From Hydrogenobaculum sp. Y04AAS1 (GTDB taxonomy: Bacteria; Aquificota; Aquificia; Aquificales; Aquificaceae): a stretch of DNA of 64,000 nucleotides. Of the stretch, positions 1 through 64,000 are shown in pieces. The stretch's first letter is position 1. The number at the start of each line of letters is the position of its first letter. The DNA lies in NCBI RefSeq assembly GCF_000020785.1, contig NC_011126.1:1-64000 (forward strand), in the 5' to 3' direction. The translations under genes and the position numbers were made by a program. Under the pieces are notes generated by a model that saw only the letters and a list, made by a program, of their open reading frames with translations, made no database searches and was not told the origin of the DNA.

Positions 1-88
1 ATTAAGGTTCTTTAAGCATTTAGATCAAAATATAAAAGGTATTGATAAGTTTCTATTTTTTTTGTATTTTTAACACTAACGAGACCTA

Positions 89-94
89 TATACT
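89..94 (+). promoter_or_regulatory. putative -10 box of dnaA
   Basis: TATACT ends 8 bases before the dnaA ATG and no Shine-Dalgarno sequence precedes the ATG, so the transcript would be almost leaderless. No clear -35 or DnaA-box cluster is visible in bases 1-102. Confidence 0.4.
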
Positions 95-102
95 TAAAAC
101 AT

Positions 103-1599
103 ATGAATAAGAACCTAAATCAATTTAAAAAAATAAAGGTAAATAGGAAAAGTGAATTTTTTGGTGTTTTAGGATTTTCAAATCAAAAAAATACCAATAA
201 AGACTGCAAAGGCATATGGGAAAACATACTTGTTGGTATAAGCAAGAAAATTGACAAACCTACAATGGCCCTTGTTAAAAGCTTAAAACCAATAGCTATT
301 GAAGGAAAAAGCCTTGTATTGGAATGCCCCACAGAGCAATCAAAAAACTGGATACATCAAACCCTTGGTAACATACTAAGAGATGAAGCTTATAAGAAAG
401 GCTTTTCCATAAAACTTGTGATAAAAGAGCAAGATAATCCTAATATAGACATAAGTTATTCAACTTACAGAGATAGTGTTGATAGGCAAACTGCCGTAGA
501 TAAAGCGCCTTTTAGCATGTCTATACCTTCATACCCTAACGCTGAAACTAAGTTGAACCCCTCTGATGTAAAAAATAAAACCGCTTTTAAAGAAGGTATA
601 TCTTCTAAGTATACATTTGATAACTTTATAGTGGGTAAACAAAACGAAGTGGCTTATAGGGCATCTTTAGAAGTGGCTACAGATGAAAATTCTATATATA
701 ACCCCCTTTTTATATACGGGAAGGTAGGAAGCGGTAAAACGCATCTTTTGCAAGCTATAGGCAACAGAGCTTACTCTCTTGGAAAAAGCGTTATATATAC
801 ATCCATGAACGATTTTACAGAGGAAATGGTTTATTATTTAAAGGCTGGCAATATAATAAGCTTTAGAGAAAAATACAAAGGCGTAGATATCTTACTCATA
901 GATGATATACAGTTTTTGTCTGGTAAAGAACGTACGCAGATGGAGCTTTTTAACATATTTAACTATCTTTTTCAATACAACAAACATATAGTATTTGCAA
1001 GCGATAAGCATCCAAGAGACATAAAAGATATCTCCGAAAGGCTTGTAAGTAGGTTTGAAGGTGGTCTTTTGGTGGAAACCAGCATAGATGATCAAATAAA
1101 GCTTTCTATTATAAAACAAAAGATTCAGATTTATGGACTAAACGTAGACGAAAGGCTTATATCCTATATAAAAGACAATACCACCAACAACGCTAGAGAG
1201 ATTGAAGGTCTTGTGCTTCAGATAAAGGCAAAAGGCGTTTCTATATTAGAAGCTTACAACTCTGCCACGCATTACAACTCTACCACAGTTACCAACACAC
1301 CAAAAGAAATAAGCATAGACAAGATTAAAAAAGCTGTAGCAAACTATTTTAACATTGGTATGGATATCTTTAATAAAAGCTATAAAAACAAAAAGTACGC
1401 TACAGCAAAACATATAGCTATCTTTTTATCAAGAGAGTTTACGGGCTTTTCTCTTGCTGAGATAGCAAAGGCTTTTAACATAAAGTCCCATTCAAGCGTT
1501 AACCATTCTATCAAAAAGATAGAAAAACAGATAAAAGAGGACAAAACGATTCAGTACTCTGTATCCTCTTTAAGAGAGATTATAAGAAAATTAGATTGA
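103..1599 (+). CDS. dnaA: chromosomal replication initiator DnaA
   Basis: DnaA binds the origin and opens it in its ATP form. Domain I begins near residue 34, after about 33 extra N-terminal residues. A linker runs to about residue 168. The AAA+ domain has Walker A GKVGSGKT at residues 206-213 and Walker B LLIDDIQF near 265. The C-terminal DNA-binding domain carries the signature HSSVNHSIKKI near 465. At 498 residues it is longer than many DnaA proteins, because of the N-terminal extension and linker. It is first in the window with nothing upstream, which fits a genome opened at dnaA. The next gene is convergent and starts at the next base. The ATG was chosen because a -10 box lies 8 bases before it. 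Confidence 0.97.
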   Translation: MNKNLNQFKKIKVNRKSEFFGVLGFSNQKNTNKDCKGIWENILVGISKKIDKPTMALVKSLKPIAIEGKSLVLECPTEQSKNWIHQTLGNILRDEAYKKGFSIKLVIKEQDNPNIDISYSTYRDSVDRQTAVDKAPFSMSIPSYPNAETKLNPSDVKNKTAFKEGISSKYTFDNFIVGKQNEVAYRASLEVATDENSIYNPLFIYGKVGSGKTHLLQAIGNRAYSLGKSVIYTSMNDFTEEMVYYLKAGNIISFREKYKGVDILLIDDIQFLSGKERTQMELFNIFNYLFQYNKHIVFASDKHPRDIKDISERLVSRFEGGLLVETSIDDQIKLSIIKQKIQIYGLNVDERLISYIKDNTTNNAREIEGLVLQIKAKGVSILEAYNSATHYNSTTVTNTPKEISIDKIKKAVANYFNIGMDIFNKSYKNKKYATAKHIAIFLSREFTGFSLAEIAKAFNIKSHSSVNHSIKKIEKQIKEDKTIQYSVSSLREIIRKLD

Positions 1600-2403
1600 T
1601 TATCTTATGTTTCTGTATATAATGTATAAGCCTACAAGTATAACCGCTATAGCGTAAAAGGTTTTTAGTTTTTTTGCGTTTAATCTAGTTGCCAGTTTCA
1701 CACCTAAGAACCCGCCTAAAAAACCACCTATTAGATAACAGATGGCTATGAGAAAATCCACCTCGTGTTTTGTAGCATATACTATGGCAGTTGTTATACC
1801 AAACATACCTACCGATATCAAAGAGGTGCCAATAGCTTTTATAGTGCTTAAGTTTGTGCTAAAAAGAAGTGCTGGCACTATCAAAAAACCACCGCCTATA
1901 CCAAAAAACCCAGATAGAATACCCACGAAAAATCCGGACAAAGCTATTAAAAAAGGATTTCCTGCAATTCCTTCTTTGTGAAACTCTTTCTTTTCTTTTG
2001 TAGACATTACGTAGAAAGCTATAGCTATCATCATAAACCCAAAAGCCACCAACAAATCTGCGCCTCTTAAAGAAGCCCCCGCTTTAGCCCCCAGAAAAGA
2101 GCCTATTATACCGGGTATTGCAAAGATAAAACCCTCTTTTATACTGACGTTTCCATGTTTGAAATGAAACATGGAGTTGATAAACGCGTTTATACCTACC
2201 GCCAACGCTGTACTGCCTATAGCAAGATGTTTAACGATATTGTCTTGTTCTTTGCTTAAGTTTCCATTGTCAAGTCCTACGAAGTAAAGTAGCAACGGTA
2301 CCGCCAGTATAGACCCCCCACCTCCTATTAAAGAAAGTATAAGTCCTACAAATACGCCAGATACAGCTGACAGTAAGTATTGAATAAAAGTAATATGTAT
2401 CAT
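1600..2403 (-). CDS. TauE/SafE family sulfite exporter-like membrane protein
   Basis: A 267-residue polytopic inner-membrane protein with roughly eight hydrophobic segments and the paired glycine-rich repeats of the TauE/SafE (DUF81) family: LIGGGGSILAVPLLL in the first half and FFGIGGGFLIVPALL in the second. Family members are thought to export sulfite, sulfoacetate or other organic anions, and the substrate here is unknown. Its ATG overlaps the TGA of the upstream tRNA-binding protein gene (ATGA), so the two are probably co-translated. Its 3' end abuts dnaA tail to tail. Confidence 0.88.
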   Translation of the reverse strand: MIHITFIQYLLSAVSGVFVGLILSLIGGGGSILAVPLLLYFVGLDNGNLSKEQDNIVKHLAIGSTALAVGINAFINSMFHFKHGNVSIKEGFIFAIPGIIGSFLGAKAGASLRGADLLVAFGFMMIAIAFYVMSTKEKKEFHKEGIAGNPFLIALSGFFVGILSGFFGIGGGFLIVPALLFSTNLSTIKAIGTSLISVGMFGITTAIVYATKHEVDFLIAICYLIGGFLGGFLGVKLATRLNAKKLKTFYAIAVILVGLYIIYRNIR

Positions 2404-2750
2404 CTTGCAAAGGTACCATCTTTTACATCTTTATCTGGTATTATCAAGGAGAAGTTATCCCCATCGGACAGGGCTAATACCATACCCTGAGATTCAAAGC
2501 CCATCATTTTTCTTGGTTTTAAATTGTATACTACGAGGATTTTTTTGCCCACAAGCTCATCTTTGCTGTAATACTGCTTTATACCTGCTAATATTGTCCT
2601 TTTTTCATCTCCTATCTTTACTTCTAATTTTAAAAGTTTATCGGATTTTGGCACTTCTTCCACATCTAAAACTTTAGCTAAAGCCAGCTTTACCTTTGAA
2701 AAATCTTCTATACTTATTAGTTCTTCGCTTGTAGTGTTTTTGACCTCCAT
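2400..2750 (-). CDS. small tRNA-binding (EMAP/CsaA-like) domain protein
   Basis: A 116-residue protein made essentially of one OB-fold tRNA-binding domain, as at the C-terminus of methionyl-tRNA synthetase or in CsaA. The typical core is visible: KVLDVEEVPKSDKLLKLEV, then RTILAGIKQYYS, then VVYNLKPRKMMGFESQGM. It may act as a free MetG C-terminal domain or as a tRNA or export chaperone. In several Aquificota MetRS is split, so a MetG beta-chain role is possible but not shown. The start at 2750 was chosen over a longer frame to 2948, because that extension is low complexity and would overlap glgA on the other strand. Confidence 0.85.
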   Translation of the reverse strand: MEVKNTTSEELISIEDFSKVKLALAKVLDVEEVPKSDKLLKLEVKIGDEKRTILAGIKQYYSKDELVGKKILVVYNLKPRKMMGFESQGMVLALSDGDNFSLIIPDKDVKDGTFAR

Positions 2751-2797
2751 GTAAATATTATATAATTTTTTGTTTCTTAAAGGTGTTGTTTGTATGG

Positions 2798-2803
2798 TAA
2801 AAT
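2798..2803 (+). promoter_or_regulatory. extended -10 element of glgA
   Basis: TGGTAAAAT (TG, one base, TAAAAT) ends 6 bases before the glgA ATG. No Shine-Dalgarno sequence fits between them, so a leaderless glgA mRNA is expected. No consensus -35 is visible. Confidence 0.4.
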
Positions 2804-2809
2804 TAAAAT

Positions 2810-4258
2810 ATGAAAATATGCTTTGTGGCTTCTGAGTGCGAGCCTCTGGTGAAGGTGGGTGGGTTGGGTGACGTGGTCCAGTCCTTGGCAAAAGAGCTTG
2901 TAAACCTAGGGCATCAAGTTTCAGTAATACTTCCATTTTACAAGTCAATAAAAGCCCAAAATGTTCAATTCATCACACAGCATACGTTAAATTTAGGCGG
3001 TGTGTATTACGATTTTCATATATATAAAACTAATTTAGACAATGTAGATATATTTCTAATAGACCAAAAGACATTTTTTGGAAGAGAATATGTTTATGGT
3101 ACCCCAAAAGGCCCTTACGAGGATAATTATCTTAGGTTTGCCTTTTTCTCGTTAGCCTCTTTGGAAACCTTGTCTCACGTTTGTCATATCCCAGATATAA
3201 TACACATTCATGATTGGCATACAGCGCTGGTGGCTGTTTATAAAGATTTATATTTTAAGCATCTTGATGAGACTGCTACGGTGCTTACTATACACAACAT
3301 AGCTTTTCAAGGTATATTCCTAGGTCATATTTTACCTCAAATAGGTATACCGTGGGGGCTTTTTAATCCAGAGGATTTAGAATTTTACAATCAAGTTAAT
3401 TTTTTAAAAGGCGGTATAGTGCATTCTGATGTTATAACTACTGTAAGCAAAACACATGCTAAAGAAATTCAAACAAATATGGGGTTTGGCCTTGAGGGTG
3501 TGCTGAGGGAGAAAAGATACGTTTTTGGGATTTTAAACGGAATAGATACCGAATCTTGGAACCCTGCCACAGATAAAAGTTTGTATCAAAACTACGATAT
3601 TAATACCTTTAAAGCGGGCAAAGAAAAAAATAAAATGTATGTGAAAGAACTTTTTGGGCTTGAAACTCCTCATACAAGACCTTTGGCAGCATTTATAGCA
3701 AGGCTTGCAAAACAAAAAGGGCTTGATTTGATAGAAAAAGCTGTAGACGATGCTGTAAAAATAGGTTACGATTTTATATTTTTAGGCTCTGGAGATTATT
3801 ATTATCAGGGTAAAGTGCTTGATATGGTTAAAAGAAACATGGGATACGTTGCAGCTAGGATAGAATATAACGATATATTATCTAGAAAGCTTTATGCCGG
3901 AGCTGATATGTTTTTGATGCCCTCTGAATACGAGCCTTGCGGTATAGGCCAGATGATTGCTATGAGATACGGAGCTATACCCATAGTGCATAAAACTGGT
4001 GGTTTAGCGGATACCGTTGTAGATTATAACGAAGACAACGAGCACGGTACTGGTTTTTCTTTTGAAGATTACACCTACAAAGATTTTCTTTATACTATGG
4101 CAAGGGCTATGATAGTTTATCAGAAAAAATACATTCCAGAAGACAACGAATGGTATAACATTGTTTCAAACGCCATGGCTCAGGATTTTTCTTGGAGAAG
4201 AAGTGTCCAAGAGTATATAAAAATTTATAAAACTGCAAAGCTTATAAAAATGCACTGA
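2810..4258 (+). CDS. glgA: glycogen/starch synthase, ADP-glucose type
   Basis: Transfers glucose from ADP-glucose to the growing alpha-1,4-glucan chain (GT5 family). The N-terminal KVGGLGDVV motif at about residues 16-24 is the ADP-glucose binding KxGGL site, and the GT-B C-terminal lobe carries the motif PSEYEPCGIGQM and a GGLADTV loop. At 482 residues it is full length. It is the first gene of glgA-folP-cdaA. Its TGA overlaps the ATG of folP (ATGATG arrangement), so the three are probably one transcript. Confidence 0.95.
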   Translation: MKICFVASECEPLVKVGGLGDVVQSLAKELVNLGHQVSVILPFYKSIKAQNVQFITQHTLNLGGVYYDFHIYKTNLDNVDIFLIDQKTFFGREYVYGTPKGPYEDNYLRFAFFSLASLETLSHVCHIPDIIHIHDWHTALVAVYKDLYFKHLDETATVLTIHNIAFQGIFLGHILPQIGIPWGLFNPEDLEFYNQVNFLKGGIVHSDVITTVSKTHAKEIQTNMGFGLEGVLREKRYVFGILNGIDTESWNPATDKSLYQNYDINTFKAGKEKNKMYVKELFGLETPHTRPLAAFIARLAKQKGLDLIEKAVDDAVKIGYDFIFLGSGDYYYQGKVLDMVKRNMGYVAARIEYNDILSRKLYAGADMFLMPSEYEPCGIGQMIAMRYGAIPIVHKTGGLADTVVDYNEDNEHGTGFSFEDYTYKDFLYTMARAMIVYQKKYIPEDNEWYNIVSNAMAQDFSWRRSVQEYIKIYKTAKLIKMH

Positions 4259-5445
4259 TGAAAATAACATTTTTAAATACGTCAAAAGACGTCCATGTAT
4301 ATATAAAAAGAAATATCCATTACAGTATTAAAACCGAAGACGTATCTAAAATAGTGCCCTCTTTTGCTATAAAGTTTGAGGGCTTTTTAGAGAAAAACGT
4401 GCTAGAAAATGCTGCTCGTTTTGGTGTATTTTGCCACAATCAGGGGAAATATGCATTTGTTATAGGAAATAAGTTTGGTATTTTTGAGCTTTTAAAAGCC
4501 ACAAAACCAAAAATAGCTAAAGAACTTATAAAGCATATTATTAATTTTGGCAAAGAGCACCGTTACAACATATCTTACAACACAAAAGTTTTGCACCTTT
4601 CAGACATGAAACCACTTGTAATGGGAGTTATAAATATAACCAAAGATTCCTTTTACGCACCTTCAAGGGTGGATGAGAAAGATATACTTTTTAGAGTAGA
4701 AGAGTTTATAAAAGAGGGTGCAGATATAATAGATATAGGAGCTCAATCTACTAGACCTGGAGCAGAGGAAATATCTTCTGAGGAAGAGGTTCGTAAGCTT
4801 TTAGAACCCTTAAGAAAGATAAGAAAAGAGTTTAAGAATGTGTGGATATCCATAGATACATATTTTTCCAATACTGCTAGGGTATGTCTTGAAGAAGGGG
4901 CAGATATTATAAACGATATAAGTGGTGGAGTTTTTGACGATGATATACTAAAAACTATAGCTGTTTATAACTGCCCTTACATCATAGGACATTCCTCTTC
5001 GTACAAACCAAATCAGTGGCCCCATACAGATTTTGAGTATGAGGATATAACCCTTGAAATTATAAATCATTTTAAAAGCCAAGAGACAAAGCTTTTAGAA
5101 CTTGGGTATAATCTCTTTAACGGCATAATCATAGACCCATGTATAGGCTTTGCCAAAAAACCTATGCACAACTTAGAAATTTTAAATCAGATAGAAGCTC
5201 TTAGAAGTCTTGATAGGCCAATTCTTATAGGTACTTCAAGAAAATCTTTTATAGGTATAGTGATAAAAGAGTTTTTACAAAAAGAATCTATACCAGCCCC
5301 AGAGCAAAGGCTTGTAGGAAGTCTTGGGTCTATAGCCCAAAGTATTACAAAAAACGCTTGCCATATTGTAAGAACCCATGATGTAGCTACTACTAAAGAG
5401 TTTATAGCGCTTTTAGATGCAATAAGGAATTATCATTATGCTTGA
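4258..5445 (+). CDS. folP: dihydropteroate synthase with N-terminal extension
   Basis: Condenses 6-hydroxymethyl-dihydropterin pyrophosphate with p-aminobenzoate in folate synthesis. The TIM-barrel domain starts near residue 117 (PLVMGVINITKDSFY) and continues with DIIDIGAQSTRPGAE and the C-terminal GTSRKSFIG phosphate-binding loop. The first ~115 residues are an extension absent from the short bacterial enzymes. I do not recognise its fold, though similarly long versions are known in thermophiles. It overlaps glgA at its start and cdaA at its end. folE lies elsewhere in the window (18.2-18.8 kb), so folate genes are scattered. Confidence 0.93.
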   Translation: MKITFLNTSKDVHVYIKRNIHYSIKTEDVSKIVPSFAIKFEGFLEKNVLENAARFGVFCHNQGKYAFVIGNKFGIFELLKATKPKIAKELIKHIINFGKEHRYNISYNTKVLHLSDMKPLVMGVINITKDSFYAPSRVDEKDILFRVEEFIKEGADIIDIGAQSTRPGAEEISSEEEVRKLLEPLRKIRKEFKNVWISIDTYFSNTARVCLEEGADIINDISGGVFDDDILKTIAVYNCPYIIGHSSSYKPNQWPHTDFEYEDITLEIINHFKSQETKLLELGYNLFNGIIIDPCIGFAKKPMHNLEILNQIEALRSLDRPILIGTSRKSFIGIVIKEFLQKESIPAPEQRLVGSLGSIAQSITKNACHIVRTHDVATTKEFIALLDAIRNYHYA

Positions 5446-6184
5446 GATACTGCATTTTATCACCCTTAAAGATATTATAGATATAGCTTTGGTCTATTTT
5501 CTCGTATACGAAGTCATATATTACATGGCAAAATCAAGGGGAGGTCAAATACTAAAGGGTGTAATTGTAATAGCTCTTATTTGGATGCTATCTGAAGCCC
5601 TAGGTCTTAAGACCATGTCTTTTATCTTTGAAAAACTTTGGACCTTAGGCATAGTGGTACTTGTTATAATATTCCAACCGGAGATAAGAAGAGCATTATC
5701 AAGACTTGGTGAGAGAACCAGCATACAAAAAAATTCTCAAGCCACCCAAAAGGTAATAGAACGTATAGCAATGGCTTGCTCTTTTTTATCCCAAAGACAA
5801 ATAGGGGCTCTCATTGTCATAGAAAGAAGCCAAAGCTTAGAAGATATCATAGATGGTTGTTCTTATATAGATGCAACTGTATCTGTAGAACTTCTTATAA
5901 CGATATTTTATCCTATGACACCTCTGCATGATGGTGCTGTTGTAATAAAAGAAGATAAAATATTGTACGCTTCTTGCGTATTGCCATTGTCTAAAAATAA
6001 AGACCTTCCCAAAAAATACGGCACAAGGCATAGGGCTGCGGTTGGTATCACCGAAGAATCAGATGCTTTAGCGGTGGTGGTATCAGAAGAAACCGGTGAT
6101 ATATCCTTTATAAAAGCCGGTGTGATAACGAAGATGGAAAGCCCTGACATGTTAAAAGAGTACTTAGAAAAAGAGTTAAGCTGA
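5438..6184 (+). CDS. cdaA: diadenylate cyclase (CdaA/DacA type)
   Basis: Makes cyclic di-AMP from two ATP. Three hydrophobic segments occupy about residues 10-80, followed by a coiled linker and the DAC (DisA_N) domain. The catalytic motifs are intact: DGA in PLHDGAVVI and RHR in GTRHRAAVGI. Length (248 residues) is typical of membrane CdaA. It overlaps folP by 8 bases. No CdaR or GlmM is adjacent, unlike the Firmicute arrangement. c-di-AMP usually controls potassium and osmolyte balance; the role here is inferred from the family only. Confidence 0.94.
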   Translation: MLEILHFITLKDIIDIALVYFLVYEVIYYMAKSRGGQILKGVIVIALIWMLSEALGLKTMSFIFEKLWTLGIVVLVIIFQPEIRRALSRLGERTSIQKNSQATQKVIERIAMACSFLSQRQIGALIVIERSQSLEDIIDGCSYIDATVSVELLITIFYPMTPLHDGAVVIKEDKILYASCVLPLSKNKDLPKKYGTRHRAAVGITEESDALAVVVSEETGDISFIKAGVITKMESPDMLKEYLEKELS

Positions 6185-6188
6185 TTTC

Positions 6189-7586
6189 TTAATACCCCAA
6201 TACGTTGTATAAAGACGATATATCTTGTATAAGTTTTAGTTTCTGATCTAAAAGGGCTTTTTTAGATTCAATTAGATTTGTTTTATAAGTGAGTAGACTG
6301 CTGTAAGGAGTAAGTCCTGCTTTGTAATTTGCAAGCGCTATGCGGTATTGATCCAACGCGGTTTGATATGTTTTTTTTAGGCTTTTATAATTAATATCAT
6401 CTGTTTTATATTGAGCGATAGCATCATCCACTTCTTTAAAAGCCTTTAAAACAGTTTGTCTATAGTTTAGTATGCTTTGAGCCAAAGCTACTTTTGACGC
6501 TTTGTATAAACCTAAGTTTTGATTCCAGTTTAGTATAGGTTCTATAATGTTTAGGCCAAAATTCCAAGATATACTTGGCTGGGTCACGAGGTTATTTAGC
6601 TGCTGGGATTGAAAGCCGTAGCTACCAGTTAAATCAAAAGATGGAAAGAAGTTCGCCAAAGCGATTTTTTTCTCGTAAGCACTGTTTATTACATTGTACA
6701 TAGCTTCTTTGACATCTGGTCTTGTGGTGAGCACTGTGGAGGGTATTGCTTTTGGTATAGCAAAATCCTTTGGCAACGTACCGTATATAGAAAATTTAAA
6801 GTCTTCTGGATATTCTCCCAAAAGGTAAGCAAAGGCATTTACCAACACTTTTCTTTGGGCTTTGTAGGTTTCTAACGTTTGTTCTAAATTTAGCAATGAG
6901 CTTTTAGCTTGGTCTACATTTTGATAAGATGTAAGTCCGGCTTTGTAGTTTGTTTGTGCAAGCTCTAAGTTTTTCTTTGCTATGTTTATTTCTTTTTCTA
7001 AAAGCTCTATATAATGTGCATTTTCTACTATTTGATAGTAGTTGTTTACTGTGTTCATGATGAGGGCGTTTTTAATGGCTTTGGCTTCTTCTTTTGATAT
7101 TTTTACATTTTCTTTGTAATATCTATAGGCGTTTAGAGCTTTTGCAAAAAGATCTATCTCATATGAGGCACTTACAGAGAGGTTGTAGGTGGTATAGGGC
7201 GCTATACTGAAAAATCTTCCGGTGGGTGTCCGTTTAGATAGTTTTTGTCTTGTACCGGATACATTTAGGTTAAAATTTGGAAAAAGCACAGATGAGTTTT
7301 CAAGTACATAAGCCTTCGAGAGTTCTATATTTTTAAGAGCTATAAGGTAGTTTGTATTGTTTTTGAGAGCTAAGTCTACATAGTAATCTAGGGTTTTATC
7401 GTTGAAGGTTTTCCACCAGTGTTTGTAAAGGTTTTGATCTTTTGTGGTGTAGACTTGTTCGTATTTTGAAAGCTTTTCTTTAAAAGCGCTTGGATATTTT
7501 ATAGATACATTTGTTGGTTTTGCGTAAAAAGCGCAAGAGTTTAATATCAGAGCTCCTATACCAATAACAACTATAGCCTTTTTCAT
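6189..7586 (-). CDS. TolC/NodT-family outer-membrane efflux lipoprotein
   Basis: Outer-membrane factor of the export system encoded just upstream. It begins with a lipoprotein signal ending in LNSC (predicted acylated Cys at residue 18) and contains the two repeated coiled-coil halves of the TolC family; ANYKAGLTPYSSLLTYKTNL and the matching TNYKAGLTSYQNVDQAKSSL mark the internal duplication. 465 residues is usual for NodT-type channels. It is the last gene of the permease-ATPase-adaptor-channel operon, starting 1 base after the adaptor stop, and is convergent with cdaA. Confidence 0.93.
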   Translation of the reverse strand: MKKAIVVIGIGALILNSCAFYAKPTNVSIKYPSAFKEKLSKYEQVYTTKDQNLYKHWWKTFNDKTLDYYVDLALKNNTNYLIALKNIELSKAYVLENSSVLFPNFNLNVSGTRQKLSKRTPTGRFFSIAPYTTYNLSVSASYEIDLFAKALNAYRYYKENVKISKEEAKAIKNALIMNTVNNYYQIVENAHYIELLEKEINIAKKNLELAQTNYKAGLTSYQNVDQAKSSLLNLEQTLETYKAQRKVLVNAFAYLLGEYPEDFKFSIYGTLPKDFAIPKAIPSTVLTTRPDVKEAMYNVINSAYEKKIALANFFPSFDLTGSYGFQSQQLNNLVTQPSISWNFGLNIIEPILNWNQNLGLYKASKVALAQSILNYRQTVLKAFKEVDDAIAQYKTDDINYKSLKKTYQTALDQYRIALANYKAGLTPYSSLLTYKTNLIESKKALLDQKLKLIQDISSLYNVLGY

Positions 7587-7587
7587 A

Positions 7588-8679
7588 TTATTTGCCCTCT
7601 AAATATATGTCTACAAGCTGTCCTGGGTAGAGGTTTACGTTTTTAGGCTTTTTAAATCTAAATATTACAGGTAGAACTCTTACGTCTACTCTTTCTAGTA
7701 GCTCATCCGATAGTTCTATCTTAGGTGTTACATAAGGTTCTACCGCTACAAATTTGAGGGGCACAGATATGTTGGTACCTCTTATAAACATAACGGCCTT
7801 TAAGTCTTTTATAGGTGGTAGTTTTGCAAGAAGTATTTCATCTATAAATGCTCTAACTTGAAGCTCTCCATTGGAGCTTTGACCAAGTCTTACAGGTGTA
7901 ACGTAAGAATGTGTATAAGTATAATAAACACCAGAAGGTGATACATAGTCCCCTTTTTCCACGTTTAGCTCTAAAACAGTTCCAGATACCGGCGCTTTTA
8001 CCGTATATCTTTTTAAAAGTTCCAAAGCACTTTGGTAAGCATGCTTATCGGCTTTGTAAAGTTGATACTGGGTGTTTATATCATAACTCCATGCTCCCGC
8101 CTTTGTGAGTTCATAATTTTTAATTGCCACTTTAAGATTTTCTTTTGCTTCTTTTAAAGCGTTTTTTGCGTTATCTAAATCTTGTTTTGATACAGATTTT
8201 GGGTTTAGTTTATAAGAGTTTAAAAGCTTTTTATAGTTTGACTGGGCATAAGCAAGCTGCGCTTTGGCGTAATCTACTTGAGCCTTTGAAACGGCCAAAA
8301 CTTGGGGTCTTGGTTCGTGTAAAAGCTCTTGATATTTTGTATAGTCTGCTTGCACTTGATGGTAAAGCTGTTTGACCGTTTGGGCTTGTACGCTGTCATC
8401 CACTTGGAAAAGCGGTTGTCCTTTTTGCACAAACTCACCGTATTTTACAAAAACCTTTGTTACATTTCCAGATACCTCAGGGTATACATTTATGCTCTCC
8501 CCACTGGCTTGTACTGGTTCTATAATGCCGTTTGCATAAACGCCATTTTTAAAAGGGTCTTTTGTCATATATACAGGTGGCGGTGGTTTTGGAGCTGATC
8601 CGTATATGTGAGCGCTTATAATACCTGCTATGATACCAAGAATAGCTAAAGCTATCAAAATTTTTGTTTTTGTATTCAT
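7588..8679 (-). CDS. HlyD/DevB-like periplasmic adaptor protein
   Basis: Membrane-fusion protein linking the ABC transporter to the outer-membrane channel. One N-terminal membrane anchor (about residues 7-26) is followed by a lipoyl half-motif (VTKVFVKYGEFVQKGQPLF), a long alpha-helical hairpin (about 95-215), the second lipoyl half (APVSGTVLELNVEKGDYVSP), and a beta-barrel. The layout matches DevB of the cyanobacterial DevBCA exporter. AGGAGG sits 5 bases before the ATG. It is separated from the upstream ATPase gene by 78 bases that contain a triple 18-bp repeat. Confidence 0.93.
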   Translation of the reverse strand: MNTKTKILIALAILGIIAGIISAHIYGSAPKPPPPVYMTKDPFKNGVYANGIIEPVQASGESINVYPEVSGNVTKVFVKYGEFVQKGQPLFQVDDSVQAQTVKQLYHQVQADYTKYQELLHEPRPQVLAVSKAQVDYAKAQLAYAQSNYKKLLNSYKLNPKSVSKQDLDNAKNALKEAKENLKVAIKNYELTKAGAWSYDINTQYQLYKADKHAYQSALELLKRYTVKAPVSGTVLELNVEKGDYVSPSGVYYTYTHSYVTPVRLGQSSNGELQVRAFIDEILLAKLPPIKDLKAVMFIRGTNISVPLKFVAVEPYVTPKIELSDELLERVDVRVLPVIFRFKKPKNVNLYPGQLVDIYLEGK

Positions 8680-8701
8680 TTTTACCTCCTAAAAGCCAAA
8701 A

Positions 8702-8755
8702 ATTTACAAGTCTGCCACGCTTCACAAGTCTGCCACGATTTACAAGTCTGCCACG
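8702..8755. repeat. three tandem 18-bp repeats
   Basis: Three direct 18-bp units lie back to back between the ATPase and adaptor genes. Units 1 and 3 are identical (ATTTACAAGTCTGCCACG) and unit 2 differs at two positions. On the minus (sense) strand each unit contains GTGGCAGACTTG followed at once by a stop codon, all in the frame of the ATPase gene. They do not form an obvious hairpin. Role unknown. Confidence 0.85.
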
Positions 8756-8757
8756 GT

Positions 8758-9465
8758 TTAGTGTATTTCATCCAAAGAAGCCTCTTTTATAACACCATCT
8801 TCCATATGCACTATTCTAGTGGCATCTTCAAATATTCTGCTATCGTGGGTTATAACCAATATTGTCCTTTCTGGCGTAAGCATTCTTTCTTTTATAAGTT
8901 GCATTACTTTTTTACCGGTATCTCCATCCAAAGCGGCGGTAGGTTCGTCCAAAGCCAGTATTGTAGGATTTGTGGCGAGAGCCCTTGCTATTGCTACTCT
9001 CTGTTGCTCCCCGCCAGATAACTTGTAAGCTGGAAGCTCGTATTTAGATTCTGGAAGCTGGGCCATTTGAAGTTTTTCTTTTGCCAAATTTATAGCTTTG
9101 TCCCAGTCTTCACCTTTTAAAACAAGAGGTATAGCTACATTTTCCAAAACGCTCAATCTAGGAAAAAGATGGTAATCTTGGAAAACAAAACCTATGTTGT
9201 TTAGCCTAAACCTTGCCAACGAATCCGTGTCTAAAGACCATATATCTGTATCTTTTACTATTACCTTACCGTTGTCTGGTCTCAAAACCCCAGATATTAG
9301 GCTTAAAAACGTGGTTTTACCAGAACCAGAAGGCCCTACTATATACAACATCTCTCCGTAATATATGTCTAGACTTACATTTTTCACAGCACACGTTTTA
9401 GCTTCACCAGTCCCAAAGCATCTTGTGAGATTTTGCACTCGTATGGATATTTTTTTATCCTCCAT
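8758..9465 (-). CDS. ABC transporter ATP-binding protein (DevA/MacB/LolD group)
   Basis: Powers the exporter. Walker A GPSGSGKTTFL lies near residue 45, the signature LSGGEQQRVAIARA and Walker B ILALDEPTAAL in the second half, and the H-loop in VITHD. The short ATPase with a separate permease fits the type VII/MacB-like architecture used with DevB-type adaptors. The start at 9465 was preferred over a longer frame because GAGG lies 5 bases before it and it starts 1 base after the permease stop, suggesting translational coupling. Confidence 0.94.
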   Translation of the reverse strand: MEDKKISIRVQNLTRCFGTGEAKTCAVKNVSLDIYYGEMLYIVGPSGSGKTTFLSLISGVLRPDNGKVIVKDTDIWSLDTDSLARFRLNNIGFVFQDYHLFPRLSVLENVAIPLVLKGEDWDKAINLAKEKLQMAQLPESKYELPAYKLSGGEQQRVAIARALATNPTILALDEPTAALDGDTGKKVMQLIKERMLTPERTILVITHDSRIFEDATRIVHMEDGVIKEASLDEIH

Positions 9466-9466
9466 T

Positions 9467-10609
9467 TTATCCTCTAAACACTTCAAAAGCCTCTACTTTT
9501 AATACCTTTCTTACTCCTAAGAAACTAGCGAAGGCTGTTATAAATACAACCATCACCAAAGCTGCTAGCATGTTGCCGTATCCCACCATAGCTGCGTAGT
9601 TTGGAACTTTGAGATGTCCTAAAGCTATCATCGATGAGGATAAAAGCACTCCAACTCCGTAGCCTACAAACCCCACCAAAACCGCTTGAATTACTATTAT
9701 AAAAACAAGCTCTTTCCTAGTAGCTCCTATAGCTTTTAAGGCCCCAAATTTTTCAAGATTCTCCAAAACAAACGTATAAAATGTCTGCCCTGCTATCGAA
9801 AGCCCTACTATGAAGCTTACCAGTGTCATAATTAATACATTCATACCAAACCCAGTTTTAAACATGTAAAAATGGGCATTTATCTTAGTAAATTCTTTAG
9901 AGGTTAAGGCTCTATAACCAAGCTTAGCTATAGCTTTTTTAATCTCTGGTATGTATTTGGGGTTTTTAAGCTTTAAAAGTACGTAAGATATCGTAAACCT
10001 TGTAGTGGGTAAATCCTCGGTAGCTCTTGTATAGGTGGTATATAGGGTTGGATTTCCAAAAAGCCCAGACATTGCAGTTTTGGCAAAACCCACTATTACC
10101 CCTTTATGATCGTTTACTTCAAAGGTAGAACCTATATGAACGTTTCCAAGCTTTTTTAAATCCGCATCTTTTATAGCTATAAAAGCGTAGCTTGAATATA
10201 TATCGTTTATATTCCCCTTTATCATGATGGGTCTACCCATTAAAGAAACATCATCAAGGCCTACTATATCCACAGCTTGATATCTTCCGTTTGGAAGTTT
10301 AACGGTTCCACCTCCTACATATATTGGAGCAGCGTAAAGAACCCCGGGTAAGCTTCTTGCATAATCAAGCACGTAATCTGGAAGAGGTATGTTGTCTTTT
10401 GAATTATCTACACTCCTATCCATTACCCACATATCAGCGCCTGTATTGTATATGCTGGAACCAGATTTTGCTATTACACCAAAAAATGTGGATGTCATTT
10501 GAAGCATCAAAAACACAGCAAACCCGACACCCATAATTAGTGTAAAAAATTTACCAGAATCTCCGGTGAGAAGTTTTATGGCTATGGTGCCAAGACCCCT
10601 TATATTCAT
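9467..10609 (-). CDS. FtsX/DevC-like ABC transporter permease
   Basis: Type VII (MacB-fold) permease: one TM helix near residues 20-40, a large periplasmic domain (about 45-245), then three C-terminal TM helices with the FtsX-like stretch FGALKAIGATRKELVFI. Together with the ATPase, adaptor and TolC-like channel downstream it completes a mechanotransmission-type exporter. Best family match in layout is DevBCA, which exports glycolipids in cyanobacteria. The substrate here is unknown, and a lipid, metabolite or drug are all possible. First gene of the operon, with its own promoter immediately upstream. Confidence 0.9.
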   Translation of the reverse strand: MNIRGLGTIAIKLLTGDSGKFFTLIMGVGFAVFLMLQMTSTFFGVIAKSGSSIYNTGADMWVMDRSVDNSKDNIPLPDYVLDYARSLPGVLYAAPIYVGGGTVKLPNGRYQAVDIVGLDDVSLMGRPIMIKGNINDIYSSYAFIAIKDADLKKLGNVHIGSTFEVNDHKGVIVGFAKTAMSGLFGNPTLYTTYTRATEDLPTTRFTISYVLLKLKNPKYIPEIKKAIAKLGYRALTSKEFTKINAHFYMFKTGFGMNVLIMTLVSFIVGLSIAGQTFYTFVLENLEKFGALKAIGATRKELVFIIVIQAVLVGFVGYGVGVLLSSSMIALGHLKVPNYAAMVGYGNMLAALVMVVFITAFASFLGVRKVLKVEAFEVFRG

Positions 10610-10616
10610 ACTTTTA

Positions 10617-10622
10617 ATTATA
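10617..10622 (-). promoter_or_regulatory. extended -10 box of the export operon
   Basis: On the minus strand TGATATAAT (extended TG plus TATAAT) ends 7 bases before the permease ATG. There is no Shine-Dalgarno sequence, so the first gene is probably translated from a leaderless mRNA. Confidence 0.5.
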
Positions 10623-10692
10623 TCATAAAATTAATTAGTTTCTATGATATATGACTGACGATTCAGTTTATTATATTCAATTCAAAGTATTA

Positions 10693-10765
10693 TGGAGATG
10701 AGGGGAGTTGAACCCCCGACCTATGCCTTGCGATGGCATCGCTCTCCCGACTGAGCTACATCCCC
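10693..10765 (-). tRNA. tRNA-Ala (CGC)
   Basis: A 73-nt cloverleaf with all arms. The acceptor stem contains the G3:U70 alanine identity pair. The anticodon loop ATCGCAA gives CGC, reading GCG codons. The 3' CCA is not encoded. It is followed 7 bases away by tRNA-Pro in the same orientation. Confidence 0.95.
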
Positions 10766-10772
10766 TATAATA

Positions 10773-10845
10773 TCGGGGTGACAGGACTTGAACCTGCGGC
10801 CCCAGGCTCCCGAAGCCTGTGCTCTACCACCTGAGCTACACCCCG
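10773..10845 (-). tRNA. tRNA-Pro (CGG)
   Basis: A 73-nt cloverleaf with acceptor CGGGGTG paired to CACCCCG. The anticodon loop TTCGGGA gives CGG, reading CCG codons. Transcribed before tRNA-Ala and probably on the same precursor. No CCA encoded. Confidence 0.95.
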
Positions 10846-10876
10846 TATTATAATAATTATAAGCTATTTTGTGCTA

Positions 10877-11008
10877 TTAGTTTTCAGCTAATGTATTTAG
10901 AATCTCTAATGCATTTTTTTGAGAGGGTATGTAGTATCTGGCAAACGATGGTCCAGTGCCTACCTTTATAGTTATGGATTTCAAATGTAAGTGGCTCCAT
11001 TCCTCTGG
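10877..11008 (-). pseudogene. decayed C-terminal gene remnant, possibly transposase
   Basis: An open stretch of 43 codons with no start codon ends in TAA at 10877 and is preceded in frame by two stops. It reads EWSHLHLKSITIKVGTG then ARYYIPSQKNALEILNTLAE, which looks like the C-terminal tail of a real protein. The pattern recalls the tails of some IS transposases, but this is a guess from texture only. The interval also holds a perfect 9-bp stem with a 5-nt loop at 10999-11021. A second overlapping frame of 54 codons (10884-11048) begins MKLVIIANRIPL. No intact gene can be supported here. Confidence 0.35.
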
Positions 11009-11077
11009 CTATCAGAGGAATCCTGTTAGCAATTATAACTAGCTTCATAAATGAATGATACCACTTAAATATTTAGC

Positions 11078-11563
11078 TTACGAATCCCTGGATGTTCTTA
11101 TAATATCTTTTATTATATCAACATTTTTCCTATAGGCGTAAGAACAGCTTAGTGACATTACTCTCACTCTTGCTACCCCCTGAACCAATATGCCTAGGGC
11201 TTTTGCTGCTCCGTAAGAAAGATCTAATGCTCTTCCTCTTACAAATGGTCCTCTGTCTACTATTTTTACTACCACAGATCTATGGTTTCTTGGATTTTCT
11301 ATAAAAAGCATTGTGCCAAAAGGAAGAGTCTTGGAGGCGGCAAAGTAAAGATCGTGATTGTAAACCTTACCATTAGCGGTGTAAATGCGTCTTGCACGCC
11401 CATACCATGACACATAAACATTTTTAGAATAGCAGTCCCTTTGGACTGTATTAGCTTTTGCTTCTGAGCCTACGCCAAGAATCAGGAAAGCGCTAAGTAT
11501 TAGCGCTATGTGTTTCCTCATTCCTGGGAGTAAGCTCATGAGAATACCCAAACGGTTTCTCAT
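11078..11563 (-). CDS. rlpA: RlpA-like septal ring lytic transglycosylase domain protein
   Basis: A 161-residue secreted protein with a double-psi beta-barrel (RlpA/DPBB) domain. The N-terminus carries a signal sequence after about 14 leading residues (MRKHIALILSAFLILGVGSEA). The core shows VSWYGRARRIYTANGKVY, FGTMLFIENPRN and the conserved VKIVDRGPFVRGRALDLS with the catalytic-type Asp. Such proteins trim denuded peptidoglycan strands. No SPOR domain follows and there is no lipobox, so this is a short form. AGGAGG lies 8 bases before the chosen ATG. It stands alone between the tRNA pair and the divergent phoU gene. Confidence 0.9.
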   Translation of the reverse strand: MRNRLGILMSLLPGMRKHIALILSAFLILGVGSEAKANTVQRDCYSKNVYVSWYGRARRIYTANGKVYNHDLYFAASKTLPFGTMLFIENPRNHRSVVVKIVDRGPFVRGRALDLSYGAAKALGILVQGVARVRVMSLSCSYAYRKNVDIIKDIIRTSRDS

Positions 11564-11797
11564 GATAACTACCTCCTAAATAAAATTTTTCATTGCTAAC
11601 TCATGGGTATAAGGTTAACATTTTTTGTTTTTGTTTGTCAAGAGCTAACTTAAATTTTTGCATTGAAGTCTATGTAGATACAAAGTTTTTTATATAATTA
11701 TTATACATATTTTACACTATACCTAAACATATATTCAACTATATGGTGTTTGGTTAATGTTTGAGTGTTTGTTTTGTTAAAAGCTAAATACAAAAAA

Positions 11798-11827
11798 TTA
11801 ACGAAATCTTAACAAAAATATTATAAT
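11798..11827 (+). promoter_or_regulatory. phoU promoter with TTAAC direct repeat
   Basis: TATAAT at 11822-11827 ends 9 bases before the phoU ATG. Upstream are TTAACG (11798-11803) and TTAACA (11809-11814), two hexamers 5 bp apart, resembling the direct-repeat layout of PhoP boxes. A similar pair precedes the gene at 60800. Regulator unknown. Bases 11564-11797 hold nothing else I recognise. Confidence 0.4.
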
Positions 11828-11836
11828 ATTTAATGT

Positions 11837-12499
11837 ATGAAGTTTTTTGAAGAATTGGAAGAGACAAAAAAAGAGCTTATAAAGATGGCTTCTATGGTGC
11901 AAACTGCCATAGAAAAGGCGATGAAGTCGCTTCTTGATCAAAACGTAGATTTAGCCGAAGAGGTGATAAAAGGAGACGACGATATAGACACTATGGAAGT
12001 TAAGATAGAACAAGATTGTATAAGGATGGTAGCCCTTTATCAGCCAGAGGCTAGCGACCTTAGGTTTGTAATGGGAGTGTATAAAATTGTATCGGATCTT
12101 GAACGTATGGCGGATGAAGCAGAAAACGTAGCTCAAAGATCTATACTTTTATCTCAAGAGCCACCTTTAAAACCTTACATAAATCTTACCATGATGTCTG
12201 ATATAGCAAAAGAAATGGTTAGTGATAGCGTCATAAGTTTTTTACAAAAAGATACGGAGTTAGCCAAAAAAGTCATTCAAAGGGACGATATGGTAGATGA
12301 GCTTTATCATCAGCTTGAAAGAGAGCTCATCACATATGTTATGGAAGATCAGCGCAATATAAAAAGGGCTATATCTTTGGAAATGGTGGCAAGACATTTT
12401 GAAAGAATAGCCGATCACGCTGAAAACGTATCAGAGATGGCTATATACTTGGTGCAAGGTGAGATGGTTAAACATAAACACATTCAAGAAAAAAGTTAA
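11837..12499 (+). CDS. phoU: phosphate-specific transport system accessory protein PhoU
   Basis: PhoU dampens phosphate signalling and transport. The 220-residue protein has the two three-helix-bundle repeats of the family with the metal-binding-type motifs EVKIEQDCIRM and DLERMADEAENVA in the first half and FERIADHAENVSEMAIYL in the second. No pst transporter genes are adjacent. Instead its 3' end overlaps a sensor kinase by 41 bases, so PhoU probably works with that kinase, as PhoU does with PhoR. Confidence 0.95.
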   Translation: MKFFEELEETKKELIKMASMVQTAIEKAMKSLLDQNVDLAEEVIKGDDDIDTMEVKIEQDCIRMVALYQPEASDLRFVMGVYKIVSDLERMADEAENVAQRSILLSQEPPLKPYINLTMMSDIAKEMVSDSVISFLQKDTELAKKVIQRDDMVDELYHQLERELITYVMEDQRNIKRAISLEMVARHFERIADHAENVSEMAIYLVQGEMVKHKHIQEKS

Positions 12500-14255
12500 T
12501 TTAGTTTTAGGGCTTTTAGCATTATCAATAGTCTTAACCTCAAATATAGGTTTTGTACTAAATTTAAAACATAACCCCTCTATAAATATATACGCTTTTC
12601 TTGCTATCATCAATATAAACCTTTTTGCTCTTTTACTGGCTAGTGTTATAATATTTAGAAAATTTATAAAATTATATTACGAAACCAAGAAAAAAACCTT
12701 ACGTACAAAAATAACCACCATAATACTCCTTTATATGTTTTTACCAATATCTCTTATGATGTTTGCATCAAGCTTTGTGATAGTAGAAAGCGTTAAAACC
12801 TTTATAAGCGATAAGACCAAGCTTGTTTTAAGAACATCTATAAAACTTTCCAAAGAGATCGAACAAAGCCAATATGAAAAAGCTATTCTTTATAGAAATT
12901 TTTTGAGTAGGTTGGTTTTTTATGAAGACCCTTATTCTCTTGTAAATCATTTTGATATAAGGGCTGTGCACGAAGTATCTGATTGCGACAATCCCATTGT
13001 AGAAAATCAAAAATCTTACAGCATATGTATAATGAAAGGAGACAAAGCGTATGTATTTGTGGTAGGTAAAGATGCTAAGCTTGAAAAATCTTCAAAAGCC
13101 TTAAACCGCTTTGCCAAAGAGTTTATTGTGCTTGTAAAAACAAGAGATATCTTAAATGGAAACTACGTTGCTTTTATCGTGATATTGGCTCTTATGGTGG
13201 TGCTTTTTACCGTTTGGTTTGGTATATTTTTAGCCCGTCATATATCAGAGCCCATTGAAGAACTATCGGAAGCTGCTAAAACTTTGGCAAAAGGTGACCT
13301 CGATACAAAACTACCAACTCCACGAACCAACGACGAATTATCAGAACTAATACAAGCTTTTCAATATATGAAAGAAAACCTTAAAAAGCTCTATCAAGAC
13401 CTTATAAAAGAAAAAGACCAGCTAAATAAACTCCTTGACAACATACCGATAGGTGTAGCTTACGTAGACAAAGACTACAATGTAATAAGAGTAAACAAAG
13501 CATTTTTAGATATGTTTGGAAACACCGATATAAAAAATTTAGATTTTAAAGATAAAAACATAAGACAAGATATAATAGAACTCTCAGAAAACGAAAAAAT
13601 CTTTATCTTTGAAGATGTAAGCCCTATGGTAAACGCTCAAAGGCTTTCTGTTTGGAAAGAAACCGCCCAAAGAGTAGCCCACGAGCTAAAAAACCCCCTT
13701 ACCCCTATAAAACTAAACATAGAAAGGCTTCTTAGAATATCAAAAAATCATCCAGAAAAACTCCAAGATACCATAAACGCCGTAGGAGATATAGTCTTAA
13801 AAGAAATAGACAAGATATTAAAACTTCTTCAAGATTTTAAAGACTTTTCAAATATAGAAATACTTGATAAATCTACTCAATCTATAAAAGATGCAATCTT
13901 AGAAGCAATAGAGCTTTACAAACCCTATAGCGTAGATTTTGAGATAATAGGAGACAATATTTTGGAGTTTGACAAAGAAAAGATAAAGATCGTGTTTATG
14001 AACCTCATCCAAAACAGCATAGAATCTAAAAGCACCAAGATAAAAATAGAGATAAAACCAAAGGAGATTATATACCAAGACAACGGCGAGGGTATAAAAG
14101 AAATATCCAAAATCTTCTTGCCTTATTATTCTAGCAAACCCACTGGCACAGGTCTTGGTCTTAGCATCGTAAAAGCCATCATACAAAAACATGGCTGGGA
14201 TATAAAAGCCCTTCCCTCAAGTGCTGGGGCTTTGTTTGTGATAACTATACCCTAA
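12459..14255 (+). CDS. NtrY-like membrane sensor histidine kinase
   Basis: A 598-residue kinase: hydrophobic segments near residues 15-35, 48-68 and 86-110, an extracytoplasmic domain (about 115-235), another TM (237-259), a HAMP domain (260-312), a PAS-like segment (about 320-375), the HisKA motif VAHELKNPLTPIKL with phospho-acceptor His408, and an HATPase_c domain with GTGLGLSIVKAI. The TM and HAMP layout is that of NtrY. No response regulator gene lies in the window, so the partner is unknown. The GTG start overlaps phoU by 41 bases, which links it to phosphate control by context only. Confidence 0.88.
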   Translation: MRWLNINTFKKKVNLVLGLLALSIVLTSNIGFVLNLKHNPSINIYAFLAIININLFALLLASVIIFRKFIKLYYETKKKTLRTKITTIILLYMFLPISLMMFASSFVIVESVKTFISDKTKLVLRTSIKLSKEIEQSQYEKAILYRNFLSRLVFYEDPYSLVNHFDIRAVHEVSDCDNPIVENQKSYSICIMKGDKAYVFVVGKDAKLEKSSKALNRFAKEFIVLVKTRDILNGNYVAFIVILALMVVLFTVWFGIFLARHISEPIEELSEAAKTLAKGDLDTKLPTPRTNDELSELIQAFQYMKENLKKLYQDLIKEKDQLNKLLDNIPIGVAYVDKDYNVIRVNKAFLDMFGNTDIKNLDFKDKNIRQDIIELSENEKIFIFEDVSPMVNAQRLSVWKETAQRVAHELKNPLTPIKLNIERLLRISKNHPEKLQDTINAVGDIVLKEIDKILKLLQDFKDFSNIEILDKSTQSIKDAILEAIELYKPYSVDFEIIGDNILEFDKEKIKIVFMNLIQNSIESKSTKIKIEIKPKEIIYQDNGEGIKEISKIFLPYYSSKPTGTGLGLSIVKAIIQKHGWDIKALPSSAGALFVITIP

Positions 14256-15384
14256 CGTATAATTTTTTGTTATACAAATACCAAACTACCGAAAATATGA
14301 TACTTAAAACACTTTCTATCTTAAAAGCCAAAGACAAATTTATAAAATGAGATAGTATACCTATTATAAGGTTTGCAAAAAGTGTGGCGTTTGCCACAGA
14401 AAATCCATATATCCCATAAGCTTTTGAGCGTTTTTTTACACCGTATAAACTCACCAAGCTTCTACCTACTATTTCATAAAAGGCGTTAAAAAGACCAAAA
14501 ACCAAAAATCCTATGTAAAAATTTAGACTTGCACCAAACTGAGCTATAGCCAATATCAAAAGCGTGACACTAAATAAAGCATGTTTGTTTTTAATGCTGT
14601 CGTAAAGTTTTCCAACGGGTATGCCAAAAAGCGTATATATAAGGTTAAATATCACATACCCAAGGGATATATCAAAAAAAGACAGGTTTGAGGCTTTTCC
14701 TATGAGTATATAAAAAGCGTAGCTAAAGTTTGTACTAAGACACAGAAATATTACAAGAGAGAATATGTAAAAATCTTTTGATATAGCCTCTTCTTTTTTT
14801 GTAAGTTTTAAATCCCTTGGAGGTTCAAAGACAAACAAAAGTGGCACAATGGCCAAAAAAGCCGGTATAAGAGCTATGATGATAAGATGTTTTATGGAAC
14901 TCTCATTAGAACCAAACCTATAAAAAAACCGAAGCACAAAAAGACTTCCTACAAGAGCCCCAAGTGTGTCAGCGGTTCTATGTATACCAAAGGCAAGCCC
15001 TGTTTTTTCTTTTTTTACAGATAAAGATAAGAGTGCATCTCTTCCGGGGCTTCTTATAGCTTTTCCTACTCTATCTAAAGATCTTCCTAAAAGCACAAAA
15101 AACCATGTGTTTAGGACTATACTTGATATGTATAAACTCTTTGATATGGCAGAAGTAAGGTATCCTCCTATTATAAGAGGTTTTGCCTTTAGTTTGTCCG
15201 CTAAATCCCCGCTAAAAATCCTTAAAAAGTTTGATAAAAACTCTGAAAGCCCTTCTACAATACCTATATCAAACGTAGATGCTCCAAGTATAGTAAGTAA
15301 AAGCGGTAAAATTGGAAATATAATTTCAGAAGATGCATCTGTGAGAAAACTCGTTAGGCTAAATAGCCATATGTTTTTGTTCAT
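14245..15384 (-). CDS. major facilitator superfamily transporter
   Basis: A 379-residue MFS protein with about 11-12 hydrophobic segments. The loop after TM2 reads GDLADKLKAKPLIIGGY and the following part has GRSLDRVGKAIRSPGRDALL, which resembles the MFS group related to fosmidomycin/UMF1-type exporters. Substrate unknown. Its ATG overlaps the nadA stop (ATGA), so it is probably co-transcribed with nadA, and it converges with the kinase gene with an 11-base overlap of the 3' ends. Confidence 0.85.
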   Translation of the reverse strand: MNKNIWLFSLTSFLTDASSEIIFPILPLLLTILGASTFDIGIVEGLSEFLSNFLRIFSGDLADKLKAKPLIIGGYLTSAISKSLYISSIVLNTWFFVLLGRSLDRVGKAIRSPGRDALLSLSVKKEKTGLAFGIHRTADTLGALVGSLFVLRFFYRFGSNESSIKHLIIIALIPAFLAIVPLLFVFEPPRDLKLTKKEEAISKDFYIFSLVIFLCLSTNFSYAFYILIGKASNLSFFDISLGYVIFNLIYTLFGIPVGKLYDSIKNKHALFSVTLLILAIAQFGASLNFYIGFLVFGLFNAFYEIVGRSLVSLYGVKKRSKAYGIYGFSVANATLFANLIIGILSHFINLSLAFKIESVLSIIFSVVWYLYNKKLYVRV

Positions 15385-16352
15385 TTAGATAATTCTAGCA
15401 TACGTTCTATGGGTTTTTGAGCTTTTAATATGATATCCTCTGGAAGCGTTACTTCGTTTATCTCATCTCTTAGGGTGGTATAAAGGTTTGCAAGCGTCAC
15501 ACCTTTCATAGTGCAGCAATAAACCGGCGAACCGCAATAATGCATAGCCTCAGGGAAAATATAATTTTTAGTGGGGTCTTTCTTTTGAAGTACATATTTT
15601 AGGCCTACTTCTGTTATAACGATGATATCTTTATGAGGGGTTGTGGTGGCAAAGTTTATAATCTGGCTTGTACTTCCTATAAAATCAGCGTTTTCTAAAA
15701 CCTTTGGATTGCACTCTGGATGAGCTGCTACCACAGCGTTTGGATAGCGCTCTTTTAGGGCTTTTAAATCAGAAAGGCCAAACTCATAATGAGGTGGGCA
15801 AAAACCTTTCCATATGATAATCTCTTTATCTGGGACATTTTTCTTTACCCAGTTTCCAAGCCCCATATCTGGCACAAAGATTATACGCTTTTGCTCTAAT
15901 TTTGATACAATCTTCACTGCGTTTGCAGAAGTGACACATATATCTGATACTGCTTTTACCTCAGCGGATGTATTTACATAGCTCACCACCGCTGCATCAG
16001 GGTATTTTTCTTTTAGTTCTAAAACTCCTTGGACTGTAGCCATGTCTGCCATAGGGCAACCAGATTCTGGATTTGGATGTAGGACTTTCTTATTGGGATT
16101 TAGGATTTTTGCAGTTTCGCACATAAATCTTACACCGCAAAACACTATGATATCTTTATCCGTTTGCTGGGCTTTTCTTGAAAGTTCCAAAGAATCCCCT
16201 ACAAAATCAGCCAGATCTTGGACTTCCGGTCTTTGGTAGTAATGAGCAAGTATAACAACACTTTTTTTAGCTTTTAGCTCTTTAATTTTTTCTATATAAT
16301 ACTCGTTGGGTAACTCTACTGAAACTGGTTTTTCAATAGTTAACGTATCCAT
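15381..16352 (-). CDS. nadA: quinolinate synthase A
   Basis: A [4Fe-4S] enzyme that condenses iminoaspartate with dihydroxyacetone phosphate in de novo NAD synthesis. The 323-residue protein has the family markers VILAHYYQRPEVQDLADFVGDSLELS, then GVRFMCETAKIL, HPECNP and the C-terminal AMHYCGSPVYCCTMKGVTLANL. Cluster cysteines occur in each third of the protein. nadB and nadC are not in the window. First gene of nadA-MFS, divergent from prs. Confidence 0.95.
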   Translation of the reverse strand: MDTLTIEKPVSVELPNEYYIEKIKELKAKKSVVILAHYYQRPEVQDLADFVGDSLELSRKAQQTDKDIIVFCGVRFMCETAKILNPNKKVLHPNPESGCPMADMATVQGVLELKEKYPDAAVVSYVNTSAEVKAVSDICVTSANAVKIVSKLEQKRIIFVPDMGLGNWVKKNVPDKEIIIWKGFCPPHYEFGLSDLKALKERYPNAVVAAHPECNPKVLENADFIGSTSQIINFATTTPHKDIIVITEVGLKYVLQKKDPTKNYIFPEAMHYCGSPVYCCTMKGVTLANLYTTLRDEINEVTLPEDIILKAQKPIERMLELSK

Positions 16353-16422
16353 AATAATAACCTACTCATATAAAAGTTTATTTACAATAACTTATCTCAT
16401 AATCATAGAAATTTATTTGGTT

Positions 16423-16428
16423 TATAAT
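16423..16428 (+). promoter_or_regulatory. -10 box of prs
   Basis: TATAAT 34 bases before the prs ATG; the gene has a conventional leader with AGGAG 7 bases before the start. The -35 region is not consensus. Confidence 0.4.
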
Positions 16429-16462
16429 ACTAAAATCCTGAAACTTTTATAGGAGTTTAGAA

Positions 16463-17401
16463 ATGGGTATACCGATTAAGCTTATTGCCGGTTCGTCAAA
16501 TATGAAGTTAGCTCAAGAAATATCTGAATATCTTGATATACCATTATCAAAAACACTTCTTAGTAAATTTAGCGATGGTGAGATAAGAGTGCAGGTAGAA
16601 GAATCTATGAGAGGTGGAGATATATTTGTTATACAATCGTTATCGGCTCCTATAAACGATCACATTATGGAGCTTGTACTACTATTAGATGCTATTAAAA
16701 GAGCGTCTGCTTATCGTATAACCGCTGTAATACCTTATTTTGCCTATGCAAGACAAGATAGAAAAGATAAACCACGTGTTCCTATAAGCGCTAGAGTGCT
16801 GGCTGATATGATTACAACAGCGGGAGCCCAAAGGGCTGTGATAATGGATTTACACTCCCCTCAAATTCAGGGCTTTTTTAATATACCAGTGGATAATCTC
16901 TTGGCTTTACCGGTGCTTTACGATTATATAAAATATAAAGTAGATTCTCCCAACACTGTTATAGTATCCCCAGATGCTGGTGGTGCTGAAAGGGCAAGGC
17001 AGCTTGCCAATAAGCTTGGGTGCAATATCGCCATCATATACAAAAGAAGACCAGAACCAAATAAAGCGGAAGTATTTGACGTTATAGGAAACGTAGAAGG
17101 CAAAGATGCCATCATAATAGATGACATTATAGATACGGCAGGTACCTTGGTGGCTGCTACCAACATGCTTATAAACAAAGGAGCAAAATCTGTTAGAGCG
17201 CTAACTACTCACGGTGTTTTATCTGGACCAGCATTAGAGCGTATAAACAACTCTATATTAGAAGAGGTAGTATTAACCAACACCATATGCCAACAAGGTA
17301 AAGAATCTAGCAAAATAAACATAGTAAGCATAGCTCCAATAGTAGGTGAAGCTATAAAGCGTATATATGAAAACTCTTCAGTGAGTTCTTTATTCGTATG
17401 A
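16463..17401 (+). CDS. prs: ribose-phosphate pyrophosphokinase
   Basis: Makes PRPP from ribose 5-phosphate and ATP for nucleotide, histidine and NAD synthesis. The 312-residue class I enzyme has the ATP loop ARQDRKDKPR (about residues 94-103), the metal-binding DLHSPQIQGFF, and the PRPP loop DDIIDTAGTL (near 213-222). Translation starts after AGGAG. The tRNA-Ser gene follows 18 bases after its stop. Confidence 0.97.
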   Translation: MGIPIKLIAGSSNMKLAQEISEYLDIPLSKTLLSKFSDGEIRVQVEESMRGGDIFVIQSLSAPINDHIMELVLLLDAIKRASAYRITAVIPYFAYARQDRKDKPRVPISARVLADMITTAGAQRAVIMDLHSPQIQGFFNIPVDNLLALPVLYDYIKYKVDSPNTVIVSPDAGGAERARQLANKLGCNIAIIYKRRPEPNKAEVFDVIGNVEGKDAIIIDDIIDTAGTLVAATNMLINKGAKSVRALTTHGVLSGPALERINNSILEEVVLTNTICQQGKESSKINIVSIAPIVGEAIKRIYENSSVSSLFV

Positions 17402-17407
17402 TATAAT
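17402..17407 (+). promoter_or_regulatory. extended -10 box of tRNA-Ser
   Basis: TGATATAAT overlaps the end of prs and lies 12 bases before the mature tRNA 5' end, so the tRNA can be transcribed separately from prs. Confidence 0.4.
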
Positions 17408-17419
17408 ATAAAACCCTTA

Positions 17420-17512
17420 GGATGGGTGGCCGAGTGGTCGAAGGCGCACCGCTGGAAACGGTGTGAAGGGTGATGAGCTCTTCCGCGGGTTCGAATCCCG
17501 CCCCATCCGCCA
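17420..17512 (+). tRNA. tRNA-Ser (GGA)
   Basis: A class II tRNA with a long variable arm (around GTGAAGGGTGATGAGCTCTTC). The anticodon loop CTGGAAA gives GGA, reading TCC and TCT. The acceptor GGATGGG pairs with CCCATCC, and the 3' CCA is encoded, unlike in the Ala and Pro tRNAs. Confidence 0.95.
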
Positions 17513-17521
17513 CTTGAAACT

Positions 17522-18241
17522 TTACGCTTTATAGTGTAGGGCTTCAAATAGAAGTTTTATTTCTGCTGGTTTTAAATGTCTCCATTTACCTTTTGGCAAA
17601 TTACCAAGAGAAATAGGGCCTATCGCTGTTCTTATAAGATGTTTTACAGGCTTTTTAAAAGCTAAGAAAAACCTTTTTACAAGATGGTTTTTACCTTCAT
17701 GGAAAGTTATTTCTATGTTTGCACCATTTTTAAATCTTTTTAAAAGCTTCAAACTATCTGGTTTTACAAACCCATCCTCTAGCCTTACGCCCCTTTTCAT
17801 CTTTTCCAACGTTTCATCATCTATCTCGCCTTTTATAGTGGCTATATATACTTTTGGTAGCTTGTATCTTGGATGTATTATTCTGTTTGCCAACTCTCCG
17901 TCGTTTGTAAGTATCAAAAGCCCTTCTACGTTGTAATCTAACCTTCCAGCTGGATATACTCTAACGCCCACATCTTTTATTAGTTCTCTTATGGTGGGCT
18001 TTTCTTCTTTTTCTCCCAAAGACGTGAGATAGCAGCATGGTTTATTTAGTATTATATATACTGGTTTTTGAGCTTTTACTATGCGCCCTCTAAACTCTAC
18101 TATATCCTCATCTGGATTTATAGTAGTACCAAGCTCTTTTACTATATTGTTGTTTACCTTAACGTAGCCTTTTTCTATATATTCATCTGCTTTTCTTCTA
18201 GAGCATACCCCAGCCAAAGATAAAAATCTATTTAACCTCAT
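17522..18241 (-). CDS. pseudouridine synthase, RsuA/RluB/RluE family
   Basis: Converts a specific uridine in ribosomal RNA to pseudouridine. The N-terminal S4 RNA-binding domain ([20 protein letters not shown], residues 1-60) is followed by the catalytic domain with the motif [17 protein letters not shown], in which the Asp is the nucleophile. Length (239 residues) fits RluB or RsuA; the substrate position cannot be told from sequence. Its ATG overlaps the folE stop (ATGA). Confidence 0.92.
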
Positions 18242-18786
18242 TGTCTTATGAGTTTAAAAAACTCCTCCTTTGTTCTAATATCGCTTAAAAAGTTTCCCCT
18301 TAAAGAGGAAGTGACGGTGCAATGTCCTGGTGATCTTACTCCTCTCATAGACATGCAAAGATGCTCTGCCTCTATTACGACACCAACTCCCATTGGTTCT
18401 AATTCTTTTTGGACTATATCGGCTATTTCCTCTGTAAGCCTTTCTTGGACTTGTGGTTTTAAAGCCATAGCCCTTACCGTTCTTACAAGTTTAGATAGCC
18501 CACATATCTTTTTGTTTGGTATATATGCTATGTGAGCTTTGCCAAAAAACGGTAAAAGATGATGCTCACACATGCTATAAAAAGGTATATCCTTTACTAT
18601 AATCATTTCAGAATAGTTGCTGTACTCTTCAAAAAGCTTAAAATCAAAGGACCTCTCTTTTTCAAATTCCTCCCACATCTTAGCGACTCTTTCTGGAGTT
18701 TCTTTTATGCCTTCTCTTGTGATATCTTCTCCTATACCTTCTAAGAAGAGTTTTATACCTTCTATAATCTTCTCTTTGTCAATCAT
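18238..18786 (-). CDS. folE: GTP cyclohydrolase I
   Basis: First enzyme of folate pterin synthesis, GTP to 7,8-dihydroneopterin triphosphate (or preQ0 precursor supply, since queC is also in the window). The zinc-site residues are present: Cys and His in [12 protein letters not shown] and Cys in HLCMSMRGV. 182 residues is the usual size. GAGG precedes the ATG by 8 bases. Co-transcribed with the pseudouridine synthase. Confidence 0.96.
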
Positions 18787-18865
18787 TTTTAAAACCTCGC
18801 ACTAAAATTTCTGCTAAATATATTAGATCTTAATATTACTATCAATGGGTTTTCTCATGAAATAT

Positions 18866-19663
18866 TTAGTAAATATGTTCTTCTGATGGAAATATGTTTT
18901 CTTCAACTTCTTTTTTATAGCTTTTTATAGCTTCTAAAAATATCTGATAGCCGTTTGCATATCTTTTCACAAACTTTGGTTTCATAAAATCCACAAGACC
19001 AGCGATGTCCTCAAACACAAGCACTTGTCCATCGGTACTGCCTCCAGCACCTATCCCTATTGTTATAACGCTTTCAGAATGAAGTTCTTTTGCCAAAGAA
19101 TCTGGTATACTTTCAAGCACCACCATAAAAGCCCCAGCCTCAGCTACACTGTTAAAGTCCTCTTTTATGATATTTTTTTCTTTTTCAGTTTTACCAATAA
19201 ATCTAAACTTTCCTATAGTGTTTATCCACTGAGGTGTAAAGCCTATATGAGCGCACACGGGAATACCTATCTTTGTAAGTTTCTCGATAAGAGGTGCAAA
19301 ATAGCTCCCACCTTCAATTTTTACAGCGTCAGCTTTTGTTTGTTTTATAACGTTGCCGCAGTTTTTAACAGCTTCATCCATGGAGCTTTGATAGCTCATA
19401 AAAGGCATATCCACTATAACAAACGTATTTGGAGCCCCTCTTTTTACCGCTTTTGCGTGATATATCATTTCTTCTAAAGATACTCCAAGGGTGTTTGGCT
19501 CTCCTTTAAACACCATGCCAAGAGAATCCCCCACTAAAATGGTATCAATGCCAGCTTCTTCGCAAATTTTAGCTGATATGTAGTTATTTAGAGAGACCAT
19601 TGTGATTTTTTGTTTATTTTTTTTCTTTTTAAATAAAAGCTCTATATTTAATTTATTGGTCAT
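18866..19663 (-). CDS. panB: 3-methyl-2-oxobutanoate hydroxymethyltransferase
   Basis: First step of pantothenate synthesis, making ketopantoate from 2-ketoisovalerate and methylene-tetrahydrofolate. The (beta/alpha)8 barrel shows [28 protein letters not shown], the KIEGG substrate region and HIGFTPQ. The ATG at 19663 gives 265 residues, the usual size. A TTG 15 bases upstream would add five residues but has no ribosome site. It overlaps the prfB stop by 11 bases. Confidence 0.95.
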
Positions 19664-20780
19664 CTTCTTGATTGTCAAAAGAAAGTTGGTTTAGAGCCTT
19701 CTTTCTTAGGTAAGCTTCTATAAAGTTGTCTATTTCGCCATCCATTACAGCCTCTATATTACCGGATTCTTCACCGGTTCTTAAGTCTTTTACCAGTTGA
19801 GATGGTTGGAATATGTATGATCTTATTTTATAGCCCCATCCTATATCTGTTTTTGGTCCTTCTAAGCTTTTTTTCTTTTCTTCTATCTTTTGAAGTTCTA
19901 ACTGATAAAGTCTTGCTTTAAGCATTTCCATAGCTTTTCTTCTATTTTGTATTTGAGAGCGCTCTTGCTGACAGGCTACTACTATACCAGTTGGTATATG
20001 AGTTATTCTAACGGCTGTATCCGTTTTGTTTACATACTGACCACCAGCTCCAGAGGCTCTATAAGTATCTATCCTCAGGTCCTCTTCTTTTATTTCTATA
20101 TTTACATCTTCGTTAACCTCTGGTACCACAAGCACAGAAGCAAAAGATGTATGTCTTCTGGCGTTGGCATCAAAAGGCGATATCCTTACAAGCCTATGGA
20201 CACCGTTTTCAGATTTTAAATAACCGTAAGCATAAGGTCCTTTTATATAAAGGGTGGCGCTTTTTATACCGGCTACATCGTCTGGATTTATATCTGTAAG
20301 CTGTACTTCATAACCATGTTTTTCTGCCCATCTTGTGTACATTCTAAGAAGCATGCTAGCCCAATCGCAAGCTTCCGTTCCACCTGCCCCAGCCTGTATT
20401 GTGAGATAGGCGTTGTTTATATCCATCTCATCAGAAAGGTAAGTCTCAAGCTCAAATTTCTTTAAATCTTTTTCTACAGCTTCTAACTCTTCGCTTATCA
20501 GTAGCGTTGTATCTAAGTCTTCTTCTTTCAGTTCGCTTACCATTTCATCTAAATCTTTTATACGGCTTTTAAGAGATGTGTAAGTATTTAATTTGTCTTG
20601 AAGAGCTTTCCTTTTTTGACTTATGCTTTTGGCTTTTTCTTGATCGGACCAAAAATCTGGTTCTGACATCATTTGGTCGTACTTTTCTATTTCTTTTTTT
20701 ATCTTTTCTTCATCTATAGAAGAAGACAATTCTTCGAATCGCTTTTTTATATCAGAAAAGCTACTTACTATTTCTACCAT
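19653..20780 (-). CDS. prfB: peptide chain release factor 2
   Basis: Ends translation at UGA and UAA. It contains the GGQ motif ([20 protein letters not shown]) and in the tripeptide region the sequence typical of RF2. The N-terminal coiled coil begins at residue 1 and reads straight through: there is no in-frame TGA and no programmed +1 frameshift site such as most bacterial prfB genes have, so RF2 autoregulation by frameshifting is absent. 375 residues. Followed by panB with overlap. Confidence 0.95.
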
Positions 20781-20781
20781 A

Positions 20782-20994
20782 TTACTTTATATCTACTACT
20801 TTGTACCCCCATTCTTCAATGGCGGATTTTATATCGGCTTCTGAGAGTTTTGTCTCGTCGTACTCTACCTCTGAGTATTTTTTGTCTAGCTTTGTATCGA
20901 AGCTTTTAACCCCTTCTAAAGCCCCGATTGCTTTGTTTACAGTATTAACGCAGTGCATACATGTCATGCCTTCTATGTAAAATAACTTTCTCAT
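20782..20994 (-). CDS. heavy-metal-associated domain protein (CopZ-like)
   Basis: A 70-residue ferredoxin-fold metal chaperone with the metal-binding CxxC in [13 protein letters not shown] near residue 10 and the usual C-terminal GY. Copper is the likely ligand by family. The start at 20994 was chosen over a frame 27 bases longer because it gives the canonical N-terminus and has TATAAT 7 bases before it. prfB starts 2 bases after its stop, so prfB and panB may share its promoter. No copper ATPase is nearby. Confidence 0.88.
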
Positions 20995-21001
20995 AATATA
21001 T

Positions 21002-21007
21002 ATTATA
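21002..21007 (-). promoter_or_regulatory. -10 box of the metal chaperone gene
   Basis: TATAAT on the minus strand ends 7 bases before the ATG at 20994. No ribosome-binding site is present, which implies a leaderless mRNA. Confidence 0.45.
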
Positions 21008-21092
21008 ATCTTAAAAGCCAAACAAGTATATAAATATTATCATAAGATATAGCTTTTAGTAAAATATGTTGAAATCTTTTATAAACAATGAT

Positions 21093-21102
21093 ATAAAGTA
21101 CT
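21093..21102. repeat. target-site duplication, left copy
   Basis: ATAAAGTACT, exactly repeated at 21958-21967 on the other side of the element. Confidence 0.75.
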
Positions 21103-21957
21103 AAGGCTGTTCTAAATTTACTCTACTCACGTAGAGTCCGTCCCACCAGCCTAATGTGGAACTAACCTACTTGCTACCCTCTCCACGTTCCCTGAGACTA
21201 GTATAGTCTTTAAGGAAGAGTACTCCCTATTAAAAGGTTTCCCCAGGATCGGGATCACAAGAGCTACTCTCAAAACTTGCCAAGCTTTGTTAGTCTGTTC
21301 GAGATTCCTTCCATTGGCTCCCTTACAGAAACTTGGCTCGCTTTGAAAGCTTTGTATAGATTTAATGTCTCCTAATACAGCCCATTTATCATTTTTACTA
21401 CTTATTTGCCTTTTAACTTTTAACCATATCCATTTACGTGGTTGTATATTTACTCTTAAATATAGTTCATCATTTTTCTTTTCAAAACGTAATAGTCTGT
21501 TGCCTTTATCTGTGTTGTTAGCAGTTCCTATGCTAATTAGATTATACTTCCTGTTTTGTCTCCATTGTTCTTTTAGTTTTTCTCTTTGTTTTCCTTGTAA
21601 ATGGCTTTTGCACAATTTTTCAAATATTTCTCTGTTTCCAAATACAATGGTTTCATGTTCTTTGTTAATTGATTTTGCTTTATTTATTGCACTAGGTATA
21701 TACCTTGTTGGTAAACTTGGAAATTTCTCTCTAATCAAATGGTATATATCTTTATCTGTATAGCCTTCTCTTATCCTGTTATATGCATATCTAACAGCTG
21801 ATGATTGGAGTTTCATTAGGTTTTTCAATATCTCTAAGTCTTCTTTACTATTTTCAATAAGCTTGAATCTTAATGTTATATACATAGTTAACAATATAAC
21901 ATATAAGTTGATTTTTATCTCTGATTTATATTAGAGATTGATTTTTATAACAGCCTC
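21103..21957 (-). mobile_element. 855-bp element with inverted ends carrying a broken tnpB
   Basis: The element is bounded by the inverted ends AAGGCTGTTCTAAA (left) and GAGGCTGTTATAAA (right end read inward), matching at 12 of 14 positions, and is flanked by an exact 10-bp direct repeat. Inside is a tnpB-like reading frame on the minus strand, a perfect hairpin just past its stop (ACTCTAC, loop GTGA, GTAGAGT; 21116-21133) and a 6-bp hairpin near the other end (around 21919-21940). Hairpins suit IS200/IS605 ends, but that superfamily makes no target duplication; the inverted ends and 10-bp duplication suit a DDE-type (IS4/IS5-like) element. No transposase able to act on such ends is encoded. 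Confidence 0.7.
21151..21885 (-). pseudogene. TnpB (IS605 OrfB) fragment, RuvC nuclease core missing
   Basis: The first ~165 residues look like the N-terminal half of a TnpB protein: MYITLRFKLIENSKEDLEIL, then SSAVRYAYNRIREGY, FPSLPTRYIPSAINKAKSI and the strand-rich segment LLRFEKKNDELYLRVNIQPRKW. The RuvC motifs and the zinc-binding cysteines that should follow are absent. About 80 residues of different texture follow (from NDKWAVLGDIKSIQ to ASRLVPH), and the frame stops next to the end hairpin. A large internal deletion joining the N-terminus to the extreme 3' end of tnpB explains this best. RNA-guided cutting is not expected. The 3' part could still specify a guide-RNA scaffold, which is speculative. 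Confidence 0.65.
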
Positions 21958-21967
21958 ATAAAGTACT
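21958..21967. repeat. target-site duplication, right copy
   Basis: ATAAAGTACT; its last base is the first base of the dnaJ -35 box. Confidence 0.75.
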
Positions 21968-21995
21968 TGACAATAATAAGCTAATATTTTATAAT
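21967..21995 (+). promoter_or_regulatory. consensus housekeeping promoter of dnaJ
   Basis: TTGACA (21967-21972), 17 bases, TATAAT (21990-21995), then 7 bases to the dnaJ ATG. A perfect sigma-70 promoter. The expected transcription start is at or next to the ATG, so the mRNA is leaderless. An HspR-type inverted repeat (CTTGAGT-N7-ACTCAAG) is not seen. Confidence 0.8.
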
Positions 21996-22002
21996 ATTAA
22001 GT

Positions 22003-23157
22003 ATGAAGAAAGATTACTATGAAATTTTAGGGGTAAGTAGAAACGCTACTCAAGAGGAGATTAAAAAAGCGTATCGTAGACTGGCTAGGAAATACCATCC
22101 AGATTTCAACAAAGAACCAGGGGCAGAAGAAAAATTTAAGGAGATAAACCAAGCTTATCAGGTACTTTCTGATGAAAATAAAAGAAAAGTTTACGACCAA
22201 TTTGGAGAAGAAGGTTTATCTGCTAGCATGGGACAACAGGGCGGGCAAGAAGCGTGGACGAGAGTAAACGCTGATTTTGGAAACTTAGAAGATTTGCTAA
22301 GAGATGTGTTTGGTTTTGGAGATTTGTTTTCTGAAGATATATTCACTGGCGGTAGAAAGTCAAGAAGCTCTTCAAGACAAAGGCCTATAAATGGAGAAGA
22401 CATTGTAAAAACCGTAGAGATGACATTAGAAGAAGCCTACACTGGCAAAAAGGTAAATTTAGAGGTAGAAAAAGGTGTACCTTGTGATGCATGTGGAGGC
22501 TATGGATACGATAAAAACTCTGAAAAGGTATGTCCTACCTGTAAAGGGAGTGGAAACATAAATCAAAGAGCTATGTTTTTCTCTATATCTACCACCTGTC
22601 CCCAATGCGGTGGTAGCGGTTACATAAGGGAAGCTTGTAAAAAGTGCAAAGGACAATCTTATATCTTCAAAAAAGAAGTTATCCCTGTAAACATTCCACC
22701 AGGTGTTGATAATGGTACAAAGCTTGTGGTAGATGGTAAGGGGCATGCGGGGCTATTTGGTGGAAGACCTGGCAACCTCTACGTGATAACCAAAATATTA
22801 CCCCATGAAATATTCAAAAGAGAAGGTGATGATTTGTATATAGATGTAAATATAACTTATCCAGAGGCTGTTATGGGCACTACGATAGATATAAAAGATT
22901 TAAAAGGGGACAATATAAGAGTAGAAATACCGCCCGGTACGAAAGAGAGCGATAAAATAGTTGTTTCTGGCAAGGGTATGCCAAAATTAAAAGGTGTTGG
23001 CTATGGTAACCTTGTTGTAATACCTCATATAGATGTACCTAAGTTTAATATGCTTTCAAAGATTATGGGTGATGGCAAAAAAGCTGAAAAACTATTGAAA
23101 GAACTTGATAAACTTTTACCAAAACCTGAAAGGGTAGTGAAGAACTATGAGCGCTGA
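22003..23157 (+). CDS. dnaJ: chaperone protein DnaJ
   Basis: Hsp70 co-chaperone. The J domain has HPD in [11 protein letters not shown] (about residue 32). A Gly-rich region with DVFGFGDLF follows, then a zinc-finger domain with CxxCxGxG repeats. Of the usual four repeats the visible ones are [24 protein letters not shown] and CKKCKGQS, the last being imperfect. The C-terminal substrate domains follow. 384 residues. hspR starts within its last codons (11-base overlap), a common DnaJ-HspR pairing. Confidence 0.96.
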
Positions 23158-23542
23158 AAGAAGAACCAAAGCGGTGTTTACTATAGGTACTGTAGCTAGA
23201 ATGTATAAAATTCACCCTCAAACTCTTAGGCTTTACGAAAGAGAAGGTCTTTTAAAACCTTCTAGAACCGAAGGCAATACAAGGCTTTATACAGAAGAAG
23301 ACCTTGAGCAGCTGGAGTTTATCCTTATGCTGGCAAGAGACCTGGGGGTAAACATAGCCGGTATAGATGTTATATTAAACATGAAAAGGCAAATGGAAGA
23401 GATGCAAAAAGGTATTGAGCTTTTAATAGATATAATAAAAAAGATAAGAAGTGAGAATGTAAACTCTGAAGACGTTGACAAAGCTATAGTGCTTATGAAC
23501 AATTTAAACAAAGGTATTATAAAATTTACTAAAAAATCTTAG
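23147..23542 (+). CDS. hspR: MerR-family heat-shock regulator, HspR-like
   Basis: A 131-residue DNA-binding repressor. The MerR helix-turn-helix and wing read [29 protein letters not shown] then [16 protein letters not shown], followed by a coiled coil (about residues 70-120). HspR binds inverted repeats before dnaK/dnaJ operons and uses DnaK as co-repressor. The overlap with dnaJ supports that role. There are no ligand-binding cysteines, unlike metal-sensing MerR proteins. Confidence 0.88.
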
Positions 23543-23570
23543 AGTGGTTTACCATTTATTAAATGCTTGA

Positions 23571-23864
23571 CTACTTACTCCCGCAAACGTATCTTACACC
23601 TTTATCTGTTTTAGCCCAATGAGGCGTGTTTGGTGCAAGTATGACCTTGTCTCCTGGTAAAAGCTTAAAAACCTTATCTTCAACACCTATTTCTACTTCT
23701 CCAGAGACCACCCATCTTACTTCTTCTTGCTCATGAGTATGCCAAGGGTAGTGTGTGCCCTCAGAGTCTTGCCATGTATAAACATCGTAGCCTTGTTGTT
23801 TTAATATATCTTTTATCGTTTCTTCATCTTTTATGTTAGTTTTTTCAAAGATAACTTCACTCAT
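23571..23864 (-). CDS. small cupin-domain protein
   Basis: A 97-residue single-domain cupin. Motif 1 is visible as HYPWHTHEQEEVRWVVSGEVEIGV (metal-type His, His, Glu) and motif 2 as LLPGDKVILAPNTPHWAK (His). These residues usually bind Fe, Mn or Zn. Function not assignable: sugar isomerase-like, dioxygenase-like and sensory roles all exist in the family. Its start overlaps the glmU stop by 8 bases, so it is the last gene of the queC-epmA-glmU run. Confidence 0.8.
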   Translation of the reverse strand: MSEVIFEKTNIKDEETIKDILKQQGYDVYTWQDSEGTHYPWHTHEQEEVRWVVSGEVEIGVEDKVFKLLPGDKVILAPNTPHWAKTDKGVRYVCGSK

Positions 23865-25242
23865 CTTTAACTTTTGACTTATCTTCTAGTATTTTTAGCT
23901 CTGCTCTTTCTATAGCCAAAGCTTTTGGTGGTATATCTTTTGTTATTACAGAACCACCAGCTATAAAAGCGAAATCCCCTATATTTCTTGGAGCTATTAT
24001 AAGGGAATTACTACCTATGAAAGCTTTTTGTCCTATGTAAGATTGATACTTTTGTTTGCCGTCAAAGTTTGCTACCACTGTCCCAGCCCCTATGTTGGTC
24101 TTTTTGCCTATGTTTACATCCCCAAGATAAGAAAGATGCTTCGCCATTACATTTTCTTGAAGTTTTGCATTTTTTAGTTCTACAAAGCTACCCACGTGAG
24201 AGCCTTTACCTACCACAGAGTTGTCTCTTATATGACACATTGGGCCTACAATAGCTTCTTCTTCTACGGTTGAGTTTTTTATGTAGCTCATAGGAAGCAC
24301 GGTGGCTTTTTCTTTTATGGTAGCATTTTCAAGATAGCTTCCATTCATAACCTTTGCTTTTTTGTGTATAACTGTATTGCCTTTTAAAACAACGTTTGGA
24401 AATATTTCAGCGTCTAATTCTACTTGTACGTCAGGTTCTATATAAACAGATTCTGGCGAGTGTATGGTAACACCTGATCTTGCAAGATTTTCCAATATTC
24501 TCATTTTTATAACGCTTTCTGCAAAACTAAGTTCCCATCTATCGTTTACACCAAAAATTTCTGTAATCTCAGAAGCCATGAAACTTCTGCATGTATAACC
24601 AAGATTTGTCATAATCTCTATTATATCTGTGATGTAAAGCTCGTTGGTTTTTTCGCTTGGTTTTAAGTGTTTAACAGCTTCTTTTAGATATGGTACATAA
24701 AACATATAAACACCACCATTTACTTCGTTTATTTGTTTTTGTTCATAGGTGGCTTCTTTTTCTTCTACTATTTTTATTACGTCTCCTTTACCATTTTTTA
24801 CTATTCTCCCATAACCTGTTGGGTCTGGTAAGAAAGAAGACAATACCAAAGCTCCCACTTTTATCTTTTCATACTCTTCTACCATGTGTAAAAATCTTTG
24901 CATGCCTTTTATGGTATCTGGTTTTACCAAAGGAGCATCGCCATTTGTAACCAATATGTAATCGTCCATACCTTCAAAAAAAGCTTTTGCTGATAAAAGA
25001 GCATCTGCAGTGCCACCTTTTGGATTTGCTTGTTCAAAAAACGATACGTTTTCATGCTTTAAAGCTTCTATGATGCTCTCTTTTTTGTGGGATACAACTA
25101 AAGCTATATCTACTATGTTAGATTGTTTTATATAGTTTAGCACATACCAAATGATAGGTTTGCCAAGCATTTCATGTAGTACTTTGTGTTTTTCGCTTTT
25201 AAACCTAGTGCCTAAGCCAGCTGCAAGTATTATCGCTTTCAT
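23857..25242 (-). CDS. glmU: bifunctional GlmU (UDP-GlcNAc pyrophosphorylase / acetyltransferase)
   Basis: Makes UDP-N-acetylglucosamine for peptidoglycan and lipopolysaccharide. The N-terminal nucleotidyltransferase domain (1-230) begins LAAGLGTRFKSEKHKVLHEMLGKP; residue Ser in place of the usual Met after GTR-F is within family variation. The C-terminal left-handed beta-helix (about 255-450) has many hexapeptide repeats, including HIRDNSVVGKGSHVGSFVE and NIGAGTVVANFDGKQK. 461 residues, full length. Confidence 0.96.
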   Translation of the reverse strand: MKAIILAAGLGTRFKSEKHKVLHEMLGKPIIWYVLNYIKQSNIVDIALVVSHKKESIIEALKHENVSFFEQANPKGGTADALLSAKAFFEGMDDYILVTNGDAPLVKPDTIKGMQRFLHMVEEYEKIKVGALVLSSFLPDPTGYGRIVKNGKGDVIKIVEEKEATYEQKQINEVNGGVYMFYVPYLKEAVKHLKPSEKTNELYITDIIEIMTNLGYTCRSFMASEITEIFGVNDRWELSFAESVIKMRILENLARSGVTIHSPESVYIEPDVQVELDAEIFPNVVLKGNTVIHKKAKVMNGSYLENATIKEKATVLPMSYIKNSTVEEEAIVGPMCHIRDNSVVGKGSHVGSFVELKNAKLQENVMAKHLSYLGDVNIGKKTNIGAGTVVANFDGKQKYQSYIGQKAFIGSNSLIIAPRNIGDFAFIAGGSVITKDIPPKALAIERAELKILEDKSKVKDE

Positions 25243-25251
25243 ATCTATATT

Positions 25252-26154
25252 TTAACCCACAACTCCCATCTTCGTAGCGTAAAAATAAAATAATCTTTCT
25301 ATACCTATCGAATATCCTGTATAAGAAAAATCATTGTGATAGTCTTTGACAAGTTTTTCCTTATCTTTTATAGGTTTGTAATTAGATGCGTTTTCTACGA
25401 TATCTTTTATTTTTTCATGGTTTGTTTCTTCTATCCAGCCGTTTGCTATTTCAACCCCATCTATAAAAAGCTCAAAGCGCTTTGATACACCATCTTTACA
25501 TGTTGACAATACACCTAGTTTACAAGGGAAATCTGTTAAAAACTCTATTTGGCTTTTACCAAGTTTAGGTTGCATATGTACCATCATTTTATCTATTAGC
25601 TCTTCCCACGTATCGCTATCATCAAAGTCGTATCCAAAAGATATGAGGTTGTTTTTAAGTATATCTTCATCTTCAGAAAAAATGACTCCAAGGTATTCCT
25701 CGAATGCCTTTTCAAAGGGTGTAAGCTTTGGTTTTGTTAATATACATTTTATATTTTCTCCGAAAAGCTCAAAAATAAGCTTAGATATCTCGTTTATTGC
25801 ATCTTTATTCTCAACGTTATAGCATTCTAACATTGTAAACTCTATGCTGTTTAAACTACCGCATTCTTCGTCTCTAAAGACTTTTGCTATTTGGAATATA
25901 TTTGATTTGTAAGTTTTTAAAAGAGCTTTCATAGATCTTTCTGGGGATGTATGAAGATACGCTTTTTCTTTTTTACCGCAGTAAGTTATATCTATCTCCA
26001 CTGGTTTTATGTATTTCTCTAAATTTGGCTCATCTTGGATGTATGGTGTAAAAACTTCTGTGTAGCCTATTTTTTTGTAAAAACCTCTTATCTTGTCTAT
26101 AAACTCTTCATAAAGTTTTTGGGCTTTTAACGGTAAAGAAAAAATATCTATCAT
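25252..26154 (-). CDS. epmA: EpmA/GenX-like class II aminoacyl-tRNA synthetase paralogue
   Basis: Resembles the catalytic core of lysyl-tRNA synthetase without the anticodon-binding domain. Motif 2 reads FQIAKVFRDEECGSLNSIEFTMLE and motif 3 reads GYSIGIERLFYF. In well-studied bacteria EpmA attaches (R)-beta-lysine to elongation factor P. epmB and efp are not in the window, so this role is inferred from the family. 300 residues from the ATG at 26154, whose ATGA overlaps the queC stop; a longer frame to 26199 runs inside queC and was rejected. Confidence 0.85.
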   Translation of the reverse strand: MIDIFSLPLKAQKLYEEFIDKIRGFYKKIGYTEVFTPYIQDEPNLEKYIKPVEIDITYCGKKEKAYLHTSPERSMKALLKTYKSNIFQIAKVFRDEECGSLNSIEFTMLECYNVENKDAINEISKLIFELFGENIKCILTKPKLTPFEKAFEEYLGVIFSEDEDILKNNLISFGYDFDDSDTWEELIDKMMVHMQPKLGKSQIEFLTDFPCKLGVLSTCKDGVSKRFELFIDGVEIANGWIEETNHEKIKDIVENASNYKPIKDKEKLVKDYHNDFSYTGYSIGIERLFYFYATKMGVVG

Positions 26155-26801
26155 AAAATACCTTCCAATGCTTCTTTTCTTTGAATACAGGTAGCGCATT
26201 CTCCGCAGGGAGGTTCTGTGCCTTCATAACAGCTATAAGTTTTATCAAATGGTACACCAAGAGTTTTGCCAAGCTTAGCTATATCTTTTTTAGAAAAGCC
26301 TAAAAACGGAGCGTAAACGTATATTCTTTTTTTAGTTTTTACTACAAAAGAAGAACCTGCGTTGATGGCAGCTTCAGCAGAGGTTATAAATTCTGGTCTA
26401 CAATCCGGATAAGGTGCATCCACAGCATGTACAGCTATACCTATATTCTCTATACCAAGCTCATCCGCTATGCCTGAGGCTATAGCCAGAAAAGTAAGAT
26501 TTCTCATCGGTACATAGGTTATAGGTACATCTTCTTGATAGCTTTCTTTTGGTATTTCTTTTTTGGAGACGCTTAAGAGTGGTGAGTGGAAGTTAATCTC
26601 TTTGTAATGTGGTATTTTTACAATAAAATGCTCCTTTATACCTACCATATTTGCAAGTTCTTTTGCGTACTTTAACTCTACTATGTGTTTTTGACCATAA
26701 TCAAAAGATATAGCGTAAGCATCCTTAAACTTTTTTTTTGCTTCCCATAAAAGCGTAGCAGAATCCATTCCGCCAGACAAAAGCACTAAAATATTAGACA
26801 T
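26151..26801 (-). CDS. queC: 7-cyano-7-deazaguanine synthase
   Basis: Converts 7-carboxy-7-deazaguanine to preQ0 for queuosine. The ATP pyrophosphatase P-loop is VLLSGGMDSATLLWEAKKK (residues 6-24), and the C-terminal zinc site is CYEGTEPPCGECATCIQRKEA. 216 residues, full length. It is the second gene after the chemoreceptor in a string of closely packed minus-strand genes. Confidence 0.96.
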   Translation of the reverse strand: MSNILVLLSGGMDSATLLWEAKKKFKDAYAISFDYGQKHIVELKYAKELANMVGIKEHFIVKIPHYKEINFHSPLLSVSKKEIPKESYQEDVPITYVPMRNLTFLAIASGIADELGIENIGIAVHAVDAPYPDCRPEFITSAEAAINAGSSFVVKTKKRIYVYAPFLGFSKKDIAKLGKTLGVPFDKTYSCYEGTEPPCGECATCIQRKEALEGIL

Positions 26802-26804
26802 ACC

Positions 26805-28427
26805 CTACACCTTATACTTTTTAAGCGTGTTTCCCAGGTTTGCACTTGCGTTTGCCATTTCTTCTATACTTTCTGATAAGTCATTTATAATCTTGTTAAT
26901 ATTGGAAGATATTGTATTTAAAGAGTTTACAGAATTTTGAATTTCTTTTATAGTTTGAGCTTGCTCCTCTGTGGCATTTGCTATTTTGTCAGATATCTCC
27001 GCAGACAAGTCTGATATGTGTAATATGTTTTCATATTGCTTTACTAAGTTTTCCATTTGTTCAGCGCCTGTTTTTATAGCTTCTGCTATTGATGTGGTAA
27101 GATTTGATATATTTTTAGCAAAACCGCCGGTCCTTTCTGCTAATTTTTTTACCTCATCTGCTACTACTGCAAAACCTCTCCCTTGTTCTCCTACTCTCGC
27201 TGCTTCTATCGCTGCATTTAAAGCTAGCAGGTTTGTTTGTTCTGCTATAAAAAGGATATTTTCTGTAATTACATCTATTTGTTTTCCCATCTGTTCTATA
27301 GTTTTTACGGCTTCCTGGGTTTTTAAAAGCTCTTTCTTTCCTATTTCTAAGCTATTTATTACTTCTTTTGTAATATTTTTAGCTTCCTGTGTATTTTCAG
27401 CTATAGAATTTATGGCTATAGATGTTTGGTCGGTGGCGTTTTTGATATGCTCTACTTGATCTGTTAGAAGTGCCTTTGAATCATCTAAATCCATGCTTAT
27501 GCCAAATATTTGGGCTTGTACCTCTGCCATGTGTTCTACGCTATTTTCTATATTCTTAAAGGCTTCTTTTAACTTGTCCATAGATATGTTTACGAAATCT
27601 ATAAGGTCTTTTATGTCGCCTTTGGATTCCAAATCTATCTTTTTTGTCAAATCTCCCTCCGATATATTGTAGAAGACTTCTTTTATGCTTGATATAGCTT
27701 TGTTTATCTCGTCCATAAAAATAGCCAAAGACTTTGCAATAATCTGTATTTCACCTTTAAACTTGTTTATATCAAAAGATACGCTTAATTCCATTTTGTC
27801 CGTAGTTTCTTTTATGAGGTTCTCTAGATTCTCTACGTCGTTTTGGATGCTTTTTTGCATAAAATAATTAAAGATAATTAAAAACGCTACCACGCTCATT
27901 ATAGCGATGAATATGTATTTTGTAATAGAATCTATATGATTTTTAATGTATAACTCTTTTTCTGATATGGAAGAAGCATTAGCTTTTATAAGCATATCAA
28001 AGCGTTTTCTTAGTGGAACCCATATCTTACTTTGAACCTCTATGCTTTGTCCTATGTAGTAATTTTGATTGTTGGTGTTTATGTTGCTCACAACTTCATT
28101 TGTAAAAGCTATAAAATTGTTTAGATAGCTCTTCAAAGTTTCGTCTTTTATAAACTTCAATTTAGTGTTTATATTTTTTAAAGCGTTGTTGTACATGTTG
28201 TGTGCTTTTTGGTCTTGTGGGTTTAACATTATTGTGGTATATGCATTTTTTAGCGTTAGCACATCTGTTAAAAGTTTGTAAAGCTCAACTTCAGAATGTG
28301 ATATACCTATGTACGTATCTATGTTTTGCTTTATATTGTTGTCCAATATATATAGTATGCCTTGAGCTACAAAAGCTCCTAAAATCATAAAAACCTGTAT
28401 AATCCAAAGTTTTGCTTTAATACTCAC
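26805..28427 (-). CDS. methyl-accepting chemotaxis protein
   Basis: A transmembrane chemoreceptor of 540 residues: TM1 near residues 7-28, a periplasmic four-helix-bundle-like sensor (about 30-170), TM2 near 172-192, a HAMP-like region, then a long cytoplasmic coiled coil. The signalling tip contains [20 protein letters not shown] and the flanking [16 protein letters not shown]. No pentapeptide CheR tether is seen at the C-terminus. The ligand is unknown. It overlaps the TPR gene upstream by 11 bases, so the two are coupled. Confidence 0.92.
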
Positions 28428-29304
28428 TAGCTACCTCCTCTGATGATAGATTTTTTTGTATAGAGTTTGCTAAACCTTTAGCTCCTATTTCATTTGCAAG
28501 TTTTAAGGCTTTTTGGTAATAAATCATTGCTTTATCGCTTTCATTTTTGTTATCGTAATACCAGCCCATATATTGATAACCAACTGCTTCCCAGTATTTG
28601 TTGCTGTTTACTAAGTTTAAACCCTTTTGTATGTATGTTTTTGCATCTTTAAAATCTAAAAGCTTAAGATACAAAACACCCATATTTAGATAAGTGGCGC
28701 CTTCGTGAATTTTATCACCTTTTTCATCGAAAGCTTGGGAGGATTTCTCGTAATATAGAAGAGCCTTGTGAGGGTGGTTTAAATCTGCATAACAAAGGGC
28801 TATGTTGTTTAGTATGGTGGGACTTTGAAGGTCTTGTTTTAAGGCTTTTTTATAAAACTTTATTGCGGAATTGTAATAGCCTTCCGAATAAAATATATGA
28901 GCTATATTTGAGAGGTTGTCTACTATTCCGTTGCTATCTCCAAGAGACTTTGCTAATTTATAAGCTTTTGTATAGTTGTCTAGTGCTTTTGATTTGTCGC
29001 CAATCATGTCGTAACTAACACCCATGTAGTTGTAAAGTGCTTCTTTTTGATAACGAGTGTTTGCGTTTTTTGTGGCATTTTTCAAATAAGGTATAGCATA
29101 TTTTGGCTCTCCTAAGGCAATGTAAGACATGGCTGCGCACATGTTGTAATTAAAATCGTATTTGTTCCATCTAAGAGATTTATTTGCCAAGTCTATGGCT
29201 TTTTGATAGTCTTTAGATCGGAGCAAGTTTATGCATTGCTCAGCATCGGCGTAAGATATACCAACAAAAAAAGTCACTATAATTAAGAGTTTATATAACT
29301 TCAT
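28417..29304 (-). CDS. secreted TPR-repeat protein
   Basis: A 295-residue protein with a signal peptide ([19 protein letters not shown]) and about six to seven tetratricopeptide repeats covering the rest, for example [20 protein letters not shown]-like and [19 protein letters not shown] units. It is probably periplasmic and a protein-binding scaffold. It is directly upstream of and overlaps the chemoreceptor, so it may present a ligand or partner to it; that is inference from context only. Confidence 0.85.
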
Positions 29305-29310
29305 AAAAAT

Positions 29311-29316
29311 ATTTTA
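29311..29316 (-). promoter_or_regulatory. extended -10 box of the TPR-chemoreceptor operon
   Basis: TGTTAAAAT on the minus strand ends 6 bases before the TPR-protein ATG with no ribosome site between, so the mRNA would be leaderless. Confidence 0.4.
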
Positions 29317-29373
29317 ACAGCAAAGACTTTGTTATATTATGATTTTAATTGTAGATTAAGTATAAATTGTATT

Positions 29374-29379
29374 TATAAT
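29374..29379 (+). promoter_or_regulatory. -10 box of the small metalloprotease gene
   Basis: TATAAT followed by 7 bases and then the ATG at 29387. Weak -35 candidate TTGTAG at 29349-29354. Leaderless transcript expected. Confidence 0.45.
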
Positions 29380-29386
29380 AGATTTT

Positions 29387-29803
29387 ATGATAGGGGCTAT
29401 TAGCTTTCCTATTTTATCCAAAAGCGATAAACCTACAAGTCAAAGAAGTATCCAAACACAGCAAGAGATAAATCAATTAAAGGCTATAGATCGAGATGTT
29501 AGGGCTCATGAAATGGCTCATAAGATAGCCGGTGGAGATTTAACTGGTCCAATAAACTATAAGTATGTAATAGGACCAAACGGTAAAAAATATGCTGTGG
29601 GTGGTGATGTGAGTATAGATGTTTCACCAGGTCCTACCCCTCAAGCTACGATAAAAAAGATGGAAAGAGTTATAAAAGCAGCTTTGGCACCCGTAGACCC
29701 ATCTGCTCAAGATAGAGCTGTAGCTGCCCAGGCTCAAATGATGTTAGAACAAGCTCAAATGGAGTTACAAAAAGAAGGTTCTAATATATCTGTATACGCT
29801 TGA
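29387..29803 (+). CDS. SprA-related putative zinc metalloprotease
   Basis: A 138-residue protein with the family core DRDVRAHEMAHKIAGGDLTGP followed by YKYVIGPNGKKYAVGGDVSIDVSPGPTP. HEMAH is an HExxH zinc motif. The proteins known from this family are usually longer with variable N-termini; this one has only about 30 residues before the core and a Gln/Met/Ala-rich helix after it. No signal peptide is evident. Function unknown. It stands alone and is followed by the tandem repeat array. Confidence 0.8.
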   Translation: MIGAISFPILSKSDKPTSQRSIQTQQEINQLKAIDRDVRAHEMAHKIAGGDLTGPINYKYVIGPNGKKYAVGGDVSIDVSPGPTPQATIKKMERVIKAALAPVDPSAQDRAVAAQAQMMLEQAQMELQKEGSNISVYA

Positions 29804-29807
29804 TATT

Positions 29808-30165
29808 GTGCTTTAGCATTTTTAGAAGCTATTGAGTTGATTTGCCTGTTCATTAACGCTGAAACGCGGGTTGCACCGCTCTAGTGTGCTAACGGCATTT
29901 CTCTAAGCTATGGAGTGTAAATGACCGTTCATTAGATTTGAAATGCGCTAATAGCGCTCTAGTGTGCTTTAGGCATTTCTCGCATCTCCTGTGCGGCTTT
30001 GTTCGTTCATTAACTACGAAACGCGGTTACACCGCTCTAGTGTGCCAATGGCATTTCTCTGAGCTATGGAGTGTAAATGACCGTTCATTAGATTTGAAAT
30101 GCGCTAATAGCGCTCTAGTGTGCTAACAGCATTTCTCTAAGCTAATGAGTGCCTGTGCCTGTTCT
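29808..30165. repeat. tandem array A of about 78-bp structured repeats
   Basis: Four full units start at 29848, 29927, 30005 and 30083 (79, 78 and 78 bp apart) after a partial unit at 29808-29847. Units 1/3 and 2/4 pair up, giving a dimeric period near 156 bp. Each unit has GTTCATTA, a short hairpin, CTCTAGTGTG and GCATTTCTC. The hairpin is GCGCT-AAT-AGCGC in units 2 and 4, GCGGT-TAC-ACCGC in unit 3, and a bulged version in unit 1. This fills the only stretch over 300 bases without a gene. Bases 30166-30181 show nothing further. Confidence 0.9.
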
Positions 30166-30181
30166 TTTGATCTATCTCTGT

Positions 30182-31006
30182 CTACGCTTGATATACTTCT
30201 AATTTTTGATGCTTTCTTTCTGTCAAAAAGTTGAAAAAATTTATTGTTTCACTTGAAACTATGTCTTTTTCGTTGTCCATAGTTACGATGTGATAGCTGT
30301 TTGAAAGCTCTATAAATTTTTTAATTTTGCTTGGTGCTTTTTCATATATAAAAATTGTTCCTTTTATAGAAGACAAATCGTCTTCTTTTGAATGAATTAA
30401 AATAAATGGCGCTTTTAAAAGGTGTATATGTTTTTTGATGTATTTTGCCATTCGTTTTAGTTCTACTATAATGGGCGCTGGTATTTTATCGTATGCTATG
30501 GCTTCATTTTTCTCAGATTTCATCATCTGTATGATTTTTCTTCGCATGGCTTCATTTTTTATGCCAAAGGGTTCTTTTTCTTTCCAGTAGTAAATATATT
30601 TTAACGGTGTATAAAGTCCAAGGGGCAATAGAAATCTATACCAAGGTATTGCCCATCCATCTATACCCATGGCTGGTGCCCAAGAGCCAACCCCATCTAT
30701 ATCAGGAAACTCCATACCAAGCATAAGAGAAAGCATACCACCTACGCATAGTCCAGCTACAAAAACTTCGTTGTATTTAGCTTTTAAATCAAGGTAAAAG
30801 TCTTTGGCAAACTCATAAAGATCTTCCCATTTAGTTTTTTTAAGCTCTTCAAGGCTAGAACAATGGCCAGGTAGTATTGGGAAATATACATCGTAATTTG
30901 CCTTGGCAAAATCTCTGGCCACCCATCTTAGTTCTAAAGGCGTACCAGTAAGTCCATGAAGCAGCAAAACCGCTCTTTCGTTGTTGTTTTTTATAGAAAG
31001 CTCCAT
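30182..31006 (-). CDS. alpha/beta hydrolase, carboxylesterase type
   Basis: A 274-residue alpha/beta-hydrolase with the oxyanion stretch VLLHGLTGTPLELRWVA, a nucleophile elbow GLCVGGMLS in which Cys replaces the usual Ser of GxSxG, an acid in HSKEDDLSS and the catalytic His in SNSYHIVTMD. The layout resembles monoacylglycerol lipase/Est30-type carboxylesterases. The Cys nucleophile position makes esterase activity uncertain; dienelactone hydrolases also use Cys. Last gene of tpx-HAD-aminotransferase-hydrolase, starting 1 base after the aminotransferase stop. Confidence 0.82.
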   Translation of the reverse strand: MELSIKNNNERAVLLLHGLTGTPLELRWVARDFAKANYDVYFPILPGHCSSLEELKKTKWEDLYEFAKDFYLDLKAKYNEVFVAGLCVGGMLSLMLGMEFPDIDGVGSWAPAMGIDGWAIPWYRFLLPLGLYTPLKYIYYWKEKEPFGIKNEAMRRKIIQMMKSEKNEAIAYDKIPAPIIVELKRMAKYIKKHIHLLKAPFILIHSKEDDLSSIKGTIFIYEKAPSKIKKFIELSNSYHIVTMDNEKDIVSSETINFFNFLTERKHQKLEVYQA

Positions 31007-31007
31007 A

Positions 31008-32369
31008 TTATATTACCCTTTTAAAAAGTTGGTCTAAAAGCTCTATAGCCATATCTATTTCTTCGTTGGTTATTTCCAGAGACGGTGCAAGTGTAAAAAC
31101 GTTTTTATAATAACCTCCTACATCCAACACTAACCCATATTTTTTACCTTTGTAATCAAGATCTCCTTTTAGACCTTCTTCCAATATCTTATCCGTTAGG
31201 GCTTTTGAGGGTGTAAAACCATCATTTTCACATATTTCAATTCTAAGAGCAAGTCCTATACCGTCTACGTCCCCTATATTTTTATATTTTTTCTTTAGGC
31301 TTTTAAGACCTTCTAAAAACTTATCGCCTTTTTGTTTTACAATAATTTCATAGTCTTTTTCTTCTAATATATTCATAACTTCTACTCCAGCTCTTACTCC
31401 TATGGGGTTTGAAGAAAACGTGGAATGAGTAGAACCGGCTGGCCATATTTTAGTGTTTATAAGCTCTTCTTTTGCCCATAATCCAGACAGTGGATTCATG
31501 CCGTTTGTTAAAGACTTCCCAAATACAACGATGTCTGGCTTAACATCGTAATGCTCTATACTCCACAGTTTACCAGTTCTGTAAAATCCCATCTGGATTT
31601 CATCATCTACCAAAAGTATGTTAGCTTGGTCTAATATTTTTTTCAACCTTTTAAAATATTCTGGTGGGGCTTTTACATAACCTCCGGTACCTTGAATGGG
31701 TTCTATATAAAAGGCTGCATATTCACATTCGTTGGTTTTTGGATTGTATATAGAGTAATATTCTGATTCGAAAAGCTTTTCAAACTCTTTTACACAATAA
31801 TAATCGCAAGTTTCTAAATTTTTGCCGTAAGGGCATCTGAAACAATAAGGAAAAGGTACGAAAAGCGCCCTGTCGCCAAAATGTCCAAATCTTTCTCTAT
31901 ACCTATAGCTAGATGTGATAGCTGTTGCACCTAGTGTTCTGCCGTGATATCCTCCCATAAAAGCGAAGTTTAAATTTTTCTTTTTGTAATTTCTTACAAG
32001 CTTTAAACTATCTTCTATTGCTTGAGAACCACCTACGTTGAAATGCACTCTACCTTTTAGATTAAATCTTTTTAAATTAGCATCTACTATCTTCTTTGAT
32101 AAGACTACTTTTTCCTCAAAAAGAAATTGAGAGGCCAGTTGTCCCATTTTGTCCATCTGGTCTTTTATGGCGTTGTTTATACGCTCGTTTTTGTATCCGA
32201 AATTACAAGCGCTGTACCACATTTGTAAATCTAAATATGGTTTGTTTTCTTCATCATAAAGGTAAGATCCTTCTGAAGCTTTGAAAATTTTTGGAGGGTT
32301 TAGATAATGTACCGTATCACCCCAAGAGCAAACTTCTTGTTCTATCGATAGTATTTCCTCTTTCTTCAT
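31008..32369 (-). CDS. class III pyridoxal-phosphate aminotransferase
   Basis: A 453-residue fold-type I aminotransferase related to ornithine, GABA and DAPA aminotransferases. It shows GGYHGRTLGATAITSSYRYR, the PLP Asp in LLVDDEIQMGFYRTGK and the Schiff-base Lys in VFGKSLTNGMNPLSG. A cysteine cluster, FRCPYGKNLETCDYYC, follows the PLP-phosphate region, as in a subgroup of uncharacterised enzymes. Substrate unknown. The ATG at 32369 has GGAGAA 8 bases upstream and lies inside the 3' end of the HAD gene (53-base overlap). Confidence 0.88.
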   Translation of the reverse strand: MKKEEILSIEQEVCSWGDTVHYLNPPKIFKASEGSYLYDEENKPYLDLQMWYSACNFGYKNERINNAIKDQMDKMGQLASQFLFEEKVVLSKKIVDANLKRFNLKGRVHFNVGGSQAIEDSLKLVRNYKKKNLNFAFMGGYHGRTLGATAITSSYRYRERFGHFGDRALFVPFPYCFRCPYGKNLETCDYYCVKEFEKLFESEYYSIYNPKTNECEYAAFYIEPIQGTGGYVKAPPEYFKRLKKILDQANILLVDDEIQMGFYRTGKLWSIEHYDVKPDIVVFGKSLTNGMNPLSGLWAKEELINTKIWPAGSTHSTFSSNPIGVRAGVEVMNILEEKDYEIIVKQKGDKFLEGLKSLKKKYKNIGDVDGIGLALRIEICENDGFTPSKALTDKILEEGLKGDLDYKGKKYGLVLDVGGYYKNVFTLAPSLEITNEEIDMAIELLDQLFKRVI

Positions 32370-33009
32370 GTAAATTCTCCAATACAAAAGGTAATTGATT
32401 TATTATATCTTCAAAATATGAAAAGCTAGTGAAATGACTAACGTTTTGAGTTTTTAGAAAGTTTAAGAGTTTACCTTTGGCAAATACAAAATCAGCGTTT
32501 TTAGAAGGGCAAAAATCAGACATACCATCGCCTATATATATTGTCTTATTATCTTTTAGCTTTTGCACAAGATGGCATTTGCAAACCCCAAGCTGGCAAT
32601 CTTTTTGTGAATATCTGTAAAGGGTTTTAAATTTTTTGTTTATAAAATAAAGGTTGTTGGCATATATTCCATCAATTTTTTCTAAATGATCTTTTAATAT
32701 TTTTTTTATGAAAAGCCTAAAACCATCGCTTAAGATGTATACTTTAGCGTTAAAATTTGATTTTACATAATCCAAAAATTTTATAAAGCTTTTATCTATA
32801 TATACATCGGACAGAAAATCTTCCAGTTGATCTTTTGTTATGTTTACTAGGGACATCTGTATATCAAGACACTCTTTAGAGTTTATCTTACCTTCTTTCC
32901 ATAGCTTTTCAGCTTCTAGCCATTCTTTAGATGCGAAGCGCTCCAAGAGCGCATCTACAGTATCTTGGAGCGTTATAGTGCCGTCAAAATCACAAAAAAA
33001 TGTTGTTAT
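32317..33009 (-). CDS. HAD-superfamily phosphatase (MtnX/SerB-like) with probable ATA start
   Basis: A haloacid-dehalogenase phosphatase. Motif I DFDGT (catalytic Asp in FFCDFDGTIT) is at residues 7-11 if translation starts at the ATA at 33009. Motif II is in YILSDGF and motif III/IV in IYIGDGMSDFCPSKNADFVFA. The nearest canonical start (TTG at 32946) lies after motif I and would delete the catalytic Asp. The in-frame region upstream has no ATG, GTG or TTG. GGAG lies 8 bases before the ATA, and the ATA overlaps the TAA of tpx (ATAA), as ATG starts overlap stops elsewhere here. MtnX in methionine salvage is one option; the substrate is unknown. Confidence 0.75.
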   Translation of the reverse strand: MTTFFCDFDGTITLQDTVDALLERFASKEWLEAEKLWKEGKINSKECLDIQMSLVNITKDQLEDFLSDVYIDKSFIKFLDYVKSNFNAKVYILSDGFRLFIKKILKDHLEKIDGIYANNLYFINKKFKTLYRYSQKDCQLGVCKCHLVQKLKDNKTIYIGDGMSDFCPSKNADFVFAKGKLLNFLKTQNVSHFTSFSYFEDIINQLPFVLENLHEERGNTIDRTRSLLLG

Positions 33010-33512
33010 TTTAGACTCTCCAGAGCTTTTAGTACATCGTTGTAGTCTGGTTCTGACGTGATTTCTGGCACTAGTTGAAAATATTTTATAGTGCCATCTT
33101 TACCTACTATAAAAATAGCTCTAGCCAAAAGCCCTTGCAACGGACCTTCCGATATAAGTATGCCGTAAGCTTTGCCAAAATCTTTGTTTCTAAAATCTGA
33201 AGCTACGGCTATGTTTTCCACTCCTTCAGTGGAGCAGTATCTTTTTGATGCGAAAGGTAAATCCATGGATACAACCGTAGTATCTACATCTTGCATTGAG
33301 CCAACAGCTTCGTTAAACTTACGGGTTTCCGTAGCGCATACTGGCGTGTCCAAAGATGGGACAGCTATTATTAGCTGAACTTTGTCTTTAGCTCCACCTA
33401 TCTTTTTGGTGGATAAGTCTGTTAGCACAACTTCTACTTCAGGAGCTTTATCTCCTACTTTTATATCACCTGAAAGTGATACATCGTTTCCTTTTAATTT
33501 GGTTTTGAGCAT
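33006..33512 (-). CDS. tpx: thiol peroxidase (Tpx-type peroxiredoxin)
   Basis: Reduces hydroperoxides. The 168-residue protein has the peroxidatic Cys in SLDTPVCATETRKFN and the resolving Cys in ASKRYCSTEGV, spaced as in atypical 2-Cys Tpx. AGGAGG precedes the ATG by 7 bases. It begins a four-gene run (tpx, HAD, aminotransferase, hydrolase). In an aerobic or microaerobic hydrogen oxidiser it protects against peroxide. Confidence 0.95.
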   Translation of the reverse strand: MLKTKLKGNDVSLSGDIKVGDKAPEVEVVLTDLSTKKIGGAKDKVQLIIAVPSLDTPVCATETRKFNEAVGSMQDVDTTVVSMDLPFASKRYCSTEGVENIAVASDFRNKDFGKAYGILISEGPLQGLLARAIFIVGKDGTIKYFQLVPEITSEPDYNDVLKALESLK

Positions 33513-33589
33513 GCTTTACCTCCTAAGGTTTTGCCTATAAACAATAAGTTTTTTTAGCTTTTATTACAATGATTATAAGCAGTTTTAAT

Positions 33590-34489
33590 TTAAAAAAGCG
33601 TTTTTTGAGTTCTTTTCTCTGAAGATTTTTCTTTAAATATTGTATTTAAATCCTTTATTAAGCTTTTCATATTAAAAGCCATAAAGAATTCTTCTACTTT
33701 TTTTAGGTCTATATTGTAAGATATTTTTAAATCTTTTAAATGTATATTTATCATATTTAATATCTCTTCTGTGTTTAATTTAATAAGCTTGTAAGCTAAC
33801 TCCAGATCCTCTTTTGAAGCCTCTTTAAAAGTTTTTTGTATTTCGTCCCAGTTATTTAATATGTTTTCTATAGAACCATATTTTTCTAAAAGCTCAACAG
33901 CTTTTTTAGGACCAACACCTTTTATACCTTTTATATTGTCTACGCTATCTCCGATAAGAGCAAGATAATCTGCCAGTCTTGAAGGTGGTACGCCAAATTT
34001 TTCTATTACCGCTTCTTCGTCAAACACCTTGTTGGTGATAGGGTTTATTACAATTATTTTTTTATCTTCTACAAGCTGCATTAAATCTTTATCTGGTGTG
34101 TAAATCGTAAGATTTTTATTCCATTCTTTTGATTTATGAGCAATGTAGGCTATTATATCGTCTGCTTCTAAACCTTCTTTTTCTAAAAGCCTTATACCAA
34201 GCAAATTTATCGCTTGTTTTATAAGGGGTATTTGTGAAACAAGCTCGCTTGGGGTTTCTTTTCTAGTGGCCTTATACTCTTTGTATATCTTATCTCTAAC
34301 TGTTGGGGCGGGTAAATCAAAAGCTATAGCAAAATATTCTGGTTTCTTAGCTTTTAATATAGAAAATAAAGCTCTTATAAATCCATAAAAAGCACCAGTT
34401 TCTACGCCGTCTTCGGTTTTCAAAGAAGGTAAAGCATAATAACTTCTATATAAAAATGCAGAACCATCTAAAACGTATATTGTATCCAT
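33590..34489 (-). CDS. 5'-3' exonuclease (DNA polymerase I N-domain-like)
   Basis: A stand-alone FEN-family nuclease of 299 residues that removes RNA primers and flaps. It shows YVLDGSAFLYRSYYALP, the metal site cluster EGLEADDIIAYIA, YTPDKDLMQLV and the helix-hairpin-helix GIKGVGPKKAVELLEKYGSIE. In most bacteria this domain is fused to polymerase I; Aquificota encode it separately, which fits. It starts directly at the DUF151 gene's stop. Confidence 0.93.
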   Translation of the reverse strand: MDTIYVLDGSAFLYRSYYALPSLKTEDGVETGAFYGFIRALFSILKAKKPEYFAIAFDLPAPTVRDKIYKEYKATRKETPSELVSQIPLIKQAINLLGIRLLEKEGLEADDIIAYIAHKSKEWNKNLTIYTPDKDLMQLVEDKKIIVINPITNKVFDEEAVIEKFGVPPSRLADYLALIGDSVDNIKGIKGVGPKKAVELLEKYGSIENILNNWDEIQKTFKEASKEDLELAYKLIKLNTEEILNMINIHLKDLKISYNIDLKKVEEFFMAFNMKSLIKDLNTIFKEKSSEKRTQKTLF

Positions 34490-34984
34490 TTATATATTTT
34501 TTTCAAAATCCTCTGGTTTTATATTTTCAATCCAGCTTCTTAAATCTTCTTCTGTTACGTTTAAGTCATCTTGAATTTCTATATCGGCACTGTTGCTAAA
34601 CAGATCTCTATTCACATAGATTGGCGCATCAAATCTAAGAGCTATATTTATAGCGTCGCTGGGTCTTGAGTCTATAGCTAGTTCTTCAGTTGGTTGTTTT
34701 GAGTTTTGTAGATGAATCGTAGCTATATATGTATTGTTTTCCATGGAGTCTATTGTTACCATCTTTACCGTATATCCTGTGCTTGTCAAGATATTTTTTA
34801 TAAGATCGTAAGTCATAGGTCTTGGAGAATCCATACCTTGCATATTCATTACGATGTTGTTGGCTTCAAAAACTCCTATCCATATAGGTAAAGCTAGATT
34901 ATCATCCTCTTTGGATTTCAAAACCACTATAGGCATTTGAGATATAGGATCTATTCCCATACCGCTAACGTAAACTTCTACCAT
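34490..34984 (-). CDS. bifunctional nuclease family protein (DUF151)
   Basis: A 164-residue BFN-domain protein: VYVSGMGIDPISQMPIVVLK, LPIWIGVFEANNI and the conserved ELAIDSRPSDAINIALRFDAPIYV. Plant homologues have RNase/DNase activity, but the bacterial function is not settled. An acidic C-terminal tail follows. AGGAGGT precedes the ATG by 8 bases. It is co-directional with the exonuclease. Confidence 0.88.
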   Translation of the reverse strand: MVEVYVSGMGIDPISQMPIVVLKSKEDDNLALPIWIGVFEANNIVMNMQGMDSPRPMTYDLIKNILTSTGYTVKMVTIDSMENNTYIATIHLQNSKQPTEELAIDSRPSDAINIALRFDAPIYVNRDLFSNSADIEIQDDLNVTEEDLRSWIENIKPEDFEKNI

Positions 34985-35066
34985 TTTTAAAAACCTCCTT
35001 ATTGAAAATAATAGTTATTTTTTGATAAAAATCAAGTGGTATAAAGATAAAAGATTTTGACATTGC

Positions 35067-35087
35067 GGCTGTCCTTGTTGGACAGCC
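35067..35087. terminator. 8-bp perfect hairpin after the oxidoreductase operon
   Basis: GGCTGTCC, loop TTGTT, GGACAGCC. On the plus strand it is followed by CTTTATATATATT; on the minus strand, the direction of the operon, no T tract follows. It is the only strong stem in the 118-base gap, so it may stop or protect the operon transcript, but it is not a classical intrinsic terminator for that strand. Confidence 0.4.
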
Positions 35088-35102
35088 TTTATATATATTA
35101 CT

Positions 35103-35372
35103 TTATTCTCCGCTATACTCTACTGAATCGATTTCTTCCATGAACTGCTCTGTTTGAAAAACTATAAACTTTGCTATTTCATCGTCTGACTTATCTGAAA
35201 GCTCTTCCATTACGTCTATCGTTTTTTGGTGTTTTGATCCATTTTCAGTGGTATATGTTACTTTTACACAAGGGGGATTCGCTCCCTCCTCGCATACTTC
35301 CATATCAAGAGATGGATCAGAAAGCATTTTTGATACTTTAAATATTATGTTTTCTATCCTTTTTTTATCCAT
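35103..35372 (-). CDS. hypothetical protein at the end of the oxidoreductase operon
   Basis: An 89-residue acidic protein I do not recognise. It has two cysteines (VCEEGANPPCVKV) and a C-terminal helix rich in Glu. It starts 3 bases after the ferredoxin-like subunit gene, so it belongs to the oxidoreductase operon and could be an assembly or accessory factor; that is inference from position only. Confidence 0.7.
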   Translation of the reverse strand: MDKKRIENIIFKVSKMLSDPSLDMEVCEEGANPPCVKVTYTTENGSKHQKTIDVMEELSDKSDDEIAKFIVFQTEQFMEEIDSVEYSGE

Positions 35373-35375
35373 ACA

Positions 35376-35600
35376 TCAATCCCCCGTTGTCATCATCACC
35401 ATCTCTATGCAATTTCTCTTGAGAAGGTCTGAGCACACATAAACACATATGGCGCATCCTTTGCATCTGCTATAATTCACCCATGCTACGTGTTTTTCAG
35501 AGTTATACATAAGAGTATTTGGTTCTGGGCAAAATAGTACGCATTGTTTACAGTTGTATTTAGCGCACTCAAACTCTTTAACATCGGCTACGTAGTACAT
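35376..35600 (-). CDS. 2-oxoacid:ferredoxin oxidoreductase, ferredoxin-like small subunit
   Basis: A 74-residue protein with two cysteine clusters, CAKYNCKQCVLFCP and CKGCAICVYVC, expected to bind two [4Fe-4S] clusters, although the first is atypical in spacing. It carries electrons between ferredoxin and the thiamine-diphosphate site. AGGAGG precedes the ATG by 6 bases. In order and size it corresponds to the smallest subunit of the five-subunit enzymes of Hydrogenobacter. Confidence 0.88.
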   Translation of the reverse strand: MYYVADVKEFECAKYNCKQCVLFCPEPNTLMYNSEKHVAWVNYSRCKGCAICVYVCSDLLKRNCIEMVMMTTGD

Positions 35601-35610
35601 TTATGCCTCC

Positions 35611-36291
35611 TTAAACAGTGATTTCTTCCAATATCCATCCATTCTCTTCAGCCATTCTAAAAGCTTCTTTTATAACTTGCATATTCTTTTCCAAGAGTTC
35701 TACCTTCTTCTTGAACTTCTTTTCTATGGCGCTGTCCAAAGAAGCTGTACCACCGGAAGCTACAAACGTATTACCCAAGAACCTTTCTTTTACAGCTTGC
35801 TCTATATATTCAAAGTCTACAAGTCTTGTTATCCCAAAGAAAAGACCAATCATAGCCATATTTGTGGCAAGCTCTGTTCCTGCTATATCAAGGGCTATCT
35901 TTGTGGCTGGAAAGTTTATTACTTTTGTATTGAGCTTTTCCAATATAGCGTGATCTTCTTCTGGTATTATATCTACATCGGTGTTTATAATAACAAGTCC
36001 ATCGGGTTTTAGACCAGAGTAAAAGGGCATCGTATAAGACTTACCGTGTGTTATAACTTGTGGATGGTAAATCATTATTACGTTTGGATAAACCACTTCA
36101 CCCACTTCGTATATGGGTTGATCGGAAGCTCTAACGTAAGCCTCCACCGGTGCCATACGTTTCTCAGAACCAAAAAACGGTACTAAAGAGGCATATTTGC
36201 CGGCAGCCGACATAGCGTTACCTAGAATGTGAGCAGAGGTCACAACCCCTTGACCACCAACACCAGCTATACGCATGTTGTACCTTTTCAT
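35611..36291 (-). CDS. 2-oxoacid:ferredoxin oxidoreductase gamma subunit
   Basis: A 226-residue gamma subunit with MRIAGVGGQGVVTSAHILGNA at the N-terminus (nucleotide/CoA-type loop) and FFGSEKRMAPVEAYVRASDQPI. It joins the alpha and beta subunits in pyruvate- or 2-oxoglutarate-forming carboxylation. AGGAGG precedes the ATG. 12 bases separate it from the beta gene. Confidence 0.92.
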   Translation of the reverse strand: MKRYNMRIAGVGGQGVVTSAHILGNAMSAAGKYASLVPFFGSEKRMAPVEAYVRASDQPIYEVGEVVYPNVIMIYHPQVITHGKSYTMPFYSGLKPDGLVIINTDVDIIPEEDHAILEKLNTKVINFPATKIALDIAGTELATNMAMIGLFFGITRLVDFEYIEQAVKERFLGNTFVASGGTASLDSAIEKKFKKKVELLEKNMQVIKEAFRMAEENGWILEEITV

Positions 36292-36302
36292 ATATATCCT
36301 CC

Positions 36303-37169
36303 TTAAGCTTTAACCTCTGCCATTTTCTTTTCTTGCTCTTCTAAATACTCTTTGGCTTCATCTGTCATCCATTCGTAAAAGCCAAAATCGTTTTTTTCTC
36401 TTTCTTTTGCATCCGCTAGCACTCTTTCGGTAGGTATTGAATATTCTATATTGCATGAGGTATAAACGTGTATAAAGGTAGGCCCTAGCTCCCTAGCTGC
36501 TAGTATTGCCCTTTTGATGGTTTTGGCTATTCTCTTAGGATTTGTGGGTGCTAGCTTTGCTACATAAACACAACCTGCGGTTTTTGCTAATTCAACTGCA
36601 TTTATTTTGTCAAACTTCTTACCTTTAGGGGCCATTTTGAGTTGTACTCCTTTAGGTGACATACCGCTCTCTTGACCACCGGTGTTACCGTAAACCTCGT
36701 TATCAACCATTATAGTGGTAAAGTTTTCTCTTCTAAACCAAGAGTGCATTGTCATGCTAAAACCTATATCCATTAGTCCACCATCACCGGCTATAACCAC
36801 AACGTCCTTTACCTTGTCCGGAAATCTTATGTTAAGAGCGCGTTTTAATCCAGATGCAACAGCGTTTGTATCTCCGTAGTTTCCATAGATGAAGGGTACA
36901 GCAGCTTGGGAAAGCGCCAATCTAGCACACCCAGCGGTACCAAGCACTATAGTGTCTTCTGGTTTTGGTAAAGCTGCATAGAATATTCTCACAAAGTAGG
37001 CCATATAGCATCCTGCGCACATTGGATGCTCTTCGACCAACTCTTTTATTTGATCTATCTGTTGTACATCAATTTGTTTGCCAAACTGACCATATTTAAC
37101 AAGGTCTACATAGTCCTTTGGCATATATTTCTCAAATCCAGGTGATATTTGAACGTATTCTAAGCCCAT
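36303..37169 (-). CDS. 2-oxoacid:ferredoxin oxidoreductase beta subunit
   Basis: A 288-residue thiamine-diphosphate subunit. The ThDP motif GDGGLMDIGFSMTMHSWFRRENFTTIMVDNEVYGNTGGQ-type region runs from about residue 123 (GDG to NTGGQ), and cysteines CAGCYMAYF and CA in GTAGCARLA suggest a cluster site. In the reductive TCA cycle the complex runs in the carboxylating direction. Whether pyruvate or 2-oxoglutarate is the product cannot be decided by eye. Confidence 0.93.
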   Translation of the reverse strand: MGLEYVQISPGFEKYMPKDYVDLVKYGQFGKQIDVQQIDQIKELVEEHPMCAGCYMAYFVRIFYAALPKPEDTIVLGTAGCARLALSQAAVPFIYGNYGDTNAVASGLKRALNIRFPDKVKDVVVIAGDGGLMDIGFSMTMHSWFRRENFTTIMVDNEVYGNTGGQESGMSPKGVQLKMAPKGKKFDKINAVELAKTAGCVYVAKLAPTNPKRIAKTIKRAILAARELGPTFIHVYTSCNIEYSIPTERVLADAKEREKNDFGFYEWMTDEAKEYLEEQEKKMAEVKA

Positions 37170-37199
37170 AACTTACCTCCTTAGGTTTTTAACATAATA

Positions 37200-38369
37200 T
37201 TAAACAAGCACCGTCTTGTCCTTTTTAATACCAAGAGCGGCATATATTTCATCCATTATAAGTTCTACTGGAAGTGTCATACCTCCATAAACTCTAGGTT
37301 TTCCTATGACTTTGTCGCTATCTTGGATATTTGCCTTTATCTCTTTAGATAACCATCCTACTATGTTGTGCTCTGGTACTATGACAGCTTTTGCATTTTT
37401 CAAAGTTTCCCTTACTTCTTTGGATGGGAACGGGACTATGGATTTTATCTTTAAAAGCCCAACGTTTAAGCCTTCCATTTGGGCGTATCTTACAGCCTCT
37501 CTGGCTTGAGCTGCTGCGCACCCTGAAGCTGCTACAAATACTTCAGCCTCTGGGTTTATAACTTCTATAGGACCGTTTATATATTTATACATGTATTTCA
37601 TGGCTCTCATGTTGGAAGACCATACTTCTTGTTGCCATACTTGGTGTATTAGGTAGCTCATAAAGTTAGACTTTTGAACGGGAGCGTCTCTTTGTATTCT
37701 TGCGGGTGGTATTTCACAATCTGTTGGGGGAACCGGAGCTTTGTATGGATCTCTTGGTGGAAGCTTCATATCTTCCGGTGTCATATTTACATAGCCTTTA
37801 GCATGAGTTACGAAGAAACCTTCTGTACATACGGCTATCGGTAAATATACATCTACCATTTCTGATATAGCAAAAGATGCGAGTGTGAAGTCAAAAACAT
37901 CTTGCTGGTTTTCAGCGTGTAATACAACCATTCCACAGTTTAGAAGATATGATATCTCTACGTTGTCTGGTTGTATAGAAAGAGGAGCGTTTACAACCCT
38001 TGTTAGAACACCTAAGACTGCCGGTATTCTGTGTCCTGGCCATGAGGCTATCGCCTCTATACCCCTTAAAAGACCAGGTCCAGATGTAGCCGTGAAAGCT
38101 CTAACTCCGCCTCTTACTGCACCTGCTATGGCCGACATAGTTCCGTACTCTTCTTCGGCTCTATAATAATCTTTTACATAACCTTGAGCCCATAAATCGC
38201 CCACCAGGTGCATGGTTTCTGATTGTGGGGTTATTGGATAAGCTATAGCTATATCTACGTTGGCTCTTTTTACAGCTTCAGCCATGGCTTGTGAGCCAGT
38301 TATAAATTTCTTCTCTCTTGGAGCTTCCAAGAGAAGATAATCTGTGTCAACAACTTTTTGTTCTGGCAT
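37200..38369 (-). CDS. 2-oxoacid:ferredoxin oxidoreductase alpha subunit
   Basis: A 389-residue alpha subunit with ITGSQAMAEAVKRANVDIAIAYPITPQSE, FTATSGPGLLRGIEAIASWPGHRIP and the C-terminal transketolase-like domain. GGAGG lies 5 bases before the ATG at 38369, which is why the four-residue-longer frame was not used. With the beta, gamma, ferredoxin and 29-kDa-type subunits it makes a five-subunit complex. Confidence 0.93.
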   Translation of the reverse strand: MPEQKVVDTDYLLLEAPREKKFITGSQAMAEAVKRANVDIAIAYPITPQSETMHLVGDLWAQGYVKDYYRAEEEYGTMSAIAGAVRGGVRAFTATSGPGLLRGIEAIASWPGHRIPAVLGVLTRVVNAPLSIQPDNVEISYLLNCGMVVLHAENQQDVFDFTLASFAISEMVDVYLPIAVCTEGFFVTHAKGYVNMTPEDMKLPPRDPYKAPVPPTDCEIPPARIQRDAPVQKSNFMSYLIHQVWQQEVWSSNMRAMKYMYKYINGPIEVINPEAEVFVAASGCAAAQAREAVRYAQMEGLNVGLLKIKSIVPFPSKEVRETLKNAKAVIVPEHNIVGWLSKEIKANIQDSDKVIGKPRVYGGMTLPVELIMDEIYAALGIKKDKTVLV

Positions 38370-38384
38370 AAAAACCTCCAAAAA

Positions 38385-39098
38385 TTACTCGGTTTCTTCT
38401 ACGGTTTCACCCTTCCTTGGGTGTAATAAATAAGCAAGATCTCCATAATCCGCTATGTTAAGTGTTTCATAATGCTCTTTTGGTAAAGATGGGTTTTCTG
38501 GTGGTAGCTTTGGTTCCCACTTTATACCAAGCTCTTCTCTTAATTTTACAACCACGTCTCTAAATTCCAATAGTTTTTCAGCATGTGTATCTCTTATAGA
38601 TACCATTGCATCTTCGTGTCCCATCTCTGCACAAAGGGCTATTGTGAAACAGTTTGTGCCAGCTCTTATCATTCTTAAGGATAGGTTGGCATAATGACAA
38701 TGGACTCCTACAAAGATGCAAGCTTCTATTCTATTGTGAAGTATGGTAAGATTTGGGTGGTTTGGATTTATCTCAGCTTCTGGGTCTATCTTAGGGTATT
38801 TTGGTCTATAATCTGGCATTGGTATTATACGGCAATTTGGTATTTCTTTGGCAAGTTCTAATACTGCTTGAGCTTTTTCTATGGCAGAAGCGTTGTATCC
38901 CCATAATACCAATGGCCCAGGGAATATAGTGGGATTTTTTCTTGTGAGCATTGCCAAGGCTGCTTCTCTCATAGCCGTTTCTTCGTCTACCCATTCACCG
39001 TATAATAGAGCTTTACCTGGAGGAGCTATTTGAACACCTTCAAAAACTGCAGGTGTAGGTACGTAACCAGATGGACCTGGTGTGATAATTTTTGCCAT
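38385..39098 (-). CDS. oxidoreductase extra subunit (ForD/PorE-like)
   Basis: A 237-residue protein starting MAKIITPGPSGYVPTPAVFEG. It resembles the accessory subunit found only in five-subunit 2-oxoacid:ferredoxin oxidoreductases of Aquificota and related to the CO dehydrogenase/acetyl-CoA synthase epsilon-type fold (FVGVHCHYANLSLRMIRAGTNC). Being first, the order D-A-B-G-E matches the Hydrogenobacter forDABGE operon. AGGAGG lies 9 bases before the ATG at 39098; the longer frame to 39140 would overlap the promoter. Confidence 0.82.
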   Translation of the reverse strand: MAKIITPGPSGYVPTPAVFEGVQIAPPGKALLYGEWVDEETAMREAALAMLTRKNPTIFPGPLVLWGYNASAIEKAQAVLELAKEIPNCRIIPMPDYRPKYPKIDPEAEINPNHPNLTILHNRIEACIFVGVHCHYANLSLRMIRAGTNCFTIALCAEMGHEDAMVSIRDTHAEKLLEFRDVVVKLREELGIKWEPKLPPENPSLPKEHYETLNIADYGDLAYLLHPRKGETVEETE

Positions 39099-39129
39099 AA
39101 TATGGCTACCTCCTTGAGATGATGTTAAA

Positions 39130-39157
39130 AAGATATGCAAATAAATTCAATTGTCAA
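39130..39157 (-). promoter_or_regulatory. promoter of the oxidoreductase operon
   Basis: On the minus strand TTGACA (39157-39152), 16 bases, TATCTT (39135-39130). The start site would be about 25 bases before the ATG at 39098, leaving room for its ribosome site. The rest of the 39158-39297 gap is AT-rich with no clear feature. Confidence 0.55.
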
Positions 39158-39297
39158 GATTATTACACATGATCAATAGCAATGATAAATTACACATTGG
39201 TATTATGAAATTGTATTTACTAACTTTAAAATATAAAAATCACATTATAAAAATATTTATAAATAATAACTTACATAAAGTATATTGGGTTATATTG

Positions 39298-40050
39298 TTA
39301 AGCAAGAGAGTTTCTAAATATCTCCAATTTAAACTCTAAGTATTTAAGCCACTTGTCTAGATTTTCTTTGGTTTTGCTTGAAAGGGTTATTATATCCGCT
39401 CTTGGATTTACCTCTTTTACATAGTTTTTGGCTTTTTGTATATCAAAATCAAGATACTGAAGTAGATCTGTTTTGGTGATAACAACTAGATCGGCACTTT
39501 TAAACATGACGGGGTATTTTACAGGCTTGTCTTCTCCTTCGGTGGTGGAAAAAAGCACAACGTTCATGTGAGAGCCCACGTCGTAAGCGGCAGGGCATAC
39601 CAAATTACCTACGTTTTCTATAAAAACAAGATCAAGATCTTCAATGCAAAGGTTGTGAATACCCTCATGCACCATAAAAGCATCCAAATGGCAAGCCTGT
39701 CCTGTGGTGATCTGATAGCTTTTTGCCCCTTTTGCTTTTATCCTCATAGCATCGTTGTTGGTCTCTAAATCTCCTTCTATGACACCTATTTTTATCTTGT
39801 CTTTTAAAGCCTCTATAGTAGATTCTAACAAAGATGTTTTACCAGAACCTGGTGAGCTCATCATGTTTATGCAAAATACCCCATGCTCTTCAAAATGTTT
39901 TCTGTTTGAATATGCTTGTTTATCGTTTTTATCAAGTATATTTTGGATTACCTCTACCACCTTTTTATCATTTTCATGCTCATGATGATGATGGTGATGA
40001 TGTTCTTCGTGATTGTGATCTGTTATTGAACATCCGCAGTCTTTACACAT
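39298..40050 (-). CDS. hypB: hydrogenase nickel-incorporation GTPase HypB
   Basis: Delivers nickel to the hydrogenase large subunit with HypA. The N-terminal CxxCGC high-affinity nickel site (MCKDCGCSITDHN) is followed by a His-rich stretch with seven consecutive His and several more nearby, giving nickel storage. The GTPase P-loop is SSPGSGKTSLLE, and ENVGNLVCPAAYDVG and the TKTDLL guanine motif follow. AGGAGGT lies 8 bases before the ATG at 40050. Last gene of the hydrogenase operon. Confidence 0.96.
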   Translation of the reverse strand: MCKDCGCSITDHNHEEHHHHHHHEHENDKKVVEVIQNILDKNDKQAYSNRKHFEEHGVFCINMMSSPGSGKTSLLESTIEALKDKIKIGVIEGDLETNNDAMRIKAKGAKSYQITTGQACHLDAFMVHEGIHNLCIEDLDLVFIENVGNLVCPAAYDVGSHMNVVLFSTTEGEDKPVKYPVMFKSADLVVITKTDLLQYLDFDIQKAKNYVKEVNPRADIITLSSKTKENLDKWLKYLEFKLEIFRNSLA

Positions 40051-40432
40051 AATCTTTACCTCCTTTGTTTTCAAAATCTTTTAAGATATCTTTTAACCTT
40101 TTGATGGAATCTTCTATATCCTCTTTTGGGGCTTGGAGCATAAAGGGAAATGAGTTTATCTCTAAAATCTCAAGGATTGGTTTTCTCTCAACATCATAAA
40201 CCACTCCAAGCCATACACCTATGAGCGACGTTTCTTTGAAAGTTATATACTCTCTTTTGCTTTTATACTCTATTTTTATACTGCCTTCTCCAAGAACATC
40301 TAATAAAAACTCTTTATCCTCTTCGGAAAGGGGTATTTTATTTGTATAAATTATATGGTTTTGCCCTGTTTTTACAAAATCCTCAAGGGCTTTTTGTATT
40401 TCATAAAGTATTGGTACAGCGTTCATCAGCAT
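40043..40432 (-). CDS. single-domain HupH/HoxQ-like hydrogenase assembly protein
   Basis: A 129-residue protein resembling one HupH C-terminal domain: NHIIYTNKIPLSEEDKEFLLDVLGEG, then GVWLGVVYDVERKPILEILEINSFPFML and APKEDIEDSIKRL. HupH/HoxQ/HyaF proteins, about 280 residues long with two such domains, help build or protect the small subunit's iron-sulfur clusters in oxygen-exposed hydrogenases. Here only one domain is present. It overlaps hypF by 7 bases and hypB by 8. GGAGGT precedes the ATG at 40432 by 5 bases. Confidence 0.75.
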   Translation of the reverse strand: MLMNAVPILYEIQKALEDFVKTGQNHIIYTNKIPLSEEDKEFLLDVLGEGSIKIEYKSKREYITFKETSLIGVWLGVVYDVERKPILEILEINSFPFMLQAPKEDIEDSIKRLKDILKDFENKGGKDYV

Positions 40433-42636
40433 AGTATACCTCCATAAAATGCTTGTCCAACGGATATCCCACCATCACCGGTAGGGATTTTTTTGTTGTA
40501 AAACAAATTTATACCATCCAAAGCTTTTAGCTTTCTCATCAAAGGCCTATTGTAAAACACACCTCCAGACACCACAACGTTTTTGGCTTTTAAAAGCTTG
40601 ATAATAGATACAATAATTTCAAACAACGTATTTATAAACTTAGAAGCCATTTTATCTATCTCTTTTTCACCAAGTATATCCTCAAAAGATATGATTATTT
40701 CGTTGTTTGATATGTGAAAATCATAATACTCTTTTGAATCTATATATCTATCTTCTACCATCATAGCCCCTTTTGCCTCATAATCTATAACATCCGTTAG
40801 TCCCATAAGATATGCTACCATATCAAAAAGCCTTCCTATGGAAGATGTCTTTGTGGTATTTATATCATTTTCCCACATTTTATAAAGGGTCTTTAATTCT
40901 TTTTCTTCAAAATGAAGTTTTTCTATCAAAGGATGCTTATATGCTTTTTCTTTTAAAAGCTCAAAAAGAAAACTTAGCACTATCCTTCTTGGGTCTTTTA
41001 TGGCTTTTTCATTGCCAATGAGTTTGTAGGGTTTTATATAAAACGCTCTTTTAAGATTGTAAGCATCTCCTACAAAAAACTCACCTCCCCATATAGTCCC
41101 ATCTTCCCCATAACCTGTGCCGTCCCATGCTATACCTAATATCTCTTGGTCTATAGAAATATTGTTTTCTGCTATTACAGAAAGTATGTGCGCTTTATGA
41201 TGTTGAAGGGTGATAATGTTTGAAAACATGCTCTTAGCGTAAATACTACTAAAAAAGTTTGGATGCATATCACACACTACAATATCTGGTTTTACATCGT
41301 AAAATCTCAAAAAATCCTCTAACGTATTTTTATAATGCTCTATGGTATCTATACTTTCCAAATCGCCTATATGAGGGCTTAATACAATAGTGTTGTTTTT
41401 GAATATACTTATTGTGCTTTTAAGAAAAGCCCCCATACCAAGAGATATAGCTTTTGCATGGGTATTTGTATATATTGGTTTTGGAGTGTAAGATCTAGCA
41501 AGTCTTATGATGCTTACATCGTTATCTATTAGCTTTATTACAGAATCATCTATTGGTCTTTTTATATCTCTGTTGTGCATAAAAAATCCGTCGGCTATAT
41601 CTTTTAGTTTAGATTTTGCTTTGTCGTTGTCTTTGCAAATAGGGGTGTCTGAGATGTTTCCAGAGGTGGCTATTATAGGAAAATCTATAAAATCAAAAAG
41701 TCTAAGATGAATACCTGTATATGCCAAAAATGCTCCTACGCTTGATAGTCCTTTGCAGGCTTCTTCAAAGTATGGGGATTTTCTTTTTATAAGCACTATG
41801 GGCTTTTGAACAGATGTTAGTGCTTTTATCTCATCTTCTTTTGGTTCTAAATATTTTAACACTTCTTCTAAAGATTTAAACATAATCCCAAATGGTTTTG
41901 AAGATCTTTTTTTTCTTTCTCTTAGTGTTCTAACGGCCTTTTCATCGAGGGCATTGCATATAAGATGAAATCCACCAAGACCTTTTAATGCAATTATTTT
42001 TGAATCTTTTAAATCTTTTGCCATTAGTTCAAATATATTTTCTTTGTAAATATTGCCATCTTTTTCATACCAATAGATGGGTCCGCAGTTAGGACAAGAT
42101 ATCGCCTCCGCATGAAACCTTCTATTGGTTTTATCTTCATATTCTTTTTTACAATCTTCACACATCTCAAAGACGTTCATCGTGGTGTTTTTTCTGTCGT
42201 ATGGGATGTCCAAAACGATGCTGTACCTTGGACCACAGTTTGTGCAGTTTATAAAAGGGTATTTGTACCTTCTATCGTTTAGATCGTTAAACTCTTTTAA
42301 ACAATCCTCACAGATGCCCATATCTGGTGGGACGCTTGGGGTTTTGTCGCCAAAAGCTTCTGATTCTTCTATTTTAAAATCTTCAAAACCAAACCAATCA
42401 AGGGTTTTTATCGTTATATCCTCAATTTCTGAAAGGGGTGGTTTTTTGGCTTTTAATAAATAAATAAATTTATCTATATCTACGTTTTCTATTTCTATTG
42501 TTACACCATCAGCGTTGTTTAACACGAAACCTTTTGCGCCAAGAGATGTTGCTAAGTTGTAAACAAAAGGTCTAAAACCTACTCCTTGGACTGTTCCTTT
42601 TATTAAAAGCCTAAAACGTTTTTTATCAACATTCAT
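40426..42636 (-). CDS. hypF: carbamoyltransferase HypF
   Basis: Makes the thiocarboxamide that becomes the CN ligands of the NiFe site, using carbamoyl phosphate and ATP. Domains in order: acylphosphatase (GTVQGVGFRPFVYNLA, residues 14-90), two zinc-finger units (CEDCLKEFNDL with CTNCGP; CEDCKKEYED with CPNCGP), a YrdC-like domain (about 200-390) and a Kae1-like carbamoyltransferase domain with the HHKAHILSV metal motif. 736 residues, full length. It overlaps hypA by 4 bases (ATGT...TGA arrangement). Confidence 0.96.
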   Translation of the reverse strand: MNVDKKRFRLLIKGTVQGVGFRPFVYNLATSLGAKGFVLNNADGVTIEIENVDIDKFIYLLKAKKPPLSEIEDITIKTLDWFGFEDFKIEESEAFGDKTPSVPPDMGICEDCLKEFNDLNDRRYKYPFINCTNCGPRYSIVLDIPYDRKNTTMNVFEMCEDCKKEYEDKTNRRFHAEAISCPNCGPIYWYEKDGNIYKENIFELMAKDLKDSKIIALKGLGGFHLICNALDEKAVRTLRERKKRSSKPFGIMFKSLEEVLKYLEPKEDEIKALTSVQKPIVLIKRKSPYFEEACKGLSSVGAFLAYTGIHLRLFDFIDFPIIATSGNISDTPICKDNDKAKSKLKDIADGFFMHNRDIKRPIDDSVIKLIDNDVSIIRLARSYTPKPIYTNTHAKAISLGMGAFLKSTISIFKNNTIVLSPHIGDLESIDTIEHYKNTLEDFLRFYDVKPDIVVCDMHPNFFSSIYAKSMFSNIITLQHHKAHILSVIAENNISIDQEILGIAWDGTGYGEDGTIWGGEFFVGDAYNLKRAFYIKPYKLIGNEKAIKDPRRIVLSFLFELLKEKAYKHPLIEKLHFEEKELKTLYKMWENDINTTKTSSIGRLFDMVAYLMGLTDVIDYEAKGAMMVEDRYIDSKEYYDFHISNNEIIISFEDILGEKEIDKMASKFINTLFEIIVSIIKLLKAKNVVVSGGVFYNRPLMRKLKALDGINLFYNKKIPTGDGGISVGQAFYGGILC

Positions 42637-42977
42637 GTCTCAAGCTCTAAGGTTTTTAAAATAAGCTCATCGCCTTTTGTAAGCCTAACTTTAAAAGATC
42701 CGCACAAAGGACAACGCATAGAGTATCTTTCTAAAGAAAATTCTTTTTTACATTCTTCACAGTATATATGGGGCTTTTGAAATTCTATAACAAGATCTGC
42801 CTTTGAAGCTATAGTATTTTCTTTAAACGTATCAAAAGCCATCTTCAAAAGATGAGGCTCTACTCCGGATACTTCACCTATAACGACATATATTTTTTCT
42901 ACAGAGTTTGCATTGTGTTCTTTTGCAATGTCTTCTACTTGCATCAAAAGGGCTTGGACCACTGAAAACTCGTGCAT
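42633..42977 (-). CDS. hypA: hydrogenase nickel-insertion protein HypA
   Basis: A 114-residue nickel chaperone. It begins MHEFSV, where His2 binds nickel, and carries a zinc site from CEECKKEF and CPLCGS. It was started at 42977 so that the conserved MHE is the N-terminus; a longer frame runs back into hypE. It begins 1 base after the hypE stop. Confidence 0.94.
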   Translation of the reverse strand: MHEFSVVQALLMQVEDIAKEHNANSVEKIYVVIGEVSGVEPHLLKMAFDTFKENTIASKADLVIEFQKPHIYCEECKKEFSLERYSMRCPLCGSFKVRLTKGDELILKTLELET

Positions 42978-42978
42978 G

Positions 42979-43965
42979 TTAGCATATCCGTGGTAAAAGC
43001 TCACCGGGAGCTTCTTCTAAATATCTAACGCTTCCATAAAGAGTTTGTATATATGCTCCTTGTTTGCCTTTTTTGATAATCTCTCCAATCACTTTTGCTT
43101 TTTGGGTTAGTTTTTGGCTTTTAAGAATATCAAGGGCTTTTTGGACATCTTTTTTGGGTATACTCATCACAAAAGTACCTTCACAGGCCAAAGAAAAGGG
43201 TTCTATACCAAGGATTTCACAAAAACCTTTTACCGAATCCTCTATCGGTATATCTTCTTCTTTTATTAGTATTTCTACTTTTGAGCTTTGAGAAAGCTCA
43301 TTTAAAGCGCTTGCAAGACCTCCCCTTGTTAGATCTCTCATAGCATGGATTTCTATATTCTCTTTTAAAAGAGGTTCTATAGCCTCCCATAAAGATGCAC
43401 AATCTGAGTTTATGTCTATATCAAAGCCATTTCTATGAGCCATTATCACAGCCCCGTGGTTTCCTATAGGGCCAGATACTACGATGGCATCGCCTTCTTG
43501 TAAGTTAGAAGCAGATATACCTTCTTTGATGAGCTTTCCTATGCCAGTGGCGTTTATGTAGATCTTATCGCAAAGTCCTTTTGGAACTACTTTTGTGTCT
43601 GCTGTTATTAGTTTTATACCTGTTTTTTGGGCCTCTTCTTTTATAGATATTACTATTCTTTCAAGCTCTTCAAAAGCTAAGCCCTCTTCTATTATAAAGC
43701 CCATACTCATGTAAAGGGGTTTTGCGCCCATTACGGACAGATCGTTTACTACACCAGCTACACTTAGTTTTCCAATATCACCACCTTTGAAAAATATAGG
43801 GTTTACCGTAAAACTATCGGTGCTTATGGCAAGTTTACCATCAAGATGCAATATTGTGGCATCTTCGTTTGATAAAAGATCATTTTTTAAATGTTTTAAA
43901 AATATTTTCTCTATTAGTTCTCTTGTTTCTTTGGCACCGCCCCCATGGGAGAGCTTTACATACAT
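42979..43965 (-). CDS. hypE: hydrogenase maturation protein HypE
   Basis: Dehydrates the thiocarboxamide on its C-terminal Cys to a thiocyanate, the CN donor. It has the PurM-like ATP-binding fold (KLSHGGGAKETRELIEKIF, DSFTVNPIFFKGGDIGKLSVAG) and ends in the conserved PRIC with the essential terminal Cys. 328 residues. The start at 43965 was chosen because the longer frame (to 44118) is the hypD 3' end read in another frame. It overlaps hypD by 10 bases. Confidence 0.96.
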   Translation of the reverse strand: MYVKLSHGGGAKETRELIEKIFLKHLKNDLLSNEDATILHLDGKLAISTDSFTVNPIFFKGGDIGKLSVAGVVNDLSVMGAKPLYMSMGFIIEEGLAFEELERIVISIKEEAQKTGIKLITADTKVVPKGLCDKIYINATGIGKLIKEGISASNLQEGDAIVVSGPIGNHGAVIMAHRNGFDIDINSDCASLWEAIEPLLKENIEIHAMRDLTRGGLASALNELSQSSKVEILIKEEDIPIEDSVKGFCEILGIEPFSLACEGTFVMSIPKKDVQKALDILKSQKLTQKAKVIGEIIKKGKQGAYIQTLYGSVRYLEEAPGELLPRIC

Positions 43966-45050
43966 AGTTCTACCTCTTGGTATTTGTAATAAGCAGCACA
44001 AGCTCCTTCTGAGGATACCATACAAGAGCCTATAGGGTTTTCTGGGGTGCAAAGATTGCCAAATAGCTTGCAATCTGTGGGCTTTGCTTTTCCTACAATG
44101 ACTTTTGGACATATGCAAAGAGGATGCTCTTTTGAAGGTGGTAACTTTACATCAAAGGTTTTTTCTGCATCAAACATCTCGTAATCTTTGTTTATTTTTA
44201 GAGCGCTTTTTGGCAAAGGACCTATCCCTCGCCAGTTAAATGTATCTCTTATATCAAGGGTTTGTTCTATAAGCTTTTGAGCTTCTTTGTTGCCTTCTTC
44301 TGTAACAGCTCTTGTGTAGGCGTTTTCAACTTTTCTCTCATGTTTTATGTATTGATCCAATATCATGTTTACGGCTTTTAATATATCAAAAGCCTCAAAA
44401 CCAGATATAACAATAGGTATATCAAACTCTTTGTATATTTTCATACCGGTTATAACACTAACATGCCCAGGTCCTATAATGCCATCTATATGAGATATCC
44501 CGGCGTTTAGTATATACCTAATAGCGGGGGGAGTCATCACGTGATTTGATACCACAAAAAGATTTTTTAACTTCATCTCTTTTGCTTTTTTAAGAAGCAC
44601 TGCCGTTGGTGGTGTGGTGGTTTCAAAGCCTATGGCAAAAAATATTACATTCTTATCTTGGTTTTTTACAGCTATATCGATAGCATCAAGGCAAGAGTAT
44701 AGACTTCTTACATCGTGCCCTTCTGATCTTATGTCTAAAAGCGATTTTCTGTAAGAGCCTGGCACTCTCAAAAGATCCCCGTAGGTGGTAAATATAACAT
44801 TTGGCATCTTGGCAAGTTCTATAGCCAAATCTATCCTATCCATAGAAGCAACACATACAGGACAACCAGGCCCATGGATAAACTCCACATATCCATCAAG
44901 AAGCTTATCTATAGCGTATCTCATTATGGCATGGGTATGTCCACCGCAAAACTCCATTAGCTTGATAGGTTTTCCAAGTTTTTCTACTTTTTTTATAAGC
45001 TTGTCTTTGGCTTTTAAAACGATATCTTTATTGTTCAAGTTCATTTTCAT
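43956..45050 (-). CDS. hypD: hydrogenase maturation protein HypD
   Basis: Iron-sulfur scaffold that with HypC assembles the Fe(CN)2CO group. It has the conserved EFCGGHTHAIMRY, GPGCPVC, IGFETTTP and C-terminal cysteines (LCICPKVIVGKAKPTDCKLFG). About 364 residues. The ATG at 45050 has GAGG upstream; ATGs at 45044 and 45068 are alternatives. It overlaps hypC by 23 bases. Confidence 0.95.
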   Translation of the reverse strand: MKMNLNNKDIVLKAKDKLIKKVEKLGKPIKLMEFCGGHTHAIMRYAIDKLLDGYVEFIHGPGCPVCVASMDRIDLAIELAKMPNVIFTTYGDLLRVPGSYRKSLLDIRSEGHDVRSLYSCLDAIDIAVKNQDKNVIFFAIGFETTTPPTAVLLKKAKEMKLKNLFVVSNHVMTPPAIRYILNAGISHIDGIIGPGHVSVITGMKIYKEFDIPIVISGFEAFDILKAVNMILDQYIKHERKVENAYTRAVTEEGNKEAQKLIEQTLDIRDTFNWRGIGPLPKSALKINKDYEMFDAEKTFDVKLPPSKEHPLCICPKVIVGKAKPTDCKLFGNLCTPENPIGSCMVSSEGACAAYYKYQEVELCM

Positions 45051-45267
45051 ATTGCAGTGCCTCTTCAAAAAGCTTTAGACTTTCTAAGGCGTCTTCTTCA
45101 GAAAGTATCTCTATGGCAAAACCAACGTGCAAAAGCACATAATCCCCAACCTTTGGTTTTGGATTTAAAAGCTCCAAAGAAGCTTTTCTTCTAACTCCCA
45201 TCGTATCTAATACGGCTATGTTGTTGTCTAATATTTCTACAATCTTTGAAGGTATGGCAAGACACAT
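45028..45267 (-). CDS. hypC: hydrogenase chaperone HypC
   Basis: A 79-residue chaperone of the large-subunit precursor with the obligatory N-terminal MCLAIPSKI, whose Cys2 binds the iron group. AGGAGG precedes the ATG by 6 bases. It lies between the maturation protease gene and hypD. Confidence 0.95.
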   Translation of the reverse strand: MCLAIPSKIVEILDNNIAVLDTMGVRRKASLELLNPKPKVGDYVLLHVGFAIEILSEEDALESLKLFEEALQYENELEQ

Positions 45268-45276
45268 AAAACCTCC

Positions 45277-45777
45277 TTAGGAAGATGAAGGTATTTTTTC
45301 CAAAGCTTTTATACCTATATTTTGCAACTCTTGCAATACAGTTTTTATCAAATCTTCCATCTTAGAAGCGGTTTTCTCATGAAGCTCCAAAGACACATCA
45401 AAACTAACTGGTTCTATGCCAACAAGTATAAGGTTTTCTTTTACAGGTTTCCCTATTAGATCTAAAAGCGCTAAAACCTCGGAAAAACCCACCTCATGGG
45501 CCGATAGTTTATTCTTAAGATAGTACTTTTTTACCTCTTCGTTTCTAAAAACGTATAAGCTCCCTGGTGGCTTTCCGCCCATAACGGCATCCACCACCAG
45601 AAGATTGTCTACTCCATCTTGTAGCATATACATAATCTCAAGACCAAGCGTGCCGGCATCTATTATCTCTATAGAAGGTTCGAAGCTATATCTTTTTTCT
45701 ATCTCCTTTACAGCATGAACGCCCACGCCTTCATCTTGCAAAAGTATGTTTCCTATACCCATCAAAATTGTTCTCAT
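45277..45777 (-). CDS. hydrogenase maturation endopeptidase (HyaD/HupD type)
   Basis: Removes the C-terminal tail of the large subunit after nickel insertion. The 166-residue protein shows MGIGNILLQDEGVGVHAVKEI with the nickel-sensing Glu/Asp, then DAGTLGLEIMYML and VVDAVMGGKPPGSLYVF, and the third site His in SAHEVGFSEVLAL. Its ATG overlaps the cytochrome b stop (ATGA). The substrate tail is in the large subunit two genes upstream. Confidence 0.94.
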   Translation of the reverse strand: MRTILMGIGNILLQDEGVGVHAVKEIEKRYSFEPSIEIIDAGTLGLEIMYMLQDGVDNLLVVDAVMGGKPPGSLYVFRNEEVKKYYLKNKLSAHEVGFSEVLALLDLIGKPVKENLILVGIEPVSFDVSLELHEKTASKMEDLIKTVLQELQNIGIKALEKIPSSS

Positions 45778-46469
45778 ACGTCAGATATATCAGCAGGTAC
45801 ATGGTCAAAAAACCTGTTGCCATTTACCATAGAAGATACTTCGCCATTTTTTTCCAATATATCCTCTCTTATAACCATATAAACGTGTATCACCACAAAA
45901 AGCACAATAATCCAAGCTACTATATGATGCCATCTATGAACTTGATACTCACCACCAAGCATAGGTATGACCCATCCAAATAGCTTGTCCCAAAACCCAC
46001 CTGGGTTTGATCTTCCAAACATTGCAAAGCCTGTTATCACTTGAAATATCAAAAGCAAAAAAATCCCAAAATAAGCGGTTCTTGCCAGAGGATTTCTTAT
46101 ATAGGTTTTATGGCTTTTGGTGATAAGAAGATAGTTTTTCAATGTATCAACAACGCCATCCCAATAAGCTTTTGTCCAAACTTTTGGTATTATGAGTCTA
46201 TCGGCTTTTCTAAAAGGTATTATACTAAATCTCAAAATAAGGGCTGCAAGAAGGATATAACCAAAGCTAAAGTGCAAAAGCCTTATCCAGTTCATGGTTA
46301 TAGCGTGAAGGTCGCCAAAAGTGGCACTGTATCCTACGTTTCCTATGAAAAATGGGTTTCCTATGTATATACCGGTTACAAACAAAACGCTTATAGCCAA
46401 AACCCATACCCAGTGGGCTATCCTTAGGGATGGGCTAAAAAGATAATACTTTTTAATATCCTTATTCAT
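45774..46469 (-). CDS. [NiFe]-hydrogenase b-type cytochrome
   Basis: A 231-residue membrane cytochrome with four hydrophobic segments that anchors the hydrogenase and takes electrons to the quinone pool. Heme-ligand-type His residues are visible in LRIAHWVWVLAI, RLLHFSFGYILLAA and QVHRWHHIVAWIIVLFVVIHVYM. The ATG at 46469 follows GGGGGT by 7 bases and overlaps the large-subunit gene by 8 bases. Confidence 0.94.
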   Translation of the reverse strand: MNKDIKKYYLFSPSLRIAHWVWVLAISVLFVTGIYIGNPFFIGNVGYSATFGDLHAITMNWIRLLHFSFGYILLAALILRFSIIPFRKADRLIIPKVWTKAYWDGVVDTLKNYLLITKSHKTYIRNPLARTAYFGIFLLLIFQVITGFAMFGRSNPGGFWDKLFGWVIPMLGGEYQVHRWHHIVAWIIVLFVVIHVYMVIREDILEKNGEVSSMVNGNRFFDHVPADISDV

Positions 46470-48363
46470 AACAAGCACCCCCTATCTTAAAGCTTACCAC
46501 TTCTTCTTTTTGTGTGTTGTAAACATGAGTAGAGCATGCTAAACAAGGATCAAAAGAGTGAATACTTCTTAATATCTCAAGGGGTTCTTTTGCTATAAGC
46601 ACTATTGTGTCTTGCATGGATCTTTCAAAGGCACCTTGTTGACCCTTCTCATCTCTTGGGGAGCCGTTCCATGTGGTGGGTACTACCGCTTGATAGTTTT
46701 CAATTTTCCCATCTTTTATGATACACCAATGCCCTAAAGCTCCTCTTGGTGCTTCAGTTATACCTACTCCTTTTGCTTGGCTTGGCCATGTGGATGGTTC
46801 CCATTTTTCCATGTTTGCCACAGACGTGTCCCCAGCTTTTATGTTGTCGTAGAGTTTTTTAAGGAAATAATTTGATGCATTTGCTCCCAGTTGACATTCT
46901 AAAGCTCTTGCTGCAGTTCTTCCTACGGTAGTAGGCATCCATACATGAGGAGGTAAGTTTAAAAGCTTTGAAACAAGGTCTATTTGATTTACCACCATTT
47001 CATCCATCCAAGAGGGTTTTATATGCCCTTGTTTTACTGCCGTATAAACTATCATATACCTTGCCAAAGGACCTACTTCTGCTGGTAAGTTTTTCCATCT
47101 TGGTTCTTTTATCCAAGAATATTTTCCGTTTTCGTCTAAATATTTCCAATGGGTTTTTGTGCCTTCTTTTGGTCCTGTATAATAAGGATCTGTTATACCG
47201 TTCCAAGGGTGTAGACCTTCGTTGTTGTTTGGATATTGATACCAAGAGTGCGTTACCCATTCTTGGATTATGTCTGGATTTGTGAGATCTTTGTTTGTAA
47301 GAGGATAATACTTGGCTTTGTCAACGCCTTGGGCAAAGTTTTCTACAACACCGTCTGAATGATAAAGTATCTTTTGGTGATAATCTCCGTTTTTTATGCT
47401 TTTATAAGGCTCATCTGGATAATCACCGTATCCTAAAACTCTTTCTTTTGATAAACCACCGCCGTAAGTCCAGCCTTTTTGAACATATATCTGACCTATA
47501 GCCAAAAGGTCTATCAGGTAAAACAAGTTTGCAGCTTCTGCTTGAGTGTATACAGCATCTTCTACCACCGCAAGGCGTTCCATATTTATAGGAGCGTTCA
47601 TATCGTCCATGGATATAGAACAGTTCATACCACCCACTATGTAGTGAGGATGAGGGTTTTTACCACCAAACACCACGTGAGGTATAACAAGCTCTCTTTG
47701 AACATCCAGCATATTTAGATAATGTGATACAGCTATAAGATGCACTTCTGGAGGAAGCATTTTATAATCAGGGTGGTCCCACCAGTTGGCGGCAAATATA
47801 CCAAGTTGTCCGCTTTGCACAAGGTTTTTTATCTTATCTTGAAAGGTTTTAAAATACCCTGGCGTTGCTTTTGGAAACTTCCTTGGATAAGCGTTACCAC
47901 CAAGAAAATCCGTATACAAAGATATGATACCACCGTAAGTTTGAAGTATTTGATTTTGCAAAGCCGCTGTAGCTACAGGATCTGCCTTTACAGCCTCCAA
48001 AGGAGATACCCAGTCAAGAGCGTGAAGATGATAAAAATGTACCAAATGATCATGGGCATACAAAGTCCCAAGCATTATGTTTCTTATGTAGTTTGCGTTT
48101 TTAGGTATCTCTATATCAAGGGCGTCTTCTATATTTCTTACTGAAGCTAAAGCGTGGATAGTGGTGCAAACCCCACATATACGTTGTGTAAAAGCCCATA
48201 CTTCCCTTGGGTCTCTATTTTTTACTATAAGCTCAATACCCCGCCACATCGTACCTGCTGATACGGCGTTTGTTACTTTGTGAGATGGCTCATCTACTTC
48301 TATCTCAAGCCTTAAATGCCCTTCTATCCTAGACACTGGGTCTATAACAACTCTTGAACTCAT
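46462..48363 (-). CDS. [NiFe]-hydrogenase large subunit, group 1
   Basis: Carries the NiFe site. The N-terminal motif RICGVCTTIHA (Cys63, Cys66) and the C-terminal motif DPCLACSTH (Cys607, Cys610, His613) supply the four nickel ligands. A 20-residue tail after His613 is the predicted peptide cut off by the endopeptidase gene two downstream. 633 residues, somewhat longer than classical enzymes of about 560-600. AGGAGG precedes the ATG. Direct downstream neighbour of the small subunit gene. Confidence 0.97.
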   Translation of the reverse strand: MSSRVVIDPVSRIEGHLRLEIEVDEPSHKVTNAVSAGTMWRGIELIVKNRDPREVWAFTQRICGVCTTIHALASVRNIEDALDIEIPKNANYIRNIMLGTLYAHDHLVHFYHLHALDWVSPLEAVKADPVATAALQNQILQTYGGIISLYTDFLGGNAYPRKFPKATPGYFKTFQDKIKNLVQSGQLGIFAANWWDHPDYKMLPPEVHLIAVSHYLNMLDVQRELVIPHVVFGGKNPHPHYIVGGMNCSISMDDMNAPINMERLAVVEDAVYTQAEAANLFYLIDLLAIGQIYVQKGWTYGGGLSKERVLGYGDYPDEPYKSIKNGDYHQKILYHSDGVVENFAQGVDKAKYYPLTNKDLTNPDIIQEWVTHSWYQYPNNNEGLHPWNGITDPYYTGPKEGTKTHWKYLDENGKYSWIKEPRWKNLPAEVGPLARYMIVYTAVKQGHIKPSWMDEMVVNQIDLVSKLLNLPPHVWMPTTVGRTAARALECQLGANASNYFLKKLYDNIKAGDTSVANMEKWEPSTWPSQAKGVGITEAPRGALGHWCIIKDGKIENYQAVVPTTWNGSPRDEKGQQGAFERSMQDTIVLIAKEPLEILRSIHSFDPCLACSTHVYNTQKEEVVSFKIGGACYE

Positions 48364-48366
48364 ATA

Positions 48367-49437
48367 TCAACCCTCCTTTTTACCAGAGCGTATTTTACTT
48401 ATAACACCGTGAGCTATCGCTCCTACTGCCACAGCGCCTACTGCCACCGCACCTACTTTATCTGCATTTGACTCTGTACCTATAAATGGTATGTTTTGCT
48501 CTCTACTGTAGAAGTCTCCATTATCCCAAAATCCGTCCGCCGAACATCCAATACATCCATGTCCAGATTGTATAGGATAAGAAAGTCCGTTATACCATCT
48601 TAAATTCCCGCAAGAGTTGTAGGTGGTCGGCCCTCTGCATCCCATCTTGTAAAGACACCATCCTTTTTTGGCACCTTCGTCGTCAAACTGCTCCACATAC
48701 ATACCTTCGTTGAAAAACGGTCTTCTGTAGCATGTATCGTGTATACGATTTCCATAAAACATCTTTGGTCTTCCTTGAGAGTCAAGAGGGGGTAATTTTC
48801 CAAAAAGCACCGTATACATGATGGTTCCAGTCATTACTTCTGGTATTGGTGGACATCCTGGTATTTTAACGATAGGCTTATCTGTTATTACCTTATCAAT
48901 AGGTACAGCCGTTGTAGGGTTTGGCTTGGCAGCTTGCACACAACCCCAAGACGCACAAGAACCCCATGCTATCACAACTTTTGCACCTTCTGCTGCTTTT
49001 TTCAAGCCTTCTAAGAAAGGTTTACCTCCCACAACGCAATACATTCCGTCGTCTCCAAGAGGTGGATTTCCCTCCACTGCCAATATGTATTCTCCATGGT
49101 ATTTTTTCATTATATCTTCTTTGTGCTTTTCTAAGGCTTCTCCGGCTGCCGCTGATAGCGTATCATCGTACTCTAAAGATATCATAGTAAGAAGCACATC
49201 TGAGGCCAAAGGTGTAGCTGATCTTATGAAGGATTCAGAGCAACATGTACACTCAAGCCCATGTATCCATATCACTGGTACTCTTGGCTTGGTTTCCATC
49301 GCCTCTACTACTTTTGGTATCAAAGCAGGTGGTAAACCCATAAGACCAGTGATGATAGCTGAGAACTTCATGAACTCCCTCCTACTCACCCCGTGTCTTT
49401 TGAGGGCTTCCCAAAAGGTCTCTTTTCCATCTATCAT
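48367..49437 (-). CDS. [NiFe]-hydrogenase small subunit with six proximal-cluster cysteines
   Basis: Electron-transfer subunit of 356 residues. A Tat signal (VSRREFMKF, residues 18-25) sends the folded dimer across the membrane, and a C-terminal hydrophobic helix (about 326-346) anchors it. Proximal-cluster cysteines are Cys63, 65, 66, 161, 166 and 195. The extra Cys65 and Cys166 match in spacing the two supernumerary cysteines (19 and 120 in mature E. coli Hyd-1) that make a [4Fe-3S] cluster in oxygen-tolerant hydrogenases. The distal and medial cluster motifs ([23 protein letters not shown]) are present. First gene of the operon. Confidence 0.96.
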
Positions 49438-49450
49438 AAAAGCCTCCTTC

Positions 49451-49499
49451 TGAATAAATATTCATTAATTATACTAGCACTTTTAATATTTCTTGTCAA
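49451..49499 (-). promoter_or_regulatory. hydrogenase operon promoter with palindromic operator
   Basis: On the minus strand: TTGACA (49499-49494), 17 bases, TAGTAT (49476-49471), which overlaps TATAAT at 49473-49468. The inverted repeat TGAATA-N2-TATTCA lies at 49451-49464, across the expected start site and just before the AGGAGG of the small-subunit gene. This is a typical place for a repressor site. Bases 49500-49660 are AT-rich with nothing else seen. Confidence 0.6.
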
Positions 49500-49662
49500 T
49501 GATTTCTTTTTATAAAAGCAATAAGACATATTTATAGGTTTATAACGAAGATATTATTACACAAAAACCTTTTAAAGTCTTTTGAAATGTCTAACTATGT
49601 AAGTGTATTATAAATATTTTTATATTTCAATTCTGCTGCATTTCATACAAAAAAAAACGATT

Positions 49663-49668
49663 TATAAT
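49663..49668 (+). promoter_or_regulatory. -10 box of the chemoreceptor gene
   Basis: TATAAT 31 bases before the ATG at 49700, with a conventional leader containing GGAGG. No flagellar sigma-28 pattern is evident. Confidence 0.35.
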
Positions 49669-49699
49669 AGCAGGAAATTTTATATAAGTGGAGGTTAAT

Positions 49700-51844
49700 A
49701 TGACAAATATATCAGTGAAGACAAAGCTTTATATCTTGGGTGCAATAGTGGCTTTTTTTGGTGTTGTTATAGGGGCTATCGTCTTTTATAATACCCATAA
49801 AGCAGTAGCTCAAATGGACCAAGAAAAGTATTGTCTTAAAGTAGCCGATCCTCTTTATGAGATGCTTATAGAACTTCAAACGGCTAGGATGTATAATAAG
49901 TCTTTGGCGGTGGGTGATAAAAGCTATAAAACACCTTTGGAAAATACTTTTAACAAAATAGACAAGATTTTATCAAAACTTTCTTTATTGGATAAAAAAT
50001 ATGGGAAAAAACTTGATATGAACAAAAGTTTTGCTGAGCTTTTATCTATGTATGACAACCTTAAGCAAAATGCTTATAGTTTTAATCCGTATCAAGTGAA
50101 TAAAAATTATGATACCATATCTAACTTTTTAACAGATAAACTTATTATAAGAGATTGTTATATAAGAGGAAAACTTATCAAAGATCCTGATTTTGCGGAT
50201 TCTACTGCCATAACTGGATTTTTTGGAAATCAGCCTCATATTATTTTAAAAGTCGGTAAACTTCAAAGTAAATCTTTTGAGCTTATAAATATATCTAAAC
50301 AAAACGCAACTTCAAACACTGCTCAAAGTACAAATTCAACATCAAACCTAAACAATAGCTTAAACCAACAGAGCGCTTCTAATCAACAAAACACATATAT
50401 ACACCATTTGGTTATGGATATCTCAAGTTTGTTGAGCAGCATAAGAGAACATATTCATTACGCTTGTTTATTTTACAACGAGAGCGCCAGAGCCAATAAG
50501 TTTTACAACGAAATACATCTGTCTGCCAACGCTTATAAAAGATATATAAACGATACTTTTAAACCCATTATAGAAAAAATATTGGATAATCCAGAGAGTG
50601 CCTATATTTACAAAGAGCAGTTTGTGAGCTCTCTTTCAAAGCTACAAACTCTTTCTAACGCATTATCAAGAGATACAATTCATACGTTAGAAAAATCTGT
50701 AAATATTAGAGATGCAAAAGACCATGAAGTACTTTATGTAAGTCTATTTGTGGTAAGTATAGGCATAGTATTATCTATGTGGTTTGTATATTTGACGATA
50801 AAGAGTATAGATAACAACGTAAGTATATTAAATAGAGTTGCAAATGAATTTAAAAACGGTAATCTAAATATAAAAGCTGAGATACGTTATCAAGATGAAA
50901 TAGGTAAGGCAATAGAAAGTTTGGTAGATGGAGTTGGTACGGCAAACAGCATATTGCAAGATATAAAATCTACTATCGAGAGAATGGGAAGCTTAGATTT
51001 TACTAAAAATGTAGAGACTGATGCGGTAGGAGATTTTGAAGCTATCAAAAATGATGTCAACAAGTCTTTGGACGCTTTGAGAAAACTATTGCAAGCTATA
51101 ACAGAAAGCGTTGTAAAACTAGGTACAAGCATGGAAGAAACATCTGCCACTACAAACGCTTTGGCTTTAGACAATAAAAATCTCAACGAGCAGATAAATG
51201 CGTTGGCAAATTCTATAGAAGAGATATCTGCTACTGTTAACTCTATAGCCTCAAACATGACAGATACAAAAAATATCATAAACAAACTTTTTGAAATAGT
51301 AAACAAAGGAAAATTGGCGATAAATCAAACAAGAGTTGATGCTGATATGATGAGTGAGCTGGCAAAAAAGGCAGTCTCCATTGTAGATTCTATAGTGTTT
51401 ATAACAGAACAGACAAATCTTTTAGCTTTAAACGCTGCCATAGAAGCGGCCCGTGCAGGGGAAGCTGGGAGAGGATTCGCCGTTGTGGCAGATGAGGTGA
51501 AGAAACTGGCTGAAAAAGCCGGTGGTTTTGCAAAGAACGTATCAGATATTATATCTGATATAACAAAAGGTGTAAATTCAACTGTTAAGTCTATATTGAT
51601 GGTAGACGATTATTATAAAGATATAGAAAATTATACATCTAACGTACAAGAAGCTTCTCAATCCATATCTTCTGCCATAGAAGAGCAAAACGCTACTTTG
51701 AACATGCTAAACAACTCCATGTTAGATGTGAGGACGTTTTCTGACAAATTGGCGGCAGCTATAGAAGAGCTTTCAGCTACAGCAAAGTCATTGGCTGATG
51801 TAGCTCAAGAGCTTAAAATAGAAGTTACTAAATTTAAGTTTTAG
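49700..51844 (+). CDS. methyl-accepting chemotaxis protein
   Basis: A 714-residue chemoreceptor. TM1 is near residues 10-30, a long extracytoplasmic region (about 31-350) contains a low-complexity Asn/Ser/Gln stretch near 205-235, TM2 is near 350-370, then HAMP, a second HAMP-like segment and the signalling coiled coil with [20 protein letters not shown] and [21 protein letters not shown] lies 5 bases before the ATG at 49700. It is divergent from the hydrogenase operon and followed 9 bases later by the porin-like gene, so it may sense a substrate that enters through that porin (inference). Confidence 0.92.
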
Positions 51845-51853
51845 GATTTTGGT

Positions 51854-53233
51854 ATGAAAAAGGTTATTTTTGCTTTGGCTTTTTGTTTTATGGCATCTAA
51901 CTCTTACGGTGTTTTATTAAAAGCTTCAAACGATAAATTTGCAGACGTAGGTTTAAAGCTTTCTATATGGGCTCAAGACAATGGCAAAGTAACCACTAAC
52001 GATCACAAAAGCGTAAACTTTTCGGTAGAAAACGCAAGGCTTTATTTTGTAGGGCAGATTAACCCAGTGGTGCAATTTGGTGCAAATATTGATTTTTCTG
52101 ATAACAACGTTTTAATACCAGATGGTTCTGCTCGCTCTCACGATAAAATGCAGTATACTATCGTAAAAGACGCCTTTATTAATTTTAAATTTAAAAAATC
52201 TTTTCAGATTACCGCTGGTCTTTTTTTGGACCCTTGGTCAAGAATCCCTTTAGAAGATTTGTACTCTTTTATAGTGCCAATAGAAGATTACAACCCAGGT
52301 TTATCTGAAATAAATATAGATGGTGCTAGGCTTTTACAAACAAACTATGCTGTAAACCCAAATTACCTTAACTATGATGGTGTTTATAAATTTAAACCCT
52401 TTATAAAACCCCTTGTGTCTTTGACATTTGGTTCTGATGTAGGAAACGCCTTTAGGGATACAGGTATTGCTATTTGGGGTGATATAGCAAAACATACGGC
52501 GCTAAAGTACTATATTATGGTAGGCAACGGAAGATATGACTATCAATATGGTAACAACGCCAAAAGCAACCTAAAATACGGTTTTAGAATAGAACTTACA
52601 CTTACGTTTTTAGGCTATAAAGGAGAACCAGATTACGTAGATAAAGACATGTTTTTTGGAAAAAGGAAAACCCTTACATTTTCTTTTGCTTATCAACAGC
52701 AAAGAGTAGACTGCTCTAACCCTTGGCTAAACAGTGTAAATCAAACAAATATATGTAATGGTCAGACATCTTCCACCACAGCAAAAGCCTATACGTTTGA
52801 TGTGCTTTGGGAACAAAAGTTTGGTGATTTTGTACCAAATGTCCAAGGAGCATGGCTTCTTCAAAAAGATTTAGGCTTTTCAAAAGCTAATAGCAATATA
52901 TCACAACCAGAAGCGGAAGGCTATTATCTTCAAACACAGCTTTTATACGATAGATATATTGGCATCGGTAAACCAGCGCTTGTATTAAGATATGAAGAAG
53001 ACAAGAATAAAAACTATTATGTAGATCCAGTTAATCAAAATTCTTTTATAACCACAAAGGTATTTTTAACGGATGTATTTGTAAATTATTACATAGACAA
53101 CGAAAATGCAAACATGTCTTTTGGTGTTCAGTTTATAAATCCTGATGCAAATCTTATAAACGCAACTTCAAATGGCAAAGATAATATAAGGGCTTTTAAT
53201 GATTGGACTTTGGCTTTTAGGATAGTGTTTTAA
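51854..53233 (+). CDS. porin-like outer-membrane beta-barrel protein
   Basis: A 459-residue protein with a signal peptide (MKKVIFALAFCFMASNSYG) and alternating amphipathic strands over its whole length, ending in a C-terminal aromatic-rich strand (WTLAFRIVF, terminal Phe) typical of outer-membrane barrels. The pattern, including VKDAFINFKFKKSFQITAGLF, recalls phosphate-selective porin O/P proteins. Substrate unknown. Cotranscribed with the chemoreceptor by spacing. Confidence 0.8.
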   Translation: MKKVIFALAFCFMASNSYGVLLKASNDKFADVGLKLSIWAQDNGKVTTNDHKSVNFSVENARLYFVGQINPVVQFGANIDFSDNNVLIPDGSARSHDKMQYTIVKDAFINFKFKKSFQITAGLFLDPWSRIPLEDLYSFIVPIEDYNPGLSEINIDGARLLQTNYAVNPNYLNYDGVYKFKPFIKPLVSLTFGSDVGNAFRDTGIAIWGDIAKHTALKYYIMVGNGRYDYQYGNNAKSNLKYGFRIELTLTFLGYKGEPDYVDKDMFFGKRKTLTFSFAYQQQRVDCSNPWLNSVNQTNICNGQTSSTTAKAYTFDVLWEQKFGDFVPNVQGAWLLQKDLGFSKANSNISQPEAEGYYLQTQLLYDRYIGIGKPALVLRYEEDKNKNYYVDPVNQNSFITTKVFLTDVFVNYYIDNENANMSFGVQFINPDANLINATSNGKDNIRAFNDWTLAFRIVF

Positions 53234-53235
53234 CG

Positions 53236-53766
53236 TTACAATCTTTTTAAGTCTATCGTAGCTTTTCTTGTGACTATTCTTATCAACTTTGGAAAATCGT
53301 TTTGATGTGTTGAGCTATCGTACCATATAATTACTTTTCTGACATTGTTGCTATTTTTTACGTTAAAGAAATATATTTCGTTTTGCACGTTTTCTTCTGG
53401 TACTATTAAGATATTACCAACTTTTATGGGATTTCCTAACTCATAATGGGAATTTGTAAGCATAGATACAAAAAGCGGTATCCAGGCTTTTTCTTTCATT
53501 ATCTTTTCTTCGGTGTATATACGTTTTTTGCCGTTGGTTATTTCTTCTAAAAAGTAGCTGTCTCCATTTTTTTTAAACTTAAACTCATAGCTGTAAAATA
53601 TTGAAAAAAGTCCTTTTGTTTTACCTTCGCAATCTATGTTTTGTGGGCTTTTAATATCAACTGTTACTACTCCTGCTGATAGTCCTACAAAGTTTGTCTC
53701 ATACTTTAGGATGGCATCTCCATATGAAAAGCTAAAAAACAAAAGTATAAAAATTAAAAATCTCAT
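53236..53766 (-). CDS. exported protein, DUF3108-like
   Basis: A 176-residue protein with a clear signal peptide (MRFLIFILLFFSFSYG). The mature part has beta-strand-rich texture starting AILKYETNFVGLSAGVVTVDI, resembling the DUF3108 family of periplasmic proteins, but the match is by eye and weak. Convergent with the porin gene. Function unknown. Confidence 0.6.
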   Translation of the reverse strand: MRFLIFILLFFSFSYGDAILKYETNFVGLSAGVVTVDIKSPQNIDCEGKTKGLFSIFYSYEFKFKKNGDSYFLEEITNGKKRIYTEEKIMKEKAWIPLFVSMLTNSHYELGNPIKVGNILIVPEENVQNEIYFFNVKNSNNVRKVIIWYDSSTHQNDFPKLIRIVTRKATIDLKRL

Positions 53767-53795
53767 ATTATAAATATAAAACTTTTGATATGTGT

Positions 53796-53801
53796 TATAA
53801 T
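53796..53801 (+). promoter_or_regulatory. -10 box of the 53808 gene
   Basis: TATAAT ends 6 bases before the ATG at 53808, which supports that ATG over one at 53790 and implies a leaderless mRNA. Confidence 0.4.
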
Positions 53802-53807
53802 AAAATC

Positions 53808-54536
53808 ATGAAAAAGATATGTAGAGTAGCATGGAGCATAACTCATCAAGAGTTTACGGTGACGGATTATTATTATTTTTCTATTATTGAGAAAAGAGCC
53901 CCAGAGTTTGGGCTTCAGATTGACGAAGTGGATTCGTGGGATAAGCTTTTTGAATACGATACGATAGTGTTTAACTATCCAGAGATTCCATTCACTGAAA
54001 AAGAAGTCCAAGATGTTGTAAAAGCGGTGGAAGAGCTTGGCAAGAAGGTGATACTGCTTGGTTATTACAAAAACGAAGACCATATAGCAGACACTTGCAA
54101 CACGTTGGCAAGGGCTTTTGGCATGGAGCTAAACCCAGATGAAATAACGGATGAAGTATCAAATTACGACGGAGATAAGTATTTTGTTAAAAGCACAAAG
54201 GTAAGAAGATACAACAAAGGCTTAGACAACAAGGTAAATGTTAACGCTGTAGTGCTTCCTTGTACGTGCTCTATAAAAACCATAATGCCAGATATAAAGA
54301 TAGTGGTGGCTGGAGAGGAAACTGCAAAATCAAATATGGAAAACTACCCTCTTTTGATAGCGGATCATATTGCACCAGTAAGCGGTGGATATTTTACACT
54401 GGCTGGCACTTGCGTGTTTTGGGACAATTACGCTATGAGGCTTGAAGATAATCTAAACTTTGCTATGAACATGCTTTGGCATGAAACACCACCTCAAGAC
54501 AAAGAAAACGCCAAAGCTGTAAGGTTTGGTCTTTGA
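53808..54536 (+). CDS. conserved-looking protein of unknown function
   Basis: A 242-residue soluble protein I cannot assign. The N-terminal half looks like an alternating alpha/beta Rossmann-type domain (DTIVFNYPEIPFTEKEVQDVVKAVEELG then KVILLGYYKNEDHIADTCNTLARAFGM), similar in texture to GIFT/DUF4350-like domains that bind glycans or sit in gliding and ABC systems. The second half has VSGGYFTLAGTCVFWDN. It contains four cysteines. No signal peptide. It stands alone, beside tRNA-Cys. Confidence 0.7.
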   Translation: MKKICRVAWSITHQEFTVTDYYYFSIIEKRAPEFGLQIDEVDSWDKLFEYDTIVFNYPEIPFTEKEVQDVVKAVEELGKKVILLGYYKNEDHIADTCNTLARAFGMELNPDEITDEVSNYDGDKYFVKSTKVRRYNKGLDNKVNVNAVVLPCTCSIKTIMPDIKIVVAGEETAKSNMENYPLLIADHIAPVSGGYFTLAGTCVFWDNYAMRLEDNLNFAMNMLWHETPPQDKENAKAVRFGL

Positions 54537-54545
54537 TATATTAAA

Positions 54546-54617
54546 AGGCGACGAGCGGATTTGAACCGCTGTAGAGGGGATTTGCAGTCCCGCGCCTCGC
54601 CTCTCGGCCACGTCGCC
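54546..54617 (-). tRNA. tRNA-Cys (GCA)
   Basis: A 72-nt cloverleaf with acceptor GGCGACG paired to CGTCGCC and T as the encoded discriminator base. The anticodon loop CTGCAAA gives GCA. CCA is not encoded. Confidence 0.95.
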
Positions 54618-54664
54618 TAAATAAGCTGATTCTAATTAGCTTAATATTATACCACATGGAACTT

Positions 54665-56569
54665 TTAAAGTGTTATGCTTTTTATCAGATCATCTACACT
54701 TTTTATAGGGCTTAGACAAGTGTAATCTTTACAAGCTATAAACGTTTCTTCAGACGATTCTTCATGGTATGGAACTATGTTTGGTAAGTAATGTTTGTAA
54801 AGTTCTTTTACTCTTTCTTGGGCTTTTGATATGGGCATAGAAAGTAAAAGCTGATAACCTTTTTTATAAAGTAAAAAGCTTGTCATAAAGAAGCTACAAG
54901 CGGTAGGATTTCTAGAGAGCATATCAGAGTATATAGAAGATAATATTTGATAGCGGTTTTCATATGTATCTTCTTTTGTTATAAAAAATAACTCCACAAG
55001 GTTTAAGCCCATCACGGAGTTCCCAGATGGGATAGCCCCGTCGTAAAGGGTCTTTTGAGGTATCAGTACATCTTTTCCTACACTAAGATAAAACCCACCA
55101 GCGTTTTTGTCCCATAGTTTTTCTATCGCTTCTTCTGTCAGTGAAATAGCTTTTTCTAAAGCATCTTTTGAGAATGTAGCTTTGTAAAGAGAAAGATAGG
55201 CTTTTATAAGATAAGCGTAGTCATCAAGCATAGGTTCTATAAGCTTGTTGTGGTTTAAAGCGTGCTGTAGCGGATGTTTTGATATGTTGTTTAGATTTTT
55301 GGTGGCCATATCAAGAAAATCTTTGTCTTCAAAAACTAAGTAGGCTTCTATCAAAGCCCAGTCCATCATGGCGTTTTGGTCAAGGAGTATTTTGTCATCT
55401 ATAAGGGGCTTTTTTCTTTTTTCTCTAAAAGCTTTTAAAACTTGTAGCTCATTCTCAAACAACATCGTTGGTTCTTTTGCATATAATACGTTTTTACCTG
55501 TATAAACTCTTTTAGCTTCATCAAGAAAATTACCTTCTTTTTTTATATTGAAAAATTCTATAAACTTATCTGTTTTTTCTTTTAGTATATCTTTTATCTC
55601 TTGGTAAGTCCAAAGGTAAAACCCTCCTTCTTCTCCTTCCGTATCGGCATCCATTGATGTGTAAAAAAATCCGTTTTCGTATAGATTTTCTTTTACAAAG
55701 TTTATTGTTTTATAAACTGTATCTTTGAAAATCTCATTTTTTGTAAGTCTATAAGCTTCAGAATAAGCCAATATAGCCATTGCCTGGTCGTATAGCATTT
55801 TTTCAAAGTGCGGTAAAAGCCAATATCTATCTGTGGAATACCTATGGAAACCTCCTCCTACATGATCCCATATACCGCCTCTTCTCATGTTTAAAAGTGT
55901 TGATAATGCCATGTCCTGAAAGGGTTGTTTTTGGCTTTTAAGAAGAAGTAAAACATTGTGAAGGCTTGGAAATTTTGGGGCTTCGGAAAACCCGCCAAAC
56001 TCTTCATCGTAACGATTTGCAAGACCAAAAAGTGCTTTATCTATAAAACTTTCATTTAACTCTCTTTTTTCAAAAGAATTCATGAATTGCTTTAGCTGTT
56101 CTACCATCCTTTTTGATTTTTCTATTATGTTTTTGCTATCTTTGTCCCATAGGTCTTTTATTTGGTTTAAAAGCTTTAAAAATGAGGCTTTTGGAAAATA
56201 AGTACCTGCAAAAAATGGTTCTTTAGTGGGGGTTAGAAAAACCGAGAGCGGCCAACCGCCGGAGTTGTTTAAAAGTACGCAGTATTCTATGTAAAGGCTG
56301 TCTATATCTGGTCTTTCTTCTTTGTCTACTTTTATACTTACAAAGCATTTGTTTAAAAAAGATGCCACTTCTTCATCTTCAAAAGATTCTTTTTCCATCA
56401 CATGGCACCAATGACAAGAAGAATAACCTATGGATAAAAACACAGGTTTATTTTCTTTGATGGCTTTATCAAAGGCCTCTTCTGACCAAGGGTACCAGTC
56501 AACGGGATTATAAGCGTGCATTTTAAGATAGGGACTTTTTTCGTTTATAAGTCTATTTGGTGTTTTCAT
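54665..56569 (-). CDS. thioredoxin-domain protein of the DUF255 (YyaL) family
   Basis: A 634-residue protein with an N-terminal thioredoxin-like domain containing [18 protein letters not shown] (about residues 48-65; CHWC active-site type) followed by an (alpha/alpha)6-barrel-like region resembling six-hairpin glycosidases. Members occur across life (SPATA20 in animals), and the function is unresolved. It is preceded by a 44-base gap from the DHH gene and may form an operon with it. Confidence 0.9.
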
Positions 56570-56613
56570 CTGATAAAATATAAAAAGTCTGTTTTATTTT
56601 AAAATGTTTATAA

Positions 56614-57534
56614 TCAGTTAATTAGGCTTTTAAAAAACATTTCTTTATCTATTATAGCTCCGGCTGCATTGTCATGACCACCGCCACCTAAAGATTCTGC
56701 TATCTTTCTTGCAGAACCATCTACACTTCTAAAAGAAAGCTTTACGAAATCCCCAGTTATATAAAACATACAGGCTATGTTGTGCTCTTTGGCAATGAGA
56801 CTTCCTATCTCACTTTGATATATAGGTGTGTTTATGGCTGGTATCTTTATATCGTTTATATTTATGTAAAGAGGTGAATTTGACCAAATATCTTTTAACT
56901 TGTATACCATAAAATTTTTGTATTCTGATAGTATCTTGCTTTTAGTAGCTATTTCGTCAATATCTTTATGCAAAAACTCTCTCATCAAATCTGGTTTATC
57001 TGTATACATGTATAAGAAATCGTTTACTTCGTCGGTGTTTTGATATCTCCAAAGCCATATGTCTTTATCTTTTACAATATCCACTATCATCGGTAAATTT
57101 TTGTCTATAAGGGTTTTGTAAGTAAGAGATGCACCGCTTTCTGTAGGATCGTATATAAAAGTGATAAAATCGTACTCCAAAGCAATGGGCTTATCTTCTT
57201 CAATGGGTTTTCCTATAAATTTTGATATCGTATTGGCAGCAGTCTTGTGATGGTCTATTATAACTACTTCCGTGTATCCTTGTTTTTCTTGCCTTAGGCT
57301 TTGAAGGTATATTAGATCATCCCATTTAGGAGCTATATCCAAAAACCATATTTTTGAAATCTCTTTGAAATTTTGTCCTTCTGAAGGTAAATACTTGTTT
57401 ATGGCTTCTTTTACACTGGTACCGTGATTCAATGGTATAAATATAATGCTATCTTTGTTTTTTATGTGTTCTTGTAGTATAGCGGCAGACATAGTGCCAT
57501 CTATACAGCTTTTATGAAAAAAACAAATTTCCAT
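56614..57534 (-). CDS. DHH-family phosphoesterase
   Basis: A 306-residue two-domain metal-dependent phosphoesterase. The DHH domain has VVIDHHKTAAN, with a metal-ligand Asp in FHKSCIDGTMSAA, and the C-terminal DHHA1 domain has the GGGGHDNAAGAII signature. Candidates are nanoRNase/pAp phosphatase or c-di-AMP phosphodiesterase; the latter would pair with cdaA in this window, but its short, GdpP-unlike form makes that uncertain. The ATG at 57534 overlaps the rpsA TGA by one base (TGATG). Confidence 0.85.
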   Translation of the reverse strand: MEICFFHKSCIDGTMSAAILQEHIKNKDSIIFIPLNHGTSVKEAINKYLPSEGQNFKEISKIWFLDIAPKWDDLIYLQSLRQEKQGYTEVVIIDHHKTAANTISKFIGKPIEEDKPIALEYDFITFIYDPTESGASLTYKTLIDKNLPMIVDIVKDKDIWLWRYQNTDEVNDFLYMYTDKPDLMREFLHKDIDEIATKSKILSEYKNFMVYKLKDIWSNSPLYININDIKIPAINTPIYQSEIGSLIAKEHNIACMFYITGDFVKLSFRSVDGSARKIAESLGGGGHDNAAGAIIDKEMFFKSLIN

Positions 57535-59111
57535 CACTTTAACTTGTTCTTAAGGATATCACCAAGCTTAAAGCCAGATGAAGAGTCGTTTACTTTTATA
57601 AACTCTTTTTGGTCGCCTTGTTCTTTTTGCTGTTTTTTGGTTTCTTGTATCATACTGAAAGTAATTTTTTCCTCTTTTGGATTTACCTCTAAAACTTTAA
57701 CCGTTATGTTTTGACCAGGCTCTAAGTTTGTGTTTTTAGGTATTTCAGATATTGGCAATAGGCCATCTATGCCTTCTGGCAAACCTAAGAAGGTACCAAA
57801 AGGTCTTACTTCTTTTACCGCAAGCTCTACTTGTTGTCCTGGTTTGTACCTTTCTGGTATTACACTCCAAGGATTTTGAGTAAGCTGCTTTAAGCCAAGC
57901 TTTACTTTTTTACCATCTAGGCCTAGTACCATAAACTCTTTTTCTTCTCCAGGGGTAAGCAACTCTTCTGAGCGTGCGTTTTTAAGCCAAGACATATCTT
58001 GTTTTTTCACTATGCCTTCTACGTTTGGTCCTAGCTCTATAAACGCAATGTTTGGATGTACGGTTTTTACTTTTCCCTTTACTATCGTATTTGGTGGGTT
58101 TGATTTTATAAAATCCGCTGCTGGGTTTTCTTCAGAAGGTACTATGTTTACATCTATTTGTTTTTTATCTTTGTCTATTCTTGTTACAACAAGTTTTAGT
58201 TTTGTGCCACTCTTTAAAAGCTTGTTGCCGATATTTTTCATGCTTTCTTCTGGTACTAAGGCTGTAATACCTTCTTGTAATTCTACGAAAAGCCCCTTCC
58301 CTTTTCTATAGAAAGATACTTTGCCCTCTGTTTTGTCTCCTTCTTTTAGCTCCAATGTTTCCCATATATTCTTCTTTGGTTTTCTTAGGCTTAATATAAG
58401 AAAATCACCCTTTTTGGCTTTTTTAATAACTCTAACCTCTAACGTATCGTTTTCTTTTATATTTGTGCCTTTTGGTATTTCGTAATGCGGTACGAAGCCT
58501 CTAACCCCTTCTTTTAAAAGCACTGTAATACCTTTTTCTGGGTCTACTTTTATTACTTTTCCTTCTATTGTAGAGCCTACTTCTAACGAGTTTATAAATT
58601 CAAGTTGTTTTTGATGCCTTTCAATGTTCTCATACTCTTTGTAAGATACGTTTACCATAGGTTTTCCATTTTCATAGGTGGCTTTTGTTACCAACACCTT
58701 TATTTTGTCTCCTATATTTACATGCCTTGGAGCTTCACCAAAGGGCATCAAAGCCCTAATATCTTCAAGTTGTACAAAAAATCCAGGTTTTCCTTTTGAT
58801 TCTACTATAACATCTATAGGTGTTTTTTGTTCTAACGCTTTTTTGGCTATAGAAAAACCTTTCGAAGATTTTAAGGGTTTTGTGGAAAGTATTGGATTTT
58901 CAATTCCTCTTAGTTTTATAATAACGGCCTCTATTTCTTGGCCTATCTCAACATCACCTACTTCATACCGCCTTATAACGCCTTCTATTTTATAACCTAT
59001 ATCCAAGTACACGTTTGAATCTGTAATTTTTACCACAGAACCCTTTACTACGCTTCCTGTGGAAAACTGCTCCTTTTGAGCTTTTAATAACTCTTCAAAC
59101 TCTGTTACCAT
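57534..59111 (-). CDS. rpsA: 30S ribosomal protein S1
   Basis: A 525-residue RNA-binding protein with six S1 repeats, at about residues 18-83, 97-160, 178-244, 260-328, 342-405 and 421-488; repeat 6 has GQQVELAVKEVRPFGTFLGL. S1 helps load mRNA onto the 30S subunit, notably mRNAs with weak Shine-Dalgarno sites. The DHH gene follows with overlap. A structured repeat array lies directly upstream, between mazG and rpsA. Confidence 0.93.
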   Translation of the reverse strand: MVTEFEELLKAQKEQFSTGSVVKGSVVKITDSNVYLDIGYKIEGVIRRYEVGDVEIGQEIEAVIIKLRGIENPILSTKPLKSSKGFSIAKKALEQKTPIDVIVESKGKPGFFVQLEDIRALMPFGEAPRHVNIGDKIKVLVTKATYENGKPMVNVSYKEYENIERHQKQLEFINSLEVGSTIEGKVIKVDPEKGITVLLKEGVRGFVPHYEIPKGTNIKENDTLEVRVIKKAKKGDFLILSLRKPKKNIWETLELKEGDKTEGKVSFYRKGKGLFVELQEGITALVPEESMKNIGNKLLKSGTKLKLVVTRIDKDKKQIDVNIVPSEENPAADFIKSNPPNTIVKGKVKTVHPNIAFIELGPNVEGIVKKQDMSWLKNARSEELLTPGEEKEFMVLGLDGKKVKLGLKQLTQNPWSVIPERYKPGQQVELAVKEVRPFGTFLGLPEGIDGLLPISEIPKNTNLEPGQNITVKVLEVNPKEEKITFSMIQETKKQQKEQGDQKEFIKVNDSSSGFKLGDILKNKLK

Positions 59112-59150
59112 GCCAAATCTGCCTCCAGTTGAGATATTTTATCATAAAAG

Positions 59151-59384
59151 CTAGTGTGCAAAGCATTTCTCTGTGCTCCTTGCGCTGTATTGCCTCTTTT
59201 TAACGCTGAAATGCGATTTCATCGCTCTAGTGTGCTCTCGCATTTCTCTGAGCTACTGTGAGCCATTGCCTGTTTATTAACGCTGAAACGCGGTTGCACC
59301 GCTCTAGTGTGTAAAGCATTTCTTACACTACCAGTGTCTGTTCTTTTATCTATCCACAAAGTAAAATGCAATTTCATCGCTCTA
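59151..59384. repeat. tandem array B of the structured repeat family
   Basis: Same family as array A. A partial unit starts at 59151 and full units at 59195 and 59272. A partial unit starts at 59340 and overlaps the mazG stop codon. The core hairpins are GCGAT-TTC-ATCGC (unit at 59195), GCGGT-TGC-ACCGC (59272) and an imperfect GCAAT-TTC-ATCGC (59340). Each hairpin is followed by TCTAGTGTG or a close variant, then GCATTTCT. It lies 40 bases upstream of the rpsA start. Confidence 0.88.
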
Positions 59385-60137
59385 AAACTCATAATCAAAC
59401 TTTTTTGCTTCTTTCCAATAGGTATCCATTTCTTCTAAAGAAGCCTCTTTTAAAGATTTTCCTTTGTTTTTTAGACTTTTTTCAACAAAATTAAATCTTT
59501 TCATCATTCTATCGTTTGCTTTTTGTAGCGCTTTTTCAGCGTTTACGCCTAAAAACCTTCCATATTCTACTATAGCTATAAGTATATCACCAAACTCGTG
59601 TTCTATATCTTTGAAATTACCATTTTCTAAAGCTTCTTCTAGCTCCTCAAGCTCCTCTTTTAGTTTTTCTTTCACTTGACTTACATTTTCAAAATCAAAA
59701 CCCACCTTTGCCATGCGGTCTTGAATTTTTTGGCACCTCATAAGAGCACACATCGATTTTGGTATACCATCTAAAAAGTATTCTCTTTTCTCCGCTTTTT
59801 TATGTTCCCAATTTTCTAAAACAGCCTTTGGATCTTCATTTCCGAAGACGTGTGGATGTCTTTCTACAAGTTTTTTTATTAAAAGCTCAAAAACATCGTT
59901 TATGTCAAATTCTTTATTTTCTTTTGCTATTTGCGCATGAAACACTATTTGAAGAAGCAAGTCTGCCAGTTCTTCTTTTATAGCTTCCTTATCTTTGGAG
60001 TCTATGGCGTCCACCAACTCGTAAGCTTCTTCTAAGACGTATTTTGCAAGGCTTTCATGGGTTTGTTTCTTATCCCACGGACAATTTTGCCTTACTTTTT
60101 CAAAGGTTTTGATAAGTTCTTCCAATATACAACTCAT
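59382..60137 (-). CDS. mazG: nucleoside triphosphate pyrophosphohydrolase MazG
   Basis: Hydrolyses NTPs to NMPs to clean nucleotide pools. The 251-residue protein has two MazG domains. The first carries the metal motif EEAYELVDAIDSKDKEAIKEELADLLLQIVFH (Glu-rich helices), the second LKEELEELEEALENG and HEFGDILIAIVEYGRFL. It starts at 60137 opposite the tmRNA gene and is probably its own unit. Its stop lies inside a degenerate repeat unit. Confidence 0.95.
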   Translation of the reverse strand: MSCILEELIKTFEKVRQNCPWDKKQTHESLAKYVLEEAYELVDAIDSKDKEAIKEELADLLLQIVFHAQIAKENKEFDINDVFELLIKKLVERHPHVFGNEDPKAVLENWEHKKAEKREYFLDGIPKSMCALMRCQKIQDRMAKVGFDFENVSQVKEKLKEELEELEEALENGNFKDIEHEFGDILIAIVEYGRFLGVNAEKALQKANDRMMKRFNFVEKSLKNKGKSLKEASLEEMDTYWKEAKKFDYEF

Positions 60138-60267
60138 GTTAAAAAGCTTATTTTAATGCTTTACATTTTAAAAATCAATGTTTATTTTATATGCTTTTAC
60201 AGATACTTAGATAATCCTTGTAAAATAATGATATATATCATACAAATTTACCTATATTTTAATAATT

Positions 60268-60273
60268 TATAAT
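60268..60273 (+). promoter_or_regulatory. -10 box of ssrA
   Basis: TATAAT ends 13 bases before the mature 5' end of tmRNA. The -35 region is not consensus. Confidence 0.45.
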
Positions 60274-60286
60274 ATATTCGTAAAGA

Positions 60287-60712
60287 GGGGGCGAACGGTT
60301 TCGACGTTGGAGCGCCGGGTAGATGATAGCAGGCCAGGTGGCGACTGTGATAGCCAAAACAAACAGCTCCCGAAGCTGAACTCTCTCTCGCTGCTTAACT
60401 AAAAGCAGCGCGTCCTTGCTGGTTTTGGTACCTTGGCCAGCTGTGGGCGTCAGAGAAAGGTGTCCTGGTTGGTGATTTGCTGTCTTGCGCCAAACCAGTA
60501 CTTAAGACAGCCTGAGGTTTGTGGTTTTTCATAGGTTTTGCCTCAAACCCAGTAAGAGTGGCAAAGACACGTTTCTGGACTAAGGAACAGGCACAGCCAC
60601 TCCTTAGCTCTGAGAAATGCTGTTAGCACACTTAATAAAACCTATGTAAGCTTGTAGAAGTCATCTATCCCGGTTCTGACGGACGCGGGTTCGATTCCCG
60701 CCGCCTCCACCA
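60287..60712 (+). ncRNA. ssrA: transfer-messenger RNA (tmRNA)
   Basis: One-piece tmRNA of 426 nt. The acceptor GGGGGCG pairs with CGCCTCC, and the T arm ACGCGGGTTCGATTCCCGC and CCA end are encoded. Helix P2 pairs CCGGGTAGATGA with TCATCTATCCCGG. The tag frame is GCT at 60366 to TAA at 60396-60398, encoding APEAELSLAA. Near the 3' side, CTAAGGA (60580-60586) pairs with TCCTTAG (60601-60607) and the loop ACAG can pair with CTGT at 60620-60623, giving a pseudoknot in the PK4 position. Bases 60584-60632 match a repeat unit on the opposite strand at 44 of 49 positions. Confidence 0.97.
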
Positions 60713-60739
60713 TAATAATAAACAACAGACTGTAAGATC

Positions 60740-60771
60740 TTAACCAAAAATTAAGAAAAATAGAATATAAT
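60740..60771 (+). promoter_or_regulatory. promoter of the CZB gene with TTAA direct repeat
   Basis: TATAAT at 60766-60771; TTAACC (60740-60745) and TTAAGA (60751-60756) are 5 bp apart upstream of it, the same layout as before phoU. Confidence 0.4.
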
Positions 60772-60799
60772 AATGTCTAAATTAATTAGGAGGGTCATT

Positions 60800-61264
60800 A
60801 TGTCCAGTCTAGATAGAGATGCTTTGTATAGGCTTGATATATTGGTTAGGCATTGTGAGGATATCTTAAGCAAACTGGATAGTATTAAAGAACAACTTAA
60901 CAATGATAGTTTATTAGATAGGCTTGTAGAAGGCGTACGCATGCATGAATTGTATATATTAAATTTTAAAAAGTTTTTAAACAGTGAGATTGATTGGATA
61001 CCGCCAAAATATACACAATGCAATTTTGGCAAGATATACTACAGCATTGATAAAAGCTATATTTCAAAGACTTACGGAGAAGCTGCTGCTTCTATGTTTG
61101 AAAGAATTGGCAATATTCATATGAGTTTTCACGAAACCACTGAGGAATGTCTTAAGCGTAAAAGTAACTATGAAGTTAAAATGCTAATCGTAGAGTTGGC
61201 TTCCAAAAGTAGTATGTTGGTAGATATGGTGTTGAGGCTATCGGCAACAATGTCAAGAAACTAA
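60800..61264 (+). CDS. stand-alone CZB (chemoreceptor zinc-binding) domain protein
   Basis: A 154-residue soluble helical protein. It has the 3-His/1-Cys pattern of the CZB domain: His49 in RMHELYILNF, Cys74 in QCNFGKIYY, and His107 and His111 in IHMSFH. CZB domains bind zinc and sense hypochlorous acid or zinc, usually at the C-terminus of chemoreceptors or diguanylate cyclases; here nothing else is fused, apart from about 45 N-terminal helical residues. AGGAGGG lies 6 bases before the ATG at 60800. Two chemoreceptors occur in the window but neither is adjacent. Confidence 0.82.
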   Translation: MSSLDRDALYRLDILVRHCEDILSKLDSIKEQLNNDSLLDRLVEGVRMHELYILNFKKFLNSEIDWIPPKYTQCNFGKIYYSIDKSYISKTYGEAAASMFERIGNIHMSFHETTEECLKRKSNYEVKMLIVELASKSSMLVDMVLRLSATMSRN

Positions 61265-61361
61265 GATAAGCCAAAGCTTATAGAAAAATAACAATTTTTC
61301 ATAGCACAAACAATCTCAATAGGTTAAAATAAAAGATATTAGCTATTTGGAGGTAAAATAA

Positions 61362-62363
61362 ATGGCGAAAATTTACTACGACGAAGATGCATCTTTGGGT
61401 ATCTTGGCTATGAAAACTGTAGCCATAGTGGGTTATGGTTCTCAAGGACACGCTCATGCTTTAAATCTAAGAGACAGTGGTATTAGGGTTATAGTGGCTT
61501 TAGACGATAAAAGTCCTCATAGAAAAACTGCTATGGAAGATGGTTTTAGCGTATATACCACCTCTAGAGCAACTCAAGAGGCCGATGTGATAATGATATT
61601 AACACCAGACACGGTTCAACCAGCTGTATATAAAGAATGCATAGAACCTAATTTAACACCTGGAAAAGCTATAGCCTTTGCCCATGGTTTTAACATACAT
61701 TTTGGTCAAATAGTGCCACCAAAAGATATAGATGTATTTATGGTGGCTCCAAAAGGACCAGGCCATTTGGTAAGATGGATGTACGAAGAGGGAAAAGGAG
61801 TACCAGCTCTTATATCTATACATCAAGATGCTACAGGTTCTTGTAGAGATATAGCCTTAGCTTATGCAAAAGGCATAGGTGCTACAAGGGCTGGGGTTAT
61901 AGAAACCACGTTTAGAGAAGAAACGGAAACAGACTTATTTGGTGAGCAAGCGGTGCTTTGTGGTGGTGCTACAGCCCTTATAAAAGCTGGTTTTGAAACG
62001 CTTGTAGAGGCCGGTTATCAACCAGAGATGGCTTATTTTGAATGTCTTCATGAGTTAAAGCTAATAGTAGACCTCATATACCAACACGGCATAGCTGGTA
62101 TGAGATATTCTATATCAGATACCGCAAAATATGGCGATGTAACAAGAGGTGATAGAGTATACGAAGCTGTCAAACCTCTTATGAAACAGATGCTCAAAGA
62201 AATTCAAGATGGTGAGTTTGCCAGAGAATGGATATTGGAAAATCAAGCCAACAGACCAGTTTACAACGCTCTTTTAAATAAGGATAAAGAACATTTGGTG
62301 GAAAAAGTTGGTAAAGAGCTAAGACAGATGATGCCGTGGCTATCTGGTAAAGAGTTAAAATGA
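61362..62363 (+). CDS. ilvC: ketol-acid reductoisomerase, class I
   Basis: Second step of valine, leucine and isoleucine synthesis. The N-terminal Rossmann domain has [18 protein letters not shown] (about residues 23-40), and the C-terminal knotted domain has the metal-ligand motifs [21 protein letters not shown] and [17 protein letters not shown]. 333 residues, class I size. The cofactor loop [12 protein letters not shown] suggests ordinary NADPH use but is not diagnostic. GGAGG precedes the ATG. It overlaps the next gene by 4 bases (ATGA). Confidence 0.97.
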
Positions 62364-62983
62364 ATCTTACCAAAAAACGTTATAAACTAAAAAAGTTTTA
62401 CGCTCCCATGGGGCATGTGTTTGTAAAGATGCACATGTCCCCAAACGTAATAACCCTTTTGTCTTTGGCTTTTGGACTTACAGGCGCTTACTTTTTTTAT
62501 ATACACAAACCACTAACCGGAGCATCGTTTTTGATAATATCGGGATTTTTAGATTTGATGGATGGTGTGGTTGCGAGGCTTGAAGATAAAGCTTCGAAGT
62601 TTGGGGCAGCTTTTGACTGGATAGCAGATAAAACTGTAGATGGTTTTATACTTGGAAGCATAGGTTTTGCATATGGGTCTCCTTTTATAGCTATAAGCGC
62701 TATTACATTTTCTATGCTTCATACCTTTATAAAGCCAGTGGTGTATGCTGAGATTGGTTTTTCCGAAAGACAAAAAGGTAAGATAGATGATCCTTTGGAA
62801 GGGATAGGTTTTTTCGGTAGGCCTGAAACCCATATAAGTATATTATTTTTTAGTATATTAGAGCGCATAAACCCTATTTTTGGTCTGCATCTTGGCATGA
62901 AACTTATAGTGCTATTTACGTTTGGTTCGCTTTTAATAAGAATTTTGTATCTTTTAAAGAAATACGGGAAGGATTATGAATAA
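62360..62983 (+). CDS. CDP-alcohol phosphatidyltransferase
   Basis: An integral-membrane phospholipid-synthesis enzyme, 207 residues with about six hydrophobic segments. The family signature DG-x2-AR-x8-G-x3-D-x3-D is complete in [20 protein letters not shown] followed by DWIAD. The acceptor (glycerol phosphate, serine or inositol) cannot be told by sequence. Its spacing (it overlaps both ilvC and the reductase gene) shows cotranscription, not a shared pathway. Confidence 0.92.
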
Positions 62984-63644
62984 CCAAGATAAACCTTATG
63001 TAATAATAGTATCAGAGCTAACTTTGGATGGCAAGTTAACACTATACAGAGGGGCATCTTCTAAAGAACTTATGACTCTTATGGATGAAGAGGCTTATAG
63101 ATACCTTCATGAGGTAAGGGCAAAAGTAGACGCCATAATGGTAGGCTGTGAAACCATAAGGACAGACAATCCAAGCCTTACGGTAAGATATGTAAAAGGT
63201 AAAAACCCAATAAGAGTTATACCTTGCTCTACGGCAAACATACCGTTTGATGCAAACGTTTTATCAAAGGATGCTCATACGATCATAGCCACCACCAAAA
63301 GAGCCCCAGAAGAAAAAATCAAAAAACTTACGGAAATGGGTATAGAAGTGCTTGTGACAGGAGATTACCTTGTGGATTTTGAGCTTTTACTAAAAAAATT
63401 AAGAGAAAAAGATATAAAAAGCTTGATGGTAGAAGGTGGTTCTTCTATAAATTGGGAGCTTTGTAAGTTAAAAGCTGTAAATGAAATTCGTATTATACAT
63501 CTTCCTGTAATTGTTGGCGGTGAAAACGTTCCTACTTTGGTAGGCGGAGAGGGTTTTAAGACTTTAAACAATATACTTCATCTAAGGCTTAGGGCGCATT
63601 TTAAAAGAGGATACCATCTCATCACCGAATGGGAAGTGGTATAA
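62976..63644 (+). CDS. RibD C-terminal-type reductase
   Basis: A 222-residue dihydrofolate-reductase-fold protein like the reductase half of RibD, acting on the ribosylamino-pyrimidine intermediate of riboflavin synthesis. Visible motifs are AKVDAIMVGCETIRTDNPSLTVRY and SLMVEGGSSINWELCK. The deaminase half of RibD is absent, as in archaeal-type split enzymes. It overlaps the transferase gene by 8 bases. Confidence 0.88.
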   Translation: MNNQDKPYVIIVSELTLDGKLTLYRGASSKELMTLMDEEAYRYLHEVRAKVDAIMVGCETIRTDNPSLTVRYVKGKNPIRVIPCSTANIPFDANVLSKDAHTIIATTKRAPEEKIKKLTEMGIEVLVTGDYLVDFELLLKKLREKDIKSLMVEGGSSINWELCKLKAVNEIRIIHLPVIVGGENVPTLVGGEGFKTLNNILHLRLRAHFKRGYHLITEWEVV

Positions 63645-63674
63645 TAAAGGTATAAATTTTTGGAGGTATTTAAA

Positions 63675-63932
63675 ATGCAAGAAAATCAAGAAGGTTATTA
63701 CGCAGTGCCCTTCAGCATAGTGGGGTTGTTTCTTACAAACAAGGATGTGGAGCAAAGCATTAGGGAGGAGATAAGCCCTGAAGAACTTGAAAAACTTCAA
63801 GAGATCGTAGCTAAAATGCTTTTTACCTCTGGAGTTAACGTAGCCCTATATCCTGGAATAGTGCCACCAGATCAAGCTGTAGAAGCGGTAAATGAGCTTG
63901 AAGATCTCATTATGGGCGAAGGAGAAGAATGA
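63675..63932 (+). CDS. hypothetical protein
   Basis: An 85-residue acidic protein starting MQENQEGYYAVPFSIVGLFL. I do not recognise it. GGAGG lies 7 bases before the ATG at 63675. It is followed by dapB with ATGA overlap, so it belongs to the same operon. No cysteines and no clear membrane segment. Confidence 0.7.
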   Translation: MQENQEGYYAVPFSIVGLFLTNKDVEQSIREEISPEELEKLQEIVAKMLFTSGVNVALYPGIVPPDQAVEAVNELEDLIMGEGEE

Positions 63933-64000
63933 CAAAAGATTCTCCTTATTTTGTTTCTATTGCCTTATGCGGCTTTTTGGGTCGCATGGGTAGTAGTATT
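63929..64000 (+). CDS. dapB: 4-hydroxy-tetrahydrodipicolinate reductase, 5' end only
   Basis: The first 24 residues are visible before the window ends. They read SIALCGFLGRMGSSI after a short leader, the NAD(P)-binding GxxGRMG loop that opens DapB of the lysine/diaminopimelate pathway. The ATG overlaps the previous stop (ATGA). Only the N-terminus is available, so the call rests on this motif. Confidence 0.75.
   Translation, partial: MTKDSPYFVSIALCGFLGRMGSSI

Follow-up and report, generated by a model that had tools for sequence, protein, structure and literature searches.

The gene (ssrA) for tmRNA, an RNA by which stalled ribosomes are rescued, lies in the hot-spring bacterium Hydrogenobaculum sp. 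Y04AAS1 near the end of the window, by which we mean the whole 64,000-nt stretch of DNA analysed here (positions 1 to 64,000 of NC_011126.1). It carries one complete unit of a palindromic element that also occurs elsewhere in the window. The features are as follows:

60287–60712, plus strand: tmRNA gene (ssrA), 426 nt with the insert, matching Rfam RF00023 over its full length (123.8 bits, E = 6.4e-48).
60366–60395, plus strand: codons of the tag APEAELSLAA, with the stop at 60396–60398, by our own reading of the sequence.
60516–60521 and 60544–60549, plus strand: arms of PK4 stem 1, outside the insert.
60530–60539 and 60637–60646, plus strand: arms of PK4 stem 2, on either side of the insert.
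60555–60632, minus strand (antisense to the tmRNA): 78-nt palindromic element, one complete unit in the PK4 loop, identified by a covariance-model match and by its absence in sister species.
29804–30184, plus strand: head-to-tail array of five units, the last degenerate, which includes 30117–30165; found with the covariance model and missing in the sister species G003.
59152–59306, plus strand: a further pair of units 1.2 kb upstream of ssrA, set against the TA edge of a degenerate unit that is older (about 59305–59384).

A tRNA-like domain, a tag reading frame and the pseudoknot stems were all found in the gene at 60287–60712. It was missed by ARAGORN, probably because of the insert. The initial annotation had noticed that the reverse complement of 60584–60632 resembles 30117–30165 in the array, and the alignment confirmed 44 of 49 identical positions without a gap, the initial 21 being all identical. 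A whole-genome search returned this match with E = 3.4e-13, which excludes both chance and low-complexity sequence as its source. The match was real, but its size had been understated, since the 49 nt are part of the complete 78-nt unit at 60555–60632; the covariance model matched this unit over its full length (model positions 1–80) at 60554–60633 on the minus strand, with 84.1 bits.

Within PK4, the insert follows the 3′ arm of stem 1 and precedes that of stem 2. Folded alone, it formed a long hairpin of −29.5 kcal/mol (z = −3.87, with none of the shuffles as good), and the hairpin also formed when the surrounding region was folded along with it. No Rfam family matched the insert on its own. 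It had been proposed that the segment 60584–60632 forms PK4 and that an inserted repeat could have become part of the pseudoknot. Neither proposal held, because the PK4 stems flank the insert and occur in insert-free sister species, and the insert is a self-contained hairpin in the loop.

For comparison, tmRNA genes were collected from 60 relatives. The tmRNA was 348–349 nt long in four other Hydrogenobaculum species versus 426 nt in Y04AAS1, and intact tmRNAs of more distant Aquificota reached at most 358 nt. When the four sister tmRNAs were aligned with that of Y04AAS1, the extra sequence was exactly 78 nt, with CCCAGTA on one side and the 3′ arm of PK4 on the other, and the PK4 arm sequences were kept in the species that lack it. 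The absence of the 78 nt in these four tmRNAs indicates that the repeat entered ssrA, which was the first of two alternatives in the initial annotation, and not the reverse. The tmRNA copy begins and ends exactly where the units of the family do, and about 100 further unit matches to this family lie in two genomes. Its flanks are consistent with a TA site, with the right TA exact and the left flank slightly shifted and substituted relative to the sister species. Judged from this alignment, the insert in ssrA is the derived state.

Each unit of the family is a 76-nt palindrome flanked by TA, with the pattern TA-GTGTGC...GCRCTC-TA and a period of 78. A covariance model built from 33 units gave about 59 matches in Y04AAS1 and about 43 in G003, counts that are approximate because the weakest matches lay near the E = 0.01 limit. 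The model found no family match in six other genomes, and a search of 136 Aquificota genomes under stricter filters found none in the 134 besides Y04AAS1 and G003. Plasmids, phages and other genomes were also free of matches in a search from which records close to the Y04AAS1 genome may be left out, and spread on phages, on plasmids or via other genomes was rejected on these zero counts. Units were on average only 68% identical across all pairs, so the date of the insertion into ssrA is uncertain. Over its whole unit the tmRNA copy was an ordinary member, 70–75% identical to many others. The long foldback was present in many other units, and similar folds occurred at many unrelated sites. Mini-hairpins near both unit ends covaried, with 24 double-changed cells compared to 8.2 in shuffles and 0 of 500 shuffles as high, although sequence relatedness can inflate the result of this control. 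In the tmRNA copy alone, a C-G pair of the mini-hairpin near one end was swapped for T-A.

All of the listed unit-to-unit junctions (28/28) were head-to-tail, with 2 bp (TA) common to the neighbours. Readings of the arrays as CRISPR (the units are heterogeneous and without spacers) or as integron-type arrays (without cassettes, and with no attC core by eye) were rejected. The arrays differed between the two family-bearing species: three units stood at the 59.2-kb site in Y04AAS1 versus one in G003, where the degenerate unit at about 59305–59384 is the sole unit, and three stood at 915 kb versus two in G003. Three pairs of occupied and empty sites fit duplication of a TA target, at 1,216.5 kb and 403.15 kb of Y04AAS1 and at 1,215.05 kb of G003. 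A target duplication of about 19–22 bp, taken from a first comparison with G003, was discarded, the supposed duplication at 59.2 kb being the start of an element unit. The array at 29.8 kb was flanked by a 22-bp imperfect direct repeat (29785–29806 and 30173–30194, 91% identity) that is single-copy in G003; this is a local oddity for which TA duplication does not account. Adjoining units were 73% identical compared to 68% overall, and a few units within one array were 96–100% identical, which together suggest that the arrays probably arise both by insertion of different units and by tandem duplication.

Unit copies were also found in frame inside ORFs, in three frames, two antisense and one sense to the unit. 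The genes concerned encode, by Pfam, ribonucleotide reductase, type IA topoisomerase, helicase, CDP-alcohol phosphatidyltransferase and an integrase-type transposase; an EAL-like gene, named by eye only, also bore a copy. Several in-frame copies were polymorphic between species. Ribonucleotide reductase carried four in-frame copies in the only such gene found; one large-subunit gene was present per genome in Y04AAS1, G003 and G004, and the draft G001 yielded none. In the alignment of the reductases, a 26-residue insert in Y04AAS1 was missing in G003 and G004, and a 57-residue double insert in G003 was missing in Y04AAS1 and G004.

The Y04AAS1 reductase (about 1,216.0 kb) additionally contained six residues, LQVYHD, that were missing in G003 and G004 and are probably an in-frame copy of a second, smaller repeat. 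This repeat has a period of 18 nt and the core ACAAGTMTRCCACG; it was found in tandem at 8702–8760 of the window, within some of the 78-nt units and genome-wide, with 90 exact cores in Y04AAS1, 69 in G003, 51 in G004, 28 in G002 and 23 in G001, and 0 with a reversed-pattern control.

The search for a mobiliser covered three domains, and none of them matched in the Y04AAS1 or G003 genomes: IS630/mariner DDE_3 (PF13358), the Y1 transposase (PF01797), whose absence also speaks against a REP/RAYT system, and IS110 (PF01548). IS630, Y1/REP and IS110 elements were rejected as mobilisers, since these domains are absent from both genomes that bear the family. The integrase-core gene at 622.7 kb itself carries a copy and is thus a target. 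Repeated ORFs of about 390 aa adjoined several unit arrays (413.4, 1,462 and 1,496 kb in Y04AAS1); they looked AAA-ATPase-like by eye and were set aside as an autonomous partner.

These data very probably reflect the insertion of a non-autonomous mobile palindrome into the PK4 loop of ssrA, where it would be tolerated as an independent hairpin, and a trans-acting, TA-targeting enzyme would move it. The 76-nt palindrome together with TA (78-nt period) entered ssrA in the Y04AAS1 lineage, and the site that it took contains TA and belongs to the loop leading from PK4 stem 1 to the 3′ arm of stem 2. In the transcript, the hairpin would project from the pseudoknot chain and leave trans-translation intact, and we infer that tmRNA function is retained despite the insert. 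Copies in protein genes would be tolerated likewise, adding peptides of about 26 residues to the products. The enzyme acting in trans would target and duplicate TA dinucleotides, and arrays may grow by directional insertion beside an existing unit and by tandem duplication.

Other readings were weighed against this one. The family may represent an undescribed, orientation-specific mode of spread, in which a palindrome-collecting system recognises structure, adding peptides of about 26 residues to essential enzymes and a hairpin to tmRNA; we put this forward tentatively, as a possibility that we would not expect to prevail. Such a route is suggested by the uniformly head-to-tail, TA-sharing junctions (28/28), mostly between non-identical neighbours, by the covarying mini-hairpins and by the absence of the three transposase types.

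A second reading accepts the same insertion but gives the RNA another fate. The insert would be an intervening sequence that is removed or nicked in the mature tmRNA, for example by RNase III, yielding a two-piece tmRNA. Hairpin intervening sequences in rRNA are a known case of RNase III-type cutting. The long, nearly continuous stem of the insert is, in general terms, a substrate of this type, and both arms of PK4 stem 2 would stay and hold the pieces together. The copies in protein genes, however, stay in frame, so removal is unneeded there, and we consider processing of the insert unlikely.

Recruitment of the insert for a role of its own is more doubtful still. The hairpin might add to tmRNA function, through stability at high temperature or contact with a protein or the ribosome, or array RNA might regulate tmRNA by antisense pairing. 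The hairpin is very stable, and the C-G to T-A swap is confined to the tmRNA copy, yet other thermophilic relatives manage without the insert and copies at many unrelated sites fold similarly. As to pairing, the initial annotation had held that array RNA could base-pair with tmRNA. This part stood on energetic grounds, since the duplex of the insert with the array strand reached −80 to −88 kcal/mol compared to −29.5 kcal/mol for the insert alone. A promoter-like site near the array did not occur beyond chance expectation, and complementarity between tmRNA and array is automatic for a family that occurs in both orientations. Antisense control of tmRNA by array RNA had no other backing.

The opposite direction, in which the repeat family originated from part of ssrA and spread from tmRNA, was the other alternative of the initial annotation and is refuted. 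The piece is common to both, and no local match to the tmRNA segment is closer than the array copy at 30117; however, the 78 nt are absent in all other intact-length Aquificota tmRNAs, the copy in tmRNA has no special standing within the family, and G003 carries complete units at many sites while its ssrA site is empty, so ssrA was not the seed. An assembly error is scarcely credible even with the species represented by one genome, because the genome is complete in a single contig, the ends of the insert are exact unit boundaries and the tmRNA is intact on either side of them, and an earlier report, probably based on the same assembly, describes the same 78-nt PK4 insertion in Hydrogenobaculum sp. 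Y04AAS1 (PMC4227106).

Insertion of a mobile palindrome into ssrA, the reading we prefer, can be set beside several known systems. A 2014 paper (Lechner et al., 2014; PMC4227106) reported the 78-nt insertion in PK4 of the Y04AAS1 tmRNA as resembling a hairpin and being compatible with PK4. The account given there concerns the identical insertion but treats it as an isolated extension, without a repeat family, polymorphism or protein-coding copies, and a search of the open-access literature found no paper that links the insertion to a mobile palindrome family with protein-coding copies. A mobile palindrome that inserted into ssrA now offers an explanation for a tmRNA extension that had been without one since 2014.

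Group I introns in tmRNA genes are likewise mobile DNA in ssrA (PMC11915505), but they lie in the T-loop, measure hundreds of bases and are self-splicing, whereas the Hydrogenobaculum insert is 78 nt long, lies in PK4 and has no Rfam match. The TA-flanked MITEs (Correia/NEMIS, RUP and ERIC) are closer, being small palindromes that end in TA, bear terminal inverted repeats and duplicate their target, and some of them supply reading frames (PMC2229807); copies within RNA genes are not described for them in that review's treatment. In comparison with IS630/Tc1-mariner MITEs, TA duplication was seen at three pairs of sites and uncleanly in ssrA, and a related transposase with matching ends was not found. 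Unlike the TA-flanked MITEs, the Hydrogenobaculum family forms heterogeneous head-to-tail arrays and is accompanied by no IS630-type domain in Y04AAS1 or G003. We therefore say that it works like a TA-target MITE and do not file it as a member.

The closest likeness is to the Rickettsia palindromic elements (RPE), which have been described as fused in tmRNA and RNase P (M1) RNA genes (Delihas, 2007, a review citing Ogata, 2002; PMC2229807). As portrayed in that review, they are non-autonomous repeats, short and palindromic, that occur in spacers, in frame in conserved protein genes and in tmRNA. The Hydrogenobaculum family similarly comprises a short palindrome in many copies, in-frame copies in protein genes that are absent in orthologues, and a copy in a stable RNA gene. 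It differs in unit length (76–78 nt versus about 105–146 bp) and in phylum, and, unlike RPE, it has head-to-tail arrays with a common TA and covarying mini-hairpins near both ends. The family appears to behave like RPE, a likeness of features and not a claim of membership. After Rickettsia, it would be a second, apparently independent case in which palindromes have entered protein genes as well as tmRNA and broken neither, here in a thermophilic phylum that is free-living, and the reductase and tmRNA copies, with their empty alleles in sister species, offer direct tests of insertion tolerance in essential genes.
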